In this document: one piece after another, positions 1-64,000 of the stretch
How the letters are laid out: each line of letters begins with the position of its first letter
Position numbering within the stretch: the first letter of the stretch is position 1
Assembly: GCF_001747095.1 (NCBI RefSeq)
Contig: NZ_MDGP01000001.1
Span: forward strand, 1,037,001 to 1,101,000
Direction: 5' to 3'
DNA: 64,000 nucleotides
Origin: Roseivirga sp. 4D4
Lineage (GTDB): Bacteria; Bacteroidota; Bacteroidia; Cytophagales; Cyclobacteriaceae
Notes under the pieces: model-generated
Databases searched by the model: none
What the model saw: only the letters and a program-made list of their open reading frames with translations
Told to the model about the DNA's origin: nothing
Program-made: the position numbers and the translations under genes

Positions 1-399
1 ACTACGAATCATAACCTGAGAAACGTAAAAACATTGGAGGTGTACGTTTCGGCACTAGACTATGAAAAATTGAGTATCACAGGAGCTGGTGCCATCCGCG
101 TTGAGAACTGCCTTGAGGTAGATAACCTAGCATTAGAGATCACGGGCGCAGGACTTATCGAAGTATGTGGTAATGCCGAAAGCCTGAACACCAAAATCAC
201 TGGTGCTGGAAAAATTGAGGCATACGACCTTCAGGCCCTGAATACCAACGTTACCGTATCTGGTTCAGGAGAAGTTCAAACTCGGGTGTCTGAGACACTA
301 AATGTGGATATATCAGGCGCAGGAGTGGTCCGATATATTGGAAATCCTGAAATCACGAGTAATATCAGCGGGGCGGGTGTCGTCCGAAAGGCCAATTAA
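1..399 (+). CDS. DUF2807-like (head GIN domain) protein, 3' part only
   Basis: The frame is open from the first base of the window, so this is the C-terminal ~132 residues of a longer gene. It is built of short repeated strands ending in Gly-Ala-Gly (ITGAGAI, ITGAGLI, ITGAGKI, VSGSGEV, ISGAGVV twice), the pattern of the DUF2807 right-handed beta-helix family of exported Bacteroidota proteins. The signal peptide expected for this family would lie off the left edge. Its function is unknown. The TAA stop overlaps the stop of the convergent TonB gene in the shared sequence TTAA (396-399). The apparent TTG start at 34 is only the first permitted start inside the window and is probably not the real one. 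Confidence 0.75.
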   Translation, partial: TTNHNLRNVKTLEVYVSALDYEKLSITGAGAIRVENCLEVDNLALEITGAGLIEVCGNAESLNTKITGAGKIEAYDLQALNTNVTVSGSGEVQTRVSETLNVDISGAGVVRYIGNPEITSNISGAGVVRKAN

Positions 400-1376
400 T
401 TGGTCTTGATCACAAAGGTAACTTCCCCCTTTGAAATTGGAGCAGGTGCTTTAGAGCCGTCAGTTTGAATAAAACTAAGCTTGAGCACTTGTTTCTTATA
501 GAACTCTACAATCGTATTATCACTGATCGTTGTGCCTGGAAGGACTGAAACCGTTAATACCTTACCTCTATCGTCTACATCAATACCAAATTTGATTACT
601 CCATCAATTTGGGAGTCATCTTTTTCAGCAGGAGGTCTTTCCCACTTCCAACCATCAAGACTATAACTCACTGAACCGATATCTGAGCCATCAGGGTTGA
701 TGCCATCTGTCTTCTTATTGCCTTCTGGATCTCCCTGATTCCCTTTCTTATCAGGATACTTTCCTTGATTGTTTGATGCCGCCTCTTTTGAATCAGAATC
801 CTTCTTTTTGCCACCCATAAGTGCTCTTTGGTCCACAACAGGTTTAGGTTTTGGTTTAGGTTTGACTTCTTCTTTTTTTTCCTCTACTGGGGGCTCTTCT
901 TTAATCTCTTCTTTCTTAACCGGAGTTACTTCTTCCACCTTTACCTCAGATTCTTCCTTAGTGGTAATTGGGTCTTCAATAACTTCTTCAGTGGGTGGAT
1001 CTTTTACAGTCTCTTGTGTCTCCACCTTAGCAGGCACAACTTCTTTCTTAACCTCTGGCTCTGGTTTAGCTACTTCTTCGACAACTTCTTCAACCGGGTC
1101 AGTTTCTTCCGTCTCAGTTTCGGTTTGTTCAGTTTCTACTTCAGCATCCGGAGGAGTATCTTCTTCGGTTTCTTCTAATTGGGCTTCGGTATCTCTTTCG
1201 ATATCACCGCCTCCCTGTTCCTGAAAGCCGAAATTCAATTCTATACCGTATTCTTCGATAGGTGGATCAGGAGCGCGCCATGCCACAAGAAAAACTAAGA
1301 GCAATATGATCAGCCCATGCACCACGCTGGTCATGATAATGCTGAACTTCTTATCTTTCTTTTCCTGATCCGACAT
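396..1376 (-). CDS. TonB-like energy transducer
   Basis: 326 residues. A short cytoplasmic tail is followed by one membrane helix (about 13-33), a long low-complexity periplasmic linker rich in Glu, Pro, Val, Lys and Thr (about 55-185), a Gly/Asn/Lys-rich stretch, and a C-terminal domain (about 235-326) with the TonB/TolA-type pattern (GVIKFGIDVDDRGKV ... ISKGEVTFVIKTN). Proteins of this kind carry proton-motive energy from an ExbB-ExbD motor across the periplasm to outer-membrane partners. It is the last gene of the ExbB-ExbD-TonB run and starts 1 nt after the ExbD stop. The strongly biased linker makes long false frames on the opposite strand. A TolA-like role is possible; the partner receptor cannot be named. 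Confidence 0.85.
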   Translation of the reverse strand: MSDQEKKDKKFSIIMTSVVHGLIILLLVFLVAWRAPDPPIEEYGIELNFGFQEQGGGDIERDTEAQLEETEEDTPPDAEVETEQTETETEETDPVEEVVEEVAKPEPEVKKEVVPAKVETQETVKDPPTEEVIEDPITTKEESEVKVEEVTPVKKEEIKEEPPVEEKKEEVKPKPKPKPVVDQRALMGGKKKDSDSKEAASNNQGKYPDKKGNQGDPEGNKKTDGINPDGSDIGSVSYSLDGWKWERPPAEKDDSQIDGVIKFGIDVDDRGKVLTVSVLPGTTISDNTIVEFYKKQVLKLSFIQTDGSKAPAPISKGEVTFVIKTN

Positions 1377-1377
1377 T

Positions 1378-1767
1378 CTATTCTGCTTTTGCTACCAAAT
1401 TTGTCTTTTGCTCTAGCTTGGCAATAATCCCAGTCACCTTTACGAAAATCTCGGCCGTAATGGTTTTATCTAAATGAAGACTGACTGTTCCACCTGGTTC
1501 ACCGATTACTTTGGCCAACTCCCTTTCGAGATTGGCGAGGGTAACTTCATTATCATTCACATAGAAGATATTGCCTTCCCCTACTGTAACGCTATTCTTC
1601 TGCAAAGAGATGCTTGTTGCGGCTGCGGATGGTAAATCTACCGGTAGACCCGAAGGTGTGATAAAGGATGAAGTAAGCATAAAGAAGATCAATAACAGAA
1701 ATACAATATCCGTCATCGAGGACATACTAAATGCAGAATCAACCTTATGTTTTGATTTGATATCCAT
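1378..1767 (-). CDS. exbD: ExbD/TolR biopolymer transport protein
   Basis: 129 residues. A short cytoplasmic N-terminus precedes a single membrane helix (about 19-37) with the family motif MTDIVFLLLIFFMLTSSF; Asp20 corresponds to the essential proton-path Asp of ExbD/TolR. The rest is a small periplasmic domain. The ATG overlaps the ExbB stop as TAATG at 1765-1769, so translation is likely coupled. It forms the inner-membrane proton motor with the upstream ExbB and drives the downstream TonB. Confidence 0.92.
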   Translation of the reverse strand: MDIKSKHKVDSAFSMSSMTDIVFLLLIFFMLTSSFITPSGLPVDLPSAAATSISLQKNSVTVGEGNIFYVNDNEVTLANLERELAKVIGEPGGTVSLHLDKTITAEIFVKVTGIIAKLEQKTNLVAKAE

Positions 1768-2447
1768 TATTGAGGCTCTTGAAGTAAGTCAATAAAATCA
1801 ATCGAAGTGTACTCCATATAATGGATCGCTTTCTGCACTTTTGATACCAGGTAATTATAGCCTAAGTAGGCGATAATCCCCACTACCAAACCAGCAGCTG
1901 TAGTAATCATAGCTTCATAAATACCCGTTGAAAGCAACTTAGGACTGACAGAGCCCTCTTCTTGTGCTATAGAGATGAAGGCCTGAATCATACCCGATAC
2001 GGTTCCTAAGAAACCGATCATTGGCGCAGCACCTGCCGTTGTTGCTAGCAGGGAAAGGTTCTTCTCTAGTTTATAGACCTCGATCTTTCCTACATTCTCA
2101 ATAGATGCCTCGATCGACTTCAGTGGACTTCCTATTCTATGGATGCCTTTCTCAATCATCTTGGCAATCGGTGAGTCAGTCTGTGAACAAAGGAGTTTAG
2201 CGCCATTCACATCTCCATTGGCCACTAAATCCTTGATCTTCTCCATGAACTCAAAGGGAGTTTTCGAAGCCCTGTTCAGGTTTCTTAATCTTTCGAAAAA
2301 GATGTAGATGGCTACAATTGATAAACCTGCGATGGGGATTAACCAAAACCCTCCTTTTAGGATCAGTTCGAAAAAGAACAATACTTGATCTTCGCCTGCC
2401 CCAACATTCGTGGTATCAGCAGCACTTAAATTTTGAATCAACGTCAT
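1767..2447 (-). CDS. exbB: MotA/TolQ/ExbB proton channel protein
   Basis: 226 residues with three membrane helices (about 25-50, 135-158 and 175-200). The family signature lies in helices 2 and 3: GAAPMIGFLGTVSGMIQAF and GIYEAMITTAAGLVVGI. The cytoplasmic domain lies between helices 1 and 2, as in ExbB/TolQ. With ExbD (overlapping stop/start) it forms the pmf-driven motor. It starts 1 nt after the stop of the SPOR-protein gene, so this is one operon. Confidence 0.92.
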   Translation of the reverse strand: MTLIQNLSAADTTNVGAGEDQVLFFFELILKGGFWLIPIAGLSIVAIYIFFERLRNLNRASKTPFEFMEKIKDLVANGDVNGAKLLCSQTDSPIAKMIEKGIHRIGSPLKSIEASIENVGKIEVYKLEKNLSLLATTAGAAPMIGFLGTVSGMIQAFISIAQEEGSVSPKLLSTGIYEAMITTAAGLVVGIIAYLGYNYLVSKVQKAIHYMEYTSIDFIDLLQEPQ

Positions 2448-2448
2448 T

Positions 2449-3402
2449 TTAATATTTCAATACCCAGATATTTTCACCGTATGTCGATTTTAAATCCTCC
2501 ATCGCACTCGCGGCTTCAGATAGTTCATCAACTACATTTATTCCTACTCTATGGAGGGTTTTGTCTCCTGTCGGTTTTAGTAGGTATGCATTAATTCCTG
2601 CGGCTACTATTTCGTTGCCTTTATCAATGGCCAGATCTTCGTCATAGAAGCTTCCAACAATAATGTAAAAACGTCCGCCACGCTCTGAAATTGTGGTCAA
2701 AGCAACAGTAGGTTCCGGTTCGGGATCAGGTGTTTGCTCAACCACTTCTGGCTCAGCTTTCGGAGTCTCTTCCTCAACAACCGGCTGTTCTGTTTCTTGC
2801 TGAACAGGTGGTGTAATCACCGGTTCTTCATCTGATTTAAAGAACAGGAAATAGAATGCCGTAGCTAGTGCCAGAACAACAATCACAATTAAAACTGGTC
2901 CTGCACCACTCTTCTTTTTCTGTTCCTCTGGCTCTGTTGACTGTTTGACGGGCTCTTCCTTTACCTCAGCTTTTGGCTCCTCTTTGATTGGTGGAGCACT
3001 TTCTTCTACAGGTTGTGGCTTGGGAGCTGCTTTCGGCTTTGGTTTTGTCTTGGGCTTCTCAGGTTTCTTTTGTTCTTGAGCTACCGGCAAGACCGCATCA
3101 TCATTTGCCTCTAAGCTGATATCTTCTAAACCCAAGTCATCATCCGATGCTATTGGCTTTGCTTTTTTAGGTGCAGGCTTCCTTGTAGTAGGTTTCTTTG
3201 CTGCTGTAGACTTAGTTGTTGTCTTTCTTGTAGTGGTCTTTTTAGCTGTAGTAGACTTAGCGGTGGTCTTTTTTGCAGCTGGTTTCTTTCTCGCAGTACT
3301 ACCAGTAGTTTTGGCAGCTGTCTTCTTAGCAGGAGCTTTTCGAGCCGGTCTTTTTGGCTTTTCATTCTCCTCTGAAGAGTCATTTGTCTGTTTTGCTGCC
3401 AT
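2449..3402 (-). CDS. SPOR-domain membrane protein with Lys/Ala/Thr-rich cytoplasmic tail
   Basis: 317 residues. Residues 15-85 are a Lys/Ala/Thr/Arg-rich repeat resembling histone H1-like tails (AAKKTTAKST, KKTTTRKTTTK), followed by acidic and Pro/Lys-rich segments, one membrane helix (about 167-188, PVLIVIVVLALATAFYFLFF), a second Pro/Glu linker, and a C-terminal SPOR domain (about 240-317, starting GRFYIIVGSFYDEDLA). SPOR domains bind denuded peptidoglycan at division or remodelling sites. The topology puts the basic tail in the cytoplasm, where it could bind DNA or another polyanion; that is inference. It lies directly upstream of exbB and 75 bp from the beta-barrel gene. Confidence 0.85.
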   Translation of the reverse strand: MAAKQTNDSSEENEKPKRPARKAPAKKTAAKTTGSTARKKPAAKKTTAKSTTAKKTTTRKTTTKSTAAKKPTTRKPAPKKAKPIASDDDLGLEDISLEANDDAVLPVAQEQKKPEKPKTKPKPKAAPKPQPVEESAPPIKEEPKAEVKEEPVKQSTEPEEQKKKSGAGPVLIVIVVLALATAFYFLFFKSDEEPVITPPVQQETEQPVVEEETPKAEPEVVEQTPDPEPEPTVALTTISERGGRFYIIVGSFYDEDLAIDKGNEIVAAGINAYLLKPTGDKTLHRVGINVVDELSEAASAMEDLKSTYGENIWVLKY

Positions 3403-3477
3403 AGGTTTAAGGTTAATGGTTAGAATATATAATGTACAATATATCTAAACTACACGAGGTGTACTGTAACCAGTAAA

Positions 3478-5133
3478 TTAGAATGAAACTGAGATTCCGC
3501 CTAAAAATTGAATACCTCGCGATGGATAGTTAAGATTTCTCTGGTATTCGCTGCCGAATAGATTGTTCAATTGTAAAAATACACCAAATTGTTGATTTAG
3601 ATTGTATTTCCCTCCCAAATTTAAATCTACAATATCATCTAATTCAAATTTCTGCGCTGTCTCACCATTCCAGGCATTCAAGCCTCCCATATAGTATAAG
3701 TCTGCCGTCACCGTCAAGTTTTCTATCGGGAAGAAGGTATTATTAAATGCTGCTTTGAATGACGGTAAATGCCAGGCTTCTTCAAGATTGGCCGCTGTTG
3801 TACTCAGGTCGTAATTGTAGAAATCAAACCTTAAGGACGATCTCACCTCTCCCGCCTTTTCAAAATTCACCTCTGAGAAAATATTCAAACGATCTACTGT
3901 ACCCGGGTCATACAAAATCTCGAAACGAGATGAGTCAGACACGGCATTGGTAAACAATTGCAAATTATTCAATGAAGCCAATGAACCTCCAGCATTGAGC
4001 CTTAAACCCTTTGATAGGTCTATCTCTACACCACCATAGATGTTACTCTCCGTCTCAGTGTTTCTCAGGTCAAAACCTGGTCTTAAAAAAGGATTTTGGT
4101 CAATTGAAGATTCCAGCGTATTCATGGTCAGAAAACCTTCATAGCCAGCATAAACTCTCAGTCCTGCATCCACATTCACAGAACCCTCAACTACTGGATA
4201 AAGCGACATACCATTTCCAGAATCATTGTCTCCTGCAAAATTAATTCCCGCCTTAAGGGCAAACTTATCGCCAGCATAATTCACCCTAGGCTGAAGGCTC
4301 AAATAGTTTCTATTCGCTTCAACAGCTCCTTCAGATCGCTTTGATAAGACTGCGATTGCCTCTAATGATAGGCTTAATTCCTCAGATAGTTGGTAATCAC
4401 CAGCTACGTCAAAATCGAATTTATTTTCTTTTGCTTCTAAAGCATCTCGGAAGAATACCCAATCGGTCTCAAAACTGTAATTGAGTTGTTCGTCTCTCTC
4501 CGTCTTTTGAACGCCTACGTTTGCCGAGAATCTCGTGAACTTCTGCTCTATGGCATCGCTGGTTAGATCCAACACCGGATTATAACCAAAGAAGTGAACC
4601 TTCTGGCCAGTATAGTTCAAGCTACCTGAAACTGTATTAACTCCATTGAAGAACTTGCCACCAACGGCTGCCTCTGTTCTACCACTGGCCGAATTCTCAT
4701 CAAAAATGGGCCCTCTTTGAGAGGATAAGTGCCTTACATAAAGGTTTACTATATAGTCCTGACTCTTAGGCGAACCAATGTATCCTTCGAAATAAGGTGT
4801 GCCGTAGTTCCCATAACCAGCTCTCACATAATTGGAAGTAAAATTGGCTGCTGGTTGGCTTGACCTATAATTCGCAGTTCTAAAAGATGGTTCTAAGGGA
4901 CTCAAATTGTACTGAAATCTCCTGAACTGGTACTCTTGTTTAGTTACCGCACCCGATACAGGCAATTGAGGAATCTTCTCAAAATTTCTTGTTGCAGGTG
5001 GCAACACGATTTTTCTGTCCTTACGGATTACAATTTCAGCCTCTTCTTCAAGCCTGCCCGTTGTACCAACTTGGGCCAATCCTTCAATAGATACAAGGGA
5101 ACACAAAGCGATGATTGTCAAAAACCTTTTCAT
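3478..5133 (-). CDS. Outer-membrane beta-barrel protein, TonB-receptor-like without plug
   Basis: 551 residues with a signal peptide (MKRFLTIIALCSLVSIEGLAQ). The rest is a series of alternating amphipathic strands typical of an outer-membrane barrel (for example VNLYVRHLSS, LSLSLEAIAVLS, ASVSF-like end LGGISVSF with terminal Phe). C-terminal sequences such as YNLNQQFGVFLQLNNLFGSEYQ resemble the last strands of TonB-dependent receptors, but there is no N-terminal plug domain and the length is short for a full receptor. The start overlaps the stop of the upstream TPR gene (TAATG). The gene sits between that TPR protein and the SPOR/ExbB/ExbD/TonB genes, so a barrel-TPR assembly energised by the motor is a reasonable guess. 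Confidence 0.8.
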   Translation of the reverse strand: MKRFLTIIALCSLVSIEGLAQVGTTGRLEEEAEIVIRKDRKIVLPPATRNFEKIPQLPVSGAVTKQEYQFRRFQYNLSPLEPSFRTANYRSSQPAANFTSNYVRAGYGNYGTPYFEGYIGSPKSQDYIVNLYVRHLSSQRGPIFDENSASGRTEAAVGGKFFNGVNTVSGSLNYTGQKVHFFGYNPVLDLTSDAIEQKFTRFSANVGVQKTERDEQLNYSFETDWVFFRDALEAKENKFDFDVAGDYQLSEELSLSLEAIAVLSKRSEGAVEANRNYLSLQPRVNYAGDKFALKAGINFAGDNDSGNGMSLYPVVEGSVNVDAGLRVYAGYEGFLTMNTLESSIDQNPFLRPGFDLRNTETESNIYGGVEIDLSKGLRLNAGGSLASLNNLQLFTNAVSDSSRFEILYDPGTVDRLNIFSEVNFEKAGEVRSSLRFDFYNYDLSTTAANLEEAWHLPSFKAAFNNTFFPIENLTVTADLYYMGGLNAWNGETAQKFELDDIVDLNLGGKYNLNQQFGVFLQLNNLFGSEYQRNLNYPSRGIQFLGGISVSF

Positions 5134-8100
5134 TACTGATTCCCTCCCCTGTTTTGTGTGGTGTCTTGAGCGGCAACCTGTTCAAGGTCTTTTTCAAGCT
5201 TTTCTATCTGTGTCAATTTGACTCGCGCTTCGTCTACTATTTCCTTAATGGGTGAATTCTCTATAATAGAGTTTACTGTAGCTTTCGCTTGGAAAAGTTC
5301 TTCTAAGGCGATGTAGTTATCTGCCACTAGTAAGAAAGCCTTACCCAACCAGTCTTCGTAATCGGAGAAGGTCTCACTAAACTCGAAAAGCGTATTCAAT
5401 GATTCCTGATATCGCTTCTGCTGATAGAAGATCTGACCGAGTAAATACTGTGCTTCAGCTCCATATTGGTCTTTAGCATCATTTATTGTAGTCAAAAGCT
5501 GATCGATAGACTCATCAAAATTCCCTTCACTGTAAGCTGCCTTGGCTAGATAAAGCTGAGCCCTGTTGGTCGCATCCTGCGAAATATTCCCTTTTGTCAA
5601 GATGTTGTTCGCATAGGTTCTCATCTGATCATACTTACCGAGCTTGAAATTTGCATCGAGTAATCCGATCCAGGCATCATTCTCTTGGCGCTTACTTCGT
5701 GCAATGGATTCTAGCTTGGAGAAGTAATTTGCTGCCTCCTGAAAGTCACCTGCCTGCAACTGTAATTGCCCAATGCGCTGAAAAACTACATCCATATCAT
5801 TGATCTGCGACTCTCTATCCAACTCATAATAAAGCTCTAATGCCCTGTCTGCATCTTCTAATCTGAAATAGCTTTCCGCTCTAAAGAATTTGGCCTGATG
5901 ACGTAATGGGCTTTCAGCATAGTTCTTTTCATAATCTTCGAAAGCACCAATGGCTGCGCTATACTCTTGTCCGTAGTACTTGTTCTTCGCTGCCTCGAGT
6001 TCTATGGTTTCCAAAGACTGATTGTCTGGATTCGCTCCTCTATACTTAGCCAGGTATTGATCAAACTCTAATACCTTGTTATTAAGCTTTAAAGTATTCT
6101 GAAGCCCTAACAATGCACTATTCGCCACTTTACTGGTCACATAGTTATCGAGTATGGTCTTATAATCTTCTTCTGCCTTGTCCAATTCATTCAAGTTAAA
6201 ATAGGCCAAGGCCCTGCTCTCATAAGCGTAAGGAATAAAAGGACTTTGTTTCAGTCTGTCGATCACTCTGGTAAAGCCAAGGATAGAGGCTCTGTAATCA
6301 TTTCCTTCCAACTGGATTTGGGCTTTCTTATAGATCGCATCGTCATAATATCTAGAGCGACTGTATCGATTTATGACAATATCTAAAGCTTGAATGGCCT
6401 CAGCACTCTTATTCTGAAAGTCTCTCACTACCCCCTTCTGGAAATAGGCATAGTCGACATTGGGGTTATTGTTATCAATGGCTCGCTGGTAATAAGAAAT
6501 AGCAGTTGCATATTCCTTGTCTACATAGTAGCAATCGGCTAACCTAAGAATCGCATCATCATAATTGAGACGGTTTTGAGCATTTTGAAGGGCATCAACG
6601 TATCGCTTCAAATAAACACGTGCTCTCGAATAGTCCTGAGTATTATAGTAAGCATAGCCCACACCGTAATTAGCTTTCAGGTAGTATTCGGAGTTTCTGT
6701 TTCTTGTTTCAAAAACCTTCTGGTAGCTTCGAATAGCTTCTGCGTAAGCTCTAGAGGTAGCTTGCGCTTCTGCTTTCCAGAATAACGCACCGGTCTCTAA
6801 GTTTTTATCCGTTCGGTAAGTGAGCGACTTATCAAATAATTGAATAGCTGTTTTGTACTTGCCTGTATTGAAGTACTCCGTTCCCTTGTAAAAGGTGACC
6901 TTCTGGTAGGCTTCTTTAATCCTGTCTGTCTTATTCTCTATTCTTTCGATAAAGGCGATTGCCCTTTGGAAATCATTAGTATTTAGAAAAGCCTCAGATA
7001 ATAGGTTGTTAGCTTCTGGAATGTAGGATGAAGCTGGAAACTGCTTGATAAAGCGATCGAGAGAAACGATGGCCTGAGAATACTTCTTTGCTTCGAAATT
7101 CACCTTGGCAAAGTTGAAGGCTGACTCTTCCTGGATCGTTGTATTAAATGAAAGTTTACTTGCTTTATCAAAGGCCGAGGCCGCAAAGAGGTAGTTTTCT
7201 TGCTCCACGTAAAGTTGTCCTAGATAGTAGGAAGCTAACTGTGCCACTGTATCCTCCTTTAAGGCTACTCTCTTAAAGTCTTCTATGGCCTTCTCTCCAT
7301 TGCCCAATACAAAGTTTGAGTAGGCCATTCTATACAATGTCTCATCTGTGATGCTCTGGCCAGCGATTTGTCGATATAGATCATAGAATTCTATGGCTTC
7401 CTCGAAGCGCTCTTGATTGTAAGCCGATTCTGCTGCCAGTTGATAGATCTGATAGAGATAGTCCATCCTGCGACTCTCTGTTGCAATGTCTTTGAAGTTG
7501 CCTGCATAACTCAAAACCTCTCCAAAGCGCTGCTGCTTGAAGTAGGCACTCGTGATCATGATCGGCACACGGAACTTGTATTTATCACTCTCAGCGGCTC
7601 GCTTCAGATCAACCAATACCTTATCATAGTTCTTATCGAGATAGGCTAGAAAACCGGAGTAGTAATTTGCGTCAGCATAATAAGGACTGTTTTGCTTCTT
7701 CGCCAAGTCGAAATACTCGATGGATTCGTTCTTATTATTTAGACTAAAGGCAGAGTAGGCAATTTTAAAGTTGGTTTCTGACCGCTCGGTATCATTCAGT
7801 ACGTTGATATTCGCCAACTTGAGATACTTATTGGCAGTCTGCCAATCTCTCGCCTCGAAGGCGTTGATCCCTAAGTTATAATAGGCTTTAGCTGCTTTGG
7901 GGTGGTTGGGGCGTTTGGCTACAAAATCGGCAATCAGTTGGGTGCCGTCAGGGTTTTCAAGGTTTAAGGCGCAATAGGCAACGTAATACTCTGCATCGGC
8001 CTTCTTGATTTCGTCATTCCCTTCGTTGAGGTATCTCTCAAACTGTTCTCGAGCAGCACTATACTTATGCTTATCAAGCAACTCTAAACCAAATCGATAA

Positions 8101-8198
8101 AATCGGTTTTCGTTGTTTTGATGTAGCGTATTTTGAGCATTTAATGACCCGAGAGCAAAAAGTGAGATAGTGAGTAAAAAAGTTATCTTTCTCATCAA
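5133..8198 (-). CDS. Exported tetratricopeptide-repeat protein
   Basis: 1021 residues with a signal peptide (about 1-21, ending LFALGSLNAQ) followed by some 20 or more TPR-like helical hairpins over almost the whole length (recurrent patterns such as AYYNLGINAFEARDWQTA, ALFWKAEAQATSRAYAEA, AQYLLGQIFYQQKRYQES). TPR arrays are protein-protein scaffolds; here the array is predicted periplasmic. The stop overlaps the start of the beta-barrel gene, implying translational coupling and probably a physical partnership. The 70-bp gap to holA upstream shows no clear promoter. The ATGATG start allows either of two adjacent Met codons. Confidence 0.88.
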   Translation of the reverse strand: MMRKITFLLTISLFALGSLNAQNTLHQNNENRFYRFGLELLDKHKYSAAREQFERYLNEGNDEIKKADAEYYVAYCALNLENPDGTQLIADFVAKRPNHPKAAKAYYNLGINAFEARDWQTANKYLKLANINVLNDTERSETNFKIAYSAFSLNNKNESIEYFDLAKKQNSPYYADANYYSGFLAYLDKNYDKVLVDLKRAAESDKYKFRVPIMITSAYFKQQRFGEVLSYAGNFKDIATESRRMDYLYQIYQLAAESAYNQERFEEAIEFYDLYRQIAGQSITDETLYRMAYSNFVLGNGEKAIEDFKRVALKEDTVAQLASYYLGQLYVEQENYLFAASAFDKASKLSFNTTIQEESAFNFAKVNFEAKKYSQAIVSLDRFIKQFPASSYIPEANNLLSEAFLNTNDFQRAIAFIERIENKTDRIKEAYQKVTFYKGTEYFNTGKYKTAIQLFDKSLTYRTDKNLETGALFWKAEAQATSRAYAEAIRSYQKVFETRNRNSEYYLKANYGVGYAYYNTQDYSRARVYLKRYVDALQNAQNRLNYDDAILRLADCYYVDKEYATAISYYQRAIDNNNPNVDYAYFQKGVVRDFQNKSAEAIQALDIVINRYSRSRYYDDAIYKKAQIQLEGNDYRASILGFTRVIDRLKQSPFIPYAYESRALAYFNLNELDKAEEDYKTILDNYVTSKVANSALLGLQNTLKLNNKVLEFDQYLAKYRGANPDNQSLETIELEAAKNKYYGQEYSAAIGAFEDYEKNYAESPLRHQAKFFRAESYFRLEDADRALELYYELDRESQINDMDVVFQRIGQLQLQAGDFQEAANYFSKLESIARSKRQENDAWIGLLDANFKLGKYDQMRTYANNILTKGNISQDATNRAQLYLAKAAYSEGNFDESIDQLLTTINDAKDQYGAEAQYLLGQIFYQQKRYQESLNTLFEFSETFSDYEDWLGKAFLLVADNYIALEELFQAKATVNSIIENSPIKEIVDEARVKLTQIEKLEKDLEQVAAQDTTQNRGGNQ

Positions 8199-8268
8199 TA
8201 TTTATTTGCTCGCTTAAACTCTAAACTCCTTTTGGCAATGATTATTGTCAGCTTGTCGACCAAGTACA

Positions 8269-9291
8269 TCAATGCATTAATTTAAATACTAATTCCTTCA
8301 ACACCTCTTCTTCTTTCATGGCCCCAGCATTGACCCCTTTAGACTTTAAATCCGCTTCGTGTAAATGCTTTATGTTTTGCATCACCTTAGTCAAAGCATA
8401 ATGAGAGGCCGCCATTTTATACTCCTTGACCACGAAAGGCGGCACACCGATCGCCCTGGCCAATCCCGAATCAGATTTGTCCTTTGCGCTATGCACCTTT
8501 AATAATTTCGTGTAATAGCCATACAAAAGGGCAATCATTGGGATAATGGAATGCGCTCTAATGTTGGCTGAAAAGTAGCTGACAATCTTGCCCGCTTTAA
8601 GCACATTTCTTTCAGAAATAGCCTTTTGCAGCTCAAAGACATTATAGTCTTTGTTGATGCCGACATACTTCTGAATTAGGGTTTCGTTGATCTCCTCTCC
8701 CTCCTTTAGGTTTATCGCCACCTTGCTGATCTCATTACTCAATCGCTCTAAATTGGTACCGATATATTCGGCCAGTAGTTGTACCGATGAATAGTTAATT
8801 CTGAGCCCCTGGTCCTTGACATAAGCCTCGATCCACTTAGGCAATTCATAATCTCTAAGCTTAGCCGTAGTGACTAAGAGTGATTTCTTTGTCAGCGCTT
8901 TTGACAGCGGTTTTCTGCCATCTACTTTCTTGTGCTTGTGGGCGAAGACTAAAACCGTAGATGGCACAGGATTATCGAGATAGTCCATGAGTAGCTTTTG
9001 CCCTTCCTCCTTGCCGATATCCTGAATGTCTTTGGCTTCTTTTACCATCACTACCTGACGTTCAGCCATCATTGGAAAACGTCTGGCATTGGTAATCACC
9101 TGACTCATGACCACATCTTTGCCATACATAATGGTTTGGTTGAAACCTTTTTCGGCTTCTTGCAAACAATTCGTCTCAATAAAATCTGAAATTTGGTCGA
9201 TGTAGAAGGACTCTTCGCCCTGAAGGAAATATACCGGAGCGTACTTTCCGGCCTTCAAATCGCTTAATACCTGATCGGGATGCAGACTCAT
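8269..9291 (-). CDS. holA: DNA polymerase III subunit delta
   Basis: 340 residues. The N-terminus matches HolA: LKAGKYAPVYFLQGEESFYIDQI (the degenerate AAA+ nucleotide-binding region), then RRFPMMAERQVVMVKEA, PVPSTVLVFAHKHKKVDGRK, a lid region (LAEYIGTNLERLSNEISKVAI) and a C-terminal helical collar domain (ALLYGYYTKLLKVH). HolA is the wrench of the clamp loader and opens the beta clamp. The length is typical. It is the first gene of the leftward block; a TATATTTG promoter element lies 12 nt upstream of the ATG. Confidence 0.93.
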   Translation of the reverse strand: MSLHPDQVLSDLKAGKYAPVYFLQGEESFYIDQISDFIETNCLQEAEKGFNQTIMYGKDVVMSQVITNARRFPMMAERQVVMVKEAKDIQDIGKEEGQKLLMDYLDNPVPSTVLVFAHKHKKVDGRKPLSKALTKKSLLVTTAKLRDYELPKWIEAYVKDQGLRINYSSVQLLAEYIGTNLERLSNEISKVAINLKEGEEINETLIQKYVGINKDYNVFELQKAISERNVLKAGKIVSYFSANIRAHSIIPMIALLYGYYTKLLKVHSAKDKSDSGLARAIGVPPFVVKEYKMAASHYALTKVMQNIKHLHEADLKSKGVNAGAMKEEEVLKELVFKLMH

Positions 9292-9302
9292 AGATTTGGA
9301 AT

Positions 9303-9310
9303 CAAATATA
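9303..9310 (-). promoter_or_regulatory. Promoter -7 element of holA
   Basis: Reads TATATTTG on the minus strand, an exact match to the Bacteroidota TAnnTTTG element, 12 bases before the holA ATG. I see no clear TTG at the expected -33 spacing, and the 5' UTR would be very short. Confidence 0.5.
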
Positions 9311-9336
9311 GTCAGTCCTTTCTATTTTTCGAGTGA

Positions 9337-9370
9337 TTGAACTAAGACTTTTATAAGCTGTTTATATTTG
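9337..9370 (+). promoter_or_regulatory. Promoter of the small TPR gene
   Basis: TTG at 9337-9339 and TATATTTG at 9363-9370 (exact TAnnTTTG) with a 23-base spacer, at the long end of the range for Bacteroidota sigma-A promoters. The ATG follows at 9387. It is divergent from the holA promoter. Confidence 0.6.
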
Positions 9371-9386
9371 CATCAAACGGGTTGAG

Positions 9387-10067
9387 ATGTCATCGAAATT
9401 AGTTGAAAAAGGAATTGAATCTTGTCGAAATGGAGCCTTTGGAAAAGGGGTTTCATTCTTTACTGAGGCTTTAGAATCAGATAAGAATAATGTTGAGGCT
9501 TTGTACAACAGAGCCAGAGCGTTGTCAAGAGTTGGTAAGCTTCAAGAGTCACTAACTGACTTCAAAAGACTCACTGAAATTGACTCTTCAAATGCTTCAT
9601 ATATAGGAGATTATGCAGTGTCTCTTCACTTAAATAATGAAAATGATTCAGCGAGTTTAGCATTTGAAAAAGCACTCGCTTTGGAACCCAATAATCCTTA
9701 CCGTTACTCCTCCCGAGCCTTCTTTAAGGATCGAATTGGCGACTTGGAGGGTGCCATTGCCGATTATGAGAAAGCCATAGAACTTGACCCAGAAGATGCG
9801 ATTGCGCTTAACAATAAAGGACTTGTGGAAGAGAAGCTTGGGTATCAGGATAAAGCCAAAAAGAGTTTTGATAAGTCGAACGAACTCGTTGGCTACAAAC
9901 CAGAGAATAAAACTGAGCCAGTAAATTCCCCTACTCCCACGGATGAAACTTCAAGCAAGCAACCATCCAGAGGGCAAGTCATCAAATCAATCTTTACAAA
10001 AGATGGCTTCAAGGACTTTACTGAGTTCTCTAAGAATCTCTTTAAGGGAAACCGAGGCAAGAAATAG
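9387..10067 (+). CDS. Small cytoplasmic TPR protein
   Basis: 226 residues, no signal peptide. About four TPR motifs occupy residues 1-150 (for example EALYNRARALSRVGKLQESLTDFKRL, PYRYSSRAFFKDRIGDLEGAIADYEKAIELDPED, AIALNNKGLVEEKLGYQDKAKKSFDKSNELV). A Pro/Thr/Ser-rich linker and a basic tail (about 185-226) follow. It is a probable adaptor; no partner is evident. It is transcribed away from holA from its own promoter. Confidence 0.8.
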   Translation: MSSKLVEKGIESCRNGAFGKGVSFFTEALESDKNNVEALYNRARALSRVGKLQESLTDFKRLTEIDSSNASYIGDYAVSLHLNNENDSASLAFEKALALEPNNPYRYSSRAFFKDRIGDLEGAIADYEKAIELDPEDAIALNNKGLVEEKLGYQDKAKKSFDKSNELVGYKPENKTEPVNSPTPTDETSSKQPSRGQVIKSIFTKDGFKDFTEFSKNLFKGNRGKK

Positions 10068-10148
10068 TCGAACATAGAGAAGGCTTGTATATTCCTTTGC
10101 TCCAGATTTTTGTAATTTGTTGTTCATCAACCAAAACACACTTACATC

Positions 10149-10970
10149 ATGTCCGGAGATAAAAATCCACTTGACGCACTTCAAGGCGTTAATTCAATTG
10201 AAAACCTCACTGATCAAGTAAAACAAGAAGCTGACGATTTTATTGACGATGTCAAAGAAGAAATTATCGAGGCAAAGGATAATTTCATTCAAGAGATCAA
10301 AGACACTATCATGGGCTTAGGTAACTCTATTTTTGGGGACTTTAAACTTTTTTGGTCTATCGTGAAAACCATATCTCAGTGGATTATAAAGCCTATATCT
10401 CTAAATGTCCGTGATATTGAAAGAGAAAATTTGAAACGGGCTGGAGAAGGTTTAAAGGCTCGCTATTTCACTGATTTTAATCTCATGAAAAGTATTTTTA
10501 TGCTATCGCTCACTTTTTTGGTGGTAGAAGAAGTTGCCACCAATGCCACTGAAGAAGAATGGATAAGTCAGGTGGTTTTCTTCCTTTTCTTTGTTGCCTT
10601 GCTATTTGTTTTTATAGGTGCAATGTGGCTTTGGAAAAGAGTTGTTGGCATCAAGACTAGGGACGCGAGAGTGTTTATTGGTTTTTTAATTTATCAATAT
10701 GCTACCATCTACATCATCTCATTTATTGTGAACGGGCCTCTTGGATTGAACGTGTCATCGGACGAATCAAACACATTGATATTCTTCGTTTACTTTCTTC
10801 CCTTAATTCAATCATGCTACTTTCTTATTAAGTTGATGAATTACTATCAGCTTAGAGGCTTTAGAAAAGGTGTTGGTTTCGTTTTGGGCTTTGTGTTTTT
10901 AATGTTCTTCCTATTCCTTCCTTCATCCATCAATGAAGTGTTTTTAATAGATGGAATTACTGGAGAATAA
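10149..10970 (+). CDS. Polytopic membrane protein of unknown function
   Basis: 273 residues. Residues 1-55 are an acidic, amphipathic helical stretch (DQVKQEADDFIDDVKEEIIEAKDNF), followed by about five hydrophobic segments (around 115-130, 138-162, 172-192, 205-225 and 240-262). The arrangement recalls Yip1-type membrane proteins, but no diagnostic motif is visible, so no family is assigned. It lies 81 bp after the TPR gene on the same strand and may share its transcript. Confidence 0.7.
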   Translation: MSGDKNPLDALQGVNSIENLTDQVKQEADDFIDDVKEEIIEAKDNFIQEIKDTIMGLGNSIFGDFKLFWSIVKTISQWIIKPISLNVRDIERENLKRAGEGLKARYFTDFNLMKSIFMLSLTFLVVEEVATNATEEEWISQVVFFLFFVALLFVFIGAMWLWKRVVGIKTRDARVFIGFLIYQYATIYIISFIVNGPLGLNVSSDESNTLIFFVYFLPLIQSCYFLIKLMNYYQLRGFRKGVGFVLGFVFLMFFLFLPSSINEVFLIDGITGE

Positions 10971-11024
10971 TAATTTCGCTAAACTTAATTTCTCAGTTTC
11001 GTTCATTAATGATAAAATCAACCT

Positions 11025-11609
11025 ATGAAAAAGCTCAATATTATCGTTTTGACATTGCTGATCAGTACTGTCGCATTGGCTCAAAAGAATAAAGAAGATC
11101 AAATCAAAATGGCTGTTCAAGCGGCTCCGGCTGAGGCCAGAGACGGTGCTCATGTATACGGTTTTGATGATGACGGAAAGTTCATAACCCTTCGAGAAGG
11201 CACCAATAATTTTGTTGTAAGAGCAGATGATCCTAACAAAGATGGCTTCGAAATAGTGTGTTACCCGAAGGATGTAGAGCCTTTTATGGCTCGTGGCCGT
11301 GAATTAAAGGCTGAGGGTAAAAATCGAGGTGAGATATTCGATATCCGTGAAAAGGAAATGATGGATGGTTCTCTTCAAAAGCCCGGTTATGGATCTACTC
11401 TGCAAATCTATTATGGCAAGGATGCCCGATACAATACGGAAACGGGGCTGGTCGAAGGTGGATCTTTCAGGTATGTAATCTACACACCACTTGCTACGTC
11501 ATTGACTACAGGCTTACCAGAAAAGCCCAATGGAGGTGGGCACCCTTGGGTGATGTTTCCGGGTCTTTACAGAGCACATATTATGATTACGCCCAGGTCT
11601 GGCAATTAA
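11025..11609 (+). CDS. Exported protein of unknown function
   Basis: 194 residues with a clear signal peptide (MKKLNIIVLTLLISTVALAQ). The mature part is compact, with conserved-looking segments such as DDDGKFITLREGTNNFVVRADDP, FEIVCYPKDVEPFMARGRELKAEGK (written in parts) and a C-terminal GGGHPWVMFPG/YRAHIMITP stretch containing two His. It is probably periplasmic. I do not recognise the family. A 156-bp inverted-repeat element begins 8 bases after its stop. Confidence 0.7.
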   Translation: MKKLNIIVLTLLISTVALAQKNKEDQIKMAVQAAPAEARDGAHVYGFDDDGKFITLREGTNNFVVRADDPNKDGFEIVCYPKDVEPFMARGRELKAEGKNRGEIFDIREKEMMDGSLQKPGYGSTLQIYYGKDARYNTETGLVEGGSFRYVIYTPLATSLTTGLPEKPNGGGHPWVMFPGLYRAHIMITPRSGN

Positions 11610-11616
11610 TAAAAAA

Positions 11617-11772
11617 AGAGCTGTCTTGGTGAGTTTTTCGTCATTCTGCTCCGAAAATTCGGGGTATTTCAGAATCTAAGTCATTTCTTATTGAAGTCTA
11701 ACAGACCCTGAAACGAGCCTGTCTGCTACAGGCAGGTTCAGGGTGACGTTGATTATTTTCCAAGACAGCTCT
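11617..11772. repeat. 156-bp element with 13-bp terminal inverted repeats
   Basis: The ends are perfect 13-bp inverted repeats: AGAGCTGTCTTGG at 11617-11629 and CCAAGACAGCTCT at 11760-11772. Inside is a strong nested hairpin at 11705-11744 (ACCCTGAA pairing with TTCAGGGT, with CCTGTCTG against CAGGCAGG within). Phrases such as GTCATTCTG and CAGGGTGACG are like those I associate with dispersed intergenic repeats in Bacteroidota. It has no coding capacity. It lies between convergent genes and could also stop transcription from both sides. Confidence 0.7.
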
Positions 11773-11780
11773 AAAAGGTG

Positions 11781-12212
11781 TTATTGACCGTCTCCAGCAA
11801 TCCAGTCTCCAATATCTAATACCTCATCTATCACTTTGTCAGTAGCGTCATTGGTAAAGGTTTGTGCCAGTTCCAGGTAGAAACTAATCTTGTCCCATAC
11901 TTGATCAAACTTGGCTTGAAAAGCTGATGCATCTGCATCTCCCCCGCCATTGGCAATAGCACTACCGGCTGCCCATACTTCCTGAAGTACAGCATCCGTA
12001 GCATCGTTGGTATAGGTTTCGGTGAACTTCAAAGCCGGGTCCAAAATTGGCCATATCTGATTGAAGACATCTGCAAAAGGTGGTTCTGCACCATCATCAT
12101 CTGGCTTGAAGGTAATCGTGTTGTTCTCAATAGCATTCTTAACGGCCGCTATCAGTCTTCTTCTTTGTGTTTTGCGTGCTTGACGATTTGCTCGCCTTTC
12201 TGCTCTTCCCAT
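11781..12212 (-). CDS. Small protein with an internal 40-residue duplication
   Basis: 143 residues, no signal peptide. The N-terminus (1-22) is very basic (RRANRQARKTQRRR); the rest is acidic and contains two copies of one segment 52 residues apart (about 50-87 and 102-139), each of the form F-x-Q-(I/V)-W ... (Y/F)TNDATD-x-V-(L/I)-x-EV ... G-x-x-IA. The basic-head/acidic-body charge split is unusual. The family is not recognised. It is an isolated gene with no close operon partner. Confidence 0.65.
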   Translation of the reverse strand: MGRAERRANRQARKTQRRRLIAAVKNAIENNTITFKPDDDGAEPPFADVFNQIWPILDPALKFTETYTNDATDAVLQEVWAAGSAIANGGGDADASAFQAKFDQVWDKISFYLELAQTFTNDATDKVIDEVLDIGDWIAGDGQ

Positions 12213-12279
12213 GTTTACGTGTGGTTTGGTTAAAATGGAAATTACAAAAACTCATTTTAAATCACACCGAAAAATTTGA

Positions 12280-12963
12280 TCACTTCCTCATCCTCTCCAT
12301 TAAATCGATAAAGGGCTGTCCATCGATTTGCTTAAGTACATGTGGACCGTTTTTGATGATCTCTATTGTAGAATCTACACCTTGCTGCAGGAGATATTCG
12401 TGTGCCTTTTTAGAGGCGTTCATCCAATACCTGTCTCTGTCTCCCACAATAAAATAGAATTTGGTGTTCTTGACTCTTTCCAAATCTGCACCTGACGGGT
12501 TCTTCCTAGGAAAGCCAGCGACTCCAACAAGGCTGTAAAAACGATCGGCCAGCGCAATGCCTACATTGAAGGAGTTAGCACTATTAGCACTAAAACCCAC
12601 CATATGAAATTTATCACCTTCTACATTGTAGTTCGCATTAATATGATCAATCAGCTGCCTGGTCTGACTGACTCCATTCGACCCAAAATGAGCCAAACTC
12701 TCTACTATAATCCATCCATATTTCGAAGGAGTACCATGCCAGTAGTAGCTAGGTGAATCCTCCTTTACCCCATCCCCTGGTCCAATAATGGCAGGGTAAG
12801 GTTTTGATGCATCATAATCTTCGGGAAGGTGAATCGCGTATTTTAAACTTCGGCCATTGGACAGTATGACTTCTTCAAAACGCGTGTTGGTCAATACATC
12901 TTGAGCGATTAGACCGGTGACACAAAAAACTAAGAGTGTGGAATAGATTATCTTATTTATCAT
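12280..12963 (-). CDS. Exported alpha/beta-hydrolase-fold protein
   Basis: 227 residues with a signal peptide (about 1-20, ending VTGLIAQ). The core resembles prokaryotic feruloyl-esterase/PHB-depolymerase-like hydrolases: HLPEDYDASKPYPAII, the nucleophile elbow MVGFSANSAN (Ser125), VGDRDRYW (acid Asp175 or Asp177) and KNGPHVL (His208). The Ser-Asp-His order and spacing fit a catalytic triad. The elbow is G-F-S-A-N rather than the usual G-x-S-x-G, which weakens an esterase call. The substrate is unknown. A TATGTTTG promoter element lies just upstream. Confidence 0.75.
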   Translation of the reverse strand: MINKIIYSTLLVFCVTGLIAQDVLTNTRFEEVILSNGRSLKYAIHLPEDYDASKPYPAIIGPGDGVKEDSPSYYWHGTPSKYGWIIVESLAHFGSNGVSQTRQLIDHINANYNVEGDKFHMVGFSANSANSFNVGIALADRFYSLVGVAGFPRKNPSGADLERVKNTKFYFIVGDRDRYWMNASKKAHEYLLQQGVDSTIEIIKNGPHVLKQIDGQPFIDLMERMRK

Positions 12964-12977
12964 AATTCAATCTAATC

Positions 12978-12985
12978 CAAACATA
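12978..12985 (-). promoter_or_regulatory. Promoter -7 element of the hydrolase gene
   Basis: TATGTTTG on the minus strand, an exact TAnnTTTG match, 14 bases before the ATG. It directly abuts the tail of the terminator of the upstream permease gene, so termination and re-initiation are packed together. Confidence 0.5.
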
Positions 12986-12986
12986 A

Positions 12987-13019
12987 ATTCCCTTTGCCGC
13001 CTAATGGGACAAAGGGAAT
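12987..13019 (-). terminator. Terminator of the PadR-linked permease gene
   Basis: Perfect 10-bp stem (ATTCCCTTTG at 12987-12996, CAAAGGGAAT at 13010-13019) with a 13-nt loop, followed on the minus strand by TTTATGTTT. It lies 24 bp after the permease stop. Confidence 0.75.
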
Positions 13020-13043
13020 AAATTGTGATCATCAAATACCTTG

Positions 13044-15683
13044 TTACTCACTCCTAAGGGCTTTCACCGGATTACCCATAGCGGTTTTAACCGATTGGTA
13101 ACCAACGGTCAACCAGGCAATGGTACTAACCGCCAATACCGGAATCAACCAAATGATTGGGTTAGACAAGTCGATCTGATATGCAAATGCGCTGAGCCAG
13201 TCTTTCATTACAAGGAAACCAAAAGGAAGCGCTATCAAGGCGCCAATCAAAACCAACCAGGTAAACTGTCTGATTATCATTAGGGTAAGTTTCTGAACAG
13301 ATGCACCTAAAACTTTGCGTACGGCAATCTCCTTATAACGCCTTTCAAGAGTAAAGGCGGCTAATGCAAATAAGCCGAGACATGCAATGGCAATGGCTAA
13401 GCCTGAAGAAGCGGTAAATAGATTACCAAACCTCTCCTCTTCTTGATACAGAGCATTAAATGACTCGTCTAAAAAGGTGTATTCAAATGGTTCATCCGGC
13501 ACAGTCTCATACCACAAGTCTTCTACAGCTTTTAGCGTATTTTGATAATCTCCGCTGACTTTTAGACTGAGATAATTACCTGCAAACCAATCAGCTTCCA
13601 TTCTACCATCTTTTCCCATTAGTCTAAGGACAAAGGGCTTGATATCTTGCTTTAGACTACGGAAATTGAAGTCCTTCATAATACCAATTATTGTGTAATC
13701 TTCTCCATCCCCTCTGCTCAACTTTTGCCCCAATGGATCGTCTGCTCCTAACCAGCGAACTGTTGCCTCATTGACAATAATATTGGCCGTATCTGAAACC
13801 ATATCATTATTGAAATTTCGTCCTTCCAGCAATTCTATACCCATAGTTTCTATAAACCGATCGGTAGCAAAGAAGGTATTGAAGCTATAACTTCTCGGAT
13901 TGTCTTCTACAGTTTGATAACCCCAATCAGAGACACTTCCTGATGGGTATTGATTAGAGAGTGTGACGGCCTCTATGCTGGGCATTGCCCTGAGACGATT
14001 CATCATTGAAGTACCTTTGTCTTCCAGACGAAAAGCATTCTTTACCAATAGTACCTGGTCTGGCTTAAAGCCTAGTTCTTGTTTACCCAAAAACTGCAAT
14101 TGGGTATATACGATTATTGTGCTTACGAGTAGAAAAATGGAAATAGCGAATTGGAAAGCCACCAGACCTTGCCTTAAAAACACTTTCCCTTTGCTTCCTT
14201 TCTGTGCCTCTCCTTTTAAGGCCTTTATTGGTTTAAACGCACTCAACACGAATGCTGGATAAGATCCCGCCAAAAACCCTACGATAAGCATCAAAACAAA
14301 TAATCTCACCAAAGTGCTTATATCGAATAACTCGCTGTAACTGAATTCCCTATTCGCCAACTGATTGAAATAAGGCAAGACTGCTGAGGCGATAACAAGT
14401 GCCAAAACTGTCGCCAAGGTACAAACAAGAAAGGATTCTAATAGAAACTGATTAATCAATTGACTTCTGAGAGATCCGAGTACTTTTCTCATGCCGATCT
14501 CCTTTGATCGCATAGCAGAACGAGCAGTACTCAAGTTCATGAAGTTGATACAAGCGATAATCAGAATAAAGAGCGCTACGGCCCCGAAAACATATACATT
14601 GTCAATACTTCCACTTGATCTCAAAGCAAGGTTTGGATAGTGAAGATGTAGTTTTGACATAGGTATTAATGAGAAGGTCTTCTTGCCACCTGCAGCCACA
14701 AAGTCATCAAAACTCGCATGCCCCGAATATTTTATTAACTCTGGTCCTATGTGTTCTCTAACCAGATCAGGGATTCTAGCCTTTACTTGTTCCGCTGTAG
14801 CACCTGGGGTGAGTTTAGCATAGGTAAAAAAGTTGTTCCCTGTCCAATTACCTATGGTGACCCAAGACTCATTCGGGTATGAATTGATATAATCGAAATC
14901 AAAGTGAGTGTTCTTCGGTGGGTCGGCAACTACACCCGTTACCTGAATTGTCTCACCATTTACGGTAACAATTTTTCCCAAGGCACTCTCATAGTTGAAA
15001 ATTCTATCGGAAAGTGACTTCGTGAGCACAATAGAATTAGGCTCCGTTAACGCCTCATCCGGATTGCCCTCTATGAACTGAATAGAAAATATTCTGTGAA
15101 ATGTAGAGTCAGCATTAAAACCTTTCGAAACCTTAAAAGCCTGACCATTAGCCATGAAGGTTTGAGCGTACGGACCTTGGATTCGTGCAATCTCTGCCAC
15201 CTCTGGAAAGTCTTGCTTCATTTGAATCCCCAATCTAGCGGGAGTGTATGCTCCTGATTGATTGTTCGCGACATAGAATAGTTTATCAATGTCCTTGTGA
15301 TATTTGTCATAGCTCAGTTCATGACCAATGTAAAGCACTATGAGCAAGCAAGCGGCCAGACCCAGGGCCAGACCAGAGATATTGATGAATGAGTAAAACC
15401 GCTGCTTGACCAAACTGCGGATCGAGATTTTTAAATAGTTTTTAAGCATAGCAATGTTGTTTAGAGAGTTTATATCTTCCAGACCTTTGATATATCGTAA
15501 GCGAAAGAATCGAAGGACATCCCAAGAGAATTTCTTACGCGCGGTCTGAATACCTTCACTTTCAATTCTTTTATAAAACAGTTCATAGGCATCTCCTTCA
15601 ATGATTTCTAAGGCTCTGGGTTTGCAATAGAATCGCAGAAACCTGATGGCCCACTGAGGAGGCTCCTGATCAAATTGAGACAT
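13044..15683 (-). CDS. FtsX/MacB-type ABC transporter permease with N-terminal prefix domain
   Basis: 879 residues. Residues 1-80 are a soluble prefix (PPQWAIRFLRFYCKPRALEIIEGD) of the kind found on permeases beside PadR regulators. Then follow membrane helix 1 (about 100-120), a periplasmic MacB_PCD domain, three helices (about 370-480) ending in the FtsX core, a second MacB_PCD/FtsX half, and three C-terminal helices (about 765-865). Conserved FtsX phrases occur in both halves: RSKEIGMRKVLGSLRSQL and RRYKEIAVRKVLGASVQKL. Such permeases need an ABC ATPase, and none is encoded nearby. The start overlaps the end of the padR gene by 14 bp. Confidence 0.9.
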   Translation of the reverse strand: MSQFDQEPPQWAIRFLRFYCKPRALEIIEGDAYELFYKRIESEGIQTARKKFSWDVLRFFRLRYIKGLEDINSLNNIAMLKNYLKISIRSLVKQRFYSFINISGLALGLAACLLIVLYIGHELSYDKYHKDIDKLFYVANNQSGAYTPARLGIQMKQDFPEVAEIARIQGPYAQTFMANGQAFKVSKGFNADSTFHRIFSIQFIEGNPDEALTEPNSIVLTKSLSDRIFNYESALGKIVTVNGETIQVTGVVADPPKNTHFDFDYINSYPNESWVTIGNWTGNNFFTYAKLTPGATAEQVKARIPDLVREHIGPELIKYSGHASFDDFVAAGGKKTFSLIPMSKLHLHYPNLALRSSGSIDNVYVFGAVALFILIIACINFMNLSTARSAMRSKEIGMRKVLGSLRSQLINQFLLESFLVCTLATVLALVIASAVLPYFNQLANREFSYSELFDISTLVRLFVLMLIVGFLAGSYPAFVLSAFKPIKALKGEAQKGSKGKVFLRQGLVAFQFAISIFLLVSTIIVYTQLQFLGKQELGFKPDQVLLVKNAFRLEDKGTSMMNRLRAMPSIEAVTLSNQYPSGSVSDWGYQTVEDNPRSYSFNTFFATDRFIETMGIELLEGRNFNNDMVSDTANIIVNEATVRWLGADDPLGQKLSRGDGEDYTIIGIMKDFNFRSLKQDIKPFVLRLMGKDGRMEADWFAGNYLSLKVSGDYQNTLKAVEDLWYETVPDEPFEYTFLDESFNALYQEEERFGNLFTASSGLAIAIACLGLFALAAFTLERRYKEIAVRKVLGASVQKLTLMIIRQFTWLVLIGALIALPFGFLVMKDWLSAFAYQIDLSNPIIWLIPVLAVSTIAWLTVGYQSVKTAMGNPVKALRSE

Positions 15684-16008
15684 ATTCTAAACCTAAGTTT
15701 GGTATCTGATCATGTAGCTTGTTACGCTGATCTCTGATGAAATTCAATGCCTCTTGGCCTGCTGTATTAATCTTGAAATACCGCTTTCTCCTACCCCCCC
15801 GTTCTTTGGTGGCTCCGCCAACATGAGAGTTCAAGAATCCTTTGCCTTCCAATCGGTCCAAGGCAGAATGCACCGCACTAATGTTGATCTTACGATTGGT
15901 TTGAACTTCTATCTCCTCCATTACACTAATGCCGTAAGCATTGTCATTAAGGATGGCGACCACTAGCAACACGAGCTCTTCGAACTCCCCGATATTAATC
16001 CTAGCCAT
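15670..16008 (-). CDS. PadR-family transcriptional regulator
   Basis: 112 residues forming a compact winged helix: GEFEELVLLVVAILNDNAYGISVMEEIE, the recognition region INISAVHSALDRLEGKGFL, the wing GGRRKRYFKINTAGQEAL, and a short C-terminal dimerisation helix. PadR proteins are repressors, often autoregulated. The gene ends inside the start of the permease gene (14-bp overlap), so the two are one unit. A 7-bp inverted repeat lies 19-52 bp upstream of its ATG. Confidence 0.9.
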   Translation of the reverse strand: MARINIGEFEELVLLVVAILNDNAYGISVMEEIEVQTNRKINISAVHSALDRLEGKGFLNSHVGGATKERGGRRKRYFKINTAGQEALNFIRDQRNKLHDQIPNLGLEYVSI

Positions 16009-16026
16009 TGGTTTTTATTTGTTTCA

Positions 16027-16060
16027 CAATAGTAAATGAAATCTATATGTTTCACTATTG
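16027..16060. promoter_or_regulatory. Candidate PadR operator
   Basis: Perfect inverted repeat CAATAGT (16027-16033) and ACTATTG (16054-16060), 20-bp spacer, with a second nested TGAAA/TTTCA pair inside. On the minus strand it immediately follows TTAATTTG, a 7/8 match to the -7 element, so a bound repressor would cover the transcription start. Autoregulation by the adjacent PadR is inferred. Confidence 0.5.
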
Positions 16061-16131
16061 CAAATTAAATAAATGACTACCGTACTGAACCGTTAGATCA
16101 TGTGACTGAACTGGAAATGCTCAGTAATGAA

Positions 16132-17067
16132 TTAGTAGCCTTTGTTCAAGTCTACTGTATGCAAGAGCTCACGATCCTCTCGAAGCCTCTTGAGGTTATC
16201 GAGCAACAAGGCAATGGCAGAATTTGGCGTGGTAACGCTAGCCACATGCGGAGTGATAGTCACTTTGGTGTGTTCCCAGAGTGGGTTGCTTGGAGGCAAA
16301 GGTTCTTCCCAAAAGACATCCAACAAGGCGCCTGAGAGTTGTTCATCATCTAGCGCATTTATCAGGTCTGATTCGACTAAGTGATTGCCCCTTGCCACAT
16401 TGATGAGATAAGCCCCTTTTGGAAGACTACTAAAGAGTTGCTTGTTGAGGATATTGACCGTTTGAGGTGTGACGGGTAATAGGTTTACCAAAACTTCGGC
16501 ATGCGAGAGGAACTCTTTTTGGTCAGATTCATCAAAACACTTTATCCCTTCTATACGCTTTAGCCTTCGGCTATAGCCAAATACTTCAAAGCCCAGACCA
16601 ACTAGCTTTTCGGCAAGGTGCCCTCCTAATGCTCCAAGCCCCATCACTCCCACTTTGAGTGGTTTATAAGTTATTCTATCCCATGTCTTAGACTTTTGGT
16701 TATCTAAATGCCTCAGCATACTCCGCTGATGCATCATGAGTCCCATAATGACATAGTTGGTCATGTCTCTAGCCAGAAAGGGATCGACTATTCTGGTGAT
16801 TGGAATATGCTCAGGAATTTGTGGGTCTGTCATTAAGTGATCCACTCCTGCCCCTAGCGAACTGATCCATTTAAGATTGGGTATCAAATCGATTACTCCC
16901 TTATCAAGCGGTTTCCAAACGAAAAGTACCTTTACATTCGTAAGATCGGCCTGAGTAGGCCAAACATGTATGTTTCCAACTAGGTCTGATTTTGATAGAC
17001 CTTCTACCCAAGGTTTTGGGTCCCATACTGATGATGAAATAAGGATGTCTACTTTTTGCTTATCCAT
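16132..17067 (-). CDS. D-2-hydroxyacid dehydrogenase (GhrA-like)
   Basis: 311 residues. The Rossmann dinucleotide motif is VGVMGLGALGGHLAEKL (about 139-155), with SRR after beta-2 suggesting NADP preference. Catalytic residues are Arg226 (INVARGNHLV), Glu255 (FWEEPLPP) and His274 (TPHVAS), the normal R-E-H set. N-terminal sequence (LFVWKPLDKG, LGAGVDHL) is like glyoxylate/hydroxypyruvate reductase A, which reduces glyoxylate and hydroxypyruvate in the cytoplasm. The start overlaps the 3' end of the glycosylase gene by 19 bp. Confidence 0.88.
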   Translation of the reverse strand: MDKQKVDILISSSVWDPKPWVEGLSKSDLVGNIHVWPTQADLTNVKVLFVWKPLDKGVIDLIPNLKWISSLGAGVDHLMTDPQIPEHIPITRIVDPFLARDMTNYVIMGLMMHQRSMLRHLDNQKSKTWDRITYKPLKVGVMGLGALGGHLAEKLVGLGFEVFGYSRRLKRIEGIKCFDESDQKEFLSHAEVLVNLLPVTPQTVNILNKQLFSSLPKGAYLINVARGNHLVESDLINALDDEQLSGALLDVFWEEPLPPSNPLWEHTKVTITPHVASVTTPNSAIALLLDNLKRLREDRELLHTVDLNKGY

Positions 17068-17645
17068 GGATTGTCTTTAATGTAAAATCGCCAAGGTTTG
17101 AGTGCGTCTTCTTCGGCATAGTCAACACCGATTCGCTTTGAGGTCACAATATAATTATCCCCAACTTTTGGAGCATCTTCGATCCATATTTGATCACCCT
17201 GAAGGTCTGCTGCATAGTGTTCTTTTGTTTTTATGCCCAACGCTGCGGTCAAGGTGCCAGGCCCGGAAGTTAATCTATATTCAGCCGCTGATAGCTTTCG
17301 CCTTTTCAACATGCTTTCTATTCCATCCAATGGTTGAATGGCTCTAATTAATACTGCATCGGCCATACCATCTACATTGGTCACCACATTGAATAAGTGA
17401 TGAATACCATAGCAAAGGTAGACATAGGCTACACCACCTGCACGGTACATGATTTCGGTCCGTTTTGATCTTAATCCATTATTGGCATGACAGGCTTTAT
17501 CATCTCTACCAGCATATGCCTCAACTTCAGTAATAATCCCCGAAGTATGTATTCCGCGTAAATGGGTGTGCAATTCTTTTCCCAGCAAAGACTTGGCAAC
17601 TTGTACGACATTTTCGCTTTGATAAAACGTGGGACTTAGCTTCAT
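17049..17645 (-). CDS. 3-methyladenine DNA glycosylase (Mpg/AAG family)
   Basis: 198 residues, normal length. Diagnostic segments: AKSLLGKEL, ITEVEAYAGRDDKACHA (catalytic Glu42 and intercalation-region Tyr44 by analogy with human AAG), RSKRTEIMYRAGGVAYVYLCYGIHHLFNVVT, VLIRAIQPLDG and RLTSGPGTLTAALGI. It removes alkylated purines in base-excision repair. It is cotranscribed with the downstream dehydrogenase (19-bp overlap), a pairing with no obvious metabolic logic. Confidence 0.92.
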   Translation of the reverse strand: MKLSPTFYQSENVVQVAKSLLGKELHTHLRGIHTSGIITEVEAYAGRDDKACHANNGLRSKRTEIMYRAGGVAYVYLCYGIHHLFNVVTNVDGMADAVLIRAIQPLDGIESMLKRRKLSAAEYRLTSGPGTLTAALGIKTKEHYAADLQGDQIWIEDAPKVGDNYIVTSKRIGVDYAEEDALKPWRFYIKDNPWISKK

Positions 17646-17705
17646 GTTAAAATTAGGACAACCAAAAACCGAGAAATCAGTTTAAAGGATCGAAACCACT
17701 TAACC

Positions 17706-18251
17706 ATGAATAAAATGAAAAAAACTTTAACACTTATCGCTTCACTGGCATTACTCGTCTTCTTTCAAAATAGTGCATTAGCACAAAGAGGTCCTGCTGC
17801 TAGTCCTACGGCTACTGTCAAACAGGCTATTGGTAATACTGAAATGACGATTATTTATTCAAGACCTAGTTTAGCGGGTCGTTCCTTAAGTTCACTTGCC
17901 CCTAACGGTAAAGTATGGAGAACGGGCGCTAACGCAAACACCAAAATCAACTTCAATAAGGACGTAACTATTGGTGGAAAAGCTTTACCAGCTGGGGAGT
18001 ATTCTATGTATTCGATCCCTGGTGATGGTGAATGGACCATTATCATCAACAAGGCGAAAAGCTGGGGAACTCAGTATGATGAATCACAGGATGCAGTACG
18101 CTTCACAGCAAAGGCAACGACTACTGATGGTTCTGTAGAGACTTTCAGAATTGACCTTACAGACTTTGATAATAAAGCTAAGGACAAAGCTAACTTAGAA
18201 TTGGCTTGGGGAAATGTTTCGGTAAAATTCCCGATTGTCGTTAAGAACTAA
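17706..18251 (+). CDS. DUF2911 exported protein
   Basis: 181 residues with a signal peptide (about 1-26, ending FQNSALAQ). The DUF2911 signature is present: IIYSRPSLAGRSL, NGKVWRTGANANTKINF, LPAGEYSMYSIPGDGEWTIIINK, then LAWGNVSVKFPI at the end. The family is abundant in Bacteroidota and of unknown function. It consists here of only the core domain. A strong terminator follows, separating it from the next DUF2911 gene. Alternative start: the ATG two codons downstream. Confidence 0.88.
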   Translation: MNKMKKTLTLIASLALLVFFQNSALAQRGPAASPTATVKQAIGNTEMTIIYSRPSLAGRSLSSLAPNGKVWRTGANANTKINFNKDVTIGGKALPAGEYSMYSIPGDGEWTIIINKAKSWGTQYDESQDAVRFTAKATTTDGSVETFRIDLTDFDNKAKDKANLELAWGNVSVKFPIVVKN

Positions 18252-18270
18252 TCGAGATAAGCTTTTGAAA

Positions 18271-18306
18271 GAAGCCTTCTGCATGGATATGTAGGAGGCT
18301 TTTTTT
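18271..18306 (+). terminator. Terminator of the first DUF2911 gene
   Basis: GAAGCCTTCTGC pairs imperfectly with GTAGGAGGCTT around a 7-nt loop, followed by seven T (18300-18306). Confidence 0.85.
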
Positions 18307-18307
18307 A

Positions 18308-18315
18308 TATCTTTG
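18308..18315 (+). promoter_or_regulatory. Promoter -7 element of the second DUF2911 gene
   Basis: TATCTTTG, an exact TAnnTTTG match, 21 bases before the ATG at 18337 and right after the T-run of the preceding terminator. No clear -33 TTG. Confidence 0.5.
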
Positions 18316-18336
18316 GTGTGAATAATTAAGATACCT

Positions 18337-19185
18337 ATGAGAAGAATTCAACTAACACTTATTGCACTTACACTTTCAGTTTGTGCTATAGCACAGATCA
18401 AAATGCCCCCTCCCAGCCCGACTTTCGAATTGAAAGGGACTGTAGGTTTAGCTGAGGTTAAAGTAGTTTACTCACGCCCAAGTGCTAAAGGTCGTGAAGT
18501 GGCCGGTAACTTGATTCCTTATAATGAAGTTTGGAGAACTGGCGCTAATGCATCTACTAAAATTACTTTCAGCACAGATGTCAAACTGAACGGGAATGCC
18601 GTTCCAGCGGGTGAATATGCACTCTATACTATGTTCACTGAAGAAGTTGCTACTATAATTCTTAGCAAGAACCTTACTTGGTGGGGATCGCTTGGCTATG
18701 ATGCCAAAGACGATCTTTTAAGATTTGAAGTCCCAGTGAAACACCCAAGTAGCCACTATGAGACATTTACCATGAGTTTTTCGGATTTCACCAGAAGTTC
18801 GGCTAATCTCAATATGAAGTGGGAACATACCAAAGCCATGTTCACCATTGAAAGTGATGTAGATGACATCGTAATGGCTGACATCAAGGCACAGGTTATT
18901 GATGCTACACCTTCTAACCCTGGTGTTTATTTCCAGGCAGCGGGTTATTACTATGATACCGAAAGAGATTCAAAGCAAGCGCTTGCCTGGGCTAATAAAG
19001 CTATTGAAGGTAGTGGAGAACAAAAGAAATATTGGGAATATCACTTAAAAGCTAAACTGCAAGCCAGACTCGGTATGAAGAGTGAGGCTATCGCGACAGC
19101 AAAAGAATCAATAGCATTAGCGAAAACGGGAGGTAATCCTGACTATGTAAGGCTTAATGAGAAGTTGATTGCAGATTTAAAATAA
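18337..19185 (+). CDS. DUF2911 protein with C-terminal TPR-like extension
   Basis: 282 residues with a signal peptide (MRRIQLTLIALTLSVCAIAQ). Residues 30-175 form a DUF2911 domain (VVYSRPSAKGREV, NEVWRTGANASTKITF, VPAGEYALYTMF). Residues 195-280 are helical and TPR-like (PGVYFQAAGYYYDTERDSKQALAWANKAIEG, KLQARLGMKSEAIATAKESIALAK, each read in parts). It has the domain order of the longer DUF2911 protein at 54305-55414. Function unknown; likely periplasmic. Confidence 0.87.
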   Translation: MRRIQLTLIALTLSVCAIAQIKMPPPSPTFELKGTVGLAEVKVVYSRPSAKGREVAGNLIPYNEVWRTGANASTKITFSTDVKLNGNAVPAGEYALYTMFTEEVATIILSKNLTWWGSLGYDAKDDLLRFEVPVKHPSSHYETFTMSFSDFTRSSANLNMKWEHTKAMFTIESDVDDIVMADIKAQVIDATPSNPGVYFQAAGYYYDTERDSKQALAWANKAIEGSGEQKKYWEYHLKAKLQARLGMKSEAIATAKESIALAKTGGNPDYVRLNEKLIADLK

Positions 19186-19202
19186 CACTACTGTTAGTAC
19201 AT

Positions 19203-19229
19203 AAAAAGGGAGCTTTCGCTCCCTTTTTT
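19203..19229 (+). terminator. Terminator of the second DUF2911 gene
   Basis: AAAAAGGGAGC, loop TTTC, GCTCCCTTTTTT: a perfect GC-centred stem with a T-run, 17 bases after the stop. Confidence 0.9.
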
Positions 19230-19320
19230 GTTTGATTTAGAGCAGTTCAATATCAAGAAATGCCCACTGAGTATTAAATACTTTCGACCACCATATACTC
19301 TTGATTACTTGGGCTAAAAA

Positions 19321-20061
19321 ATGCAAAAACCTTATCAATTATATGGTGGCATCTTACTGCTCACCTCCCTAATTTCTTGCAGTTCAAAGACTACGGTTCA
19401 CCCTGGTGCCATTTACCACAAGGTCTACCCTGGTAGTTCCGAGCTCGATTTGAGCAAAGTAGAAGCACAAAAGATCACCTATACTAAATTCAGAGGCACA
19501 ATGGTTTATAATCTCACGAAACCATCCGTGAACTCAGATGAAGATTATCGTCTCTTTATTGACTTTAAGGTGAACGGTAAAGAAGCACCAGACTCAGTAT
19601 ACTTCTCTACAAAAACTTTGGGCGTTACGAAAAGATGGTTCTATAATGCTTTTTCGGATTACACTGGAAGACTCGACTTTATTAACAACACCTTAACTGG
19701 AACCATTACTCCTGGTGAAAACTCCAGCCTTGATTCCGAACTTCTCTATAATAAGTCCTATAGCCACGAAGTATTTGAACCAGCTACTCTACACTATATC
19801 TTAAGTGCCCTACCCTTAGAAGTTGGCTATACTGCATCCTTGCCTATGTTAGAATTAGCTGACGGTTCAAAAATCGTTTGGGCGAATGTAGAAGTCGTAG
19901 CTGAAGAGGATTACAAACTTGATGGGAAGTGGATCAAAGTATGGAAAATCATTTCTGATGGCAGCAGACTGAAAACTTTTTGGCTGCACAAGGAGAGACC
20001 AGTTTTCCTCGAAATGAAGAATAGCGGTGTCAGGTTCAAATGGAAATATCAAGCTGGATAA
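19321..20061 (+). CDS. Lipoprotein of unknown function (DUF3108-like end)
   Basis: 246 residues. The N-terminus has a lipoprotein signal ending LLTSLISC, with lipidated Cys at about 20, followed by SSK. The body is mostly beta strand. The C-terminal third (VVAEEDYKLDGKWIKVWKI ... TFWLHKERPVFLEMK, read in parts) resembles the DUF3108 pattern of a periplasmic beta-sheet protein. It is probably attached to the outer membrane. The gene stands alone between two terminators. Confidence 0.7.
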   Translation: MQKPYQLYGGILLLTSLISCSSKTTVHPGAIYHKVYPGSSELDLSKVEAQKITYTKFRGTMVYNLTKPSVNSDEDYRLFIDFKVNGKEAPDSVYFSTKTLGVTKRWFYNAFSDYTGRLDFINNTLTGTITPGENSSLDSELLYNKSYSHEVFEPATLHYILSALPLEVGYTASLPMLELADGSKIVWANVEVVAEEDYKLDGKWIKVWKIISDGSRLKTFWLHKERPVFLEMKNSGVRFKWKYQAG

Positions 20062-20125
20062 GGCAGTCCTGAATTAGCAAAAGCCTATACCTCTAATACC
20101 ATTATTAATTATGGTTGTCTACAAT

Positions 20126-20154
20126 TAAAAAGAGGGCTTTCGCCCCCTTTTTTT
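20126..20154 (+). terminator. Terminator of the lipoprotein gene
   Basis: AAAGAGGGC, loop TTTC, GCCCCCTTTTTTT with one mismatch in the stem and a seven-T run. Confidence 0.8.
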
Positions 20155-20301
20155 CTGACCCCGTTGAGAATCAGAATACTTCAGTTTACAACCATGAAAC
20201 GAAGTTCTTTTGAGTCTCTCGGACTCGTGTTATTTGGTTCTGGTGAAAGTCATGGTCCAGTTCACCTCGCGTTTTCAGTGCCTTCAGATCAAAGCTTTCA
20301 A

Positions 20302-20859
20302 CTAAAACACCCAACTGCCGGCCGGTGCTGGTGCAACTCCCTTTTCTCTTAAGTAAATCATGGTCTTGCCATGTTCTCTTTGCAAATGGCTTGTGACAAT
20401 CAGAATTGCCTTCAAGCGTGTGATTTGCTTTTGGCTTCCCCGTCTGCCCCAAGGGACAGTTTCCGATAAATCTTCAGTAGACAACTTCTCAAGTCCACTT
20501 CTAAAGTGTTGGAATGACTTCTCCAAGAGATCAATGACTCCCTCCTTGTCTTTAGGCGGGTTTCTAGGGTCAACAGGAAAGTTCGGCTGACCGGCTTTTA
20601 CACTGGCTGCAAAACCGATATTCGATCGTGTGGTATGATTGATTTGATCCGCAAAGCTTCTTAACGGGTCTCCTGGTGAATAATCAAAGTGTTCTGCCGG
20701 CATCAATTTGGCAGACTCTACTACCATCCTTGTTACATTGTCCCAAGTTTTCAATACATCATCTGCTGTGATGGCTTGGGCCTTGGTCGATAGCTGGATA
20801 CCCAATAGCACCAAAACCATCAATGTTCTTTTTAACGTGAATTTCATTTTCATAGTCAT
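20302..20859 (-). CDS. Exported DinB-fold protein
   Basis: 185 residues from the ATG at 20859; the same frame extends to an ATG at 20937, but the signal peptide (KRTLMVLVLLGIQLSTKAQA) is normal only with one of the ATGs at 20859, 20853 or 20847. The mature part is a DinB/YfiT four-helix bundle: VLKTWDNVTRMVVESAKLMP, QINHTTRSNIGFAASV, and a final helix with LIVTSHLQREHGKTMIYLREKG. The His residues in these helices fit the family's metal triad. Cytoplasmic DinB-fold enzymes act in thiol and epoxide chemistry; the role of exported ones is unknown. A paralogue lies at 23016-23546 across the LytS/LytTR pair. Confidence 0.82.
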   Translation of the reverse strand: MTMKMKFTLKRTLMVLVLLGIQLSTKAQAITADDVLKTWDNVTRMVVESAKLMPAEHFDYSPGDPLRSFADQINHTTRSNIGFAASVKAGQPNFPVDPRNPPKDKEGVIDLLEKSFQHFRSGLEKLSTEDLSETVPWGRRGSQKQITRLKAILIVTSHLQREHGKTMIYLREKGVAPAPAGSWVF

Positions 20860-20951
20860 AATTGTTTTAGCTAATGAAGCGCGAAACCACCTATTCGAGT
20901 TGATCAGAAAGTCTGAAGTGGCCTGATTGACTTTCATCTGGGCTCAGATTG

Positions 20952-20989
20952 ATCACAAAACTCCAAACCCAAGATGGTACGCTTGTGAT
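20952..20989. promoter_or_regulatory. Inverted repeat between the DinB-fold gene and the LytS gene
   Basis: Perfect 7-bp arms ATCACAA (20952-20958) and TTGTGAT (20983-20989), 24-bp spacer, in the divergent intergenic region. It could be an operator or chance; LytTR regulators more often use direct repeats. Confidence 0.25.
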
Positions 20990-21105
20990 AAGATCTTTAT
21001 AGAAATAGGCCTCTTTAAGTGGCTTAAGGAGCGCTTGGTTCAGTTTGAAGGACTGTTGGAATCGAGAATTGCTTAATTTGTTTTATTAAACCCTATTTTC
21101 AGGAG

Positions 21106-22233
21106 TTGCGCATCATAGAAACATACAAGAGTATTCGGTGGAGGCAATGGCTAGTGCTCTTTATGTTCTGGACATTCGTGGCAGTGTTTCTGAGCACACA
21201 ACTCTACTTTAATGGGGTTAAAAATGGCGTAACCACAACATGGTGGTTTGTCTTTAAAGGACAAATTCCGATATGGTATTTCTGGGCGATCGTTACTCCT
21301 CTCATTCTTCATATGGTGAACAAGTACCCAATAAGTGTCAATGACTTCTTAAAACCGTTATTGGCTTATGTGTTTTTCGGTCTGGGACTGCTATTCATCA
21401 TGACCAATATCACCTTGATTTATATGTTTATGACTCACGGTTATATAGATCTGAGAAACACGAACATTCAGGAATACAGTCCTTATTTCTTCTCAAGGAT
21501 TTCTAATGATACTTTGATCTACCTCTTCGTTTTGGCCATTATCATAAGTGTTAGAGCTTATGGCATTCGTAAGAAAAATGAACTTGACCTGGCTTTGGCT
21601 CAACTCAAAAACGATCAATTGCAGAACGAGCTAACACAAGCACAATTACAGGCACTCAAGCTTCAATTGAACCCTCATTTTCTCTTTAATACGCTTCATA
21701 CCATTTCATCGCTTACCCTTATTGGACAAAATGAGTCATCGGCCAATGTAACAACCCGATTGGGAGATTTCCTTAGAAGGACATTGGACTTTGAAGAACA
21801 TCAACTGGTATCACTAGCCAAAGAGTTGGAATTCTTTGATTTGTATCTGGAAATTGAATCCGTCCGTTTCCAGGATCGACTGGTAATTGAGAAAGATGTT
21901 CAATCCGATTGCCTCGCACTCAATGTCCCGAATTTGTTATTGCAACCCCTGGTTGAAAATGCGGTTAAACATGGGATCGCGAAGAGTAAATCGGCATCGT
22001 TGATCAAATTATCCATATCAATGTCTGACGATCGGTTATCAATTCAACTTTATAATGACGGCCCATCATATGATCATGAATCGGAGAAAGGAATTGGTTT
22101 ACAAAACATTAAGAACAGACTGGATCGTCTCTATGGAAATGACTATCGTTTCCAAATAGAAAGTGATACTTCAGGTAAAGGTGTAATGACTATATTGGAT
22201 TTACCTACTTCAAGTCAGCTAATTCATGAGTAA
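21106..22233 (+). CDS. LytS/YehU-type sensor histidine kinase
   Basis: 375 residues. Four membrane helices (about 14-33, 46-66, 80-106, 134-152), a coiled-coil linker rich in Gln/Leu (155-185), the His_kinase domain LKLQLNPHFLFNTLHTISSL (phosphorylated His191), and the ATPase domain (NLLLQPLVENAVKHGIAKS, GIGLQNIKNRLDRLYG). The start is TTG at 21106; no in-frame ATG lies between the upstream stop (21046-21048) and codon 20, which is inside helix 1. The gene overlaps the response-regulator gene by 8 bp, so the two form a cognate pair. Confidence 0.9.
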   Translation: MRIIETYKSIRWRQWLVLFMFWTFVAVFLSTQLYFNGVKNGVTTTWWFVFKGQIPIWYFWAIVTPLILHMVNKYPISVNDFLKPLLAYVFFGLGLLFIMTNITLIYMFMTHGYIDLRNTNIQEYSPYFFSRISNDTLIYLFVLAIIISVRAYGIRKKNELDLALAQLKNDQLQNELTQAQLQALKLQLNPHFLFNTLHTISSLTLIGQNESSANVTTRLGDFLRRTLDFEEHQLVSLAKELEFFDLYLEIESVRFQDRLVIEKDVQSDCLALNVPNLLLQPLVENAVKHGIAKSKSASLIKLSISMSDDRLSIQLYNDGPSYDHESEKGIGLQNIKNRLDRLYGNDYRFQIESDTSGKGVMTILDLPTSSQLIHE

Positions 22234-23011
22234 CAAGATTTCTGTACTAATCGCAGATGACGAGCCAGTCGCACGACAGGTAATATCTCATTTCTTGCAA
22301 AAGGAAGATGATTTTGAGGTTGTGGCTGAGTGTGGTGATGGGCTTGACACCATAGAGAAAATTGAAAGCCTAAAGCCCCAACTGGTCTTTCTCGATATTG
22401 AAATGCCCGAGATCTCTGGCATAGAGTTAATTAGTCAACTCAATGCTCCATTACCAACGATAGTCTTTGTCACGGCATATAATAAATACGCGGTGCAGGC
22501 ATTCGAAGAAAACGCCCTCGATTATATTCTCAAGCCATTCGATGAAGAAAGGTTTAGCAAGGCATTAATCAGAATCAGAGATAAATTTAAAGCAAGGATC
22601 AATAGTGAAGCTAACAAACTAGATGATCTACTAAGCGTCTTTGAAGAAATACTTATCGGCAAAGGTGATTCGAAATACCTAAAGAAAGTCGGGTGCAAAC
22701 ACAGAGGTGTGATCAAGTTTGTGCCTGTGGAGGAAGTAATATGGGTTGAAAGTGAAGGGGCTTTTTGTAAGCTTCATTTATCCAAAGGCATGCAAATCAC
22801 CAACCTTTCTATAAAGCAACTCGAAGGCTTACTCGACCCAACAACCCACTTAAGGATTCATAAATCCCATATGGTGAATGTTGATCAAATCGATAGTATC
22901 GAACCCTATTTTCATGGAGAATATATGATCAATCTTAAGGCTGGGAAGACGCTAAAACTCAGTAGAGGATATAAAGACCGACTTGAGTTTATTCTAAATC
23001 AATACAAGTAG
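22226..23011 (+). CDS. LytTR-family response regulator
   Basis: 261 residues. Receiver domain 1-120 with acidic pocket (IADDEP), phospho-acceptor Asp57 (VFLDIEMPEISGIEL), T/K positions (FVTAYN, ILKPFDEE). LytTR DNA-binding domain about 150-258 (EVIWVESEGAFCKLHLSKG, LRIHKSHMVNVDQIDSIEP). Partner of the overlapping LytS kinase. Its stop is 4 bp from the convergent DinB-fold gene. Confidence 0.92.
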   Translation: MSNKISVLIADDEPVARQVISHFLQKEDDFEVVAECGDGLDTIEKIESLKPQLVFLDIEMPEISGIELISQLNAPLPTIVFVTAYNKYAVQAFEENALDYILKPFDEERFSKALIRIRDKFKARINSEANKLDDLLSVFEEILIGKGDSKYLKKVGCKHRGVIKFVPVEEVIWVESEGAFCKLHLSKGMQITNLSIKQLEGLLDPTTHLRIHKSHMVNVDQIDSIEPYFHGEYMINLKAGKTLKLSRGYKDRLEFILNQYK

Positions 23012-23015
23012 CTCC

Positions 23016-23546
23016 TTACCATTGCCAAATCCCGAAAGCTACCTGAGGCGGTGCGGGATGTCCTGATTGCTTTAAGGCCAGAATGATTTGCCCTCTGGTA
23101 TGGGATTCATGTGATATAAGGTAACCCATAAATCGTACCGGAGACATGGGCCAATTCTTCTCGTTTCTTTTAAGTGCATCCGAAAGCACGCTTCTTAAAA
23201 GTTGATTGGACTTGGTCAGTTGATCACTTACATAGCCGGACTTGAGGCTTTCGACATTGTCGATTTCGGTATCCAAGCCCTCTGCTTGAGCCTCAGAAGC
23301 CAGCTCAGAAAGCCACATCATTCTTACATTATGCAAGTGTGCAAACTGATCGGCAATATTGCGGCCTCCGGAAGTTGTAGTATCCCTTAAATAGTCATCT
23401 TTAACTGCCGTCATCAGCAGGCTATTCATCTCAGCGTGCTTGTCCCAGGTAGATAGAATGTCGTTGATTAATCCGGTTTGCCCATAAGAAAGTTGAGGTA
23501 TGGACAATAGGAAAAAAAGTGCCAGAGTACTTAGTAACCTTTTCAT
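23016..23546 (-). CDS. Exported DinB-fold protein (second paralogue)
   Basis: 176 residues with a signal peptide (about 1-22, ending LSIPQLSYGQ). DinB-fold four-helix bundle with likely metal His residues in QFAHLHNVRMMWL and in the last helix LISHESHTRGQIILALKQSG, the latter close to the HxxHRGQ-like motif of the family. It resembles the protein at 20302-20859 in both domain and export signal. It converges on the LytTR gene. Confidence 0.83.
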   Translation of the reverse strand: MKRLLSTLALFFLLSIPQLSYGQTGLINDILSTWDKHAEMNSLLMTAVKDDYLRDTTTSGGRNIADQFAHLHNVRMMWLSELASEAQAEGLDTEIDNVESLKSGYVSDQLTKSNQLLRSVLSDALKRNEKNWPMSPVRFMGYLISHESHTRGQIILALKQSGHPAPPQVAFGIWQW

Positions 23547-23611
23547 ATTGAGAGAATTGTAATGAAAAGATAAATAGAATTGGACTAAGTTCTATTGTAT
23601 TAAATAAGAGA

Positions 23612-23767
23612 TTATCGCTTAGGACAGCTCTTGCACATCTTCTTACTCTTCTTCTTGTACTTCTTGCAGCACTTCTTTAAAGAACAGTCGCATTGACCGC
23701 CAATGAATGTAGAAAATGGACTTGCGTCCTTCACCTGCTCCTCTTCAAACTCCTCAAATTTCAGCAT
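23612..23767 (-). CDS. 51-residue Cys/Lys-rich protein
   Basis: This short frame reads MLKFEEFEEEQVKDASPF at the start, then six Cys in a dense Lys-rich half: C26-x-C28, C33-C34, C45-x2-C48, ending CPKR. The acidic N-terminus and basic Cys-rich C-terminus are unlike random sequence, and the frame starts at an ATG 3 bp from a perfect palindrome (23771-23791). The CxC, CC and CxxC clusters suggest metal binding, in the manner of a metallothionein or zinc ribbon, but no known family is assigned. The mature gene is bounded by the dipeptidase terminator upstream and the DinB-fold gene downstream. Confidence 0.7.
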   Translation of the reverse strand: MLKFEEFEEEQVKDASPFSTFIGGQCDCSLKKCCKKYKKKSKKMCKSCPKR

Positions 23768-23770
23768 TCT

Positions 23771-23791
23771 TATTTAGACTTAATCTAAATA
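23771..23791. promoter_or_regulatory. Palindromic operator of the Cys-rich gene
   Basis: TATTTAGA-N5-TCTAAATA, a perfect 8-bp inverted repeat ending 3 bp before the ATG at 23767. TTTATTTG (7/8 match to the -7 element) lies just upstream on the minus strand, so the palindrome covers the likely transcription start. Its core TTAGA-N5-TCTAA recurs in front of the mutagenesis cassette. Confidence 0.6.
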
Positions 23792-23833
23792 CAAATAAAG
23801 AGCAGGATTTCCATTTCGCCAAACAAAAAGACA

Positions 23834-23860
23834 ATAAAAAAGGGAGTCAATCGACTCCCT
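23834..23860 (-). terminator. Terminator of the dipeptidase gene
   Basis: AGGGAGTC (23841-23848), loop of 4, GACTCCCT (23853-23860); on the minus strand the stem is followed by six T. It lies 21 bp after the dipeptidase stop. Confidence 0.88.
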
Positions 23861-23881
23861 AAACTGTGAATATTAAATGTC

Positions 23882-25195
23882 TTATCCGGCAGCCTGAATT
23901 TGCTTGGCAATTGATTGCACTTCGTCTAATACACGTAACAGGTTACCGCTCCAAATCATACCTATTTCTTCTTCGGAATAGCCTCTTCTTACCAATTCCA
24001 AAGTTACATTGAAAGTTTCTGAAGCATCATCCCAGCCTTCAACGCCCCCGCCTCCATCGAAATCGGAACTAATGCCAACATGCTTTATTCCAATCTTCTT
24101 GACCAAGTAATCAATGTGATCTACGAAATCTGAAACATTTACTGGTGGAGCTACGCTATTGATCTCAGCATCGATACGTTCCTTGTGCTTTTCTTGAAAG
24201 GCATTGTATTCATCAAAATAGGCAGTTCGTTCATTTCGACTCATTGCCCTAAACAAACTGCCAGGTTTAATCTCAAAGCCTTCTTCCTCTGCAATCTGCG
24301 CAATCACTTCACTTGATCTTGTACGATTAGCTCTATGCTTTTCTGAGTTCAAGTAACTTTTAAATGCCACTGTCTGAATCACTCCGCCATTCTCTTTCAA
24401 CATCATTAACTGTTCATCATCTAGATTACGGCTCACATCATTCATGGCCCTAGCCGCTGAATGAGATGCAATCACAGGTGCTTTGGAAAGCCTCATCATT
24501 TCCATGTTAGCCACTTTTGAGGGATGCGATAAGTCGATCATAATTCCCCATTTGTTCATCTCAGCAATCACCTCTCGGCCTAGATCACTTAGGCCATTAT
24601 GCAGCCAAACACTGTCTCTTTCTCCCGTATTAGAGTCACTTAATTGACTATGTCCATTATGTGCTAGAGACATGTAGCGTGCACCACGATCATAGAATTC
24701 CTTTACTCTATTGATGTCTTTACCGATCGGATAACCGTTCTCGATTCCGATCATCGCAACTTTCTTTCCTGTAGCATTAATTCTTCTGACATCGTCAGAA
24801 GAATAGGCTATTTCAATTCTATCTGGCGCTATTTCTTCAGCTAATCGGTGAATGGCTTTAAACTTATCATCCGCATTGGCATAGGCACGATCAAAACCTT
24901 CATCTGTTAATTCTCGCTGTCCGGTATAAACTATAAACCAGGCTACGTCTAGACCGCCCTCTTCCATATTAGGAAGATTTACTTGTGTAGGGAGTTTCTT
25001 GGTATAGTTATTATCCTCAGTGAAATTGGTGGTATTAATATCATCATGCGTATCCAGTGTGATAACACGCTCATGAATGCCTTTGGCATACTCCAGCAAT
25101 TCTGCTTCCGTCATTTCATCAACTGATTTCTCTTTAGGTTCACAAGCTGTAAACACTAAAGCCAAGGCGGCTAAAAAATAGGTTAGTCTTCTCAT
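23882..25195 (-). CDS. Membrane dipeptidase, peptidase family M19, lipoprotein
   Basis: 437 residues. Lipobox LVFTAC with Cys18. M19 fold with zinc ligands in order: LDTHDDI (His/Asp), GIENGYPIG (bridging Glu), IDLSHPS (His), VIASHSAARAM (His), and GISSDFDGGGGVEGW (Asp). The family hydrolyses dipeptides, some of them D-amino-acid or beta-lactam-like substrates. It is predicted to be anchored to a membrane facing the periplasm. It lies 54 bp downstream of the DnaE2-like gene on the same strand but has its own promoter-like element and a palindrome just before the ATG. Confidence 0.92.
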   Translation of the reverse strand: MRRLTYFLAALALVFTACEPKEKSVDEMTEAELLEYAKGIHERVITLDTHDDINTTNFTEDNNYTKKLPTQVNLPNMEEGGLDVAWFIVYTGQRELTDEGFDRAYANADDKFKAIHRLAEEIAPDRIEIAYSSDDVRRINATGKKVAMIGIENGYPIGKDINRVKEFYDRGARYMSLAHNGHSQLSDSNTGERDSVWLHNGLSDLGREVIAEMNKWGIMIDLSHPSKVANMEMMRLSKAPVIASHSAARAMNDVSRNLDDEQLMMLKENGGVIQTVAFKSYLNSEKHRANRTRSSEVIAQIAEEEGFEIKPGSLFRAMSRNERTAYFDEYNAFQEKHKERIDAEINSVAPPVNVSDFVDHIDYLVKKIGIKHVGISSDFDGGGGVEGWDDASETFNVTLELVRRGYSEEEIGMIWSGNLLRVLDEVQSIAKQIQAAG

Positions 25196-25196
25196 T

Positions 25197-25221
25197 TTAG
25201 GTTGGTTTTACCCAAACCTAA
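25197..25221 (-). promoter_or_regulatory. Promoter -7 element inside a TTAGGTT/AACCTAA palindrome
   Basis: TTAGGTT (25197-25203) and AACCTAA (25215-25221) are perfect 7-bp arms with an 11-bp spacer. TAGGTTTG (exact TAnnTTTG, minus strand, 25220-25213) lies inside the palindrome, only 17 bases from the ATG. A protein bound here would block the promoter. Confidence 0.5.
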
Positions 25222-25249
25222 GTATGTTTTAAGAAATGCACAGGCAGAT

Positions 25250-28200
25250 TTATGTGGGTGGAAGGAAATTAGCTATACCCATTGTTGCATGTCTGGGTTC
25301 TTCGGCATAGCGAGGGTCATGTACGTAAGGGAGTTTTCGCATAGCGATCATTTCTAAACTCAGGAAGTCAAATTCTTCTACAATTTTACCTGTTAGCTCA
25401 TAGATACCTTTGCCTCTAAATGGGTATCGTGCTGCTACAGATGGGAAATGTGTACTGTCAATAAAGTAACCCTCCCGATCTAACCAAGTGCCGAATTGCA
25501 TTCTTTTACCATTAGAGGTATTGGTATTCTTAATATGAATCAAATAGCCAATCATTCGAACGGTCTTATTGATATGCTGGTCCATCTCGCGTACCAATAC
25601 ATTCCTTGGAGGTTGCTCTTTTAAGAGGTCAAAAGGGTTGCATAGTGGAAAGCCTAATAGATCTTGCTGATCGAAAGCATCTTCCAAAATATCATAACTG
25701 AGTTCGGGAAGCTCAAAGCGTTTGACTTCAGGATCGAATAGCATTCTCACTGGATTGGTTTTCTTGTGGCTTCCCAACTGGAAATGAGCTTCCCATAGCA
25801 AGGCTTTCTTTGTTTGTCCTGTAAATCTAAAAGCACCTATTTTGATCAACAGACTTAATTGATCCAAAGAAATATTCACGCGCTTTAAGAAATTATCAAA
25901 GCCCATAAACACACCATTTCCATAGCGTTCTCTTAATATTTCCTCAGCAGTGGTCTTTTCTAATTCACTCACAAAAGCTAAGCCCATAAAGATGGTTTTA
26001 CCATATATGGTACAGAGGTATTCACTTTGGTTTACACAAGGCGCCTGAATATCACCACCATGCATATAGGCTTCATGCGCATAGAGTTCTACACGATAAA
26101 AACCACCACCATTGTTCATAGTAGCCACCATGTACTCTAAAGGGTAATAAGCCTTGAGAAATAGACTCTGATAACTTTCCACTGCGTAAGATGCGGAGTG
26201 GCCTTTGGCAAAAGCATAGCCTGCAAAACTCTCTATCTGTCGCCAAACCTCTGCTGCCAATTGATAGCTATGTCCTTTATTGAGACAGTTCTCAAAGTAC
26301 TTCGCTTTTACTTTTTGAAATTCTTCTCTCGATCGGTATTTGCCCGACATACCTCTTCGCAAGACATCTGCTTCTCCAAGCGTAAGTCCGGCAAAGTAGT
26401 GAGCTACCTTAATCACGTCTTCTTGGTAAACCATGACCCCATAGGTCTCCGGCATAATATCTCGGAGTATAGGATGTGCTTCTTCTCTCCTATGCGGTTC
26501 TCTAAAGCGAAGGATGTATTGTCGCATCATGCCTGACTTCGCTACACCAGGACGTATGACTGAACTGGCTGCTACTAAGCCCAGGTATTCATCTACCCGA
26601 AGCTTTTTAAGTAACATGCGCATAGCAGGGGACTCTACATAAAAGCAACCTATGGCCTTCCCTTCTCTGAGCATGGCTTTCACCTTAGGGTCTTCTTTAA
26701 ACCTTGAGATATCATGAATATCTATGAGCTCATGATCTGGATGATTTCTCCGAACTACTTCAAGGCTGTCTTTAATTTTTCCAAGGCCCCTCTGACTCAG
26801 GATATCAAACTTGTAAAGACCGATGTCTTCGGCAATGACCATATCAAAATGAGTAGTTGAAAAGCCTTTTGGAGGCAAGTCAGTTGCTGTGTAATAATGT
26901 AAAGGCTTCTCAGAAATAAGAATTCCTCCGGCATGAATACTTAAGTGACTAGGAAATCCTTCTATATATTTACCATAGCGAAGGACAAGTTTGTGAACAT
27001 CATCTAACTCACTAAGTTTAGCCTTTTGAATGTGGTCAATCTCATGTGGCGGAATTCCTAGAACCTTGCCCAATTCACGCACTACTGCCCTAAATTGAAA
27101 TGTGCTATAAGTCGCTAATAAGGCTACATGAGGAAAACGGTTAAAGATATATTGCGTGATATCCTCCCTGTCTTTCCAAGAAAAGTCAACATCAAAATCC
27201 GGAGGGTTTTGCCGATAGAGATTGATAAACCTTTCAAAATAAAGATCCAGTTCGATCGGGTCTACATCCGTAATTCTTAAAAGATAAGCGACTACAGAGT
27301 TAGCTCCACTCCCACGCCCAACATAGAAATAGCCTTTGCTTCGGGCATACTTGCAGATATCCCAATTGATGAGAAAGTAAGACATAAAGCCCTGCTGCTT
27401 GATCACGTCAAGCTCTGTTTTGATACGTTTTAGAATCTTATCATCAGGGTTCTTATAACGATAAGGTAAACCTTCATGACATAGTCGCTCCACCAACTCA
27501 TAATCTTCCTGCTCACTATTGGTATAGCATTTCTGATTCTTATTGAGTCCTTCTCCTTCAAAGTCAAAGTGAATAGAACAATCAGCTAGCAGTTGCTCTG
27601 TGTTCTCAATCATATAACGATGGTCCTTATATAGATCAAGCAATTCATCTAGTGGGTAGATGAAATCTTCTGGGCTCCCTTCCTCTGATTTTGGAAGCAT
27701 ACTGAGCAAGGTATTATTATCTACCGCTCTGAGTAGACGGTGTGCATTGAAGTCTCTTTTCAATACCTCCCGCTTACCTAGATCATTTACCTTACTCCGG
27801 AAAGTAAGGGTCTGAAGCACCACCATTTTAGCCTTATCCATTTGATGCGGTGGATAGACCAGTCGAGGTAAATCAGTAGGCTTTACTCCTACAAACTCTA
27901 ATATTTTTAGTTTGAAGCCAGTGTATTTACTAAAGGGATACACCACATAAGCATGCTTAAACTCTGGCGCCCTGGCAGGGATAGGTTCTCCGGAATGCAA
28001 GTAAACAGACAGGTAATCATTAAGCTCTTTAAAACCTTCATTATTCTTGGCAATCCCCACAAAAAGCTGATTTGCTCCATTACGAAAATCAATCCCTAAT
28101 ACTGGTTTAACATCGTATTTAGCAGATAAGCGAACGAAATTCAGAGAAGCTGCAGTGCTATTAATATCCGTGAGTGCAAAACGATTCACCCCTGCCCTTT

Positions 28201-28276
28201 GTACTTGCAGAAGCAATTCCTTAGTATTGATGGTGCCGTATTTGAAGCTATAATATGTGTGAGAATTTAAATACAT
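25250..28276 (-). CDS. Error-prone DNA polymerase, DnaE2-like alpha subunit
   Basis: 1008 residues. Degenerate PHP domain (HTYYSFKYGTI, ALTDINST where active PHP domains have TDH), polymerase palm with catalytic PDFDVDF (Asp360, Asp362) and KFDIL (Asp491), fingers, HhH region ending in KKALLW, and a C-terminal OB fold (VRMIGYLIHIKNT, MQFGTWLD). At 1008 residues it is shorter than replicative DnaE (about 1150) and lacks the tau-binding tail, as do DnaE2-type polymerases. These carry out translesion synthesis with a Y-family partner. Here the partner is the DinB gene upstream on the same strand. Confidence 0.9.
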   Translation of the reverse strand: MYLNSHTYYSFKYGTINTKELLLQVQRAGVNRFALTDINSTAASLNFVRLSAKYDVKPVLGIDFRNGANQLFVGIAKNNEGFKELNDYLSVYLHSGEPIPARAPEFKHAYVVYPFSKYTGFKLKILEFVGVKPTDLPRLVYPPHQMDKAKMVVLQTLTFRSKVNDLGKREVLKRDFNAHRLLRAVDNNTLLSMLPKSEEGSPEDFIYPLDELLDLYKDHRYMIENTEQLLADCSIHFDFEGEGLNKNQKCYTNSEQEDYELVERLCHEGLPYRYKNPDDKILKRIKTELDVIKQQGFMSYFLINWDICKYARSKGYFYVGRGSGANSVVAYLLRITDVDPIELDLYFERFINLYRQNPPDFDVDFSWKDREDITQYIFNRFPHVALLATYSTFQFRAVVRELGKVLGIPPHEIDHIQKAKLSELDDVHKLVLRYGKYIEGFPSHLSIHAGGILISEKPLHYYTATDLPPKGFSTTHFDMVIAEDIGLYKFDILSQRGLGKIKDSLEVVRRNHPDHELIDIHDISRFKEDPKVKAMLREGKAIGCFYVESPAMRMLLKKLRVDEYLGLVAASSVIRPGVAKSGMMRQYILRFREPHRREEAHPILRDIMPETYGVMVYQEDVIKVAHYFAGLTLGEADVLRRGMSGKYRSREEFQKVKAKYFENCLNKGHSYQLAAEVWRQIESFAGYAFAKGHSASYAVESYQSLFLKAYYPLEYMVATMNNGGGFYRVELYAHEAYMHGGDIQAPCVNQSEYLCTIYGKTIFMGLAFVSELEKTTAEEILRERYGNGVFMGFDNFLKRVNISLDQLSLLIKIGAFRFTGQTKKALLWEAHFQLGSHKKTNPVRMLFDPEVKRFELPELSYDILEDAFDQQDLLGFPLCNPFDLLKEQPPRNVLVREMDQHINKTVRMIGYLIHIKNTNTSNGKRMQFGTWLDREGYFIDSTHFPSVAARYPFRGKGIYELTGKIVEEFDFLSLEMIAMRKLPYVHDPRYAEEPRHATMGIANFLPPT

Positions 28277-28277
28277 T

Positions 28278-28307
28278 AATATTTATGTATATGTATTAAT
28301 AAATATT
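28278..28307. promoter_or_regulatory. AT-rich inverted repeat before the DnaE2-like gene
   Basis: AATATTTAT (28278-28286) and ATAAATATT (28299-28307), perfect 9-bp arms, 12-bp spacer, 2 bp upstream of the ATG. All A/T, so chance symmetry is likelier than usual. It could be a promoter or operator giving the polymerase its own control after the broken gene. Confidence 0.3.
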
Positions 28308-28373
28308 TACATATGTTGTTTTATTCATATTTTATTATTGAGCTTCAAAATACTAGTTTCAAGCTTCAAGTGT

Positions 28374-28727
28374 TTAGGTCTTTAGTTGCCTTATAAAGCC
28401 TGAGATCATTTTTTGTTCTTCAATAAGGAACTTCATAAGAAGTTCATATCCATCACCCTTTATCCATCCAAGTTTTTCGGTTATTATCAACTAAGTTTCC
28501 AACTCAAAAGCGCTACCAAGTGCTATTTCTAGAAAACGCTTATATTCCTTTTGGCTGTTCCTAGCGCCTCCTTCCGCGATATTTGATGGAATAGAAACTG
28601 CTGCTCTTGTCATTTGACTTGTCAACCCAAACTTCTCGGCATTAGGAAACGTATTTGTGACTTGGTAAACCTGTTCTACTAACTGGATCCCACTTTGCCA
28701 AATCTTCAACTTCTTGAAGTCTCTCAT
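28374..28727 (-). pseudogene. Four-helix-bundle protein (S23/Avd-like), inactivated by an amber codon
   Basis: The first 78 codons encode a normal four-helix-bundle protein (FKKLKIWQSGIQLVEQVYQVT, FGLTSQMTRAAVSIPSNIAEGG, YKRFLEIALGSAFELET, read in parts). A TAG at 28491-28493 then stops it. Past the TAG the same frame continues for 38 codons (LIITEKLGWIKGDGYELLM ... ISGFIRQLKT) to TAA at 28374-28376. In family members Gln normally follows ELET, so one CAG to TAG change explains the break. The full length of 117 residues plus the amber codon equals the usual family length. It sits between DinB and the DnaE2-like polymerase. Confidence 0.85.
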
Positions 28728-28777
28728 CCTTTATCTTCTATGTCTATAATCGATCACTCTAATTATTCGCACTTGCA

Positions 28778-28840
28778 GCTTATAGCTTGTCACTCGGAGC
28801 TCATAGCTCGTAACTAATTTCTCATAGCTCGCGGCTCACA
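28778..28840. repeat. Three degenerate 21-bp tandem repeats
   Basis: Units at 28778-28798, 28799-28819 and 28820-28840, sharing the core (C)TCATAGCTCG or TTATAGCTTG; a partial fourth unit (ACTCGTAACC) follows. Located between the pseudogene start and the DinB stop. Similar AGCTCATAGCTCGTA-type tracts are, as I recall, common between Bacteroidota genes. No protein is encoded. Confidence 0.6.
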
Positions 28841-28853
28841 ACTCGTAACCCCA

Positions 28854-30071
28854 TCACTGTCTTCGATTAGCAAGCAACGGTGGCGGCTCTCCTGTAAATG
28901 GATTAAACCTGCTGATGGTCTTAGCACCTATGCCATAGGCACGCATTACTTTACGGTCGCCAAACTTGTCTCTGATCTTATCCATAGCATGATAGAGGCT
29001 GATGATTTCTTCTGCATCTTCAAATAAGTTGATTTGATATCCACCTTCAACTAAATGACTAAATCTCACCCCTATTAGCCTGACTAACAACCTCTTATTA
29101 TAAAGCTTATTGAAGAGTTCCATCACTTTGGCAATCAATACGTGATCGGCTGAGGTATATGGAATTCGGGACTGAAGTGTATAGGTATTGAAATCCGAAT
29201 ACCTAACTTTCACTGTGACACAGGCTGTCAATTTAAGACCTCTCCTTAGTTGAAAAGCCAGGTTTTCGGCCATGGCCAAAAGAATTCCTTTGAGTTTAAG
29301 TACATCAATAGTGTCTTTGTCAAAGGTTCTTTCTGTTGAAATTGACTTCCTTTCATTGTATGGAACTACCTGTGCATTATCGATACCATTAGCTTTCTTC
29401 CAAATGCTTACACCATTCTTACCCAGTACTTTCTCCATCAGTTCTACAGGCATTTCCTGGATGGTCTTAATCTTCTTTACCCCAAGGCTAAAGAGCGTCT
29501 GTTGAGTCTTCTCTCCCACCATTGGAATTTTGCTCACGGATAGTGGTGCCAGAAAAGGCTTTTCAGTGCCATACTCTATCTTCAGCAGGTTATCGGGCTT
29601 AGCAACACCTGTAGCTACTTTTGAAACTGTTTTATTCTTTGACAGGCCGAAGGATATGGGCAGTCCAGTATCTTTTTTAATGCGCTGGCGTAACTCTGTC
29701 GCCATTTGATAACTGTTATGAAACTTGTCCAAACCTGTTAGATCAGCATAGAATTCATCAATTGAGGTCTTTTCATAAAGCGGTACTGTCTCTTTAATGA
29801 TGGATGTCACATCTTCAGAGTATTTGGAGTAAGTGCCTGAGTTTCCACGAATCTGAATCGCTTCGGGACAAAGCTCCTTAGCCTTCTTCATAGGCATGGC
29901 TGAGTGTATTCCGAAGGCCCTGGCTTCATAGCTACAGGCTGCTACTACACCTCTATCGGTTACTCCACCAATAAGCACAGGTTTTCCATTTAAACGACTA
30001 TCCAATAACCGCTCTACAGACACAAAAAATGTATCCAAATCCATGTGCATTATGGTTTTATCTGTAGACAT
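28854..30071 (-). CDS. dinB: DNA polymerase IV-like Y-family polymerase
   Basis: 405 residues. Catalytic residues Asp11 (MDLDTFFVSVE), Asp105 and Glu106 (SIDEFYADLTG); steric-gate region FFVSVE; HhH region (KIPMVGEKTQQTLFSLGV); little-finger domain (about 240-345). A clamp-binding motif QINLF lies at 346-350 and not at the extreme C-terminus, followed by a tail of about 55 residues. It inserts nucleotides opposite damaged bases. Its ATG abuts the stop of the LigT-like gene with no gap, so the two are cotranslated. Confidence 0.92.
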   Translation of the reverse strand: MSTDKTIMHMDLDTFFVSVERLLDSRLNGKPVLIGGVTDRGVVAACSYEARAFGIHSAMPMKKAKELCPEAIQIRGNSGTYSKYSEDVTSIIKETVPLYEKTSIDEFYADLTGLDKFHNSYQMATELRQRIKKDTGLPISFGLSKNKTVSKVATGVAKPDNLLKIEYGTEKPFLAPLSVSKIPMVGEKTQQTLFSLGVKKIKTIQEMPVELMEKVLGKNGVSIWKKANGIDNAQVVPYNERKSISTERTFDKDTIDVLKLKGILLAMAENLAFQLRRGLKLTACVTVKVRYSDFNTYTLQSRIPYTSADHVLIAKVMELFNKLYNKRLLVRLIGVRFSHLVEGGYQINLFEDAEEIISLYHAMDKIRDKFGDRKVMRAYGIGAKTISRFNPFTGEPPPLLANRRQ

Positions 30072-30641
30072 TTAGTTTATATGTGATTGTTTAAAGGGAA
30101 AATCTGCTATGCAGTCCCATTTAGCCATAAGGCTATTTTTTCCTAAAACGGTAAGGGACTTCGCTTTAAAACTGTTACGATATGAACGCCTATAGAATTC
30201 GTTTTGAGATGCTATAAACTGACGACTAGATAGTGTCCTACCAATAGTTAAATGAGGTATGTAGGTGCTCTTAAAGAAGCTAAGGGGAACCCAATTCAAG
30301 TATAGTTCGCACCATAGTGAGCTATATAAGCTTACTAATGAGGTCTTATCTTCTATGTCAATGAAAAGTGTATTGTTGCTATCAAAGAAATCAAAACCTG
30401 ATAAAGAGACATCAAATGCCGGTATTGTACTTACAGTGTCAGCAATGCATTCAAGTATTCGATCATTTCTATCTAAGCTCTGAAAGAAGTTGGTAATGGT
30501 TATGTGAGGAAGAGAATAAAGACTCTTGTACCTACCATACCGCTCTGCAAATTCTGACTTAATCCATCTTACTTCTTTACTGACATGGTCAGAAGGGTTT
30601 ATAACTATTAAATAATAGTATAGACTGTTTGACTCCAACAT
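30072..30641 (-). CDS. LigT-like 2H phosphoesterase
   Basis: 189 residues with two HxT motifs, the hallmark of the 2H phosphoesterase (2'-5' RNA ligase/cyclic phosphodiesterase) superfamily: SLPHITIT (His46-Thr48) and YIPHLTIG (His130-Thr132), 84 residues apart as expected. Members open or form 2'-5' or cyclic phosphodiester bonds in RNA and nucleotides. The stop codon directly precedes the dinB ATG. It takes the place at the head of the polymerase cassette where LexA-like or ImuA-like genes are often found. Substrate unknown. Confidence 0.85.
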   Translation of the reverse strand: MLESNSLYYYLIVINPSDHVSKEVRWIKSEFAERYGRYKSLYSLPHITITNFFQSLDRNDRILECIADTVSTIPAFDVSLSGFDFFDSNNTLFIDIEDKTSLVSLYSSLWCELYLNWVPLSFFKSTYIPHLTIGRTLSSRQFIASQNEFYRRSYRNSFKAKSLTVLGKNSLMAKWDCIADFPFKQSHIN

Positions 30642-30668
30642 GCTTGATTTATTGATTGGAGCATAAAC

Positions 30669-30712
30669 TTAGCTAAAATTATTAGTTACTAAAAATATTA
30701 GATAAAATCTAA
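30669..30712. promoter_or_regulatory. Cluster of three TTAG...CTAA palindromes
   Basis: TTAGCTAA (30669-30676), TTAGTTACTAA (30682-30692) and TTAGATAAAATCTAA (30698-30712) are each perfect palindromes, centred about 14 and 18 bp apart, 28-71 bp upstream of the LigT-like ATG. Several 7/8 matches to TAnnTTTG lie among them on the minus strand. The array looks like a multi-site operator controlling the LigT-DinB transcript. Confidence 0.6.
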
Positions 30713-30824
30713 CTAATGTCATGACTTTTAGCTTCTATGGAGTCCTCCCCAAAACAGGCGAATCGTCCGTTTACGAAAAGCTAGATTGATTCTCTTAAGG
30801 TCACTAGCTTGTCATATTGATTAC

Positions 30825-31166
30825 TTAAGAACCTGTACGTCTTAGTAATTCGATCTTCTTTTCTTCTTTAAGGCCAGCTAAGATTTCAATAAGGTAAACC
30901 ACAGTCTGGGGGTCATAGCCAAACCATAGTCTTACCATTTTTTCAGAACCTAAGGTCTTTGATTGTTTCGGCATAATAGAAATAACAAAGCCTAACCAAC
31001 ATGGAGCAACTTCGAAGCTCTCTATCTGAGAGGTTTCGATTTCAAGTCGCCTGGCAATGCTCCAAGGTAGAATAAGTCTTCTTAACCAGAGATTTCGTGC
31101 TTTGTAGTAAATTTTGTGTGGCTCTATCCTACATCGATAAAACCAATGATGTTTTTGAATATACAT
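30825..31166 (-). CDS. Small conserved-looking protein of unknown function
   Basis: 113 residues: aromatic- and Arg-rich, with alternating strands (HHWFYRCRIEPHKIYYKARNLWL, RLEIETSQIESFEVAPCWLGFVISI, EKMVRLWFGYDPQTVVYLIEILAG, read in parts) that resemble a small PH-like or YcxB-type beta domain plus a C-terminal helix. No signal peptide. It has a good promoter of its own. It lies 183 bp upstream of the LigT-like gene and is separated from it by the palindrome cluster. Confidence 0.6.
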   Translation of the reverse strand: MYIQKHHWFYRCRIEPHKIYYKARNLWLRRLILPWSIARRLEIETSQIESFEVAPCWLGFVISIMPKQSKTLGSEKMVRLWFGYDPQTVVYLIEILAGLKEEKKIELLRRTGS

Positions 31167-31201
31167 TCCTCATTTCTATATTCGATGACTAATAGCAGAT
31201 A

Positions 31202-31230
31202 CAAAAGTAGATTCGTCAGCCGCTGGCCAA
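31202..31230 (-). promoter_or_regulatory. Promoter of the 113-residue gene
   Basis: On the minus strand TTG (31230-31228), an 18-base spacer, then TACTTTTG (31209-31202), an exact TAnnTTTG. The ATG follows 35 bases later. This is one of the best-matching Bacteroidota promoters in the window. Confidence 0.65.
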
Positions 31231-31551
31231 CGGATTTACTTTAATATCAAACCCTCGGCTGGAAAACCGGTGTTTGGCTATTTAATTGTTTTTTTCGGGT
31301 CTTATACTTGCTATAAGACTTGTTAAAGTAAATTCCAGTGGCTTAAATGTTCACCGGACAAACCAAAACATGGTGATGCCTGGAAGTACAGGCGACCAAT
31401 TTCCCAGAGATTCTAAATCTGACTTTTAGTGGTCCCTTCTGCTATGAAGTCCGGCAGCCCGTCTGACTACCGGAATCACTAGAGTTCTACCAATCTCTAC
31501 CTCGAATAGTTGGTAGAAGGACACACTACATGTTTCTTCGTGCTACCCTAA
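31231..31551. other. Non-coding stretch with several stem-loops
   Basis: No plausible gene on either strand. It contains a run of perfect inverted repeats: GTCTTATA/TATAAGAC (31299-31319), GCCTG/CAGGC (31378-31393), TCCGG/CCGGA around 31450-31475, and TTCTACCAA/TTGGTAGAA (31485-31518). The last lies 33 bp after the stop of the giant gene and is the likeliest terminator, although no T-run follows. It could be a structured 3' UTR or a small RNA. Confidence 0.4.
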
Positions 31552-34500
31552 TCATCTGTTTACTCTTATTTTGTGTTTATGAACCTTTCCATCTACCACC
31601 ATGGTGAGAATGGCTAATCCTGAAAATGTCGATGCCATTTTTATGCTCTTAGCTTGAGCCGAGTATTCAAATTCAATAGAAGTTCCTTTGATATCATAGA
31701 GTTTGATAAGGCCTACCTGTGCGTTTGTTGGTACATCTAGATTTAGCCAATGGCCACTTTTGACCGGATTTGGAAAGGGCACTATTATGTACTCTGAGTC
31801 TACCTGATAAAGCACCGAAATGACATCAGAAGTCTCTTCTTCCCCAGTATTTGAAATATTGACTAGTCGGTAATAGTTATAACCGACAATCGGAGACTTG
31901 TCAATGAATTCATATTCATTATAAAGCTCGCTTGTCCCCGAGCCATCTACTAAGCTCAGGATTTCAAAGTTTAGCCCATCGGAAGATCGTTCGAGCCTGA
32001 AGAGGGCATTATTCGTTTCTGTAATGGTTTGCCATGCGATTAGGACCTGATCTCCAGAAAGTTCTGCTTCAAAGTTCATCAATGTGATGGGCAGTGCCCC
32101 TGGTTCGCCTGAAGCTAGTGTAAAATATACCTGGTCGGTGATAGAAGTGAGGTTTACACTGAAGGCCACTTTACCATCAGTATGTGTTTCTACAAAAGAT
32201 TGACTGACAGTAGTTGCTCCGCTTGAGAAGTCACCGTCATCATCAAGCATTAATAGAATCTGACTTTCGTCACTTGTGCCAATATTATTATCCGGCCCTA
32301 GGAGATTACTGACGTCAAACTCTATGGTGACAAAACCTACCGTACCTGTTTTACGAGCAATCCATTCTCTATTCAACCTGCTTTCAACCTGATTTGGATC
32401 GTATTCCGAGAGGCCAGCAGTACCATCATTCAAATTGGCACCGTCATGTGCCCAAACTAATGCAGACTTGTCGAGGGTAAAGTAATTAGGATTGCTGACA
32501 TTGCTATTTTCCAATCCGTCTGTCTCACTATCCAAACCGATAGTAACGATAGCATCAGGGTTGATGCTTTTGGATTGACGCTGCATGAAGTTGGAGGCAT
32601 CATCTCTGGCAATGCCAGCTACATTGTTGGTATAGACACTATTCAAGGAGGCATTCCACCAAATGGCACCATCTGAAGCCAAATAATCTCCTTCTCCACT
32701 TTCGCCAACATTTCCGTCTCCATCGGTATCTCTAGAAAGGGTAAAGCCATATTTGAGTGCTAAATAGCTTTCAACTTTTTGAAGTTCTAGACCATTACTT
32801 AAATTAGCGTTATAGAAGATAATCTCAGCTATTTGTCCATTGAATTGATTACCACCATCTCCTGAAGCACCTACATCCAGTAAGTTATTTGGAGTTGTCG
32901 AGTGACTGGATAAAAAATCATAAGTGGCCTCACCATTAATATATACCGTTGAATTAACAGAGTTACTTTGTTTAATAATAGTAGAAACCAATACTGGAAC
33001 ACCTTGATTACTAGTGGTAATCAAATCAAGTGAGTTTCCATCAGACACTCTTAACTCATTCGCGCTATGTTCAAAATAGAGATAGCTAGCACTATTTGAT
33101 TGGGTTTCTCCCCAAACGGAATTGGCTGTTCCAATCGATGGAATAAAGACTGAAATAGCACTTATTTCACTAAAGATTCCAGCATTGATGCTCAGATTTG
33201 TATCATAGTGAGTCGAACCAGGAAAACTGTTATTTGCATTGAAATTTAGCAGAGAAGCTGATGTAATGGCGCTAGACGCCTCAGTTACGGTCACATTTTG
33301 TCCCGATTGGTCATTCCAGGATATCCCACCTTCATCTGCTCTCAACCATAATAGAAGATCATTTGTTACTCCTCCAGGACTTGCCAAAACATCTCGATAA
33401 TCAACATCGCCAAATACCTCATTCACGTCTGTGTCTAAATCAGGCAGATTGATTGATGGCGTGTCAATTTCGTCATTGACATCATTTGGGTCGTCAAGAT
33501 TACTACCTTCAAAAGCATCGTCTAGGCCGTCTCCATCTGTATCAAAACCACTTATTGATGAGCTCGAATAACCATTTTCTCGAGCATCAGTGTCATCATC
33601 ATTATCACTGTTAGGGTCTAAATAATCAGGGTCGTCAGTACCATCTGTATTTACTGGAACAATGTCTGTTCCTCCCTGAGCAGTTTCATAATTATCATCC
33701 AGCCCATTGCCATTATTGTCTGTAATAGAGTTTGCCACACCGCTTGGGGCGATATAGCCGGTAGTGGTTTGGGCCTCTACATTATCCGGAATTCCGTCAT
33801 TATCTGAATCTATATCTAGCGAGTTGATAATTCCATCATCATCATCATCGACTGGATTATTCCTCGTAACCAATAGCACTATAAGACCGTTGCCGCCATT
33901 GGTACCTCCACTGTTTCCACCCTCTCCTACACCTAATATATAGTCGGGGTCTCCAGTATTTGGAGGGGTTTGCAAGTTGCCGGGGGTAGTATTTCCGGTA
34001 CCATATCCTGAGACAAAACCGGAGCCACCACCTCCTAAACCCTCATTTGTAATTTTAAGGTAGCCGGAGCCACCACCATAATAACCTCCTCCTCCAGCAG
34101 CACCATCAACTACCGCATTTCCTCCTAATAGGTATGCACCTGGGTTTCCCTCTGAATAACCACCTGAACTCTGAGAGCCTCCTTCACCATTTGAATTACC
34201 ACTGAAGGTGCCATTGCCACCTGTTGTTCCTCCTCCTACACCACCTCTATCTCCAGAACTCGTGAAAGAAGGTACTGACCCCCCTCCTCCAGCAATCGCC
34301 AGAAGGTTTTGAGGGTCTACTGAATTAGGATCAGACAAAGACAAATAACTAATGGCCGACATGCCTCCACCAGAACCATAATTTCTGCCGTTACCAGTCC
34401 CTGTACCTACTAAACCTGCACCACCATTACCATAGTTGACGGCTCCTTCACTCGAGTTACCGCCTTCCCCCACGGTCAGTATTAAATCATTGCTGAGCAA

Positions 34501-37500
34501 ACTGGCCTTACTAATCGTAAACTCAGTATACCCTCCTGCACCTCCTACTCCTCTGCCTGCTTCAGTATCTCCCCTACCTCCGGCTCCCCAAATTTTGGCT
34601 GTAATAGATGTAACATCATCAGCTACTGTATATGTCTGGTCAGCGCCAGTGAATTGGAATACCACAGTATCAACAGAAGGGCTTATGTTCCCTTCGATTG
34701 TATCTAGAATGCCATCATTGTCATCATCAATGTCAATTGAATCTTCAATACCGTCTCTATCAGTGTCTACATTATTATTAGTCTCTCTATAGTCAACATC
34801 CCCCATAATTAAGAGAACGTCTTCATCGACATCTAAAAAATTATCAGTCTGTGTATCATCAAATGCTCCGTTCACATCACTGTAATCATCTATTCCACCA
34901 TTGTCAACCGCATTGTCCAGACCATTGGCACCAACTGTGCCATCTGTTCGGCCATCTACATTTGCATCAGTCAATGCTAAGCCTGATTCTACAATGTCAA
35001 AGTCGTTATCATTATCCGAATCCAAGTCCAAATAGTCGGGTTCATCAGTACCATCCGTATTGACTGGGCTTAGGTCTGTTCCACCCTGTCCACTTTCATA
35101 ATTATCATCCAATCCATTGTTATTTGCATCAGTGATGTTCGAACTCACACCGCTAGGAGCGATATACCCTATCGTAGTTTGTGCCTCTATGTTATCAGGG
35201 ATACCATCATTGTCTGAATCCAAATCCAGAGAGTTATAGATGCCGTCACCATCTGAATCATTCAAATTAACTGGACACAGTAAACGGCCGAAAACAATAT
35301 TATCTACACCAACATCATTTCCAGAACCACTTGGTTGATCGTTAATAATAACAATTTCAATGTCATTTGTAGTGGCCGTGAAGTTGAGCACAGCACGCCT
35401 CCAGACATCATCGTTGGCTATTCCCAAGCTCGCGGAAGAAACAGCATGCAATACTCCACCACTAGTATTCTGGATTTCAAGTCTGAAAATCGGAATATCT
35501 GGGCAAGAGGTTTTCGTACATAAACCTGCCATATCCAGACGAAACCTATAATCGTCTCCAATGACAAGGCCTGTGATTGACTGTCTATAAAATTCGGTAT
35601 TGCCTTGGTTGATCATATTTATAATGAGATACCTGCCATTTGTGCTTCCACCAGCTGGTCCAGTGAACTGATCTATATTTGCATCCCTATCCCCCGTCAA
35701 CTCTGTCCTGTTATAGCCGGCCAAACCAGCATTTAAAGAGCGAGCTACTGCATAATCTCCGTCAGGGACTGAGCCTGTTGCCCTATAATTATGATTTTGG
35801 ACATTAGAATTTGTTGTACGTGTGTCTCCTGTTCCAAAATCCTCACTAAATAAGACTTCTACTTCCTCCTTTGCTGTGATATCGCAATTACCATCTTCGA
35901 TAAAATCGGGAATGCCATCGTTATCGTCATCCAAATCAGTATCATCGTCAATTCCATCACCGTCATGATCGACACCGGCAACAAGGTCTCGAAAGTCGAC
36001 ATTCCCACCGGACTGACTTGCATCTGAATCAGTATCGGTAAAATTGTCACTTGGCGTATTATCATATTGTCCATTAACATCGCTATAGTCATCCATCATA
36101 GCATTATCGACACTATTATCAAGGCCATTAGCCCCTACTGCACCATCTGTGGCCCCATCATTATTTGCATCAGTAAGCCCTTCTCCCGATTCGTCAATAT
36201 CAAATAATCCATCATTATCAGCGTCTGTGTCTAGGAAGTCGGGGTTATCTGTACCATCCGTGTTCACTGGGCTTAGGCCCCCTAAATAAGCGGTGTTCAC
36301 CCCGTTGTTAGTGATATAAGAAACCAAGTCATCATTATTGGGAGATATATATCCAGCTGTGGTTTGGGCTTCGGTATTATCAGGAATACCATCGTTATCG
36401 GCATCTAAGTCTAGTGAGTTGATAATACCATCTCCATCTGTATCATTCAGTGGAGCGGGGCATGACAAACTGTTAAGTACAATATTGTCAATCCCCAAAT
36501 CATTCCCTGAGCCCCCAGGTTGTTCGTTGACCATTACAATATCTACCTCTTGGACAGTAGCAGTAAACTCAATCAAACCTCGTCTCCATACATCATCATT
36601 GGCAATACCTATTTGAGAGGATGTCATAGAATGAAGTACCGTGCCGCTGGTATTTCGAATCTCTAAACGGAATATCGGAAGGTCAGCGCAGCCACTACAA
36701 AGGCCTGAGAAGTCTAATCTCAATTGATAATCATTTCCTGGGGTTAAATTTGTGATAGACTGCCTGTAAAATTCAATCGGGGCTGAATTAGTCAAATTGA
36801 CTACGAGATACCGCCCATTTGTGGAACCACCTCCAGGCCCGCTATTTAAATCAATGTTCGCATCCAAATCACCTGTCTGATCAGTTCTGTTGAAAAGTCC
36901 CAGGCCACCAGTCTGTCCCGAAGAAATAACGGCATAATAGCCATCATTAATAGCCATAGTTGCTTCATAAGCATGAATTGTAACAAAGGCGTTTGTCGCT
37001 CGAGTGGCACCTGTACCGAAATCCTCACTAAAGAGTATATCTGCTGGTTCTTTGATAGATATATCACAATTACCATCCTCTATATTATCCAGAATACCAT
37101 CATTGTCATCATCCAGGTCCACTGCATCGGCAACTCCGTCCATGTCGCTATCCGGTCCGATACTGGTATCCCTATAATCAACATTACCTCCCAGACCAAC
37201 ATCGTTATCAGCATCTGTGAAGTTGTCTGTTTGGGTATTGTCATAAGATCCATTGATATCAGAGTAGTCATCTACTCCACCATTATCCAGGGTATCATCA
37301 AGGCCATTGCTCCCAACAGCACCATCCGTACGACCATCATTATCAGCATCGGCCAACCCCCCTCCGGATTCATTAATATCGAACAATCCATCAGTATCGG
37401 AATCGAGGTCGAGATAGTCTGCTTCTCCTATTCCATCCGTATCAACTGGTATCAAGCCTCCCAGATAAGCGGTATTTACACCATCGTTTGTCGCATAAGT

Positions 37501-38541
37501 GGCAAGGTCATCTGCATTGGGCGCGATATAGCCCGTGGTAGTTTGTGCTTCGATATTATCTGGAATACCGTCATTATCTGAGTCTAAATCTAAAGAGTTG
37601 ATGACTCCATCAGCATCCAAATCGGCTAGGCTGCCAGTACAAGTCAAGCTGCTGACTACAATGTTATCAATTCCTACGAAATTTCCAGAAGCTGCAAGTT
37701 GCTCACTGACAATAGCAATGACTATATCAGTAGTACTAGCCGTAAAATTGAGTGCAATTCTTGTCCAAACATCATCATGTACCAGGCCTAATCCAGATGT
37801 TGAAAAGGAAGCCAGCACATTGCTAGAGTTATCTCTAATTTCTATCCTAAAAAAGCCAACACCCTCACAATCTCTGGCTCCACAAGGGCCTACCAAATCT
37901 ACTCTAAACCTATAATCCTCGTTGATAATAAGCCCAGAAATGGACTTCTGATAAATATCAATATTGTCTTGATCAAGACTGATCGCCAAATAGCGACCAT
38001 TTGTACTGCCATTTGCGGGACCACCAAACTGATCGATATTAGCATCAAGATCACCGGTTAAATTAGTTGTAGCATTCTTATCCAAGCCTGGAGACAGAGA
38101 TGAAGCCACTGCATAGTCACCCTGATTTATATTACCTGTTGGATCGTAAGTCAGGTTAGTAACATCAGAATTGGAAGTTATTGATGTTCCGGTACCAAAA
38201 TTCTCACTAAAAAGGACAATATCTTCAGTTTTCAGCGCAATATCACAATTGCTGTTTTCTACTAGGTCAAGTATACCATCGTTATCATCATCCAAGTCGA
38301 TAGTATCAGCTACGCCATCACCATCCGTATCTTGACCGAGCACTGGTTGTGTTAACCATAATAGAAGAAGTAAACTGTAGATAGGAAGTTTAAGAAGAAA
38401 GGAATTATTGGGGGCTTTTTCAAGGCATAAGCTTATCGCATAAGAGGCTTTGAATAAGATCTGTTTGCAAACCTTATTGCCGAGCCTTATATGTTGCGTC
38501 CTTCCCGAAAATTGTAACCCCTTAGGATTTTCACACCTCAC
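31552..38541 (-). CDS. Giant modular T9SS-exported protein with calcium-binding repeats
   Basis: 2329 residues from a GTG; a long N-terminal extension precedes the signal helix ([22 protein letters not shown]) and no ATG lies nearer. Four modules start at about 71, 464, 858 and 1259, each opening with Asp-rich thrombospondin-3-like repeats ([20 protein letters not shown]). Modules 1-3 each hold a similar beta-sandwich (FSE(D/N)FGTG ... NGRYL ... Y(R/Q)(Q/K)SI); module 4 has instead a Gly-rich domain. A LamG/DUF8202-like region follows (about 1720-2090, [21 protein letters not shown]), then a fibronectin-like stretch and a T9SS type A sorting domain (about 2250-2329, PFPNPVKSG ... [10 protein letters not shown]). 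Probably a cell-surface adhesin. Confidence 0.88.
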
Positions 38542-38594
38542 GTTACAAAATTGGCTCTAACAAGAGCTTGGGAAGGTTTCGGTATTTATGAAAT
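38542..38594. other. Start of the 339-bp intergenic region before the first hybrid regulator
   Basis: The divergent region 38542-38880 between the giant gene and the hybrid-regulator gene holds the direct repeats (38595-38651) and conserved blocks (38652-38792) listed separately. In 38542-38594, where the giant gene's promoter should lie, I see no exact TAnnTTTG element. Confidence 0.3.
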
Positions 38595-38651
38595 GAGTGC
38601 TCGTTTTAATGAGTCGGTGCTCATTTCAATAGATTCGATGCTTATTTTGAT
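38595..38651. repeat. Three direct repeats, spaced about 20 bp
   Basis: Copies at 38595-38610 (16 bp, with a 4-bp deletion), 38611-38630 and 38632-38651, of the form GA(G/T)TCG(G/A)TGCT(C/T)ATTT-N2-AT; copies 2 and 3 match at 15 of 20 positions. A spacing of two helical turns and head-to-tail order suit AraC-type regulators. They lie between the giant adhesin gene and the hybrid regulator gene. Confidence 0.5.
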
Positions 38652-38792
38652 ACACATACATAAAAAAGACCTATACAGATAGATTTAAGCGTTTTGGACA
38701 CAGAACAGCAAAATGGCGCCCTTGTCATCTGTCGGTCGTTAATGTATTATTGTTAAAGAAGTTCGTCTCGGGAGAGCTGCATAATGTCTAGT
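38652..38792 (+). promoter_or_regulatory. Upstream regulatory region shared with the second hybrid regulator
   Basis: Contains four blocks that recur in the same order and nearly the same spacing before the paralogue at 44429: ACACATACATAAAAAAG (38652-38668), TTTTGGACA (38692-38700), a 35-bp block (38721-38755) ending in GTTAATGTATTATTGTTA, and GTCTAGT (38786-38792). The 18-bp string is identical in both. Confidence 0.7.
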
Positions 38793-38880
38793 TTTTCTAT
38801 TCGAAAGAGAGCGAAAGAAGAGCTTTGATTCAATTGGTATTATGGAGCCGGAGATTTTTGTGAAATAAGATTATCAATTT

Positions 38881-41748
38881 ATGACAGCACCTAGGTTTAT
38901 TCTGACTCTAGCATTCACTATCACAGCTCATCTAGCTACTGCTCAACAAGCATTTCAATTGAGTGATACAACAGCGATTTTTGAGCGTATCATGGCTATT
39001 CCTGATCAGGTTCAACAATATGCCTCTGATGAAAGACTCATGTTGGACAAGACCTTAGAGGAATTGAAAAAAGTGGATATAGAGCTAGAAAACATTATAA
39101 GCCAAATTGAAGATACGAGCAGCCTTGAGTATCAAGCAGTAAGGAGACTTCTTAGACGAGTATTAATGTATGAATTAAGAGAATCGAGAGAGCCGGCAAC
39201 ACAATCTGTAAGCGACATCTTGGCACTCTTTGAGCGATATGAGAAATATGAGACCAATCTAGGCTTCTTTCAAATAATATTAGATTATACTGCTCAATAT
39301 CTTCAGCAAAAAGGAGCCTACCAAGAAGCAATAACGCTCTATAACAGAGGGATTTCAATATTATACAAGGAAAACAAAAATGAAGAATTCTTATACTATA
39401 TATATGTTTCCATTCTAGGATTGTACGTGGAGCTAGAAGCGCCTTATCTCGCGCAGAGCATTATTGAATTGATCGATAACCATCCAGAAAATCCTGATAG
39501 GAACTATAAAGAAATGTCTAGTCAAGCCGTGACCCTCTATAAGGTACAATATCATATGATGGTAGGCGAGTATAGTCAAGCTTTGGAGATATTAAAAGGG
39601 CTTAATCTAGACAAATCCAAACAACAGCTAGCTTTGCATACGAAAGTTCACTTCACTTTTGCCAATGCTTTAATAAAGAACAATATGCTCGACAGCGCTT
39701 CAAGTATTGTAAAAAGCATGTATGAAATACCGCTAAAAGAAAAAGAAGATTTGAACTTGAGAAGACTGGCAGCTATTCAGGTAAACCTTCTGCAAGAAAG
39801 ATGGGACAAATCAGAATCACTTATTGACAGCATTGGGAAGTTTCAATTCAGCGATCAGCGCTATCAATCCTTGTTCTATGATGCAAAGATTGAGACTTAT
39901 CAAAAGATAAGAACACTCGATTTTGCATTCAAAGAATATGAGGCATTCAAAAACTATTCTGACTCTGTCAAAACGACTCTCTCGTTATCCAGGGCCATTG
40001 GACTCAACAGTTTTTTGAAAAACGAAGAAGCCCAAATTGAGATCAGCAGACAAAAGGAGGTTGCTGAGGCAAAAGCTAAACAGGACACAATTCTGTATGC
40101 TGGCATTCTTCTGATTTGCTTTATCACAGCCTTGGCATATTATCGAATAAGGACGGAAAGGAAGAAGACCTTACTGGAAAGTGAACTCAGCCAATCACGT
40201 GAGATTGCCCTAATTAAAAGTAATTTCCTCAACAACTTATCTCACGAAATAAGAACTCCCTTGACCGTGATCTCGGGTTACCTTGACCTTTTAGGTAAGA
40301 ATATCTTTAACCGAGACAATGCGGTTAAATACATTGAACGGGCAACAAGAAACAGTAATGCCCTGGTGAGCAACCTCAATAACTATCTCCTATTATCCAG
40401 ATTAGATGGCTCCCAAGACAATCACACAATAGAGTCCAACAAATCAATGGGCAGTTTCATCGAAGAACTGGTGGAGTCCTTTGAGGCTATTGCATCCCAA
40501 AAGCAACAAACGCTCTATTACCAATCTAATATAAAGAGAGACGTTCCTGTCAATTACGCCTTTGAACACTTAGAGAAAGTGATTTCAAATCTATTGAACA
40601 ATGCCGTCAAGTATACTCCGGCCAGAAAGGCAATTCACGTTTCGGCAATGATTAGTGAAAGAAATCTAATGATCACGATCAAGGATGAAGGCATGGGTAT
40701 GGATGAGGAAGAGGTTAAGCATATTTTTGATCGCTTCTATCAATCAATGCGCCATCAGCATATCGGAGGCTTCGGTGTCGGGCTGGCATTAGTAAAACAG
40801 CTCGTGGACACCCTAAATGGGACTATCGAGGTGGAGAGTGCGCTAAACTTAGGTAGTTTATTCAGGGTCACACTCCCACTTTCAATCGAGTCCGATGGAT
40901 TCTATGTCCAAGATGATTATGAGGATACCTTTAGATGTATCACTCAAGGTGAGGAGACTCCAGCCGCAGTCGAAATCAATGAAAATAGACCAAAGCTATT
41001 GGTGGTTGATGATAATGCTGAACTAATGCTCTATTTAACAGATTTGTTCAAGACCAAATATGAATGTCATTACGCGTTCAACGGACAGGAAGCTTTAGAC
41101 ATAGCCTTGTCAAAGCAGTTTGATCTGATTATTTCCGATATGAAAATGCCCATTATGGGAGGCGTTGAATTATTCAATGAGCTACGTAAGGATAAAAACT
41201 ATGAAGCAACTCCGTTCATAATACTCTCCGCTTCATTCACTGAGCATCAGGAAGATTTGGTCTCGACCTTAGGGATAACTGACTATATTCTGAAGCCCTT
41301 TGTGCCTTCAGAACTAGTAGCTCGAATCAACTTTCTACTGCAGAATAAGATGTACCGAAAGCAATTGCACGAGACTAACGGTGCAAAACTTCAATTTGAA
41401 GCTAAACATACCGATCTAATGCAAAGGCTTAACGAGATCATTTTAGAGAATCTGGACAAAGGAGAGTTTGGAGTAAAGGAATTAGTAGAGACATCTGGTT
41501 ATAGCCAAAGTAGACTCAATCAAATTGTGACCCAACAGACCGGTTTAAGCCCTGTGAAGATTATCCTCGAAATACGCTTATTGAAAGCCTATGAATTCAT
41601 TGCAAAATCCAAGTACCAAACAGTAAGTGAAGTATGCTTTGCCGTAGGTATCAACAGTAAGTCTTACTTTTTCAAAAAATTTAAAGAACGATTCGGCATT
41701 ACTGCTGGCGACTTAATGAAAAAGCATTCCAAAGATTTTTCAGCTTAG
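38881..41748 (+). CDS. Hybrid sensor kinase/response regulator with AraC output
   Basis: 955 residues. Signal peptide (about 1-21), a periplasmic helical TPR-like sensor (about 25-395), one membrane helix (about 405-424), a coiled linker, HisKA with phosphorylated His455 (NNLSHEIRTPLTVISGY), ATPase domain with N-box NLLNNAVKYTP (Asn573) and GFGVGLALV, receiver with Asp753 (IISDMKMPIMGG), and a C-terminal AraC HTH (about 850-950, SGYSQSRLNQIVTQQTGLSP, VCFAVGINSKSYFFKKFKERFG). It fuses a whole two-component pathway in one chain, like HTCS proteins of Bacteroides but without their beta-propeller sensor. Paralogue at 44429. The signal sensed is unknown. Confidence 0.92.
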   Translation: MTAPRFILTLAFTITAHLATAQQAFQLSDTTAIFERIMAIPDQVQQYASDERLMLDKTLEELKKVDIELENIISQIEDTSSLEYQAVRRLLRRVLMYELRESREPATQSVSDILALFERYEKYETNLGFFQIILDYTAQYLQQKGAYQEAITLYNRGISILYKENKNEEFLYYIYVSILGLYVELEAPYLAQSIIELIDNHPENPDRNYKEMSSQAVTLYKVQYHMMVGEYSQALEILKGLNLDKSKQQLALHTKVHFTFANALIKNNMLDSASSIVKSMYEIPLKEKEDLNLRRLAAIQVNLLQERWDKSESLIDSIGKFQFSDQRYQSLFYDAKIETYQKIRTLDFAFKEYEAFKNYSDSVKTTLSLSRAIGLNSFLKNEEAQIEISRQKEVAEAKAKQDTILYAGILLICFITALAYYRIRTERKKTLLESELSQSREIALIKSNFLNNLSHEIRTPLTVISGYLDLLGKNIFNRDNAVKYIERATRNSNALVSNLNNYLLLSRLDGSQDNHTIESNKSMGSFIEELVESFEAIASQKQQTLYYQSNIKRDVPVNYAFEHLEKVISNLLNNAVKYTPARKAIHVSAMISERNLMITIKDEGMGMDEEEVKHIFDRFYQSMRHQHIGGFGVGLALVKQLVDTLNGTIEVESALNLGSLFRVTLPLSIESDGFYVQDDYEDTFRCITQGEETPAAVEINENRPKLLVVDDNAELMLYLTDLFKTKYECHYAFNGQEALDIALSKQFDLIISDMKMPIMGGVELFNELRKDKNYEATPFIILSASFTEHQEDLVSTLGITDYILKPFVPSELVARINFLLQNKMYRKQLHETNGAKLQFEAKHTDLMQRLNEIILENLDKGEFGVKELVETSGYSQSRLNQIVTQQTGLSPVKIILEIRLLKAYEFIAKSKYQTVSEVCFAVGINSKSYFFKKFKERFGITAGDLMKKHSKDFSA

Positions 41749-41757
41749 TGACCACCC

Positions 41758-42165
41758 CTATTTGATAGTTGAAATATAGTCTACTAAGGCATTTACCTGC
41801 TGATCATCCAGAATATCTCCAAAATTAGGCATAACCACATTATCGAAACCTTTTATGATGACCGCACCAGGGGTAACAATAGACTGTTTGATATATGCTT
41901 CTGATTGGCGATAAGCAATGCCAAAAAGATTTGGGCCGAGGCTTTTCTCGTCCGGCACAATGCTATGACAACTGGCACAACCTCTAGTGCCGAATAGTAC
42001 TTTTCCATAGGCTAAGGACTCCTGCTTGTCTACATTAGACAGTGATTCTTTGATATCGGCTACGGTTGAATACTCAAAGACTGTGAGGAATACTAAGAGT
42101 AAAATGACTAAAGAAATAGGGATAGCTATAAGATAAACGAGTCTTCTTTTTAACTTCTTTTGCAT
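41758..42165 (-). CDS. Membrane-anchored class I cytochrome c
   Basis: 135 residues. N-terminal anchor helix (about 10-30), haem-binding C63-A-S-C66-H67, and distal ligand Met112 in VVMPNFGDILDDQQVNALVDYI, as in cytochrome c subunits of oxidases. The soluble part (about 48-135) is a single haem domain facing the periplasm. It converges on the hybrid-regulator gene (9-bp gap) and has no oxidase genes beside it, so its electron partners are elsewhere. Confidence 0.9.
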   Translation of the reverse strand: MQKKLKRRLVYLIAIPISLVILLLVFLTVFEYSTVADIKESLSNVDKQESLAYGKVLFGTRGCASCHSIVPDEKSLGPNLFGIAYRQSEAYIKQSIVTPGAVIIKGFDNVVMPNFGDILDDQQVNALVDYISTIK

Positions 42166-42303
42166 TGGTGCTCATGTTTGATACGCACTAAACTTAGTCT
42201 CACATGAAGTTATTGAAATACTCATTTGCAAATCAGGACATCTGTATTTCCAATTTCTTGCTTCTTTGTAGAGGTATAATCAAGGGGTTTAAACGACTGA
42301 CAG

Positions 42304-43317
42304 ATGTTGATTGAATTACTGCCTTTACTAATAGGGGCTGCAGTCATAGCGCACTGCTTCTTTCTTGTAGTTGCCTTAAGAATGTTAAGCAGTAAACTAT
42401 CCAACAAACTACTGGCTGCAACACTCTTCTTTCTTGCCATCAGAATCGGAGGTTGTATTGCAGGGCTCATATATGATGATTTTGAGTTAACAGGCCTTTA
42501 CATCGGGGCCCTGTCCTTCTCTGTTATCGGCCCATTGTATTACTTCTACCTAAGAAGCCTATGGAGTCCGTCATTTCGACTTACTATCAAGCACTATTAT
42601 CATTTGAGCATCCTCATCTTGACGCTTGCTGCCTTACCTTTTTTAACCGTAGAACTGGCCTTTGGGCTTTACCTGATAGCTCTATTGGCAATGATCACTT
42701 ATACCATTGCAGGGTTGATACATATCAGAAGGTCTAGTGCTATGTATCGCAAAGATGATATGAGATGGAAATGGACCAGATACTTCAATATAGGGGTTGG
42801 ACTCTTGATGGTTTTATTCTTCAGTCAATCACTATTCTTTGATGCATTGATCTATCAGGGGATTATAATAGCTTCTGCTTTCATTTTGTATGGACTCACC
42901 CTATATGCTTTAAAACAAGTCAAGCTATTTATGCATGAGCCTAAGAAAGGATCTAATAGTCAACAGATTGAAGTATTGGGCCATCGCATAGCAAATCTCT
43001 TAGAAAAAGAAGAAACATTCACAAACCCTTTTATGAGTGTCACTTTGCTTGCTAAACAACTTAATGAGCCGGCCTATCTAGTGTCACTAGCAGTCAATGC
43101 ACATTTTGATAAGAGCTTCCCTGAATTGATTAATGCACTTCGCATAAAAAGAGCAGAAGCGCTATTGACGGACCATTCCAAAAGTCATTTCACCATAGAG
43201 GCCATTGCATATGAAAGTGGATTTAATGCCTTGTCAGCCTTTTATTCTGCCTTCAGAAAAGCTCACAGGCAAACTCCAAAAACTTTCAGAAATCAAAGGG
43301 ATCGCTCAAAACCATGA
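42304..43317 (+). CDS. Membrane-anchored AraC-family regulator
   Basis: 337 residues. Residues 1-215 hold about seven hydrophobic helices (LIELLPLLIGAAVIAHCFFLVVALRML and so on); residues 235-337 are an AraC HTH (MSVTLLAKQLNEPAYLVSLAVNAHF, TIEAIAYESGFNALSAFYSAFRKAHRQTPKTFR, read in parts). A DNA-binding domain fixed to the membrane implies that the helices sense a lipid, small molecule or partner. It is followed 86 bp later by an exported NTF2-like gene; the same pairing recurs at 55488-57066. Confidence 0.9.
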   Translation: MLIELLPLLIGAAVIAHCFFLVVALRMLSSKLSNKLLAATLFFLAIRIGGCIAGLIYDDFELTGLYIGALSFSVIGPLYYFYLRSLWSPSFRLTIKHYYHLSILILTLAALPFLTVELAFGLYLIALLAMITYTIAGLIHIRRSSAMYRKDDMRWKWTRYFNIGVGLLMVLFFSQSLFFDALIYQGIIIASAFILYGLTLYALKQVKLFMHEPKKGSNSQQIEVLGHRIANLLEKEETFTNPFMSVTLLAKQLNEPAYLVSLAVNAHFDKSFPELINALRIKRAEALLTDHSKSHFTIEAIAYESGFNALSAFYSAFRKAHRQTPKTFRNQRDRSKP

Positions 43318-43403
43318 ACTTATTAACTTCTATTCTCTTAGCACGTAAACTCAAAACCACAAAAGAAGTATTGAATTATACTAGCAAGGACAAATAAAAC
43401 GGT

Positions 43404-44105
43404 ATGAGACAAAGACTATTCACTTCCATATTGCTGTGTGTTATCGCATTAGGAATACAGGCACAGACTGAAACTGATAACTCACTGTTTGAACAAATAA
43501 CTAATGATGCACTGATACTTACGAAGTCGGGTCTCTTAACAGAAAAGAAAGACATCAGGCAATTTGTCCAAGAATTCTTGGCCAACAACCAATACAACTC
43601 TTATAAGCATGAATTCAGTGTGGAAGTCAATTCATCCCTAAGCTATGAGATCGGACAAATCCAATCAAATAACGGATCATACGCAGTCATGTTTATAAGA
43701 GGTGAGAATAATAGTCCTTCCCAGAATATCGAATTCCTTGTAATTTATCAGCGCGATTCTCCTATGGATGTTTCCTCTATACTTGAATCCAGACGCACTA
43801 AATGGATGGAACTCTGCAATAGTCACAAAGCCACAGAATTGGTCAAACAGCTATACACACCTGAAGCATACTATTACAACCGTGGCAGAGTAATAAAAGG
43901 CACGGAAGCGATCAGTCAGGAGTATAGCTATATGAATGCTTCAAACTATTCTCTTAAGCTCACACCGAAACACATAGCATTCGTTTCGCCCACTATAGCC
44001 TACGAAATCGGGCGCTGTAGCGGTTCTTATCCTCTGCCCTATATGTTACTCTGGGAGAAGCAATCTGATGGAAACTGGCAGGTGAAAATGGATTCCAATT
44101 ATTGA
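43404..44105 (+). CDS. Exported protein with NTF2-like C-terminal domain
   Basis: 233 residues with a signal peptide (about 1-20, ending VIALGIQAQ). Residues 125-233 have the SnoaL/DUF4440 pattern (ATELVKQLYTPEAYYYNRGRVIKGTEAI, FVSPTIAYEIGRCSG, MLLWEKQSDGNWQVKMDSNY, read in parts). Residues 22-124 look like a second, more diverged domain. NTF2-like folds are small-molecule-binding cones. The role is unknown; it may be the target or the sensor partner of the upstream membrane AraC regulator. Confidence 0.7.
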   Translation: MRQRLFTSILLCVIALGIQAQTETDNSLFEQITNDALILTKSGLLTEKKDIRQFVQEFLANNQYNSYKHEFSVEVNSSLSYEIGQIQSNNGSYAVMFIRGENNSPSQNIEFLVIYQRDSPMDVSSILESRRTKWMELCNSHKATELVKQLYTPEAYYYNRGRVIKGTEAISQEYSYMNASNYSLKLTPKHIAFVSPTIAYEIGRCSGSYPLPYMLLWEKQSDGNWQVKMDSNY

Positions 44106-44211
44106 TACTAAGTTCATCAACGTTGCTTTTCCGATTGGTCACACTTCAAAACAGACCAAATAGTCTGCTATCCCTTTCTCGTGAAGCGTCCGTTTCTCAG
44201 TTTTGAGTCAA
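44106..44211. other. Start of the 323-bp intergenic region before the second hybrid regulator
   Basis: The region 44106-44428 contains the conserved regulatory blocks (44212-44350) listed separately. In 44106-44211 I see nothing assignable; there is no obvious terminator for the NTF2-like gene. Confidence 0.3.
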
Positions 44212-44350
44212 ACACATACATAAAAAAGTATTTCAAATTCATCAATCGGTTTTTCGGACATAAATCCGGTTGATGTTCTTGCCATCTGTGCACAGTTAAT
44301 GTATTATTGTTATTAGGGACACGCTAAGGGGCACTATTTAGTGGTCTAGT
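44212..44350 (+). promoter_or_regulatory. Upstream regulatory region shared with the first hybrid regulator
   Basis: Blocks in order: ACACATACATAAAAAAG (44212-44228, 17 of 17 identical), TTTTCGGACA (44251-44260), a 35-bp block (44278-44312, 29 of 35 identical, last 18 bases GTTAATGTATTATTGTTA exact), GTCTAGT (44344-44350). Block-to-block distances agree with the first copy to within about 1 bp. Confidence 0.7.
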
Positions 44351-44428
44351 CTTATTTCTAAAAGAGCAAAACACAACACACTTGACGCTATTTAGTCCTT
44401 AGATTTTTTGTTGAAAATCAATTTATTC

Positions 44429-47305
44429 ATGACCATGTCCAGGTTGGGCTTGTTAGTGTTTTGCTTATTCGCTACCCATTTGACCATTGGCCAAGAGGTC
44501 TTTAGGTTAAGTGACACTTTAATCTATAATGACCGAATAAGAGAAATTGATAAAGAGGCCGCTGGGTTAGCAGGGAACATTAGACGCTTTAATAACCTAT
44601 ACCTTCGCGAGTATGGAAATTTAGATCAAGACCTACAAAGGCTTATTGATCAAATAGAGGATAAAGACAGCCCCGAGTTCAAAGCGCTGGAGAAAATACA
44701 GAAGAAGACAGTTGTCTTTCAACTACTCGCATCCAGAGAACCCTCTAATCAATCTGTTGAGAATATTCTGGCACTTTTTGAACGGTACGAAGCCTCTGAA
44801 ACAAACTTGCCACGGCTGCTATCCAACATTGTTTTTACAGCTGGAACATTACTAGGAAAGGGAGCTTATGATCATGCCATTGCCTTCTATAACAAGGCAA
44901 TATCCATCCAGTATACCCCTATTCTTGAAGAGAATGGGAACCTCATTAGCACATACTTAAACCTGATTGAGTTATACCTCCAGTTAGAAGCTCCCTTTTT
45001 AGCTCAAGAGGTAATAGAGCTTGTTGATAACTACCCTTATGATAACTCTGAAGTAACATGGACAAAAGGCACTTATACCAGGAGATTTAGTTGGTTAAAG
45101 GGGCAATACTTTATGATGATCGGAGATTATCAAAGTGCTTTAAATACAATTGATAATAGTAAAATAAACGAGGGAGGTATAACTGCTGACATCAATGCCC
45201 AAGTCTATTTTACTCAGCTTAACATCTTCTTAAAAAACAACATGCCCGATAGTGCATTCATGATATTGAACAGAATGTATCAACTGGAATTAGTCGAGTC
45301 GGAAGCATTGAACCTTAGAAGGCTTGCCGGAGCACAGGTCTATCAATCTCAAAGTGATAGCGAAAGGGCTATGATATACTTGGATAGTATTCAAGGTAGG
45401 TATTTCGGTAATTCACATTATCAGTCTCATCTCTATGAAACTCAGATACAAGCCTACCGAAACCAGAATAAACCATATGAGGCTTTAGATGTATATAATA
45501 GTTATCAAGCATACTCTGATTCAGTAGAAACCAGCTTAGCGATTTTCAGAGCAGCTGCACTCAATAATAACCTACAGAAGGAAGAAGCGGTGGCAGAATT
45601 AAGGAGAAAAACCGCAATTGACAATGAAAGGGCAAAAAGAAGAAATTATCTACTGGCAGGCGTCAGTGTTTTGCTCTTTATCATTGTACTTGTAGTAGTA
45701 AAACTGAGGGCTATAAAAAGAAGGACTGTTCTGGAGGTCGAGCTTCAAAAATCACGGGAAGTCGCCCTTATCAAGGGTAATTTCCTTAATAACCTATCTC
45801 ATGAAATAAGAACGCCTTTGACCGTGATTTCAGGTTATTTGGACCTTCTAAACAAGAACATCTTTAACCGGGACAATGCCGTCAAGTACATCGCACGTGC
45901 TACGAGAAATAGTAATGCGCTAGTCAATAATCTAAATAACTATCTACTGCTATCTAAATTAGATGGTTCCATAGATGACCATAAGGTTGAGACCCAAAAA
46001 CCACTCGGTAATTTTATCGAAGAATTGGTGGAGTCTTTTGAGGCAGTTGCCCTACAAAAACAGCAGAAGCTCTATTTTAAATCTAATATCAAAAGTGACA
46101 CCTCCATTAAATATGCTTTTGGTCATTTAGAAAAAATCATTTCCAACCTATTAAACAATGCTGTCAAGTATACACCCGCGAGAAAGTCAATTCATATTTC
46201 CGCAATGATCAGTGATGGCCGACTGGTTTTTGCGGTAAAGGACGAGGGAATGGGTATGGATGAGGATGAAGTTAAACATGTCTTTGATCGGTTTTATCAG
46301 TCTATGCGGCATCAACATGTTGGCGGTTTTGGAGTAGGCTTGGCATTGGTCAAACAATTGGTAGATGCTCTCAATGGCACTATAGATGTAGAGAGTGCAC
46401 TGAATTTAGGGAGTCAATTTAAGGTAAGCTTACCACTTACTATTGAATCTGATGATCTCTACCTACAAGAGGACTACGAGGATAGCTTCCAATGTATAAC
46501 GGACCAAGAGCAGCATGCGCCAGCTACTGACAGCAAGCAAAACAGGCCAAGGCTATTAGTTGTAGACGACAATGCTGAGCTGATGCTCTATTTAACTGAT
46601 CTCTTCAAAGAAAAATATGATTGCCATTACGCCTTTAACGGTAAGGAGGCCTTAGAAGCAGTTGAATCCCAACAGTTCGACCTGATTATATCAGATATGA
46701 AAATGCCAATTATGGGTGGTGTGGAATTATTCAATGAATTGCGCAAAGTTGAAAAGTATGAAACCACACCTTTCATTATGTTATCTGCCTCTTTTACTGA
46801 ACAGCCTGAAGATTTAGTGTCCTCCTTGGGGATTACTGACTACATTCTTAAACCCTTTGTACCCTCAGAATTGGTGGCAAGGATTAACTTCCTGCTCCAA
46901 AACAAAATGTACCGTAAACAATTGCATGAAACCAGCGGGGAAAAATTGGAGTTCGAAGGAAAGCATACGGATCTCATGCAAAAACTGAATGAAGTCATTT
47001 TGGAAAATCTCGGCAACGGGGAGTTTGGTGTTAAGGAACTGGTAGAAACATCCGGCTATAGCCAAAGCAGATTGAACCAAATTGTAACGGAACAAACAGG
47101 TTTGAGTCCTGTGAAAATCATTCTCGAAATACGGCTCCTGAAAGCCTATGAGATTATTGCCAAATCTAAGTATCAAACGGTAAGTGAAGTCTGTTTTGCC
47201 GTTGGCGTCAACAGTAAATCATACTTCTTCAAAAAATTTAAGGAGCGATTCGGCATTACTGCTGGTGACTTAATGAAAAAGCACACCAAGGACTTTTTGG
47301 AATGA
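44429..47305 (+). CDS. Hybrid sensor kinase/response regulator with AraC output (paralogue 2)
   Basis: 958 residues from the ATG at 44429, chosen because it aligns with the paralogue's start (ATG-ACx, then AGG at codon 5) and gives a normal signal peptide; a TTG at 44408 would add 7 residues. Domain order equals that of 38881-41748: periplasmic helical sensor, membrane helix (about 408-427), HisKA with His458, ATPase, receiver with Asp756, AraC HTH. From the membrane helix to the end the proteins are very similar, whereas the sensors differ much more, so the two probably read different signals and drive overlapping targets. Confidence 0.92.
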   Translation: MTMSRLGLLVFCLFATHLTIGQEVFRLSDTLIYNDRIREIDKEAAGLAGNIRRFNNLYLREYGNLDQDLQRLIDQIEDKDSPEFKALEKIQKKTVVFQLLASREPSNQSVENILALFERYEASETNLPRLLSNIVFTAGTLLGKGAYDHAIAFYNKAISIQYTPILEENGNLISTYLNLIELYLQLEAPFLAQEVIELVDNYPYDNSEVTWTKGTYTRRFSWLKGQYFMMIGDYQSALNTIDNSKINEGGITADINAQVYFTQLNIFLKNNMPDSAFMILNRMYQLELVESEALNLRRLAGAQVYQSQSDSERAMIYLDSIQGRYFGNSHYQSHLYETQIQAYRNQNKPYEALDVYNSYQAYSDSVETSLAIFRAAALNNNLQKEEAVAELRRKTAIDNERAKRRNYLLAGVSVLLFIIVLVVVKLRAIKRRTVLEVELQKSREVALIKGNFLNNLSHEIRTPLTVISGYLDLLNKNIFNRDNAVKYIARATRNSNALVNNLNNYLLLSKLDGSIDDHKVETQKPLGNFIEELVESFEAVALQKQQKLYFKSNIKSDTSIKYAFGHLEKIISNLLNNAVKYTPARKSIHISAMISDGRLVFAVKDEGMGMDEDEVKHVFDRFYQSMRHQHVGGFGVGLALVKQLVDALNGTIDVESALNLGSQFKVSLPLTIESDDLYLQEDYEDSFQCITDQEQHAPATDSKQNRPRLLVVDDNAELMLYLTDLFKEKYDCHYAFNGKEALEAVESQQFDLIISDMKMPIMGGVELFNELRKVEKYETTPFIMLSASFTEQPEDLVSSLGITDYILKPFVPSELVARINFLLQNKMYRKQLHETSGEKLEFEGKHTDLMQKLNEVILENLGNGEFGVKELVETSGYSQSRLNQIVTEQTGLSPVKIILEIRLLKAYEIIAKSKYQTVSEVCFAVGVNSKSYFFKKFKERFGITAGDLMKKHTKDFLE

Positions 47306-47348
47306 TCCTGAACCGAACGGAACTGCTATCCTTCTAGAGATACATAAA

Positions 47349-47374
47349 GGCTCAGCCATATTAATAGCTGAGCC
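47349..47374. terminator. Bidirectional terminator
   Basis: GGCTCAGC (47349-47356), 10-nt loop, GCTGAGCC (47367-47374), a perfect 8-bp stem between the convergent hybrid-regulator and permease genes. The minus strand continues TTTATG; the plus strand lacks a T-run. Confidence 0.65.
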
Positions 47375-47402
47375 CCCCTATTGAAATACATTTTTATAAA
47401 AA

Positions 47403-49826
47403 CTACTCTACTTGAAGCGTTTCTGCCGGGTTGGTACGTGCTGCTCTAAGTGAAATATAGCCTACTGTAAGCAATGTCAAAGTCAACGTCATCAACAAAC
47501 CTATTGCAAAAAGATCCCAGCTTAAGGGAATTCTATAGGTATACTCTTCAAGCCATAAGGACATAGCTTTATAAGCCAAAGGAGCACTAAGTAGAAAAGC
47601 TATAAATGTTAGGATGTAGAACCTCTTGGAGAAACTAAAGAATATTTGCCCCAAGGAAGCACCTAAGACCTTTCGAATCCCAATTTCTTTGGTTCTTTTT
47701 GCCGCCATAAAGGAGACAAGACCATAAAGCCCCAAACAACCAATGATGATGGCCACCAGTGAGAAAATGCGGATGCTCTTAAGCATAATATCTTCAACTA
47801 TATAGGACTCCTTGATATAATCGTCTACGGTCTGGTATTGGAAAGTGCGCGATGGAAAGACCTGTAACCACTCACTCTCAAGCTTTGTCAGTACTTTCTG
47901 CAGATTACCAGAGGCCACCTTGATATTAGCTCCGTTCACTTGTCTCCGCCATGGAAACATGATCACAGGTTCGATTGGAAGATTCAGCTTATCTACATGA
48001 AAATCCTTGACCACACCGACTATCTGGGCCTGAGTACCGTAGCAACGTATCAACTTGCCTATCGCTTCCTGAGGACCTTCTACCTCTAGTTGCTCGACCA
48101 ATTTTTCATTTACAATAAAGCCACCAATAGTATCATTGTATTCTCCTGGACGGAAGTTTCTTCCAGCTATCAACTCAATGCCGTAAGTATCCAAATAACG
48201 ATCATCCACCCACTTGTTTCGTACTCTGATATCCCCTTTATCTTCATGTCCTACCTCTCTAAATGATGTAGAATAGCGCCCTGCATCCATCGGAGGACCT
48301 GAAGCGAATGAATAAGAAATCACCTCTGGCATAGACTCCATGGCTATCGCAAGTCGATCCACCTGTTGTTTATCAGGGCTGAAAGTAGTTATCGTAATCA
48401 TCTGGTCTTTATCAAAGCCCATGTCTTTATTGATGAAATAATCCATCTGTACAGAGACGACAATGGTACCAATGATCATTAATTGGGTAATAGAGAATTG
48501 AGTAAGGACCAGGGCCTGTCTCAAATTCAGTCCAGACTTATTCTTGGTCAATGCGGAGAAACCACTCCTTAAGGCCTCAGAGGGACGATAAGCTGATAAC
48601 TTTACTGCTGGATAAATGCCTGCGAGTAGGCTGATCAGCAAGATGAGGCCAGCTCCAAAAATCCAGACCGAATCATCTATTTGCATATCCATTTGAACAA
48701 TGGTCAACAAATCATTCCAGCCATTCAATGCCAACTCTGTGATCCACATGGCAATGAAGAACGAAATGGTAGTGAGGAAAATGGTCTCTGCCAAGAACTG
48801 TAAGATTAACTGAGTACGGCTACCTCCTAATACTTTTCTAACCCCAACTTCTTTCGCCCGAGTGACCACTTGAGCGGTTTGAATATTGATGAAATTGATA
48901 CATGCCGAAAGCGCGATAAACAAGCTGAGTGCCCAGAATGCAACCGCAATGGATGGATCATTAGTGTAGTTGCCTGAAAATCCCCATTGCGGATCATTAT
49001 GAATATCCTTCAGGTTGATCAGGCTATAACTGGTAATTTCGGCATCTGCTTCTGTCCTGTATTTATCCACTAACTGTGGGAAGCGTTCCTCAAAATCTTC
49101 AGGGCGCTGTCCTTCCTTCAACACTACATAGGTGAGCCCGGAAGAAACGTTACCCCAATTATCTCGGTCCCAATCATTCATTCTATAATATATCTCAGTA
49201 GAGGTAAGTAGTTGGAAAGGTGTATTGCTATTACTCGGAGGTGTATCGATCACTCCGGTAATGAATACTCGCAGTGAATCAAATAAGGTCACTTCCCTAC
49301 CCATAAGTCCCGCTTCTTTACCTACAAAGTCAGGGTAATATTTCTCAACCATTTTTGTCGAGAGCACCAGTGAACTTGGGTCATCCAAAGCTGTCCTATT
49401 ATTTCCAGCGATAAAGTCATAATCGAAATATTTCAAGAAGGCACTATCGGCAAATAGCATCTTTCTTTCTTCTTCAAATACCTTCTCTGCAGAAGTGCCC
49501 GGATCGATAGTAACCAAAGAGAAGTTTGGCCCGATAACCTGTACGGCTGCCTCTAATTCAGGGTATTCATTCCGAATGGCCTTAACCAACATAGATTGGC
49601 TATTCCCCGTCTTGAGAAGCCTGTTCGGATAATTCTGAGTAAGGTTGACGCGGTAGATTCGATCAGCCATTGGTTGATCCATGTCAAAACTATTTTCATA
49701 GCGCTCTTGAACGTATAAAAACAAGAGACTGCTTAGCCCAAGAGTAAGCGCCACTATGTTAATGGCAGAAGTGACTCTGTTTTTCCAGAGGTTTCTAATA
49801 ATCGAGAGAATGAATGTTCGGGTCAT
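47403..49826 (-). CDS. FtsX/MacB-type ABC transporter permease
   Basis: 807 residues from the ATG at 49826; a TTG at 49856 would add 10 residues that do not look native. Two MacB_PCD/FtsX halves: membrane helix 1 (about 20-40), periplasmic domain, three helices (about 285-410, with VTRAKEVGVRKVLGGSRTQL), second periplasmic domain, and three C-terminal helices (about 680-800, with AAKRTKEIGIRKVLGASLGQI). No ATPase gene is adjacent. It is divergent from an NtrC-type regulator across a region with a sigma-54-like element and a perfect palindrome, which suggests that it is the regulated target. Confidence 0.9.
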   Translation of the reverse strand: MTRTFILSIIRNLWKNRVTSAINIVALTLGLSSLLFLYVQERYENSFDMDQPMADRIYRVNLTQNYPNRLLKTGNSQSMLVKAIRNEYPELEAAVQVIGPNFSLVTIDPGTSAEKVFEEERKMLFADSAFLKYFDYDFIAGNNRTALDDPSSLVLSTKMVEKYYPDFVGKEAGLMGREVTLFDSLRVFITGVIDTPPSNSNTPFQLLTSTEIYYRMNDWDRDNWGNVSSGLTYVVLKEGQRPEDFEERFPQLVDKYRTEADAEITSYSLINLKDIHNDPQWGFSGNYTNDPSIAVAFWALSLFIALSACINFINIQTAQVVTRAKEVGVRKVLGGSRTQLILQFLAETIFLTTISFFIAMWITELALNGWNDLLTIVQMDMQIDDSVWIFGAGLILLISLLAGIYPAVKLSAYRPSEALRSGFSALTKNKSGLNLRQALVLTQFSITQLMIIGTIVVSVQMDYFINKDMGFDKDQMITITTFSPDKQQVDRLAIAMESMPEVISYSFASGPPMDAGRYSTSFREVGHEDKGDIRVRNKWVDDRYLDTYGIELIAGRNFRPGEYNDTIGGFIVNEKLVEQLEVEGPQEAIGKLIRCYGTQAQIVGVVKDFHVDKLNLPIEPVIMFPWRRQVNGANIKVASGNLQKVLTKLESEWLQVFPSRTFQYQTVDDYIKESYIVEDIMLKSIRIFSLVAIIIGCLGLYGLVSFMAAKRTKEIGIRKVLGASLGQIFFSFSKRFYILTFIAFLLSAPLAYKAMSLWLEEYTYRIPLSWDLFAIGLLMTLTLTLLTVGYISLRAARTNPAETLQVE

Positions 49827-49922
49827 AATTGTTAGTATTTGACCATATAAGGCCAAAAATCTGCCACAATAATTAACTAATTAACAATTAAGTAGTTAGC
49901 TACTTTTCCAAGTAATTCTTTC

Positions 49923-49938
49923 AACAAAGTGATCGCCA
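49923..49938 (-). promoter_or_regulatory. Sigma-54-like promoter element of the permease gene
   Basis: On the minus strand TGGCGA, 5 bases, TTGTT; consensus is TGGCAC-N5-TTGCW. The GG and the downstream G are at the correct 12-bp phasing, but the -12 C is T. Transcription would begin near 49912, some 85 bases before the permease ATG. A weak match, supported mainly by the adjacent NtrC-type gene. Confidence 0.35.
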
Positions 49939-49949
49939 TAGTACAGGCA

Positions 49950-49970
49950 ACTGTTCCAACCTAGAACAGT
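49950..49970. promoter_or_regulatory. Palindromic enhancer or operator site
   Basis: ACTGTTC (49950-49956), 7-bp spacer, GAACAGT (49964-49970): perfect 7-bp arms in a 21-bp site. It lies 18 bp before the regulator's GTG and just upstream of the sigma-54-like element on the other strand. The best candidate binding site of the adjacent NtrC-type regulator. Confidence 0.6.
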
Positions 49971-49988
49971 AAATTACTATATTTATTT

Positions 49989-51308
49989 GTGGAAATTCTA
50001 GCCATAGATGACGACCCCTTAATGCTCCATACCATCAGCATGGTACTGGAAGAATCCTATGGAGATATTCATACGGCAGAACACCCCAGTAACGCGCTTC
50101 CTGTTCTTGAAAGTGAGCAGGTAAAGGCGATTGTATTGGATCTTAATTTCGCCATTGGAGATTCTGATGGTGCCGAAGGCCTGGCTTGGATTAAGCGAAT
50201 CAAGGACATGAGGCCCCATGTCTCGATCATTGTGCTTACGGCACATGGGTTTCTGGACATAGCAGTCAAATCGCTCAAGCAAGGAGCGACAGACTTTCTT
50301 GAGAAACCCTTTTCTAATGAGAAGCTCATTGCTACTGTTCAGGCTGGATTAAATCTGGCTAACTCACAATTGAACTTAGCCGATGTCACCTCAAGTCGTG
50401 ATCTATTGATCAATCAGAGCACTCAATTCAACAACCTGGTTGTAGGCGTGTCAGAGAGCATGAAGGCTGTCATGGATATAGTCAGCAAAGTTGCGGATAC
50501 TGATGCCTCTGTACTCATCACAGGGGCTCATGGTACAGGCAAGGAAGCCCTCGCGAGGTTAATTCATGGAAAGTCCATGAGAGCCGCACAACCATTTATT
50601 AGCACAGATTTGGCTGCCATTACACCAGGACTATTTGAATCTACCCTATTTGGACATGTCAAAGGAGCATTCACCGATGCTAGTGAAGATAAACTCGGAA
50701 TGATGGAAGGCGCCAATTTGGGAACTCTCCTTCTCGATGAAATCGCCAGTATTCCTCTCTCCTTACAATCAAAACTACTTTCTGCCTTACAAAATCGGGA
50801 GGTTCATCGCGTGGGAGAACATCGACCCAGGGCTATTGATATTCGCTTAATCAGCACATCATATAAATCCATAGACGTCTTGACAGATCCCTCCGAATTC
50901 CGGCAGGACTTGTTGTTTCGAATCAATACAGTACATATCGAACTCCCCTCCTTACGCAATCGAAAAGCCGATATCCAACCATTAGCAGAGCATTTCCTAC
51001 AAGCATTTAATCGCAAGTATGACAAGCATTTTGACCTGACTAAAGATCAATTCAGAGCTTTGGAGGAATACCATTGGTCGGGGAACATTCGGGAGTTGAA
51101 AAACAGCATTGAGCGAATGGTGATTATGGGCAGTGCCATTGACTTGGCAGGAAACCAAGAGAAGCCTACCGACAACTTATATGAGGTTGAGAAAAGAAAG
51201 ATTGCGGAGATCATTGAACGTCACTCCGGCAATATCACCCATGCTGCAGCCGAATTGGGTATTGGCCGAAACACCCTTTATCGTAAAATGAAGAAATATG
51301 ATCTTTAG
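49989..51308 (+). CDS. NtrC-family sigma-54-dependent response regulator
   Basis: 439 residues from a GTG. Receiver (1-120) with phospho-acceptor Asp51 (IVLDLNF) and Lys107 (FLEKPF); AAA+ domain (about 148-375) with Walker A GAHGTGKE (179-186, normally GESGTGKE), sigma-54 contact loop GAFTDA (226-231) and Walker B LLLDEIA (247-253); C-terminal Fis-type HTH (NITHAAAELGIGRNTLYRKM). It activates sigma-54 promoters by ATP hydrolysis. It overlaps the kinase gene by 11 bp. The intact GAFTDA loop argues for a true sigma-54 activator. Confidence 0.93.
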   Translation: MEILAIDDDPLMLHTISMVLEESYGDIHTAEHPSNALPVLESEQVKAIVLDLNFAIGDSDGAEGLAWIKRIKDMRPHVSIIVLTAHGFLDIAVKSLKQGATDFLEKPFSNEKLIATVQAGLNLANSQLNLADVTSSRDLLINQSTQFNNLVVGVSESMKAVMDIVSKVADTDASVLITGAHGTGKEALARLIHGKSMRAAQPFISTDLAAITPGLFESTLFGHVKGAFTDASEDKLGMMEGANLGTLLLDEIASIPLSLQSKLLSALQNREVHRVGEHRPRAIDIRLISTSYKSIDVLTDPSEFRQDLLFRINTVHIELPSLRNRKADIQPLAEHFLQAFNRKYDKHFDLTKDQFRALEEYHWSGNIRELKNSIERMVIMGSAIDLAGNQEKPTDNLYEVEKRKIAEIIERHSGNITHAAAELGIGRNTLYRKMKKYDL

Positions 51309-52626
51309 CAAGGGTTTCTTAATGGTTCTGATTCGGGTACTCCTGATCGTTGCCTTTTCAATCGGAATGGTCTACACCTATTTAGAAACTGAGCTTTCCA
51401 TTACCCCATATATGTTTGCCGTGCTCATACTTATAGTGAGCATCGAACTGACATGGAGGCAACAATCTCAGGAAAGAAACTGGGCTAGTTTTCTTGAATC
51501 CGTCCGATATGGTGATTTCAATCGTACCTACGAGAAAAAGACACAATCCAAAAAACTTCAAGAAGCTTACCAACTGATAACCGAAAGAATGGAAAGTCTT
51601 CACACCGATCGTGAAGCAGAATTTAGGTTACTCCAAACGGTATTGAGACATGTTTCTGTTGCTGTGATTTGCTATCGCGAAAATGGTGAAGTCGTTTTTA
51701 CCAACAAGACCTTCAATACCCTACTTGAACTTGTCAGTCTGACACATATCGATCGTTTGGCCGAAGACTACCCCAACATTCATCAGGCAATGACCAGCGA
51801 GACCATCAGTAGTTCAGAGTGGATCGATCATAAAAATGGACAGAAGCTTTTGCTCAAATCAGAAGCCTTCAAATTGAAGGGAAAAGCGTATACACTCGTT
51901 TCCCTGACTGACATTCGCAGTTCATTGGAGACTAAGGAGCTTGAGAGTTATCAAAAGCTGATGCGTGTGATGACGCATGAGATCATGAATTCGACTACGC
52001 CCATACTATCATTGATCAGAGTAGTGAATAAGAAGCTCATCAAAGAAGATGAACTAGTTAATCTCGGACCAAAAGACCAAAAGAATGTTGCCACTAGCCT
52101 TGAAGCCATTGAGGAACGCACTTCTGGCATGTTGAAATTTGTAGAGGCCTATAAGCAAATCAATCGATCCATTGAGCCTCACCTAGAAACGGTAGAAAGC
52201 AAAGTGTTGATTGATTCTATTGCTCCCTTGATTGCTTCAACATCCGCGATCGGTATAAGAACAAATGATCAGTATAAAGGGACTTTGGAGGTTGATCGTG
52301 CACTGATGGCTCAAGTGCTGATCAACTTGCTCAAAAATGCCATGGATGCTGTGGGAGGATTAGAAGACCCCATGGTTTCATTAAAGATCTACGCTGAATC
52401 CGATCATGTAGTGATTCAGGTGGAAGACAATGGTCCTGGCGTATCAGAACAGTCTATTTCAGAAATCTTTGTCCCATTCTATACCACCAAAAAAGACGGT
52501 TCTGGTATTGGACTAGCGCTATCTCGAAAGATCATAAAGGCCCATAAAGGGAATCTAGAATACGCTAGAGATGATGGTCGTTCTCAGTTTACAATTCTCT
52601 TATCTCATCAAATATCACTTTTTTAA
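51298..52626 (+). CDS. Sensor histidine kinase (NtrB/NtrY-like)
   Basis: 442 residues. Two short membrane helices (about 6-24 and 31-48), a linker, a PAS-like domain (about 110-210, VAVICYRENGEVVFTNKTF), HisKA with His227 (MRVMTHEIMNSTTPILSL) and the ATPase domain (NLLKNAMDAV, VEDNGPGVS, GSGIGLALSRKI). No large periplasmic sensor, so the signal is likely cytoplasmic or membrane-borne. Cotranscribed with the NtrC-type gene (11-bp overlap); it converges on and overlaps the retropepsin-like gene by 12 bp. Confidence 0.92.
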   Translation: MIFSKGFLMVLIRVLLIVAFSIGMVYTYLETELSITPYMFAVLILIVSIELTWRQQSQERNWASFLESVRYGDFNRTYEKKTQSKKLQEAYQLITERMESLHTDREAEFRLLQTVLRHVSVAVICYRENGEVVFTNKTFNTLLELVSLTHIDRLAEDYPNIHQAMTSETISSSEWIDHKNGQKLLLKSEAFKLKGKAYTLVSLTDIRSSLETKELESYQKLMRVMTHEIMNSTTPILSLIRVVNKKLIKEDELVNLGPKDQKNVATSLEAIEERTSGMLKFVEAYKQINRSIEPHLETVESKVLIDSIAPLIASTSAIGIRTNDQYKGTLEVDRALMAQVLINLLKNAMDAVGGLEDPMVSLKIYAESDHVVIQVEDNGPGVSEQSISEIFVPFYTTKKDGSGIGLALSRKIIKAHKGNLEYARDDGRSQFTILLSHQISLF

Positions 52627-53157
52627 ATATAGCGCTAGGTTAGTGTAATCGATGATTGCCTCTTTACTAGTTAGAATATCTGCTCCTATTACCCCATCTA
52701 CCCGGCCTAAGCCCAAGCGCTCAAAAGCACTATTGACATGATCTAGGCTCATAAGAACAAGTGGCATCTTATTTATGGTCAATGCACCCATTTCAAAGGT
52801 ATTCTCTTCAGAAACGAACATCTGAATGCTGGCTCCTCCTGCACCTGCTGCCTCTTGGTCTACATTTTTAACAGCCATTTTAAACTTATCCCTGTTTTGA
52901 ACCTCAATCACAGTACCTGAGGCTCCAGTATCTAAAATAAACTTACCGTTTACTCCATTAAGCGTGCACTCCAGATGTAAATGACCCGAAGCAATTCTCG
53001 TCATTTGCAACTTTCGATACCCTTTCCCTTTTAAGAAGTGCTCTAGAGCTATTTCAGTCGTAGAATTGGCTATCGTCTCTTGTGCGTTTACTGTCGACTG
53101 GTAACTCCAGAAGAGATTAACACATGCTATAAAGAATACTTGTTTTATTGAAATCAT
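52615..53157 (-). CDS. Exported retropepsin-like aspartic protease
   Basis: 180 residues with a signal peptide (about 1-25, ending STVNAQ). A single-domain clan AA fold: LNGVNGKFILDTGASGTVI with catalytic Asp76 in DTGAS, and GVIGADIL near the end, the usual hydrophobic-hydrophobic-Gly partner motif. Such proteins act as homodimers. The substrate is unknown. Its 3' end overlaps the convergent kinase gene. Confidence 0.85.
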   Translation of the reverse strand: MISIKQVFFIACVNLFWSYQSTVNAQETIANSTTEIALEHFLKGKGYRKLQMTRIASGHLHLECTLNGVNGKFILDTGASGTVIEVQNRDKFKMAVKNVDQEAAGAGGASIQMFVSEENTFEMGALTINKMPLVLMSLDHVNSAFERLGLGRVDGVIGADILTSKEAIIDYTNLALYLKK

Positions 53158-53206
53158 TTTGAAAAGGTTTAGGCTTAATTCAATTAATACTTTCTGAAGG
53201 GCTTAA

Positions 53207-54298
53207 TTATTGGACTTGTCCATCCGCAGTATATTTTACTGTGCTTAATTCATTCCCTAGCTCATCGTAATTGATTTCCACCCTATGAAACCCAAGTGTC
53301 GGATGTTCACAGGGCTCCCGATTTTGATCGAAATATGTCATGGCGACTAAATTATCATTGTGATCGAGTTCAAAAACAGTCCTATGAATACCTAATTCAT
53401 TTTCTACTGGTCTATCCTGATTATCGTAGAAATTCATGGAGAAATACTCTGATAAACCAAGTGGCTGATTTCGATATTTAAATTCATATCGACACTGGGC
53501 ATAACCATACTCCATATTAGCCACAGCCTGCCGGTTTGATAACTCACCTTGAATGTCATAAAACGACCAGCCTCTTTCATTACCGTAATTGTCAAAGTCA
53601 AAAACAACATGTGCATAGCCAGCCTCATTTTGCATGGCGAATCGGTTGCTCTGGTTGTCTAGGTTTGAAATTGTCGCCAAATAACCTCTTTTGTCCTTGG
53701 AGATGACTGACTTCCGAAAGGGAAAATAGGAAGTTAAATAAATCGGGTTACCCTCTTGATCAAACTGTTCCTGAACAACGCTACTATCCGTTGCCAAAGA
53801 CCATCTAAACTCATAATGTCCTAATCCAGAGGTTAGCCTGATTCCGTTAGTATCTCGCAAAAATAGGCGTTGCTTTATACCAGAATCGCTAAGCTCAAAT
53901 TCCTCCATATGAATAGCTCCACCTCCATAATAGTGTCTACTCATATCACTTTTATTCCCCTCAGTGTCAAAGTATTTCCTTATTAGGCGCCCCCTTGAGT
54001 ATTCATAAACTACCCTATGGGTGCCATAATAACTGTTGTTGCTTGGCTTACCTGACTTGTAATAGGATAGATCAGAAATTTGACCACGTCTGTTGTACTT
54101 CACTCTATAGTAACTAGGAGGCATCAACGTATCAAGGTCAACTTGACCTCTGGGATTATAATCCAGATAAGGAGATATAATACCAGTGAGCTTACTGTAA
54201 TACTCAATCTCTTGTCTATCAAGGTTAATACAACTAGAAGCAGTAAGTAGAATAGTTATAAAGGCCAAATAAGTCGCTCTCATCCGTCTCACCACCAC
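53207..54298 (-). CDS. YD-repeat-like lipoprotein
   Basis: 363 residues. Lipobox LLTASSC (Cys at about 23; a start at the second Met, residue 6, is as likely). The body consists of short strand repeats with Tyr, Asp, Gly and Asn (YYRVKYNRRGQISDLSYYK, HRVVYEYSRGRLIRKYFDTEGN, YEFKYRNQPLGLSEYFSMNFYD), like the YD/RHS or MORN-type repeats of surface proteins but not canonical. Follows the DUF2911 gene with a 6-bp gap, so the two are cotranscribed. Confidence 0.7.
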   Translation of the reverse strand: MVVRRMRATYLAFITILLTASSCINLDRQEIEYYSKLTGIISPYLDYNPRGQVDLDTLMPPSYYRVKYNRRGQISDLSYYKSGKPSNNSYYGTHRVVYEYSRGRLIRKYFDTEGNKSDMSRHYYGGGAIHMEEFELSDSGIKQRLFLRDTNGIRLTSGLGHYEFRWSLATDSSVVQEQFDQEGNPIYLTSYFPFRKSVISKDKRGYLATISNLDNQSNRFAMQNEAGYAHVVFDFDNYGNERGWSFYDIQGELSNRQAVANMEYGYAQCRYEFKYRNQPLGLSEYFSMNFYDNQDRPVENELGIHRTVFELDHNDNLVAMTYFDQNREPCEHPTLGFHRVEINYDELGNELSTVKYTADGQVQ

Positions 54299-54304
54299 GT
54301 TCGA

Positions 54305-55414
54305 CTAAAGCTTGTAGGTTCCATTTCTTACTTCATTCAGAACCCGATCGACATAACTCTTATAAGCCTCCGGAGTATTTTCCTTAGCTCTATTCAGCAT
54401 GGCAATGGCTTGCTTTTTCTTTCCTAGGAAATAACTACAAATGCCATGATTTAGCTGTAAATACCATGTTTCGGGGTTCTGATCAAGACCTTTTTGGGTA
54501 AGTACTTGAGCTTTTTGAAATTCCTGATCTCGCATTAAAAAAATACCAAAGTAATTTACATCAGCTGGTGTACCAATCGTATTCATAGCCTCAGAAATGG
54601 TTGAATCCAGAGCTTCAGCCAGACCAAGTTTCTTTTGGATGTTTGCCTTGGTCATTAGGTTAGTCAGGTTCTTGTTTGCCCCAAAACCATTTACTCCACC
54701 GGAAATGGATCTTTCTACCCATTGTAATGCTTCCTCCAAGTTAGTATTATGCTGTAAGCACCAATTGGCGGCATCATTCCAAGCTTGCCAACGATATGTA
54801 TTAAGACCACGTAACTCACTTCTCAGACTGGCAACTACTGTCTCATTTAAATCTACGCTGACAGTAAATGGAATTCGCTTATCTGCCCATTCCAAACCAA
54901 TTATCAAACTGTCCTCTTTTCTGTCCAGGAAGCGATAGGTCAACCTCTCTTGATTCTCTGTGTCAACCCCTGTGACATTTACCCTTAGTGTCACGTCTTT
55001 GTCAACATCAAGGTAATAGCTCCCCCAAAGGTCGTTGTTGTGGGCAAATAACAGGTCGAAACTATTTCCATTGGGTATTATGTGAAACCCATATTTACCG
55101 GCTTTTAGGCTCTGGCCCTCAATCATTACATCTGTACTGAATGAGATGGTGGTGTTCATGTTGGCCCCAGCTCTCCATGGAAAGGGATTCCCATTTTGAG
55201 GGATAACCGATTGATTATTCCAAACATCCCGATTCCTATGTGCAGGGCTGTGGTAGTCAATTTCGATTTCTGTCACTCCCAATTTCTGCATTTCTCTCAC
55301 CTGTGGACTAGCACTTGGTAAATTTAGCGTGTGAAATGCGTTCGCCCGTTGTGCTTGCAAATGGTTGATTGTGGTAAGAAATAGAATTATTAGAGTTAGG
55401 TTTCTGACTTTCAT
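54305..55414 (-). CDS. DUF2911 protein with TPR-like C-terminus (third copy)
   Basis: 369 residues with a signal peptide (about 1-21, ending LFLTTINHLQAQ). DUF2911 domain about 25-190, with a diverged signature (IDYHSPAHRNRDVW, PFPWRAGANMNTTISF, LKAGKYGFHIIP); TPR-like helices about 200-365 (LEEALQWVERSISGG, QLNHGICSYFLGKKKQAIAMLNRAKEN, read in parts). The same architecture as the protein at 18337-19185 but longer. Cotranscribed with the YD-repeat lipoprotein. Confidence 0.86.
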   Translation of the reverse strand: MKVRNLTLIILFLTTINHLQAQRANAFHTLNLPSASPQVREMQKLGVTEIEIDYHSPAHRNRDVWNNQSVIPQNGNPFPWRAGANMNTTISFSTDVMIEGQSLKAGKYGFHIIPNGNSFDLLFAHNNDLWGSYYLDVDKDVTLRVNVTGVDTENQERLTYRFLDRKEDSLIIGLEWADKRIPFTVSVDLNETVVASLRSELRGLNTYRWQAWNDAANWCLQHNTNLEEALQWVERSISGGVNGFGANKNLTNLMTKANIQKKLGLAEALDSTISEAMNTIGTPADVNYFGIFLMRDQEFQKAQVLTQKGLDQNPETWYLQLNHGICSYFLGKKKQAIAMLNRAKENTPEAYKSYVDRVLNEVRNGTYKL

Positions 55415-55487
55415 CTTAAAGAGGTTTGATATTGTTTGATATTAAAATGTTGTTTTCGGAAGGTTTAATTTGATTCAACAGGAGGGG

Positions 55488-55967
55488 TTAATCTGACCAG
55501 AGTTCCATAGTGAACATGAGCGAGATGATCTTCCAACCGCCCTTTGTTTTTATAACAGAGTAGAACTCATCGCCCATGTGAGACTTTTTACCATCTATTT
55601 GAACCCTATAATAGGTCTTGACAATCGCTCTACCTGCATCTATCATTTCAACATCTATAAAGTCAAATTCCTGATTGATCTTTTCTTCTGAATTCTTGAC
55701 AAAATCAGCAAGACCTTGGGCCGTTGTTGATTTTTTAGAGTACTCACCACTGGAGAGTCCCCGAAAAGTAGAATAGATAAGTGCCGAGGGATGAATAAAT
55801 GCGTCCAATATTAGGTTGGATTTTTGACTATTTACTCCCTTTGAAATAGAGTTGATCAACTCTTTCAATTGATCAGTATCGTCTATAGAAGATTGTGCAC
55901 TTAAGTTTAAACAGGTAAGTAGAGCTGTGACAACGACAACAATTCCTTTATTTCGCATGGCATTCAA
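55488..55967 (-). CDS. Exported NTF2-like protein
   Basis: 159 residues with a signal peptide (about 1-24, ending LTCLNLSAQ). NTF2/SnoaL-type domain: LKELINSISKGVNSQKSNLILDAFIHP, IDVEMIDAGRAIVKTYYRVQIDG, DEFYSVIKTKGGWKIISLMFTME (read in parts). Divergent from the membrane AraC regulator, matching the AraC/NTF2 pair at 42304-44105. Alternative start: Met4. Confidence 0.75.
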   Translation of the reverse strand: MNAMRNKGIVVVVTALLTCLNLSAQSSIDDTDQLKELINSISKGVNSQKSNLILDAFIHPSALIYSTFRGLSSGEYSKKSTTAQGLADFVKNSEEKINQEFDFIDVEMIDAGRAIVKTYYRVQIDGKKSHMGDEFYSVIKTKGGWKIISLMFTMELWSD

Positions 55968-56085
55968 TATGTTTTCGATGCCAATTTGCCTCAGGAAAAT
56001 GCTTCAAAGTTCCTGATTTCAGAAATTCGGATAAAGTTTTTCTGGATTCTCAAGTGCCAGTTTTGAAAAATCAACAAATTGTAGA

Positions 56086-57066
56086 ATGAACGTTTACGTG
56101 GTACTTATTGTATTCTCTTCCATTGCGGTAGCCATGTGTTTTTTCATGATTAGCTATCTCCTTTTTGTCAAAAAACAACTAAACACAAGGACCAAATTAC
56201 TGGCCTTAATCGTTTCGGCCTTGGCTGTAAGGATCGCCAAGTCAGTATTTTTCTTTTTAATTCCACAGCTATCAACTTTTGGTGTTGCCTTGGGCTTCCT
56301 GGGGTTTTCACTCCTTGGACCCCTTCTCTACTTTTATTTTCAAGGTTCATATCACAAGGAAAATCAGTTCAGTTTCAGAAAGATCGACTTGGTTCATATC
56401 ATTATCCCAGTATCAGGTTTCATAGGGATAATAACTTTAGGCAACTACCTGGATCAGTTTTATTTGGCTTGTAGCATAAGTCTAGGCTTTTATTTACTTC
56501 TGATCTTTCGCTCCCCATCGTATAATGATTTGTCTCCCTGGGATTTGATGCTTTATAGGCTCATGCTGGTCCTTCTAGTCGCGTTCACTTTTCCATACTT
56601 TTTCAAGTATGTACACTCATATGCCATAGGCACCGCGATCTCTTCTGCTGTGGTTTATTGCATGTTTTTTTACTTTCTGAAATATGCACCAAGACTTTCG
56701 ACCAAGGTAAATGAACTAGAGGTCAACTTGCAGCTGGAGCAGAAAATCATAAATGCATTGGAGTTAGATGAGGTTTACAGGCAGTCAGCTTTAACTTTAT
56801 CAGAGTTTTCTGAACTGGTAGGTGTTCCTCAGTACATTATTTCTAGAGTAACGAAGAAGGTCTATAAGAAGACTTTTCCAGAGACGGTAAACAGTCTAAG
56901 AATCTCTGATGTACAAGAAAAGTTAAAGCAATCTGATGCCAAAGGGGCCAAAATTGAACAATTAGCTTTTGATGCTGGCTTTAACACTCTTTCCACCTTC
57001 TACGCAGTTTTCAAAAAGGAAACATCCATGACGCCAAGGGAGTACCAAAGAAAACTCATTGCCTAA
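56086..57066 (+). CDS. Membrane-anchored AraC-family regulator (second copy)
   Basis: 326 residues. About seven membrane helices in residues 1-205 and an AraC HTH in about 220-326 (LTLSEFSELVGVPQYIISRVTKKVYKKTFPETVNSLRI, IEQLAFDAGFNTLSTFYAVFKKETSMTPREYQRKL, read in parts). The same architecture as the protein at 42304-43317 (for example the shared GPL(L/Y)YFY motif near residue 82). It is divergent from an NTF2-like gene and followed by a serine hydrolase. Confidence 0.9.
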   Translation: MNVYVVLIVFSSIAVAMCFFMISYLLFVKKQLNTRTKLLALIVSALAVRIAKSVFFFLIPQLSTFGVALGFLGFSLLGPLLYFYFQGSYHKENQFSFRKIDLVHIIIPVSGFIGIITLGNYLDQFYLACSISLGFYLLLIFRSPSYNDLSPWDLMLYRLMLVLLVAFTFPYFFKYVHSYAIGTAISSAVVYCMFFYFLKYAPRLSTKVNELEVNLQLEQKIINALELDEVYRQSALTLSEFSELVGVPQYIISRVTKKVYKKTFPETVNSLRISDVQEKLKQSDAKGAKIEQLAFDAGFNTLSTFYAVFKKETSMTPREYQRKLIA

Positions 57067-57189
57067 ATTTTCTTTTACAATTGTATTCAAGCTTTGAGGG
57101 CAATAGCTGAATAAGTTATTGATACATTTTCATATCTGAATTTCCGAAATCAGGATACTCGAGCTTTAAGAATATGGCAGATTGCCCTT

Positions 57190-58779
57190 ATGAATCTACA
57201 TAAGACTAAAACCCCAATCGAGATAAGTGCTAAAGGTCAGACAATAAATGTGGCTCAACAGTCTGAAAATTGCTCTTCACCATCACTCACCTGTTCTAGT
57301 TTCAAATGGCCAATTTGTCTTTTTATGCTATTATTTTATGTGGTTTGCCAAGCCCAGCCCTACCAACAAGAAATCGATAGAGTTGATAAGTTTATAGACA
57401 GCGTTAAGGCGAGGTTTAGTGAAATACCAGGACTATCAATAACGATAGTTAAAAACAACGAAACCGTTTTTACTAAGGGTTATGGATATGCCGACATAGA
57501 GTCAAAAGAGCTCGTTTCAGCAAATTCTGCGTTTTATATTGCTTCTGCTACCAAATCGTTTATCGGAGCATTGGCAGTAATACTCGAAAAAGAAGGATGG
57601 GTTGATTTACAGGCTCCTTTGACTAATTATAAGCCTTTCAAAGAATTAAGCAACCATGCCTTATTCGATGACCTGACAATAACCCACCTGCTTAACCATA
57701 CAAGTGGGTTAACGAATAACTTCATAACCTTCAGAAGTTCATACCTAGGGAACCTTAGCCATAAAAAAACTATAGAATTACTGGAAACTGCAACCCAAAA
57801 AACCGACTCTAAGTATGAGTATTCAAACTTGGGATACAACCTTTTTGCATTACTTCTGAGTGAAGAATTTGGTGATGATTGGAGAAACTTGTTGCGGGAA
57901 AAGATTTTTGAACCTATTAGAATGATAAATACTTCGAGTATCATATCAAATAACGGGTCAATGGCTAAACCATATATTTCAGCACAGCCAGAGGGCACCA
58001 TTGAAGGCTCCATGAAAACGGATGCTTTGATGCATTCAGCCGGTGGTTTGGTCAGTTCGGTGGCAGATATTGCTCAATGGATAAAATTTAACCTAAGTAA
58101 TGGAGGGCTAGGAAATAGTCAGCCCTATAAAGGAGTGATCTCAAAATCTCATAAGCAGACTGTAAAATATCCCGAGGAAAAGGGACAAATCTTTACTGAC
58201 AATGGGTACGCTCTAGGCTGGCACAATGGGACATACAAAAATAAACAAGTCGTCTATCACTTTGGAGGTTATATAGGCTATCAGTCACACATTTCTTTTA
58301 TACCGGATGAAGACCTTGGTGTTGCTGTATTTGCTAATGAGCAACACTTTGGAGATAATCTCAATAGTATCATTGCATCATATGCATATGACCTGCTTTT
58401 GGGTCTAGAACCTGACGAGACAGAATACGAGTCAAAGTTGAAGGACCTTGAAGGCTTCATAGAAAACCTAAAAAACAATTCTATCGAAAGAGACAAACAG
58501 ACAAAGCAGTATGACCTGCGTCTGTCCACGAAACTAGAAGCCTATACAGGAACTTACAAAAATGACTTTATGGGCGATGTCATAGTTACAATCGAGAAAG
58601 AAACTCTGTCATTCAGGTTTGGAGAGTTATCAGCCATAGCCGTCCCCACTGCTAATGAGGACATGATACTGGCGGAGCTAATTCCGGGAAGACCTATGGA
58701 TTTTCTTTTTCATGTCACCGAGCAAGGAGAAGTAAAAGAAATCTCAGGTGGAGGCTTACAGTTTGTGAAAGTAGAGTGA
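57190..58779 (+). CDS. Serine beta-lactamase-fold hydrolase
   Basis: 529 residues. Class C beta-lactamase/DD-peptidase-like domain: nucleophile S119-A-T-K122 (IASATKSFIGAL), Y211-S-N213 (YEYSNLGYNLFA), and HFGG near 357 (VVYHFGGYIGYQS) replacing KTG; a C-terminal beta domain (about 440-529) follows. The unusually long N-terminus makes the start uncertain: the secretion signal is around 40-56 (CLFMLLFYVVCQAQ), so Met46 at 57325 or a nearby codon may be used. Periplasmic; probably an esterase or peptidase. Confidence 0.85.
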   Translation: MNLHKTKTPIEISAKGQTINVAQQSENCSSPSLTCSSFKWPICLFMLLFYVVCQAQPYQQEIDRVDKFIDSVKARFSEIPGLSITIVKNNETVFTKGYGYADIESKELVSANSAFYIASATKSFIGALAVILEKEGWVDLQAPLTNYKPFKELSNHALFDDLTITHLLNHTSGLTNNFITFRSSYLGNLSHKKTIELLETATQKTDSKYEYSNLGYNLFALLLSEEFGDDWRNLLREKIFEPIRMINTSSIISNNGSMAKPYISAQPEGTIEGSMKTDALMHSAGGLVSSVADIAQWIKFNLSNGGLGNSQPYKGVISKSHKQTVKYPEEKGQIFTDNGYALGWHNGTYKNKQVVYHFGGYIGYQSHISFIPDEDLGVAVFANEQHFGDNLNSIIASYAYDLLLGLEPDETEYESKLKDLEGFIENLKNNSIERDKQTKQYDLRLSTKLEAYTGTYKNDFMGDVIVTIEKETLSFRFGELSAIAVPTANEDMILAELIPGRPMDFLFHVTEQGEVKEISGGGLQFVKVE

Positions 58780-58795
58780 TGAATGACAATGACAG

Positions 58796-58829
58796 CTTTT
58801 CACTAACCAGGACAAAGGTTAGTGAAAAG
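58796..58829. terminator. Hairpin between convergent genes
   Basis: CTTTTCACTAACC (58796-58808), 8-nt loop, GGTTAGTGAAAAG (58817-58829): a perfect 13-bp stem, 17 bp after one stop and 12 bp from the other. There is no T-run, but the stem and position fit a bidirectional terminator. Confidence 0.65.
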
Positions 58830-58840
58830 TTGCAGCTCTA

Positions 58841-61564
58841 TCATTTCTCCTTCCCCATCATCTCTGGTTTGATCTTCTTCTTGTCTAAGTGCTTCACCCC
58901 TTCTTTCATCCATAAAGGAGCTTCTGCATCTTTGAGGTAATGATCAAAATACTGTTTCATTCTGATTTGAAAGTCCTTTTGATTTTCTTCTTTGGAAAGG
59001 TGATGCGGTTCATCTGGGTAAGACAATAGAATCACTTCTTTGCCCAGTCTTCGGGCAGTGGAGTAATACTCAAGTCCTTGTACCCAGTCCACAGCCCCAT
59101 CTGCAGTACCGTGTAATATCATAAAAGGCGTGTTGATGTTTTGTGCGTGGTGGATGGGTGATTGGCTTCTATAAAGCTCCATATCATCCCATGGGCTTAC
59201 CGCCATTCTACCTTGTGACCATTCAAGAATAGGTCCGTTCAAGTTACCCGATCGCTTATAAGCTACATTGTACATACTGATTAGGTTGGTTAATGGAGCC
59301 CCTGTTACTACGCAGGCAAACATATCCGTTTGGGTTACGATGAATGAAGACTCATAACCACCCCAGCTATGCCCTTGTAGACCGATTCTATCCGGATCGG
59401 CATAACCTAGATCGATCACAGCCTGTGCTGCACTAGTCACATCATCCAGTGCAGAAGTACCCGGCTTGCCTTCGGTATAGATGATATCTGGCATCAACAC
59501 CAAATAACCATTGCTGGCATAAGTAGACATATGCGGTCGGTCATCATAAGTAGGCATAGAATACTGATGATGTCGCTGAGACATTTTCTCATAGAAGTAA
59601 ATCACCATTGGATACTTCTTTCCTTCCTCATAATCAGCCGGAAGTGCCAGTGTTGCTTGCAGTTTATGACCTCGCTTGTCTGTATAATCCACAAGGACTC
59701 TTTTGCCCCATTTGTATCCTGATTGCTGGGGATTGGCATCTGTCACCTTCTTGGGTCTTTTCATGGTTAGGTCAGACACCCAATAATCAGGAAAGTCAAC
59801 AAAGGTTTGCTCGGTATAGATGACCCTATCAGCACTCTTGGCCTTATTCAACCTGCCGATCATCTTATCCTCGAAACGCAAGGCCTTAGGCTTTTTGCCC
59901 ACCTTTACCTGGTAATAACCTGACTTCTTGGTTTTCTCACCATAAGCGCTGAGTAATAGATTTTCACTCACATCAAAACGATCGGCATCGGGATCTAACT
60001 GCACAAGCCTAAAACGTATCTCCTGATCCTGACCTATTCCTTGTGTTAGGTTAATTACTTCATTCGAGTTAAGTGAAAAAGCATATATATCGTATTTATG
60101 ATTCAGCATGACCCATTTGCCATCGGCAGACCAGCCAGCAATACCATAGGTGGGTTTCTCCACGGGCCTATCGAATTCAAGGTTTTGAAAATTGAGATCC
60201 GAACGGGTTGAAAGGTTGGTCGTGGCCTTGGTTTCAAAATTGTAAAGCATTGTTGCTCCATTTCGAGCATATAAAGCATAATCACCCTTTGGTGAGATGC
60301 CCATATTGTTATACACCCGCTCAGCAATCAAAGACTGATCGCCTGTGGAAGTATTCACTGCATACAAATCAGCATAGCCGGCCGGCATATTTCTAACCGC
60401 ACGATAGGCAGTATCGACCGAAGCAACCGCCCAGTTTGAATGTTGATTTGTCCGTGCGAAAGACATGTCTTCAGTACCGATTTGAATCAATCGCTTATTG
60501 CCAAGATTCAGCACAGCCGTATGCGTGGCTCTCTTATCACGATTGGCCGTAATCATTTGTCGAGATTGGACGACTTCATCTTTCCAATGCCAAACGTCCA
60601 CGTTGGCCTTTAACATGTCACTTTTCTTAACTTCCTCTGATTGCGCTTTAATACCCAAGAAGAGCTGGGTATTAGCCTCATTCCATCGAAGAGGACTGTA
60701 CTCGCTGATCACATAATTTTCTTTCTGAATAGCATACTCATTTTGGCTTGCTGGATTTGTCATACCAGCAGCCAAGCCTTCGGCCCAATAGATGTTATTA
60801 TCTCGCTCAACATTACCGTCTTTCTTATCACCAAATAGCACTGCAATCTTGTCCCCTCCCTTATTCCATGACATTTGAGCATAGGTGTAGGCACCCGTAT
60901 GCAGAGGCCATGATCTTAGGTCTGTCAAGTTAATCACATAGAGTCCATTCCCGCTATCCTCGTCCGCATCCACCGTATAGGCAAAAAGGCTTCCAGTCTT
61001 GTTGAAAGCATAACTGGAGACATTACCAATGTTCAATGTCCGGTTCCCTTGTAAATCCTTCAGAAGCAGGTCACTTCCCTTGTGTTCTGCTTTTGGATCG
61101 ACTGCGTTTTTGTGAATACCAATGTAATTTGTGGCCTCAGAAAATGAGAACGACCTGGTTCCTTTAAACTCCTGGATATTATTGTCATTCAGACTTAGCA
61201 AATGCAGGCTGCTTTGTACTCGCTTCTTCGAGGCTTTTAATTTGTCTGCTTCTGCCTTAGCAGGATCCACTAGGTAGGCTACCCATTTACTGTTTTCTGA
61301 GAATGAAACTCTTTTCCCGTTGATGGATGTCCTGATCGTGTCACCATCAATTCTTCTAACATGTAACCTGGAATCGCCTTCATTGGGCGCATAGGCGTAA
61401 GTCATCCACAGACCATCAGGTGATATAGATGTGTTGGTTATTCTGTTCCATTGGGCATAGTCTTCTAGCGTCAGCGGTTTCAGCTCTTGTCCAACAATAG
61501 GCTGGAAAAACAGAGTCAAAACAAATAAAAGACTGAAAACGCGTTGATTGAGGGTGATCTTCAT
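58841..61564 (-). CDS. S9 family prolyl-oligopeptidase-like serine peptidase
   Basis: 907 residues with a signal peptide (about 1-25, ending FQPIVGQ). An N-terminal beta-propeller (about 30-600, LNRITNTSISPDGLWMTYAY-type blades) covers a C-terminal alpha/beta-hydrolase: Ser733 (QGHSWGGYESSF), Asp822 (HGTADGAVDW) and His854 or His855 (DEPHHLSKE). The propeller limits substrates to short peptides. Exported. It lies 84 bp downstream of the PD40 regulator gene on the same strand, which may control it. Confidence 0.9.
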   Translation of the reverse strand: MKITLNQRVFSLLFVLTLFFQPIVGQELKPLTLEDYAQWNRITNTSISPDGLWMTYAYAPNEGDSRLHVRRIDGDTIRTSINGKRVSFSENSKWVAYLVDPAKAEADKLKASKKRVQSSLHLLSLNDNNIQEFKGTRSFSFSEATNYIGIHKNAVDPKAEHKGSDLLLKDLQGNRTLNIGNVSSYAFNKTGSLFAYTVDADEDSGNGLYVINLTDLRSWPLHTGAYTYAQMSWNKGGDKIAVLFGDKKDGNVERDNNIYWAEGLAAGMTNPASQNEYAIQKENYVISEYSPLRWNEANTQLFLGIKAQSEEVKKSDMLKANVDVWHWKDEVVQSRQMITANRDKRATHTAVLNLGNKRLIQIGTEDMSFARTNQHSNWAVASVDTAYRAVRNMPAGYADLYAVNTSTGDQSLIAERVYNNMGISPKGDYALYARNGATMLYNFETKATTNLSTRSDLNFQNLEFDRPVEKPTYGIAGWSADGKWVMLNHKYDIYAFSLNSNEVINLTQGIGQDQEIRFRLVQLDPDADRFDVSENLLLSAYGEKTKKSGYYQVKVGKKPKALRFEDKMIGRLNKAKSADRVIYTEQTFVDFPDYWVSDLTMKRPKKVTDANPQQSGYKWGKRVLVDYTDKRGHKLQATLALPADYEEGKKYPMVIYFYEKMSQRHHQYSMPTYDDRPHMSTYASNGYLVLMPDIIYTEGKPGTSALDDVTSAAQAVIDLGYADPDRIGLQGHSWGGYESSFIVTQTDMFACVVTGAPLTNLISMYNVAYKRSGNLNGPILEWSQGRMAVSPWDDMELYRSQSPIHHAQNINTPFMILHGTADGAVDWVQGLEYYSTARRLGKEVILLSYPDEPHHLSKEENQKDFQIRMKQYFDHYLKDAEAPLWMKEGVKHLDKKKIKPEMMGKEK

Positions 61565-61648
61565 GATTAGTATACTTGGTTGAGAATATGTCTTTTTGAC
61601 ACATTAAATATACTACTTAAATAAGGCTATAGACAAGGTGCGTATGAC

Positions 61649-63724
61649 TCACCTAAAGTCCACCATCATAATCTCATCTTCGCTTTGTTCAATTTGCACA
61701 TAGAAGATCTTAGTGCCTTCGGGATTTGCAAATAGACTTGGGCTAGCACCTTGAATTCGTTTTGCTGGAGTGAAAATGGGTACAGGTGGAACATTGATAT
61801 CATAAGACTGAAGAAAGAACTGCAGGCCAAAGCTTCTATCGACATAAACAATACCCTCTACTGTTGGTATCCAGTTACCCCAGTCCACATTGTTCATGGT
61901 CGGAATGAATAGTTCTTCTTTGCCTTCATTATTTATCCTCCATATGCCGATCGTGTCTATCCTAGTATAATAAAGCAGGCCATCTTTAGGGCTTTCATGC
62001 ATGAAATATCCGCCCTCCTTGGTTACTGCCTGAGGTTCCGATTCAGTCGCCTCAATAGATTGTTTCCAAATCTGCCAACTGCCTTCATGATTGGAAGCGA
62101 AGTAAAATAACTCCTCGTCTCTTGCAAAACGCGCATTGACCTGATCGCCATCTAAGTCAACCAGTGCAGTCATCATTTTCGAAGCAAGATCAATAGAGTA
62201 TATCGCGTGGTCTCCATCAATTCTGGCATCAAAAATCAATTGTCGGTCATCAGCTGACCAGGAAGGCATATTCAGAAAGCTTCCTTCCAATGAAGTCATT
62301 TTAGTCAGGTTGTTGTCCTCGAAATTCTTGACCCAGATTTCAAAGTGACCGGATCGATCGGAAATAAAGGCCGCCTTCTTCCCATCATGAGATAGTGACG
62401 GGTGAATTTCAGCCCTTGTAGAACTGGCCACCTCCATTGGCTGTCCAAATTGATTATTGGTTTTTTCTGTAGACCAAATTCTTGTTTGATCCCTTAGGCT
62501 TTTATATACCATTCTATCCTCCTGCCTAGCAAACTTTGGTTCTGTGGGTACTCGATCGTTGATATGAAGCCTGGAAATAAGACCTCCGTCAATAGAAGTT
62601 CTCCAAAGTGCCCAGGTTCCTGCCCGATTGGAGGAAAATACAATCTGTTTGCCCTCATCGAAAATGTCCAAACCCAATATTTGGGCATCATCAAATGTGA
62701 GTCGTGTTAAATCGCCACTGGCCAATTCCATTTTATAGATATCCCTCTGTTGACCGCTTAGATTTCTTCTAAAGATCAAGTGACTGCCATCGGGCGAAAA
62801 AACTGGGTCTCGATCTCCGATTCCTCCAGCAGCTATGGCTTCCGAAGTCTCGCCTGATTCGATATCCAAGAAATAGATCTTTCGATTATCGCCTTCTGAC
62901 TTTATATCGGTAAAGGCAATGGTCTTCCCGTCAGGTGACCAGACAAAGTCATCAGGTGATCGATAACAGTTCCCTATCTTCACTTTCTCTCCACCAAAGC
63001 TAGGCTCTTTAAAGATCTCGCAACTTCGATTTTCGGCACTCACATAAGCCATGTAATTACCATCTGGTGACCATATACCGTAACCTTGTGGACTTGGCAG
63101 CTTTGTAAATTTCATTTCACTGAGATCGTCCAACATTTTAATATGGACATCTGAATTAGGTGAACCCGGTTCGGCATAACTGAAGGATATTTTTTGACCG
63201 TCAGGAGAAATGGCGAGTGCTCTCTCAGGTCCTAGAAGTGTGGAAACAGGAATTGGATCATAAAAGCCGGTATACTGATCTTTTGAGAGCGAACTCACCA
63301 GGCCAACAGCACTCACCACCAAAGCTGATAGTACAAGCCAGAGCCAACCATTTGTTCGTGATGACTCATTAAAAATGTTAGTACCGGATTGGGAAGCAAA
63401 GTCACCAAAACGCACAGGCGCAATCAAACGATAGCCTGACTTGCTGATCGTCTCGATGTACTTTGGGCTCAAGGGATCATCATCAAGTGCCTTCCTGAGT
63501 TTTGACATTCCTCTTGTGAGGGCATTGTCAGTCACATAGACATCAGACCAAACTTCATCATGAAGTTTCTTCTTACTGACGACCTCACCCTGATGCGACA
63601 CCAAGCAAGTCAGAATCTCCATTGTCTTGAATTCCAACTTGCGATTTTCTGACCCCTTAGAGATCATCAGCAACTCGGGTTCAACCAACCAATCACCTAT
63701 TTTGAACGATTCCTTAATTCCCAT
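61649..63724 (-). CDS. CadC/ToxR-like winged-helix regulator with periplasmic PD40 propeller
   Basis: 691 residues from the ATG at 63724 (an ATG at 63772 adds 16 residues outside the domain). Winged-helix OmpR-type DNA-binding domain (about 5-105: LEFKTMEILTCLVSHQGEVVSKKKLHDEVW, VTDNALTRGMSKLRKALDDDP, IETISKSGYRLIAPV, read in parts), one membrane helix (about 124-144), and a periplasmic six- or seven-bladed TolB/WD40-like PD40 domain (SPDGQKISFSYAEPG, WSPDGNYMAYVSAE, SWSADDRQLIFDA). A one-component system sensing the periplasm. Adjacent to the S9 peptidase. Confidence 0.9.
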   Translation of the reverse strand: MGIKESFKIGDWLVEPELLMISKGSENRKLEFKTMEILTCLVSHQGEVVSKKKLHDEVWSDVYVTDNALTRGMSKLRKALDDDPLSPKYIETISKSGYRLIAPVRFGDFASQSGTNIFNESSRTNGWLWLVLSALVVSAVGLVSSLSKDQYTGFYDPIPVSTLLGPERALAISPDGQKISFSYAEPGSPNSDVHIKMLDDLSEMKFTKLPSPQGYGIWSPDGNYMAYVSAENRSCEIFKEPSFGGEKVKIGNCYRSPDDFVWSPDGKTIAFTDIKSEGDNRKIYFLDIESGETSEAIAAGGIGDRDPVFSPDGSHLIFRRNLSGQQRDIYKMELASGDLTRLTFDDAQILGLDIFDEGKQIVFSSNRAGTWALWRTSIDGGLISRLHINDRVPTEPKFARQEDRMVYKSLRDQTRIWSTEKTNNQFGQPMEVASSTRAEIHPSLSHDGKKAAFISDRSGHFEIWVKNFEDNNLTKMTSLEGSFLNMPSWSADDRQLIFDARIDGDHAIYSIDLASKMMTALVDLDGDQVNARFARDEELFYFASNHEGSWQIWKQSIEATESEPQAVTKEGGYFMHESPKDGLLYYTRIDTIGIWRINNEGKEELFIPTMNNVDWGNWIPTVEGIVYVDRSFGLQFFLQSYDINVPPVPIFTPAKRIQGASPSLFANPEGTKIFYVQIEQSEDEIMMVDFR

Positions 63725-63871
63725 ATACTTCTTTGACACAATATACGGGAGATAACAATTCTGATTGGTCAAGTCACAAAATCGTCACATAAAAAGTCCT
63801 ATTCCATCCTTTTTAGCGAGGTTGAAAGGACAAGATTTGAATGGTTTTAAATGAAAACAAAATCTCAAATC

Positions 63872-64000
63872 ATGAAAAAGAACTCAAAAATAATTACCCT
63901 CGCCATAACACTGGCTTTGATTTCAAGCGGTGCTTTTGCGCAGGGTTTACATCCTTATAAGCAGAAGTTTGCGGATATGCAGACTTGGGCGCCTACAGCA
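63872..64000 (+). CDS. Secreted protein, 5' part only
   Basis: 43 residues up to the window edge. Signal peptide MKKNSKIITLAITLALISS-GAFAQ, then LHPYKQKFADMQTWAPTA. The in-frame ATG at 63851 would add 7 residues. Too short to classify. Divergent from the PD40 regulator, so a possible target. Confidence 0.7.
   Translation, partial: MKKNSKIITLAITLALISSGAFAQGLHPYKQKFADMQTWAPTA

Follow-up and report, generated by a model that had tools for sequence, protein, structure and literature searches.

Within the 64,000-nt stretch of the Roseivirga sp. 4D4 genome analysed here (the window), the palindrome TTAGA-N5-TCTAA is found exactly at 23774-23788, at the start of a gene encoding a Cys-rich protein, and at 30698-30712, at the start of a ligT-dinB cassette, raising the question of whether one regulator acts on both. 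Such a regulator had been proposed in the first-pass annotation, which grouped the two copies with TTAGTTACTAA (30682-30692), TTAGCTAA (30669-30676), and TTAGGTT-N11-AACCTAA (25197-25221), and all of these strings are indeed present where it placed them. The window very probably holds instead two unrelated repressor sites 7 kb apart, namely tandem SOS boxes at 30673-30701 and a Fur box at 23771-23791.

A string common to two promoters

The proposal of one regulator reading TTAGA-N5-TCTAA at both loci, together with the related palindromes, draws on two exact copies no more than 7 kb apart, each immediately ahead of a start codon, and on the count in the window, where three copies occur against a shuffle mean of 0.10, a number reached in none of 100 shuffles. 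The third copy (62758-62772), absent from the first-pass annotation, lies inside a 707-aa ORF and is judged to be a chance occurrence. However, when counted on the whole genome rather than on intergenic DNA alone, the string shows no enrichment, with seven sites in mixed contexts compared with 11 for the reversed control; a frequency no higher than chance was what the first-pass annotation had itself named as a refutation. Conservation of the supposedly shared site also differs between the loci: it persists within a Fur-type box at the Cys-rich gene, whereas it is missing at the relatives of LigT. The copy at LigT-dinB overlaps the outer half of SOS box 2, its remainder is not conserved, and it was not found in three aligned relatives (G013, G017, and G001); the string occurs in one of 14 LigT upstream regions (the window's own), in 0 of 30 upstream regions of S24 repressors, and in 0 of seven upstream regions of DUF763 genes. 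The genome counts and the lack of conservation at LigT-dinB lead to the rejection of TTAGA-N5-TCTAA as one operator, and control of both loci by a single regulator is most improbable, as each has its own conserved motif, in a different register and with a different gene set. The letters shared by the two loci are coincidental. The suggested damage- or metal-response set is retained only in divided form, with a damage-type (LexA-like) regulator suited to LigT-dinB and a metal-type (Fur) one to the Cys-rich gene, while the single regulator, the motif, and the membership are abandoned. Short palindromes with a common core, when read without comparison, can thus fuse two regulons into one.

The neighbouring palindromes do not constitute the family that had been described, since the TTAG-N0-15-CTAA class (20 in the window) does not exceed the mean of 24.8 obtained from 30 first-order Markov resamples. 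TTAGT-N1-3-ACTAA was rejected as an operator of LigT-dinB; it occurs 16 times in the genome, compared with 54 for the control, and corresponds to the stretch separating the two SOS boxes, the length of which varies among relatives. The palindrome at 25197-25221, located before an M19 dipeptidase gene and previously counted as part of the regulated set, is likewise judged to be due to chance: with up to two mismatches it is expected 0.31 times, at least one such match arises in 25 of 100 shuffles, and it is not conserved, both exact arms being present in one orthologue upstream region, the window's own, among the 18 same-genus loci examined out of 30 fetched. Its left arm, TAGGTTTG, fits TAnnTTTG, the -7 element of Bacteroidota.

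Tandem boxes upstream of the ligT-dinB cassette

The conserved unit at LigT-dinB is CTAA-N5-TTAG, present twice, relative to which the frame of the first-pass annotation was shifted. LexA-type SOS box 1 (CTAAAATTATTAG, plus strand, 30673-30685) is the ligT-proximal copy, 31 nt from the ligT start, and was identified by a genome scan and in a conserved block aligned with the same three relatives, while the distal box 2 (CTAAAAATATTAG, plus strand, 30689-30701) was identified by the genome scan, shuffles, and the alignment of relatives. The tandem pair appears in none of 100 shuffles, and both 30673-30701 and 23771-23791 are conserved across species above chance. A single CTAA-N5-TTAG is not above shuffles in the window (three against a mean of 1.5), and the genome total of the stricter CTAAWWWWWTTAG (10) is not above the reversed control (14); the case for SOS boxes therefore rests on placement and conservation.

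With regard to placement, 25 of 30 loci, including all 19 from the same genus, have CTAA-N5-TTAG ahead of the dinB cassette, either directly before dinB (18) or before a LigT gene standing in front of dinB (seven). By count, 21 dinB upstream regions match, but three (L012, L013, and L018) were dropped because their matches lie in coding DNA of the LigT gene in front, where they represent codons of the conserved T-N-x-F-R stretch. No exact box was found at the other five of the 30 dinB loci (L027, L029, L030, L033, and L036), all outside the genus. The motif also precedes LigT in 12 of 14 loci, DUF763 in six of seven, and the S24 repressor gene in 20 of 30 overall, comprising 19/19 within the genus and 1/11 outside it. 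Some of the loci outside the genus may not be orthologues. In the dinB set, CTAA/TTAG at other spacers reaches up to 2/30, and the opposite register, TTAG-n-CTAA, reaches 6/30 at a spacer of 4, corresponding to the interval between tandem boxes.

The view that an AT-rich genome has produced all of the palindromes by chance agrees with the class-wide count of TTAG-N0-15-CTAA and with the CTAAWWWWWTTAG total, but it is improbable in the extreme, as the spacer of 5 recurs in every one of the 19 same-genus repressor promoters while each of the remaining spacers between 0 and 12 yields 0 or 1 in the S24, LigT, and DUF763 sets, and as it would also have to explain the tandem pair and the Fur consensus (14 genomic matches against 1 for the control). 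Chance is the reading that stands for 25197-25221 and 62758-62772, while conservation speaks against it at 23771-23791 and 30673-30701.

The candidate regulator of the tandem boxes is an S24-peptidase LexA-like repressor encoded at another place in the genome (G000:C1:1891186-1891968, minus strand), matching PF01381 (HTH_3, 5.8e-12) and PF00717 (Peptidase_S24, 8.1e-09); its NCBIfam matches are all below cut-off, and PDB matches are weak and confined to the N-terminus. All 22 aligned repressors have the cleavage bond Ala109-Gly110 and the Ser-Lys dyad (Ser147, Lys186) without variation. Of 19 repressor promoters, just three have a strict -7 element (TAnnTTTG) after the box, so that the SOS box may or may not overlap the promoter. 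For the non-canonical LexA of Bacteroidetes, the published site is CTAA-N5-TTAG, with the repressor family and EMSA data described (Sanchez-Osuna et al. 2021, PMC8565304), and LexA binding in vitro and damage induction have been reported for other species in the same work. Observed directly here are the motifs and their conservation at a constant spacer, the genes that carry sites, among them that of the repressor itself, and the S24 cleavage residues; binding, damage induction, and the iron response are added by analogy with published work on related species. The repressor would bind the boxes at 30673-30701 and keep the ligT-dinB-(four-helix)-dnaE operon off; upon DNA damage, RecA filaments would promote its self-cleavage at the Ala-Gly bond, leading to transcription of the operon and error-prone repair.

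The Fur-type box of the Cys-rich gene

At the second locus, translation gives a 51-aa Cys-rich protein on the minus strand (23612-23767), the start codon of which is 3 nt from the palindrome. The Fur-type box TATTTAGACTTAATCTAAATA at 23771-23791 has 8-bp arms and two mismatches to ATTTAGAATNATTCTAAAT, and the 19-bp ATTTAGAATNATTCTAAAT-type box within it lies 4 nt from the start codon. The protein has no Pfam or NCBIfam match, and homologues were found in 11 of 29 genomes searched, its own included. Both palindrome arms are kept before six of the 11 and one arm or none before five; the block TTTGTATTTAGATT...TCTAAA is invariant before the six, which were picked for alignment for carrying both arms.

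The 14 own-genome matches to the Fur consensus include FeoAB, SufB, and one TonB receptor, while four fall within coding ORFs, including one in fur, and four more are without an evident iron gene. Across the 29 genomes, TATTTAGANTNNNTCTAAAT gives 25 strand-hits in 15 genomes compared with 2 for the control, with TonB receptors, PepSY_TM, HemA, imelysin, and SufB as neighbours. No full TTAGA-N5-TCTAA was found before 30 Fur-family genes inspected. Among the seven genomic TTAGA-N5-TCTAA copies, the one located 23 nt upstream of a peroxidase gene that by eye resembles KatG may represent a weak Fur-type site.

PerR and Irr control peroxidase- and HemA-type genes. The site before the peroxidase gene, the adjacency of HemA to the motif in three relatives, and the presence of four Fur-family matches in the genome would accordingly suit a PerR- or Irr-like member of the Fur family, or else a metal regulator of the DtxR type, as the reader of the Cys-rich site in place of Fur itself. 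Such a regulator is nevertheless unlikely, in view of the motif being carried by FeoAB, SufB, and TonB receptors and of the best Fur-family match obtaining its top scores from Fur models, albeit short of the curated cut-offs. It is further disfavoured by the near identity to the Fur box of Riemerella anatipestifer, a 19-bp palindrome, ATTTAGAATTATTCTAAAT, supported by EMSA (PMC5609570), with which 17 of 19 positions are identical at 23772-23790. As in Riemerella, iron genes elsewhere in the genome carry the box, whereas the target at the present locus is the small Cys-rich protein. Under regulation by Fur, the iron-loaded protein at 23771-23791 would repress the Cys-rich gene, so that its product would be made when iron is short.

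Regulon members and parallels in known systems

The first cassette gene encodes a LigT-like 2H phosphoesterase (30072-30641, minus strand; PF13563, 9.6e-17) with two HxT motifs (HIT and HLT), followed on the same strand by a DinB/Pol IV-type Y-family polymerase (28854-30071; PF00817, 8.1e-45; PF11799, 3.1e-25; PRK02406, DNA polymerase IV, above cut-off), a four-helix protein of the 23S rRNA IVP family between dinB and dnaE (28491-28727; PF05635, 6.8e-31), and a DnaE-type polymerase alpha subunit (25250-28276; PF07733, 4.7e-63; superfamily TIGR00594 above cut-off). The DnaE matches the 'error-prone DNA polymerase' model at 9e-126, which is below the cut-off of that model. The hallmarks of the imuA-imuB-dnaE2 mutasome cassette are an ImuA-like first gene and a catalytically dead ImuB; in the cassette here, the first gene is LigT, and the Y-family polymerase matches Pol IV models.

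The 10 CTAAWWWWWTTAG sites in the genome are distributed over ligT-dinB (two), the S24 repressor gene (one), a divergent promoter with an SRAP gene (two), DUF763 (one), a second LigT (one), and coding ORFs (three), and no recA adjoins any of them by eye. The three in coding ORFs were set aside, being located in dnaE (27898-27910 of the window), in a 191-aa ORF, and inside the second LigT, the last of which by eye also falls at T-N-x-F-R codons. As predicted from sequence, the least familiar members of this regulon would be the 2H phosphoesterase (LigT) and DUF763, two genes of unknown damage role that are thereby placed under a small SOS system. In 10 of the 19 genomes from the genus, no more than 1.2 kb separates a LigT copy from the SOS polymerase; both H-x-S/T motifs are kept in the window's LigT and in three others of 11 aligned, while the remaining seven are degenerate, as is the second copy in the Roseivirga sp. 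4D4 genome. The occurrence of LigT with its own LexA boxes, near the SOS polymerase, and in intact and degenerate forms would suggest an enzyme paired with a sensor or regulator to deal with RNA or cyclic-nucleotide ends arising during DNA damage. That LigT-type 2H phosphoesterases and DUF763 truly function in the Roseivirga damage response is conceivable but doubtful. No title among the literature matches listed ties LigT or 2H phosphoesterases to the SOS response in Bacteroidota, and DUF763 occurs in a single listed paper.

The closest known counterpart is the system described in PMC8565304, with which the present one shares the motif and its spacer, the site before its own HTH_3-S24 repressor gene, tandem boxes, and error-prone polymerase and SRAP targets. 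Term searches of that paper's main text gave no hit for Roseivirga, LigT, RNA ligase, phosphoesterase, or DUF763, and the present analysis would thus extend a recent, experimentally established SOS system to a genus not found in that text. A more distant parallel is offered by Deinococcus, in which a cinA-ligT-recA operon belongs to the IrrE/DdrO radiation regulon (PMC5552922), so that a LigT-type protein is likewise found within a damage-induced operon. The repressor, motif, and partner genes are different, and the likeness is one of role only; even so, the presence of ligT in an unrelated radiation regulon points to a shared need.

The TTAGA-N5-TCTAA string and related palindromes

The first-pass annotation proposed that a single TTAGA-N5-TCTAA operator serves both the Cys-rich gene and the LigT-dinB cassette, within a wider family of TTAG...CTAA palindromes, and the strings it named were all found in the window where it had placed them. 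The two exact copies that it reported are indeed present, but the exact total is three, the third lying within a 707-aa ORF (62758-62772). The enrichment expected of a shared operator was not seen in the 4.58-Mb genome, which holds 7 copies as compared with 11 for the reversed control, and the TTAG-N0-15-CTAA family in the window is at chance level, with 20 observed against a mean of 24.8 over 30 resamples. Both exact arms of the dipeptidase palindrome are kept in only 1 of 18 same-genus orthologue upstream regions, namely the window's own, and therefore no operator is claimed there. A TTAGA-N5-TCTAA copy elsewhere in the window's genome (G000:C1:1636059-1636073) may be a weak site of the Fur or PerR type; 23 nt downstream of it begins a gene for a KatG-like peroxidase.

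The Fur-type box of the Cys-rich gene

Homologues of the 51-aa Cys-rich protein (23612..23767, minus strand) occur in 11 of 29 genomes, the window's own included. Both arms, TTTAGA and TCTAAA, precede the gene in G000 (the window's genome), G013, G017, G002, G010 and G018, one arm in G001, G007, G009 and G046, and none in G004; in the alignment of the six upstream regions with both arms, TTTGTATTTAGATT...TCTAAA is invariant. The gene that follows (23016-23546) encodes a Pfam 'DinB family' protein (PF05163), which we take to be unrelated to the DinB polymerase despite its name.

The search with TATTTAGANTNNNTCTAAAT gave 25 strand-hits (20 places when the rows are counted by hand), spread over 15 of 29 genomes, as compared with 2 for the control. 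Inspection covered 15 of the 25 loci, and those left aside are Cys-rich sites or strand duplicates; among those inspected, the site of L165 was not recovered by the script, L188 duplicates L187, L180 falls outside the family search, and L177 showed no convincing gene. Pfam matches near these sites are HemA and TonB plug domains, three times each, PepSY_TM (twice), imelysin, a periplasmic binding protein and SufB, together with a succinate dehydrogenase subunit slightly under the Pfam cut-off. In the window's own genome, ATTTAGAATNATTCTAAAT with at most three mismatches was found at 14 places versus 1 for the control: six lie near genes for a TonB receptor, SufB, FeoAB, a multihaem cytochrome (180 nt off), an ankyrin protein and the 51-aa protein; four lie in coding ORFs, fur among them; and at four no evident iron link was seen. 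PMC5609570 gives the Riemerella Fur box as ATTTAGAATTATTCTAAAT, with EMSA.

CTAA-N5-TTAG boxes before dinB, LigT and the S24 repressor

DinB-type polymerase was matched in 52 of the 59 genomes searched (own included), and the constant unit upstream of the best 30 loci, which were fetched, is CTAA-N5-TTAG, often in two copies; in the window these occupy 30673-30685 and 30689-30701, ahead of LigT (30072-30641, minus strand). Comparison of the dinB upstream regions indicates that TTAGTTACTAA, previously read as a palindrome, corresponds to the sequence between two such copies. Alignment of the window with G013, G017 and G001 places both boxes in the conserved block, and the outer TTAGA arm of the supposed LigT-dinB palindrome is not common to these relatives. 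The loci of these close relatives (L009, L010 and L011) keep the SOS boxes and a ATGTTGGA- or ATGTTGAA-like start, and this start is only about 80-100 nt away from dinB, as if ligT had been deleted.

A box lies within 250 nt upstream of dinB in 21 of 30 loci, three of which were dropped as located in LigT coding DNA. The remaining 18, together with the boxes that precede LigT in all seven LigT-before-dinB loci (G000, G002, G004, G007, G009, G010 and G011), thus bring the cassettes with a box to 25/30 overall and 19/19 within the genus, the five without a box all being outside it. As a counterpoint, other spacers reach 2/30 in the dinB set, and the opposite register reaches 6/30 when the spacer is 4, the distance that separates tandem boxes. 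For LigT, testing covered the first 14 of 30 fetched loci, each from a different genome of the same genus; a box lies upstream in 12, and in the two that lack it (G018 and G006) LigT is found next to dinB and behind it, in the same orientation.

The S24 search matched 34 of 39 genomes, and all 30 fetched loci, one per genome, were tested. CTAA-N5-TTAG precedes the gene in 20/30 overall and 19/19 in the same genus. The remaining spacers between 0 and 12 each occur 0 or 1 times, and the control palindrome AATC/GATT at most once. In the window's genome the match spans G000:C1:1891225-1891956, the ORF was read as G000:C1:1891186-1891968 (minus strand), and the box starts 34 nt ahead of its start codon. 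It is the homologue of an HTH-S24-type gene that adjoins dinB in some relatives (L029, L033 and L036).

The proposed own-genome SOS regulon and known damage systems

The 10 places of CTAAWWWWWTTAG in the window's genome do not exceed the control (14), and the evidence is therefore placement and conservation: two lie at ligT-dinB, one at the S24 repressor, two at the divergent SRAP/117-aa promoter, one each at DUF763 and a second LigT, and three in coding ORFs. The divergent promoter (G000:C1:1454326-1454375) carries two SOS boxes between genes for the SRAP protein and the 117-aa protein, the latter with no Pfam match. DUF763 occurs in 7 of 23 genomes, with a box upstream in six and near-matches in the seventh (G001). 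The window LigT keeps both HxT motifs; among 11 aligned LigTs, both H-x-S/T motifs are present in four and at least one is lost in seven, and the second LigT of the same genome has lost both by eye. LigT and DUF763 may tentatively be placed, at rather low confidence, in the SOS regulon, with a function that we infer. Short look-alikes (by eye) of the four-helix protein (23S rRNA IVP family) occur at shifting positions within or beside the dinB-dnaE cassette of several relatives (L009, L014 and L015); the Pfam check covered the window copy (28491-28727) and one in L089.

According to PMC5552922, Deinococcus has a radiation-induced cinA-ligT-recA operon. PMC8565304 describes a non-canonical LexA of Bacteroidetes whose site is CTAA-N5-TTAG, presents EMSA on the repressor from P. 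actiniarum, and reports targets that include umuDC, recA, dinB, imuA-imuB-dnaE2 and SRAP; the cleavage residues named there are also found in the S24 repressor studied here.
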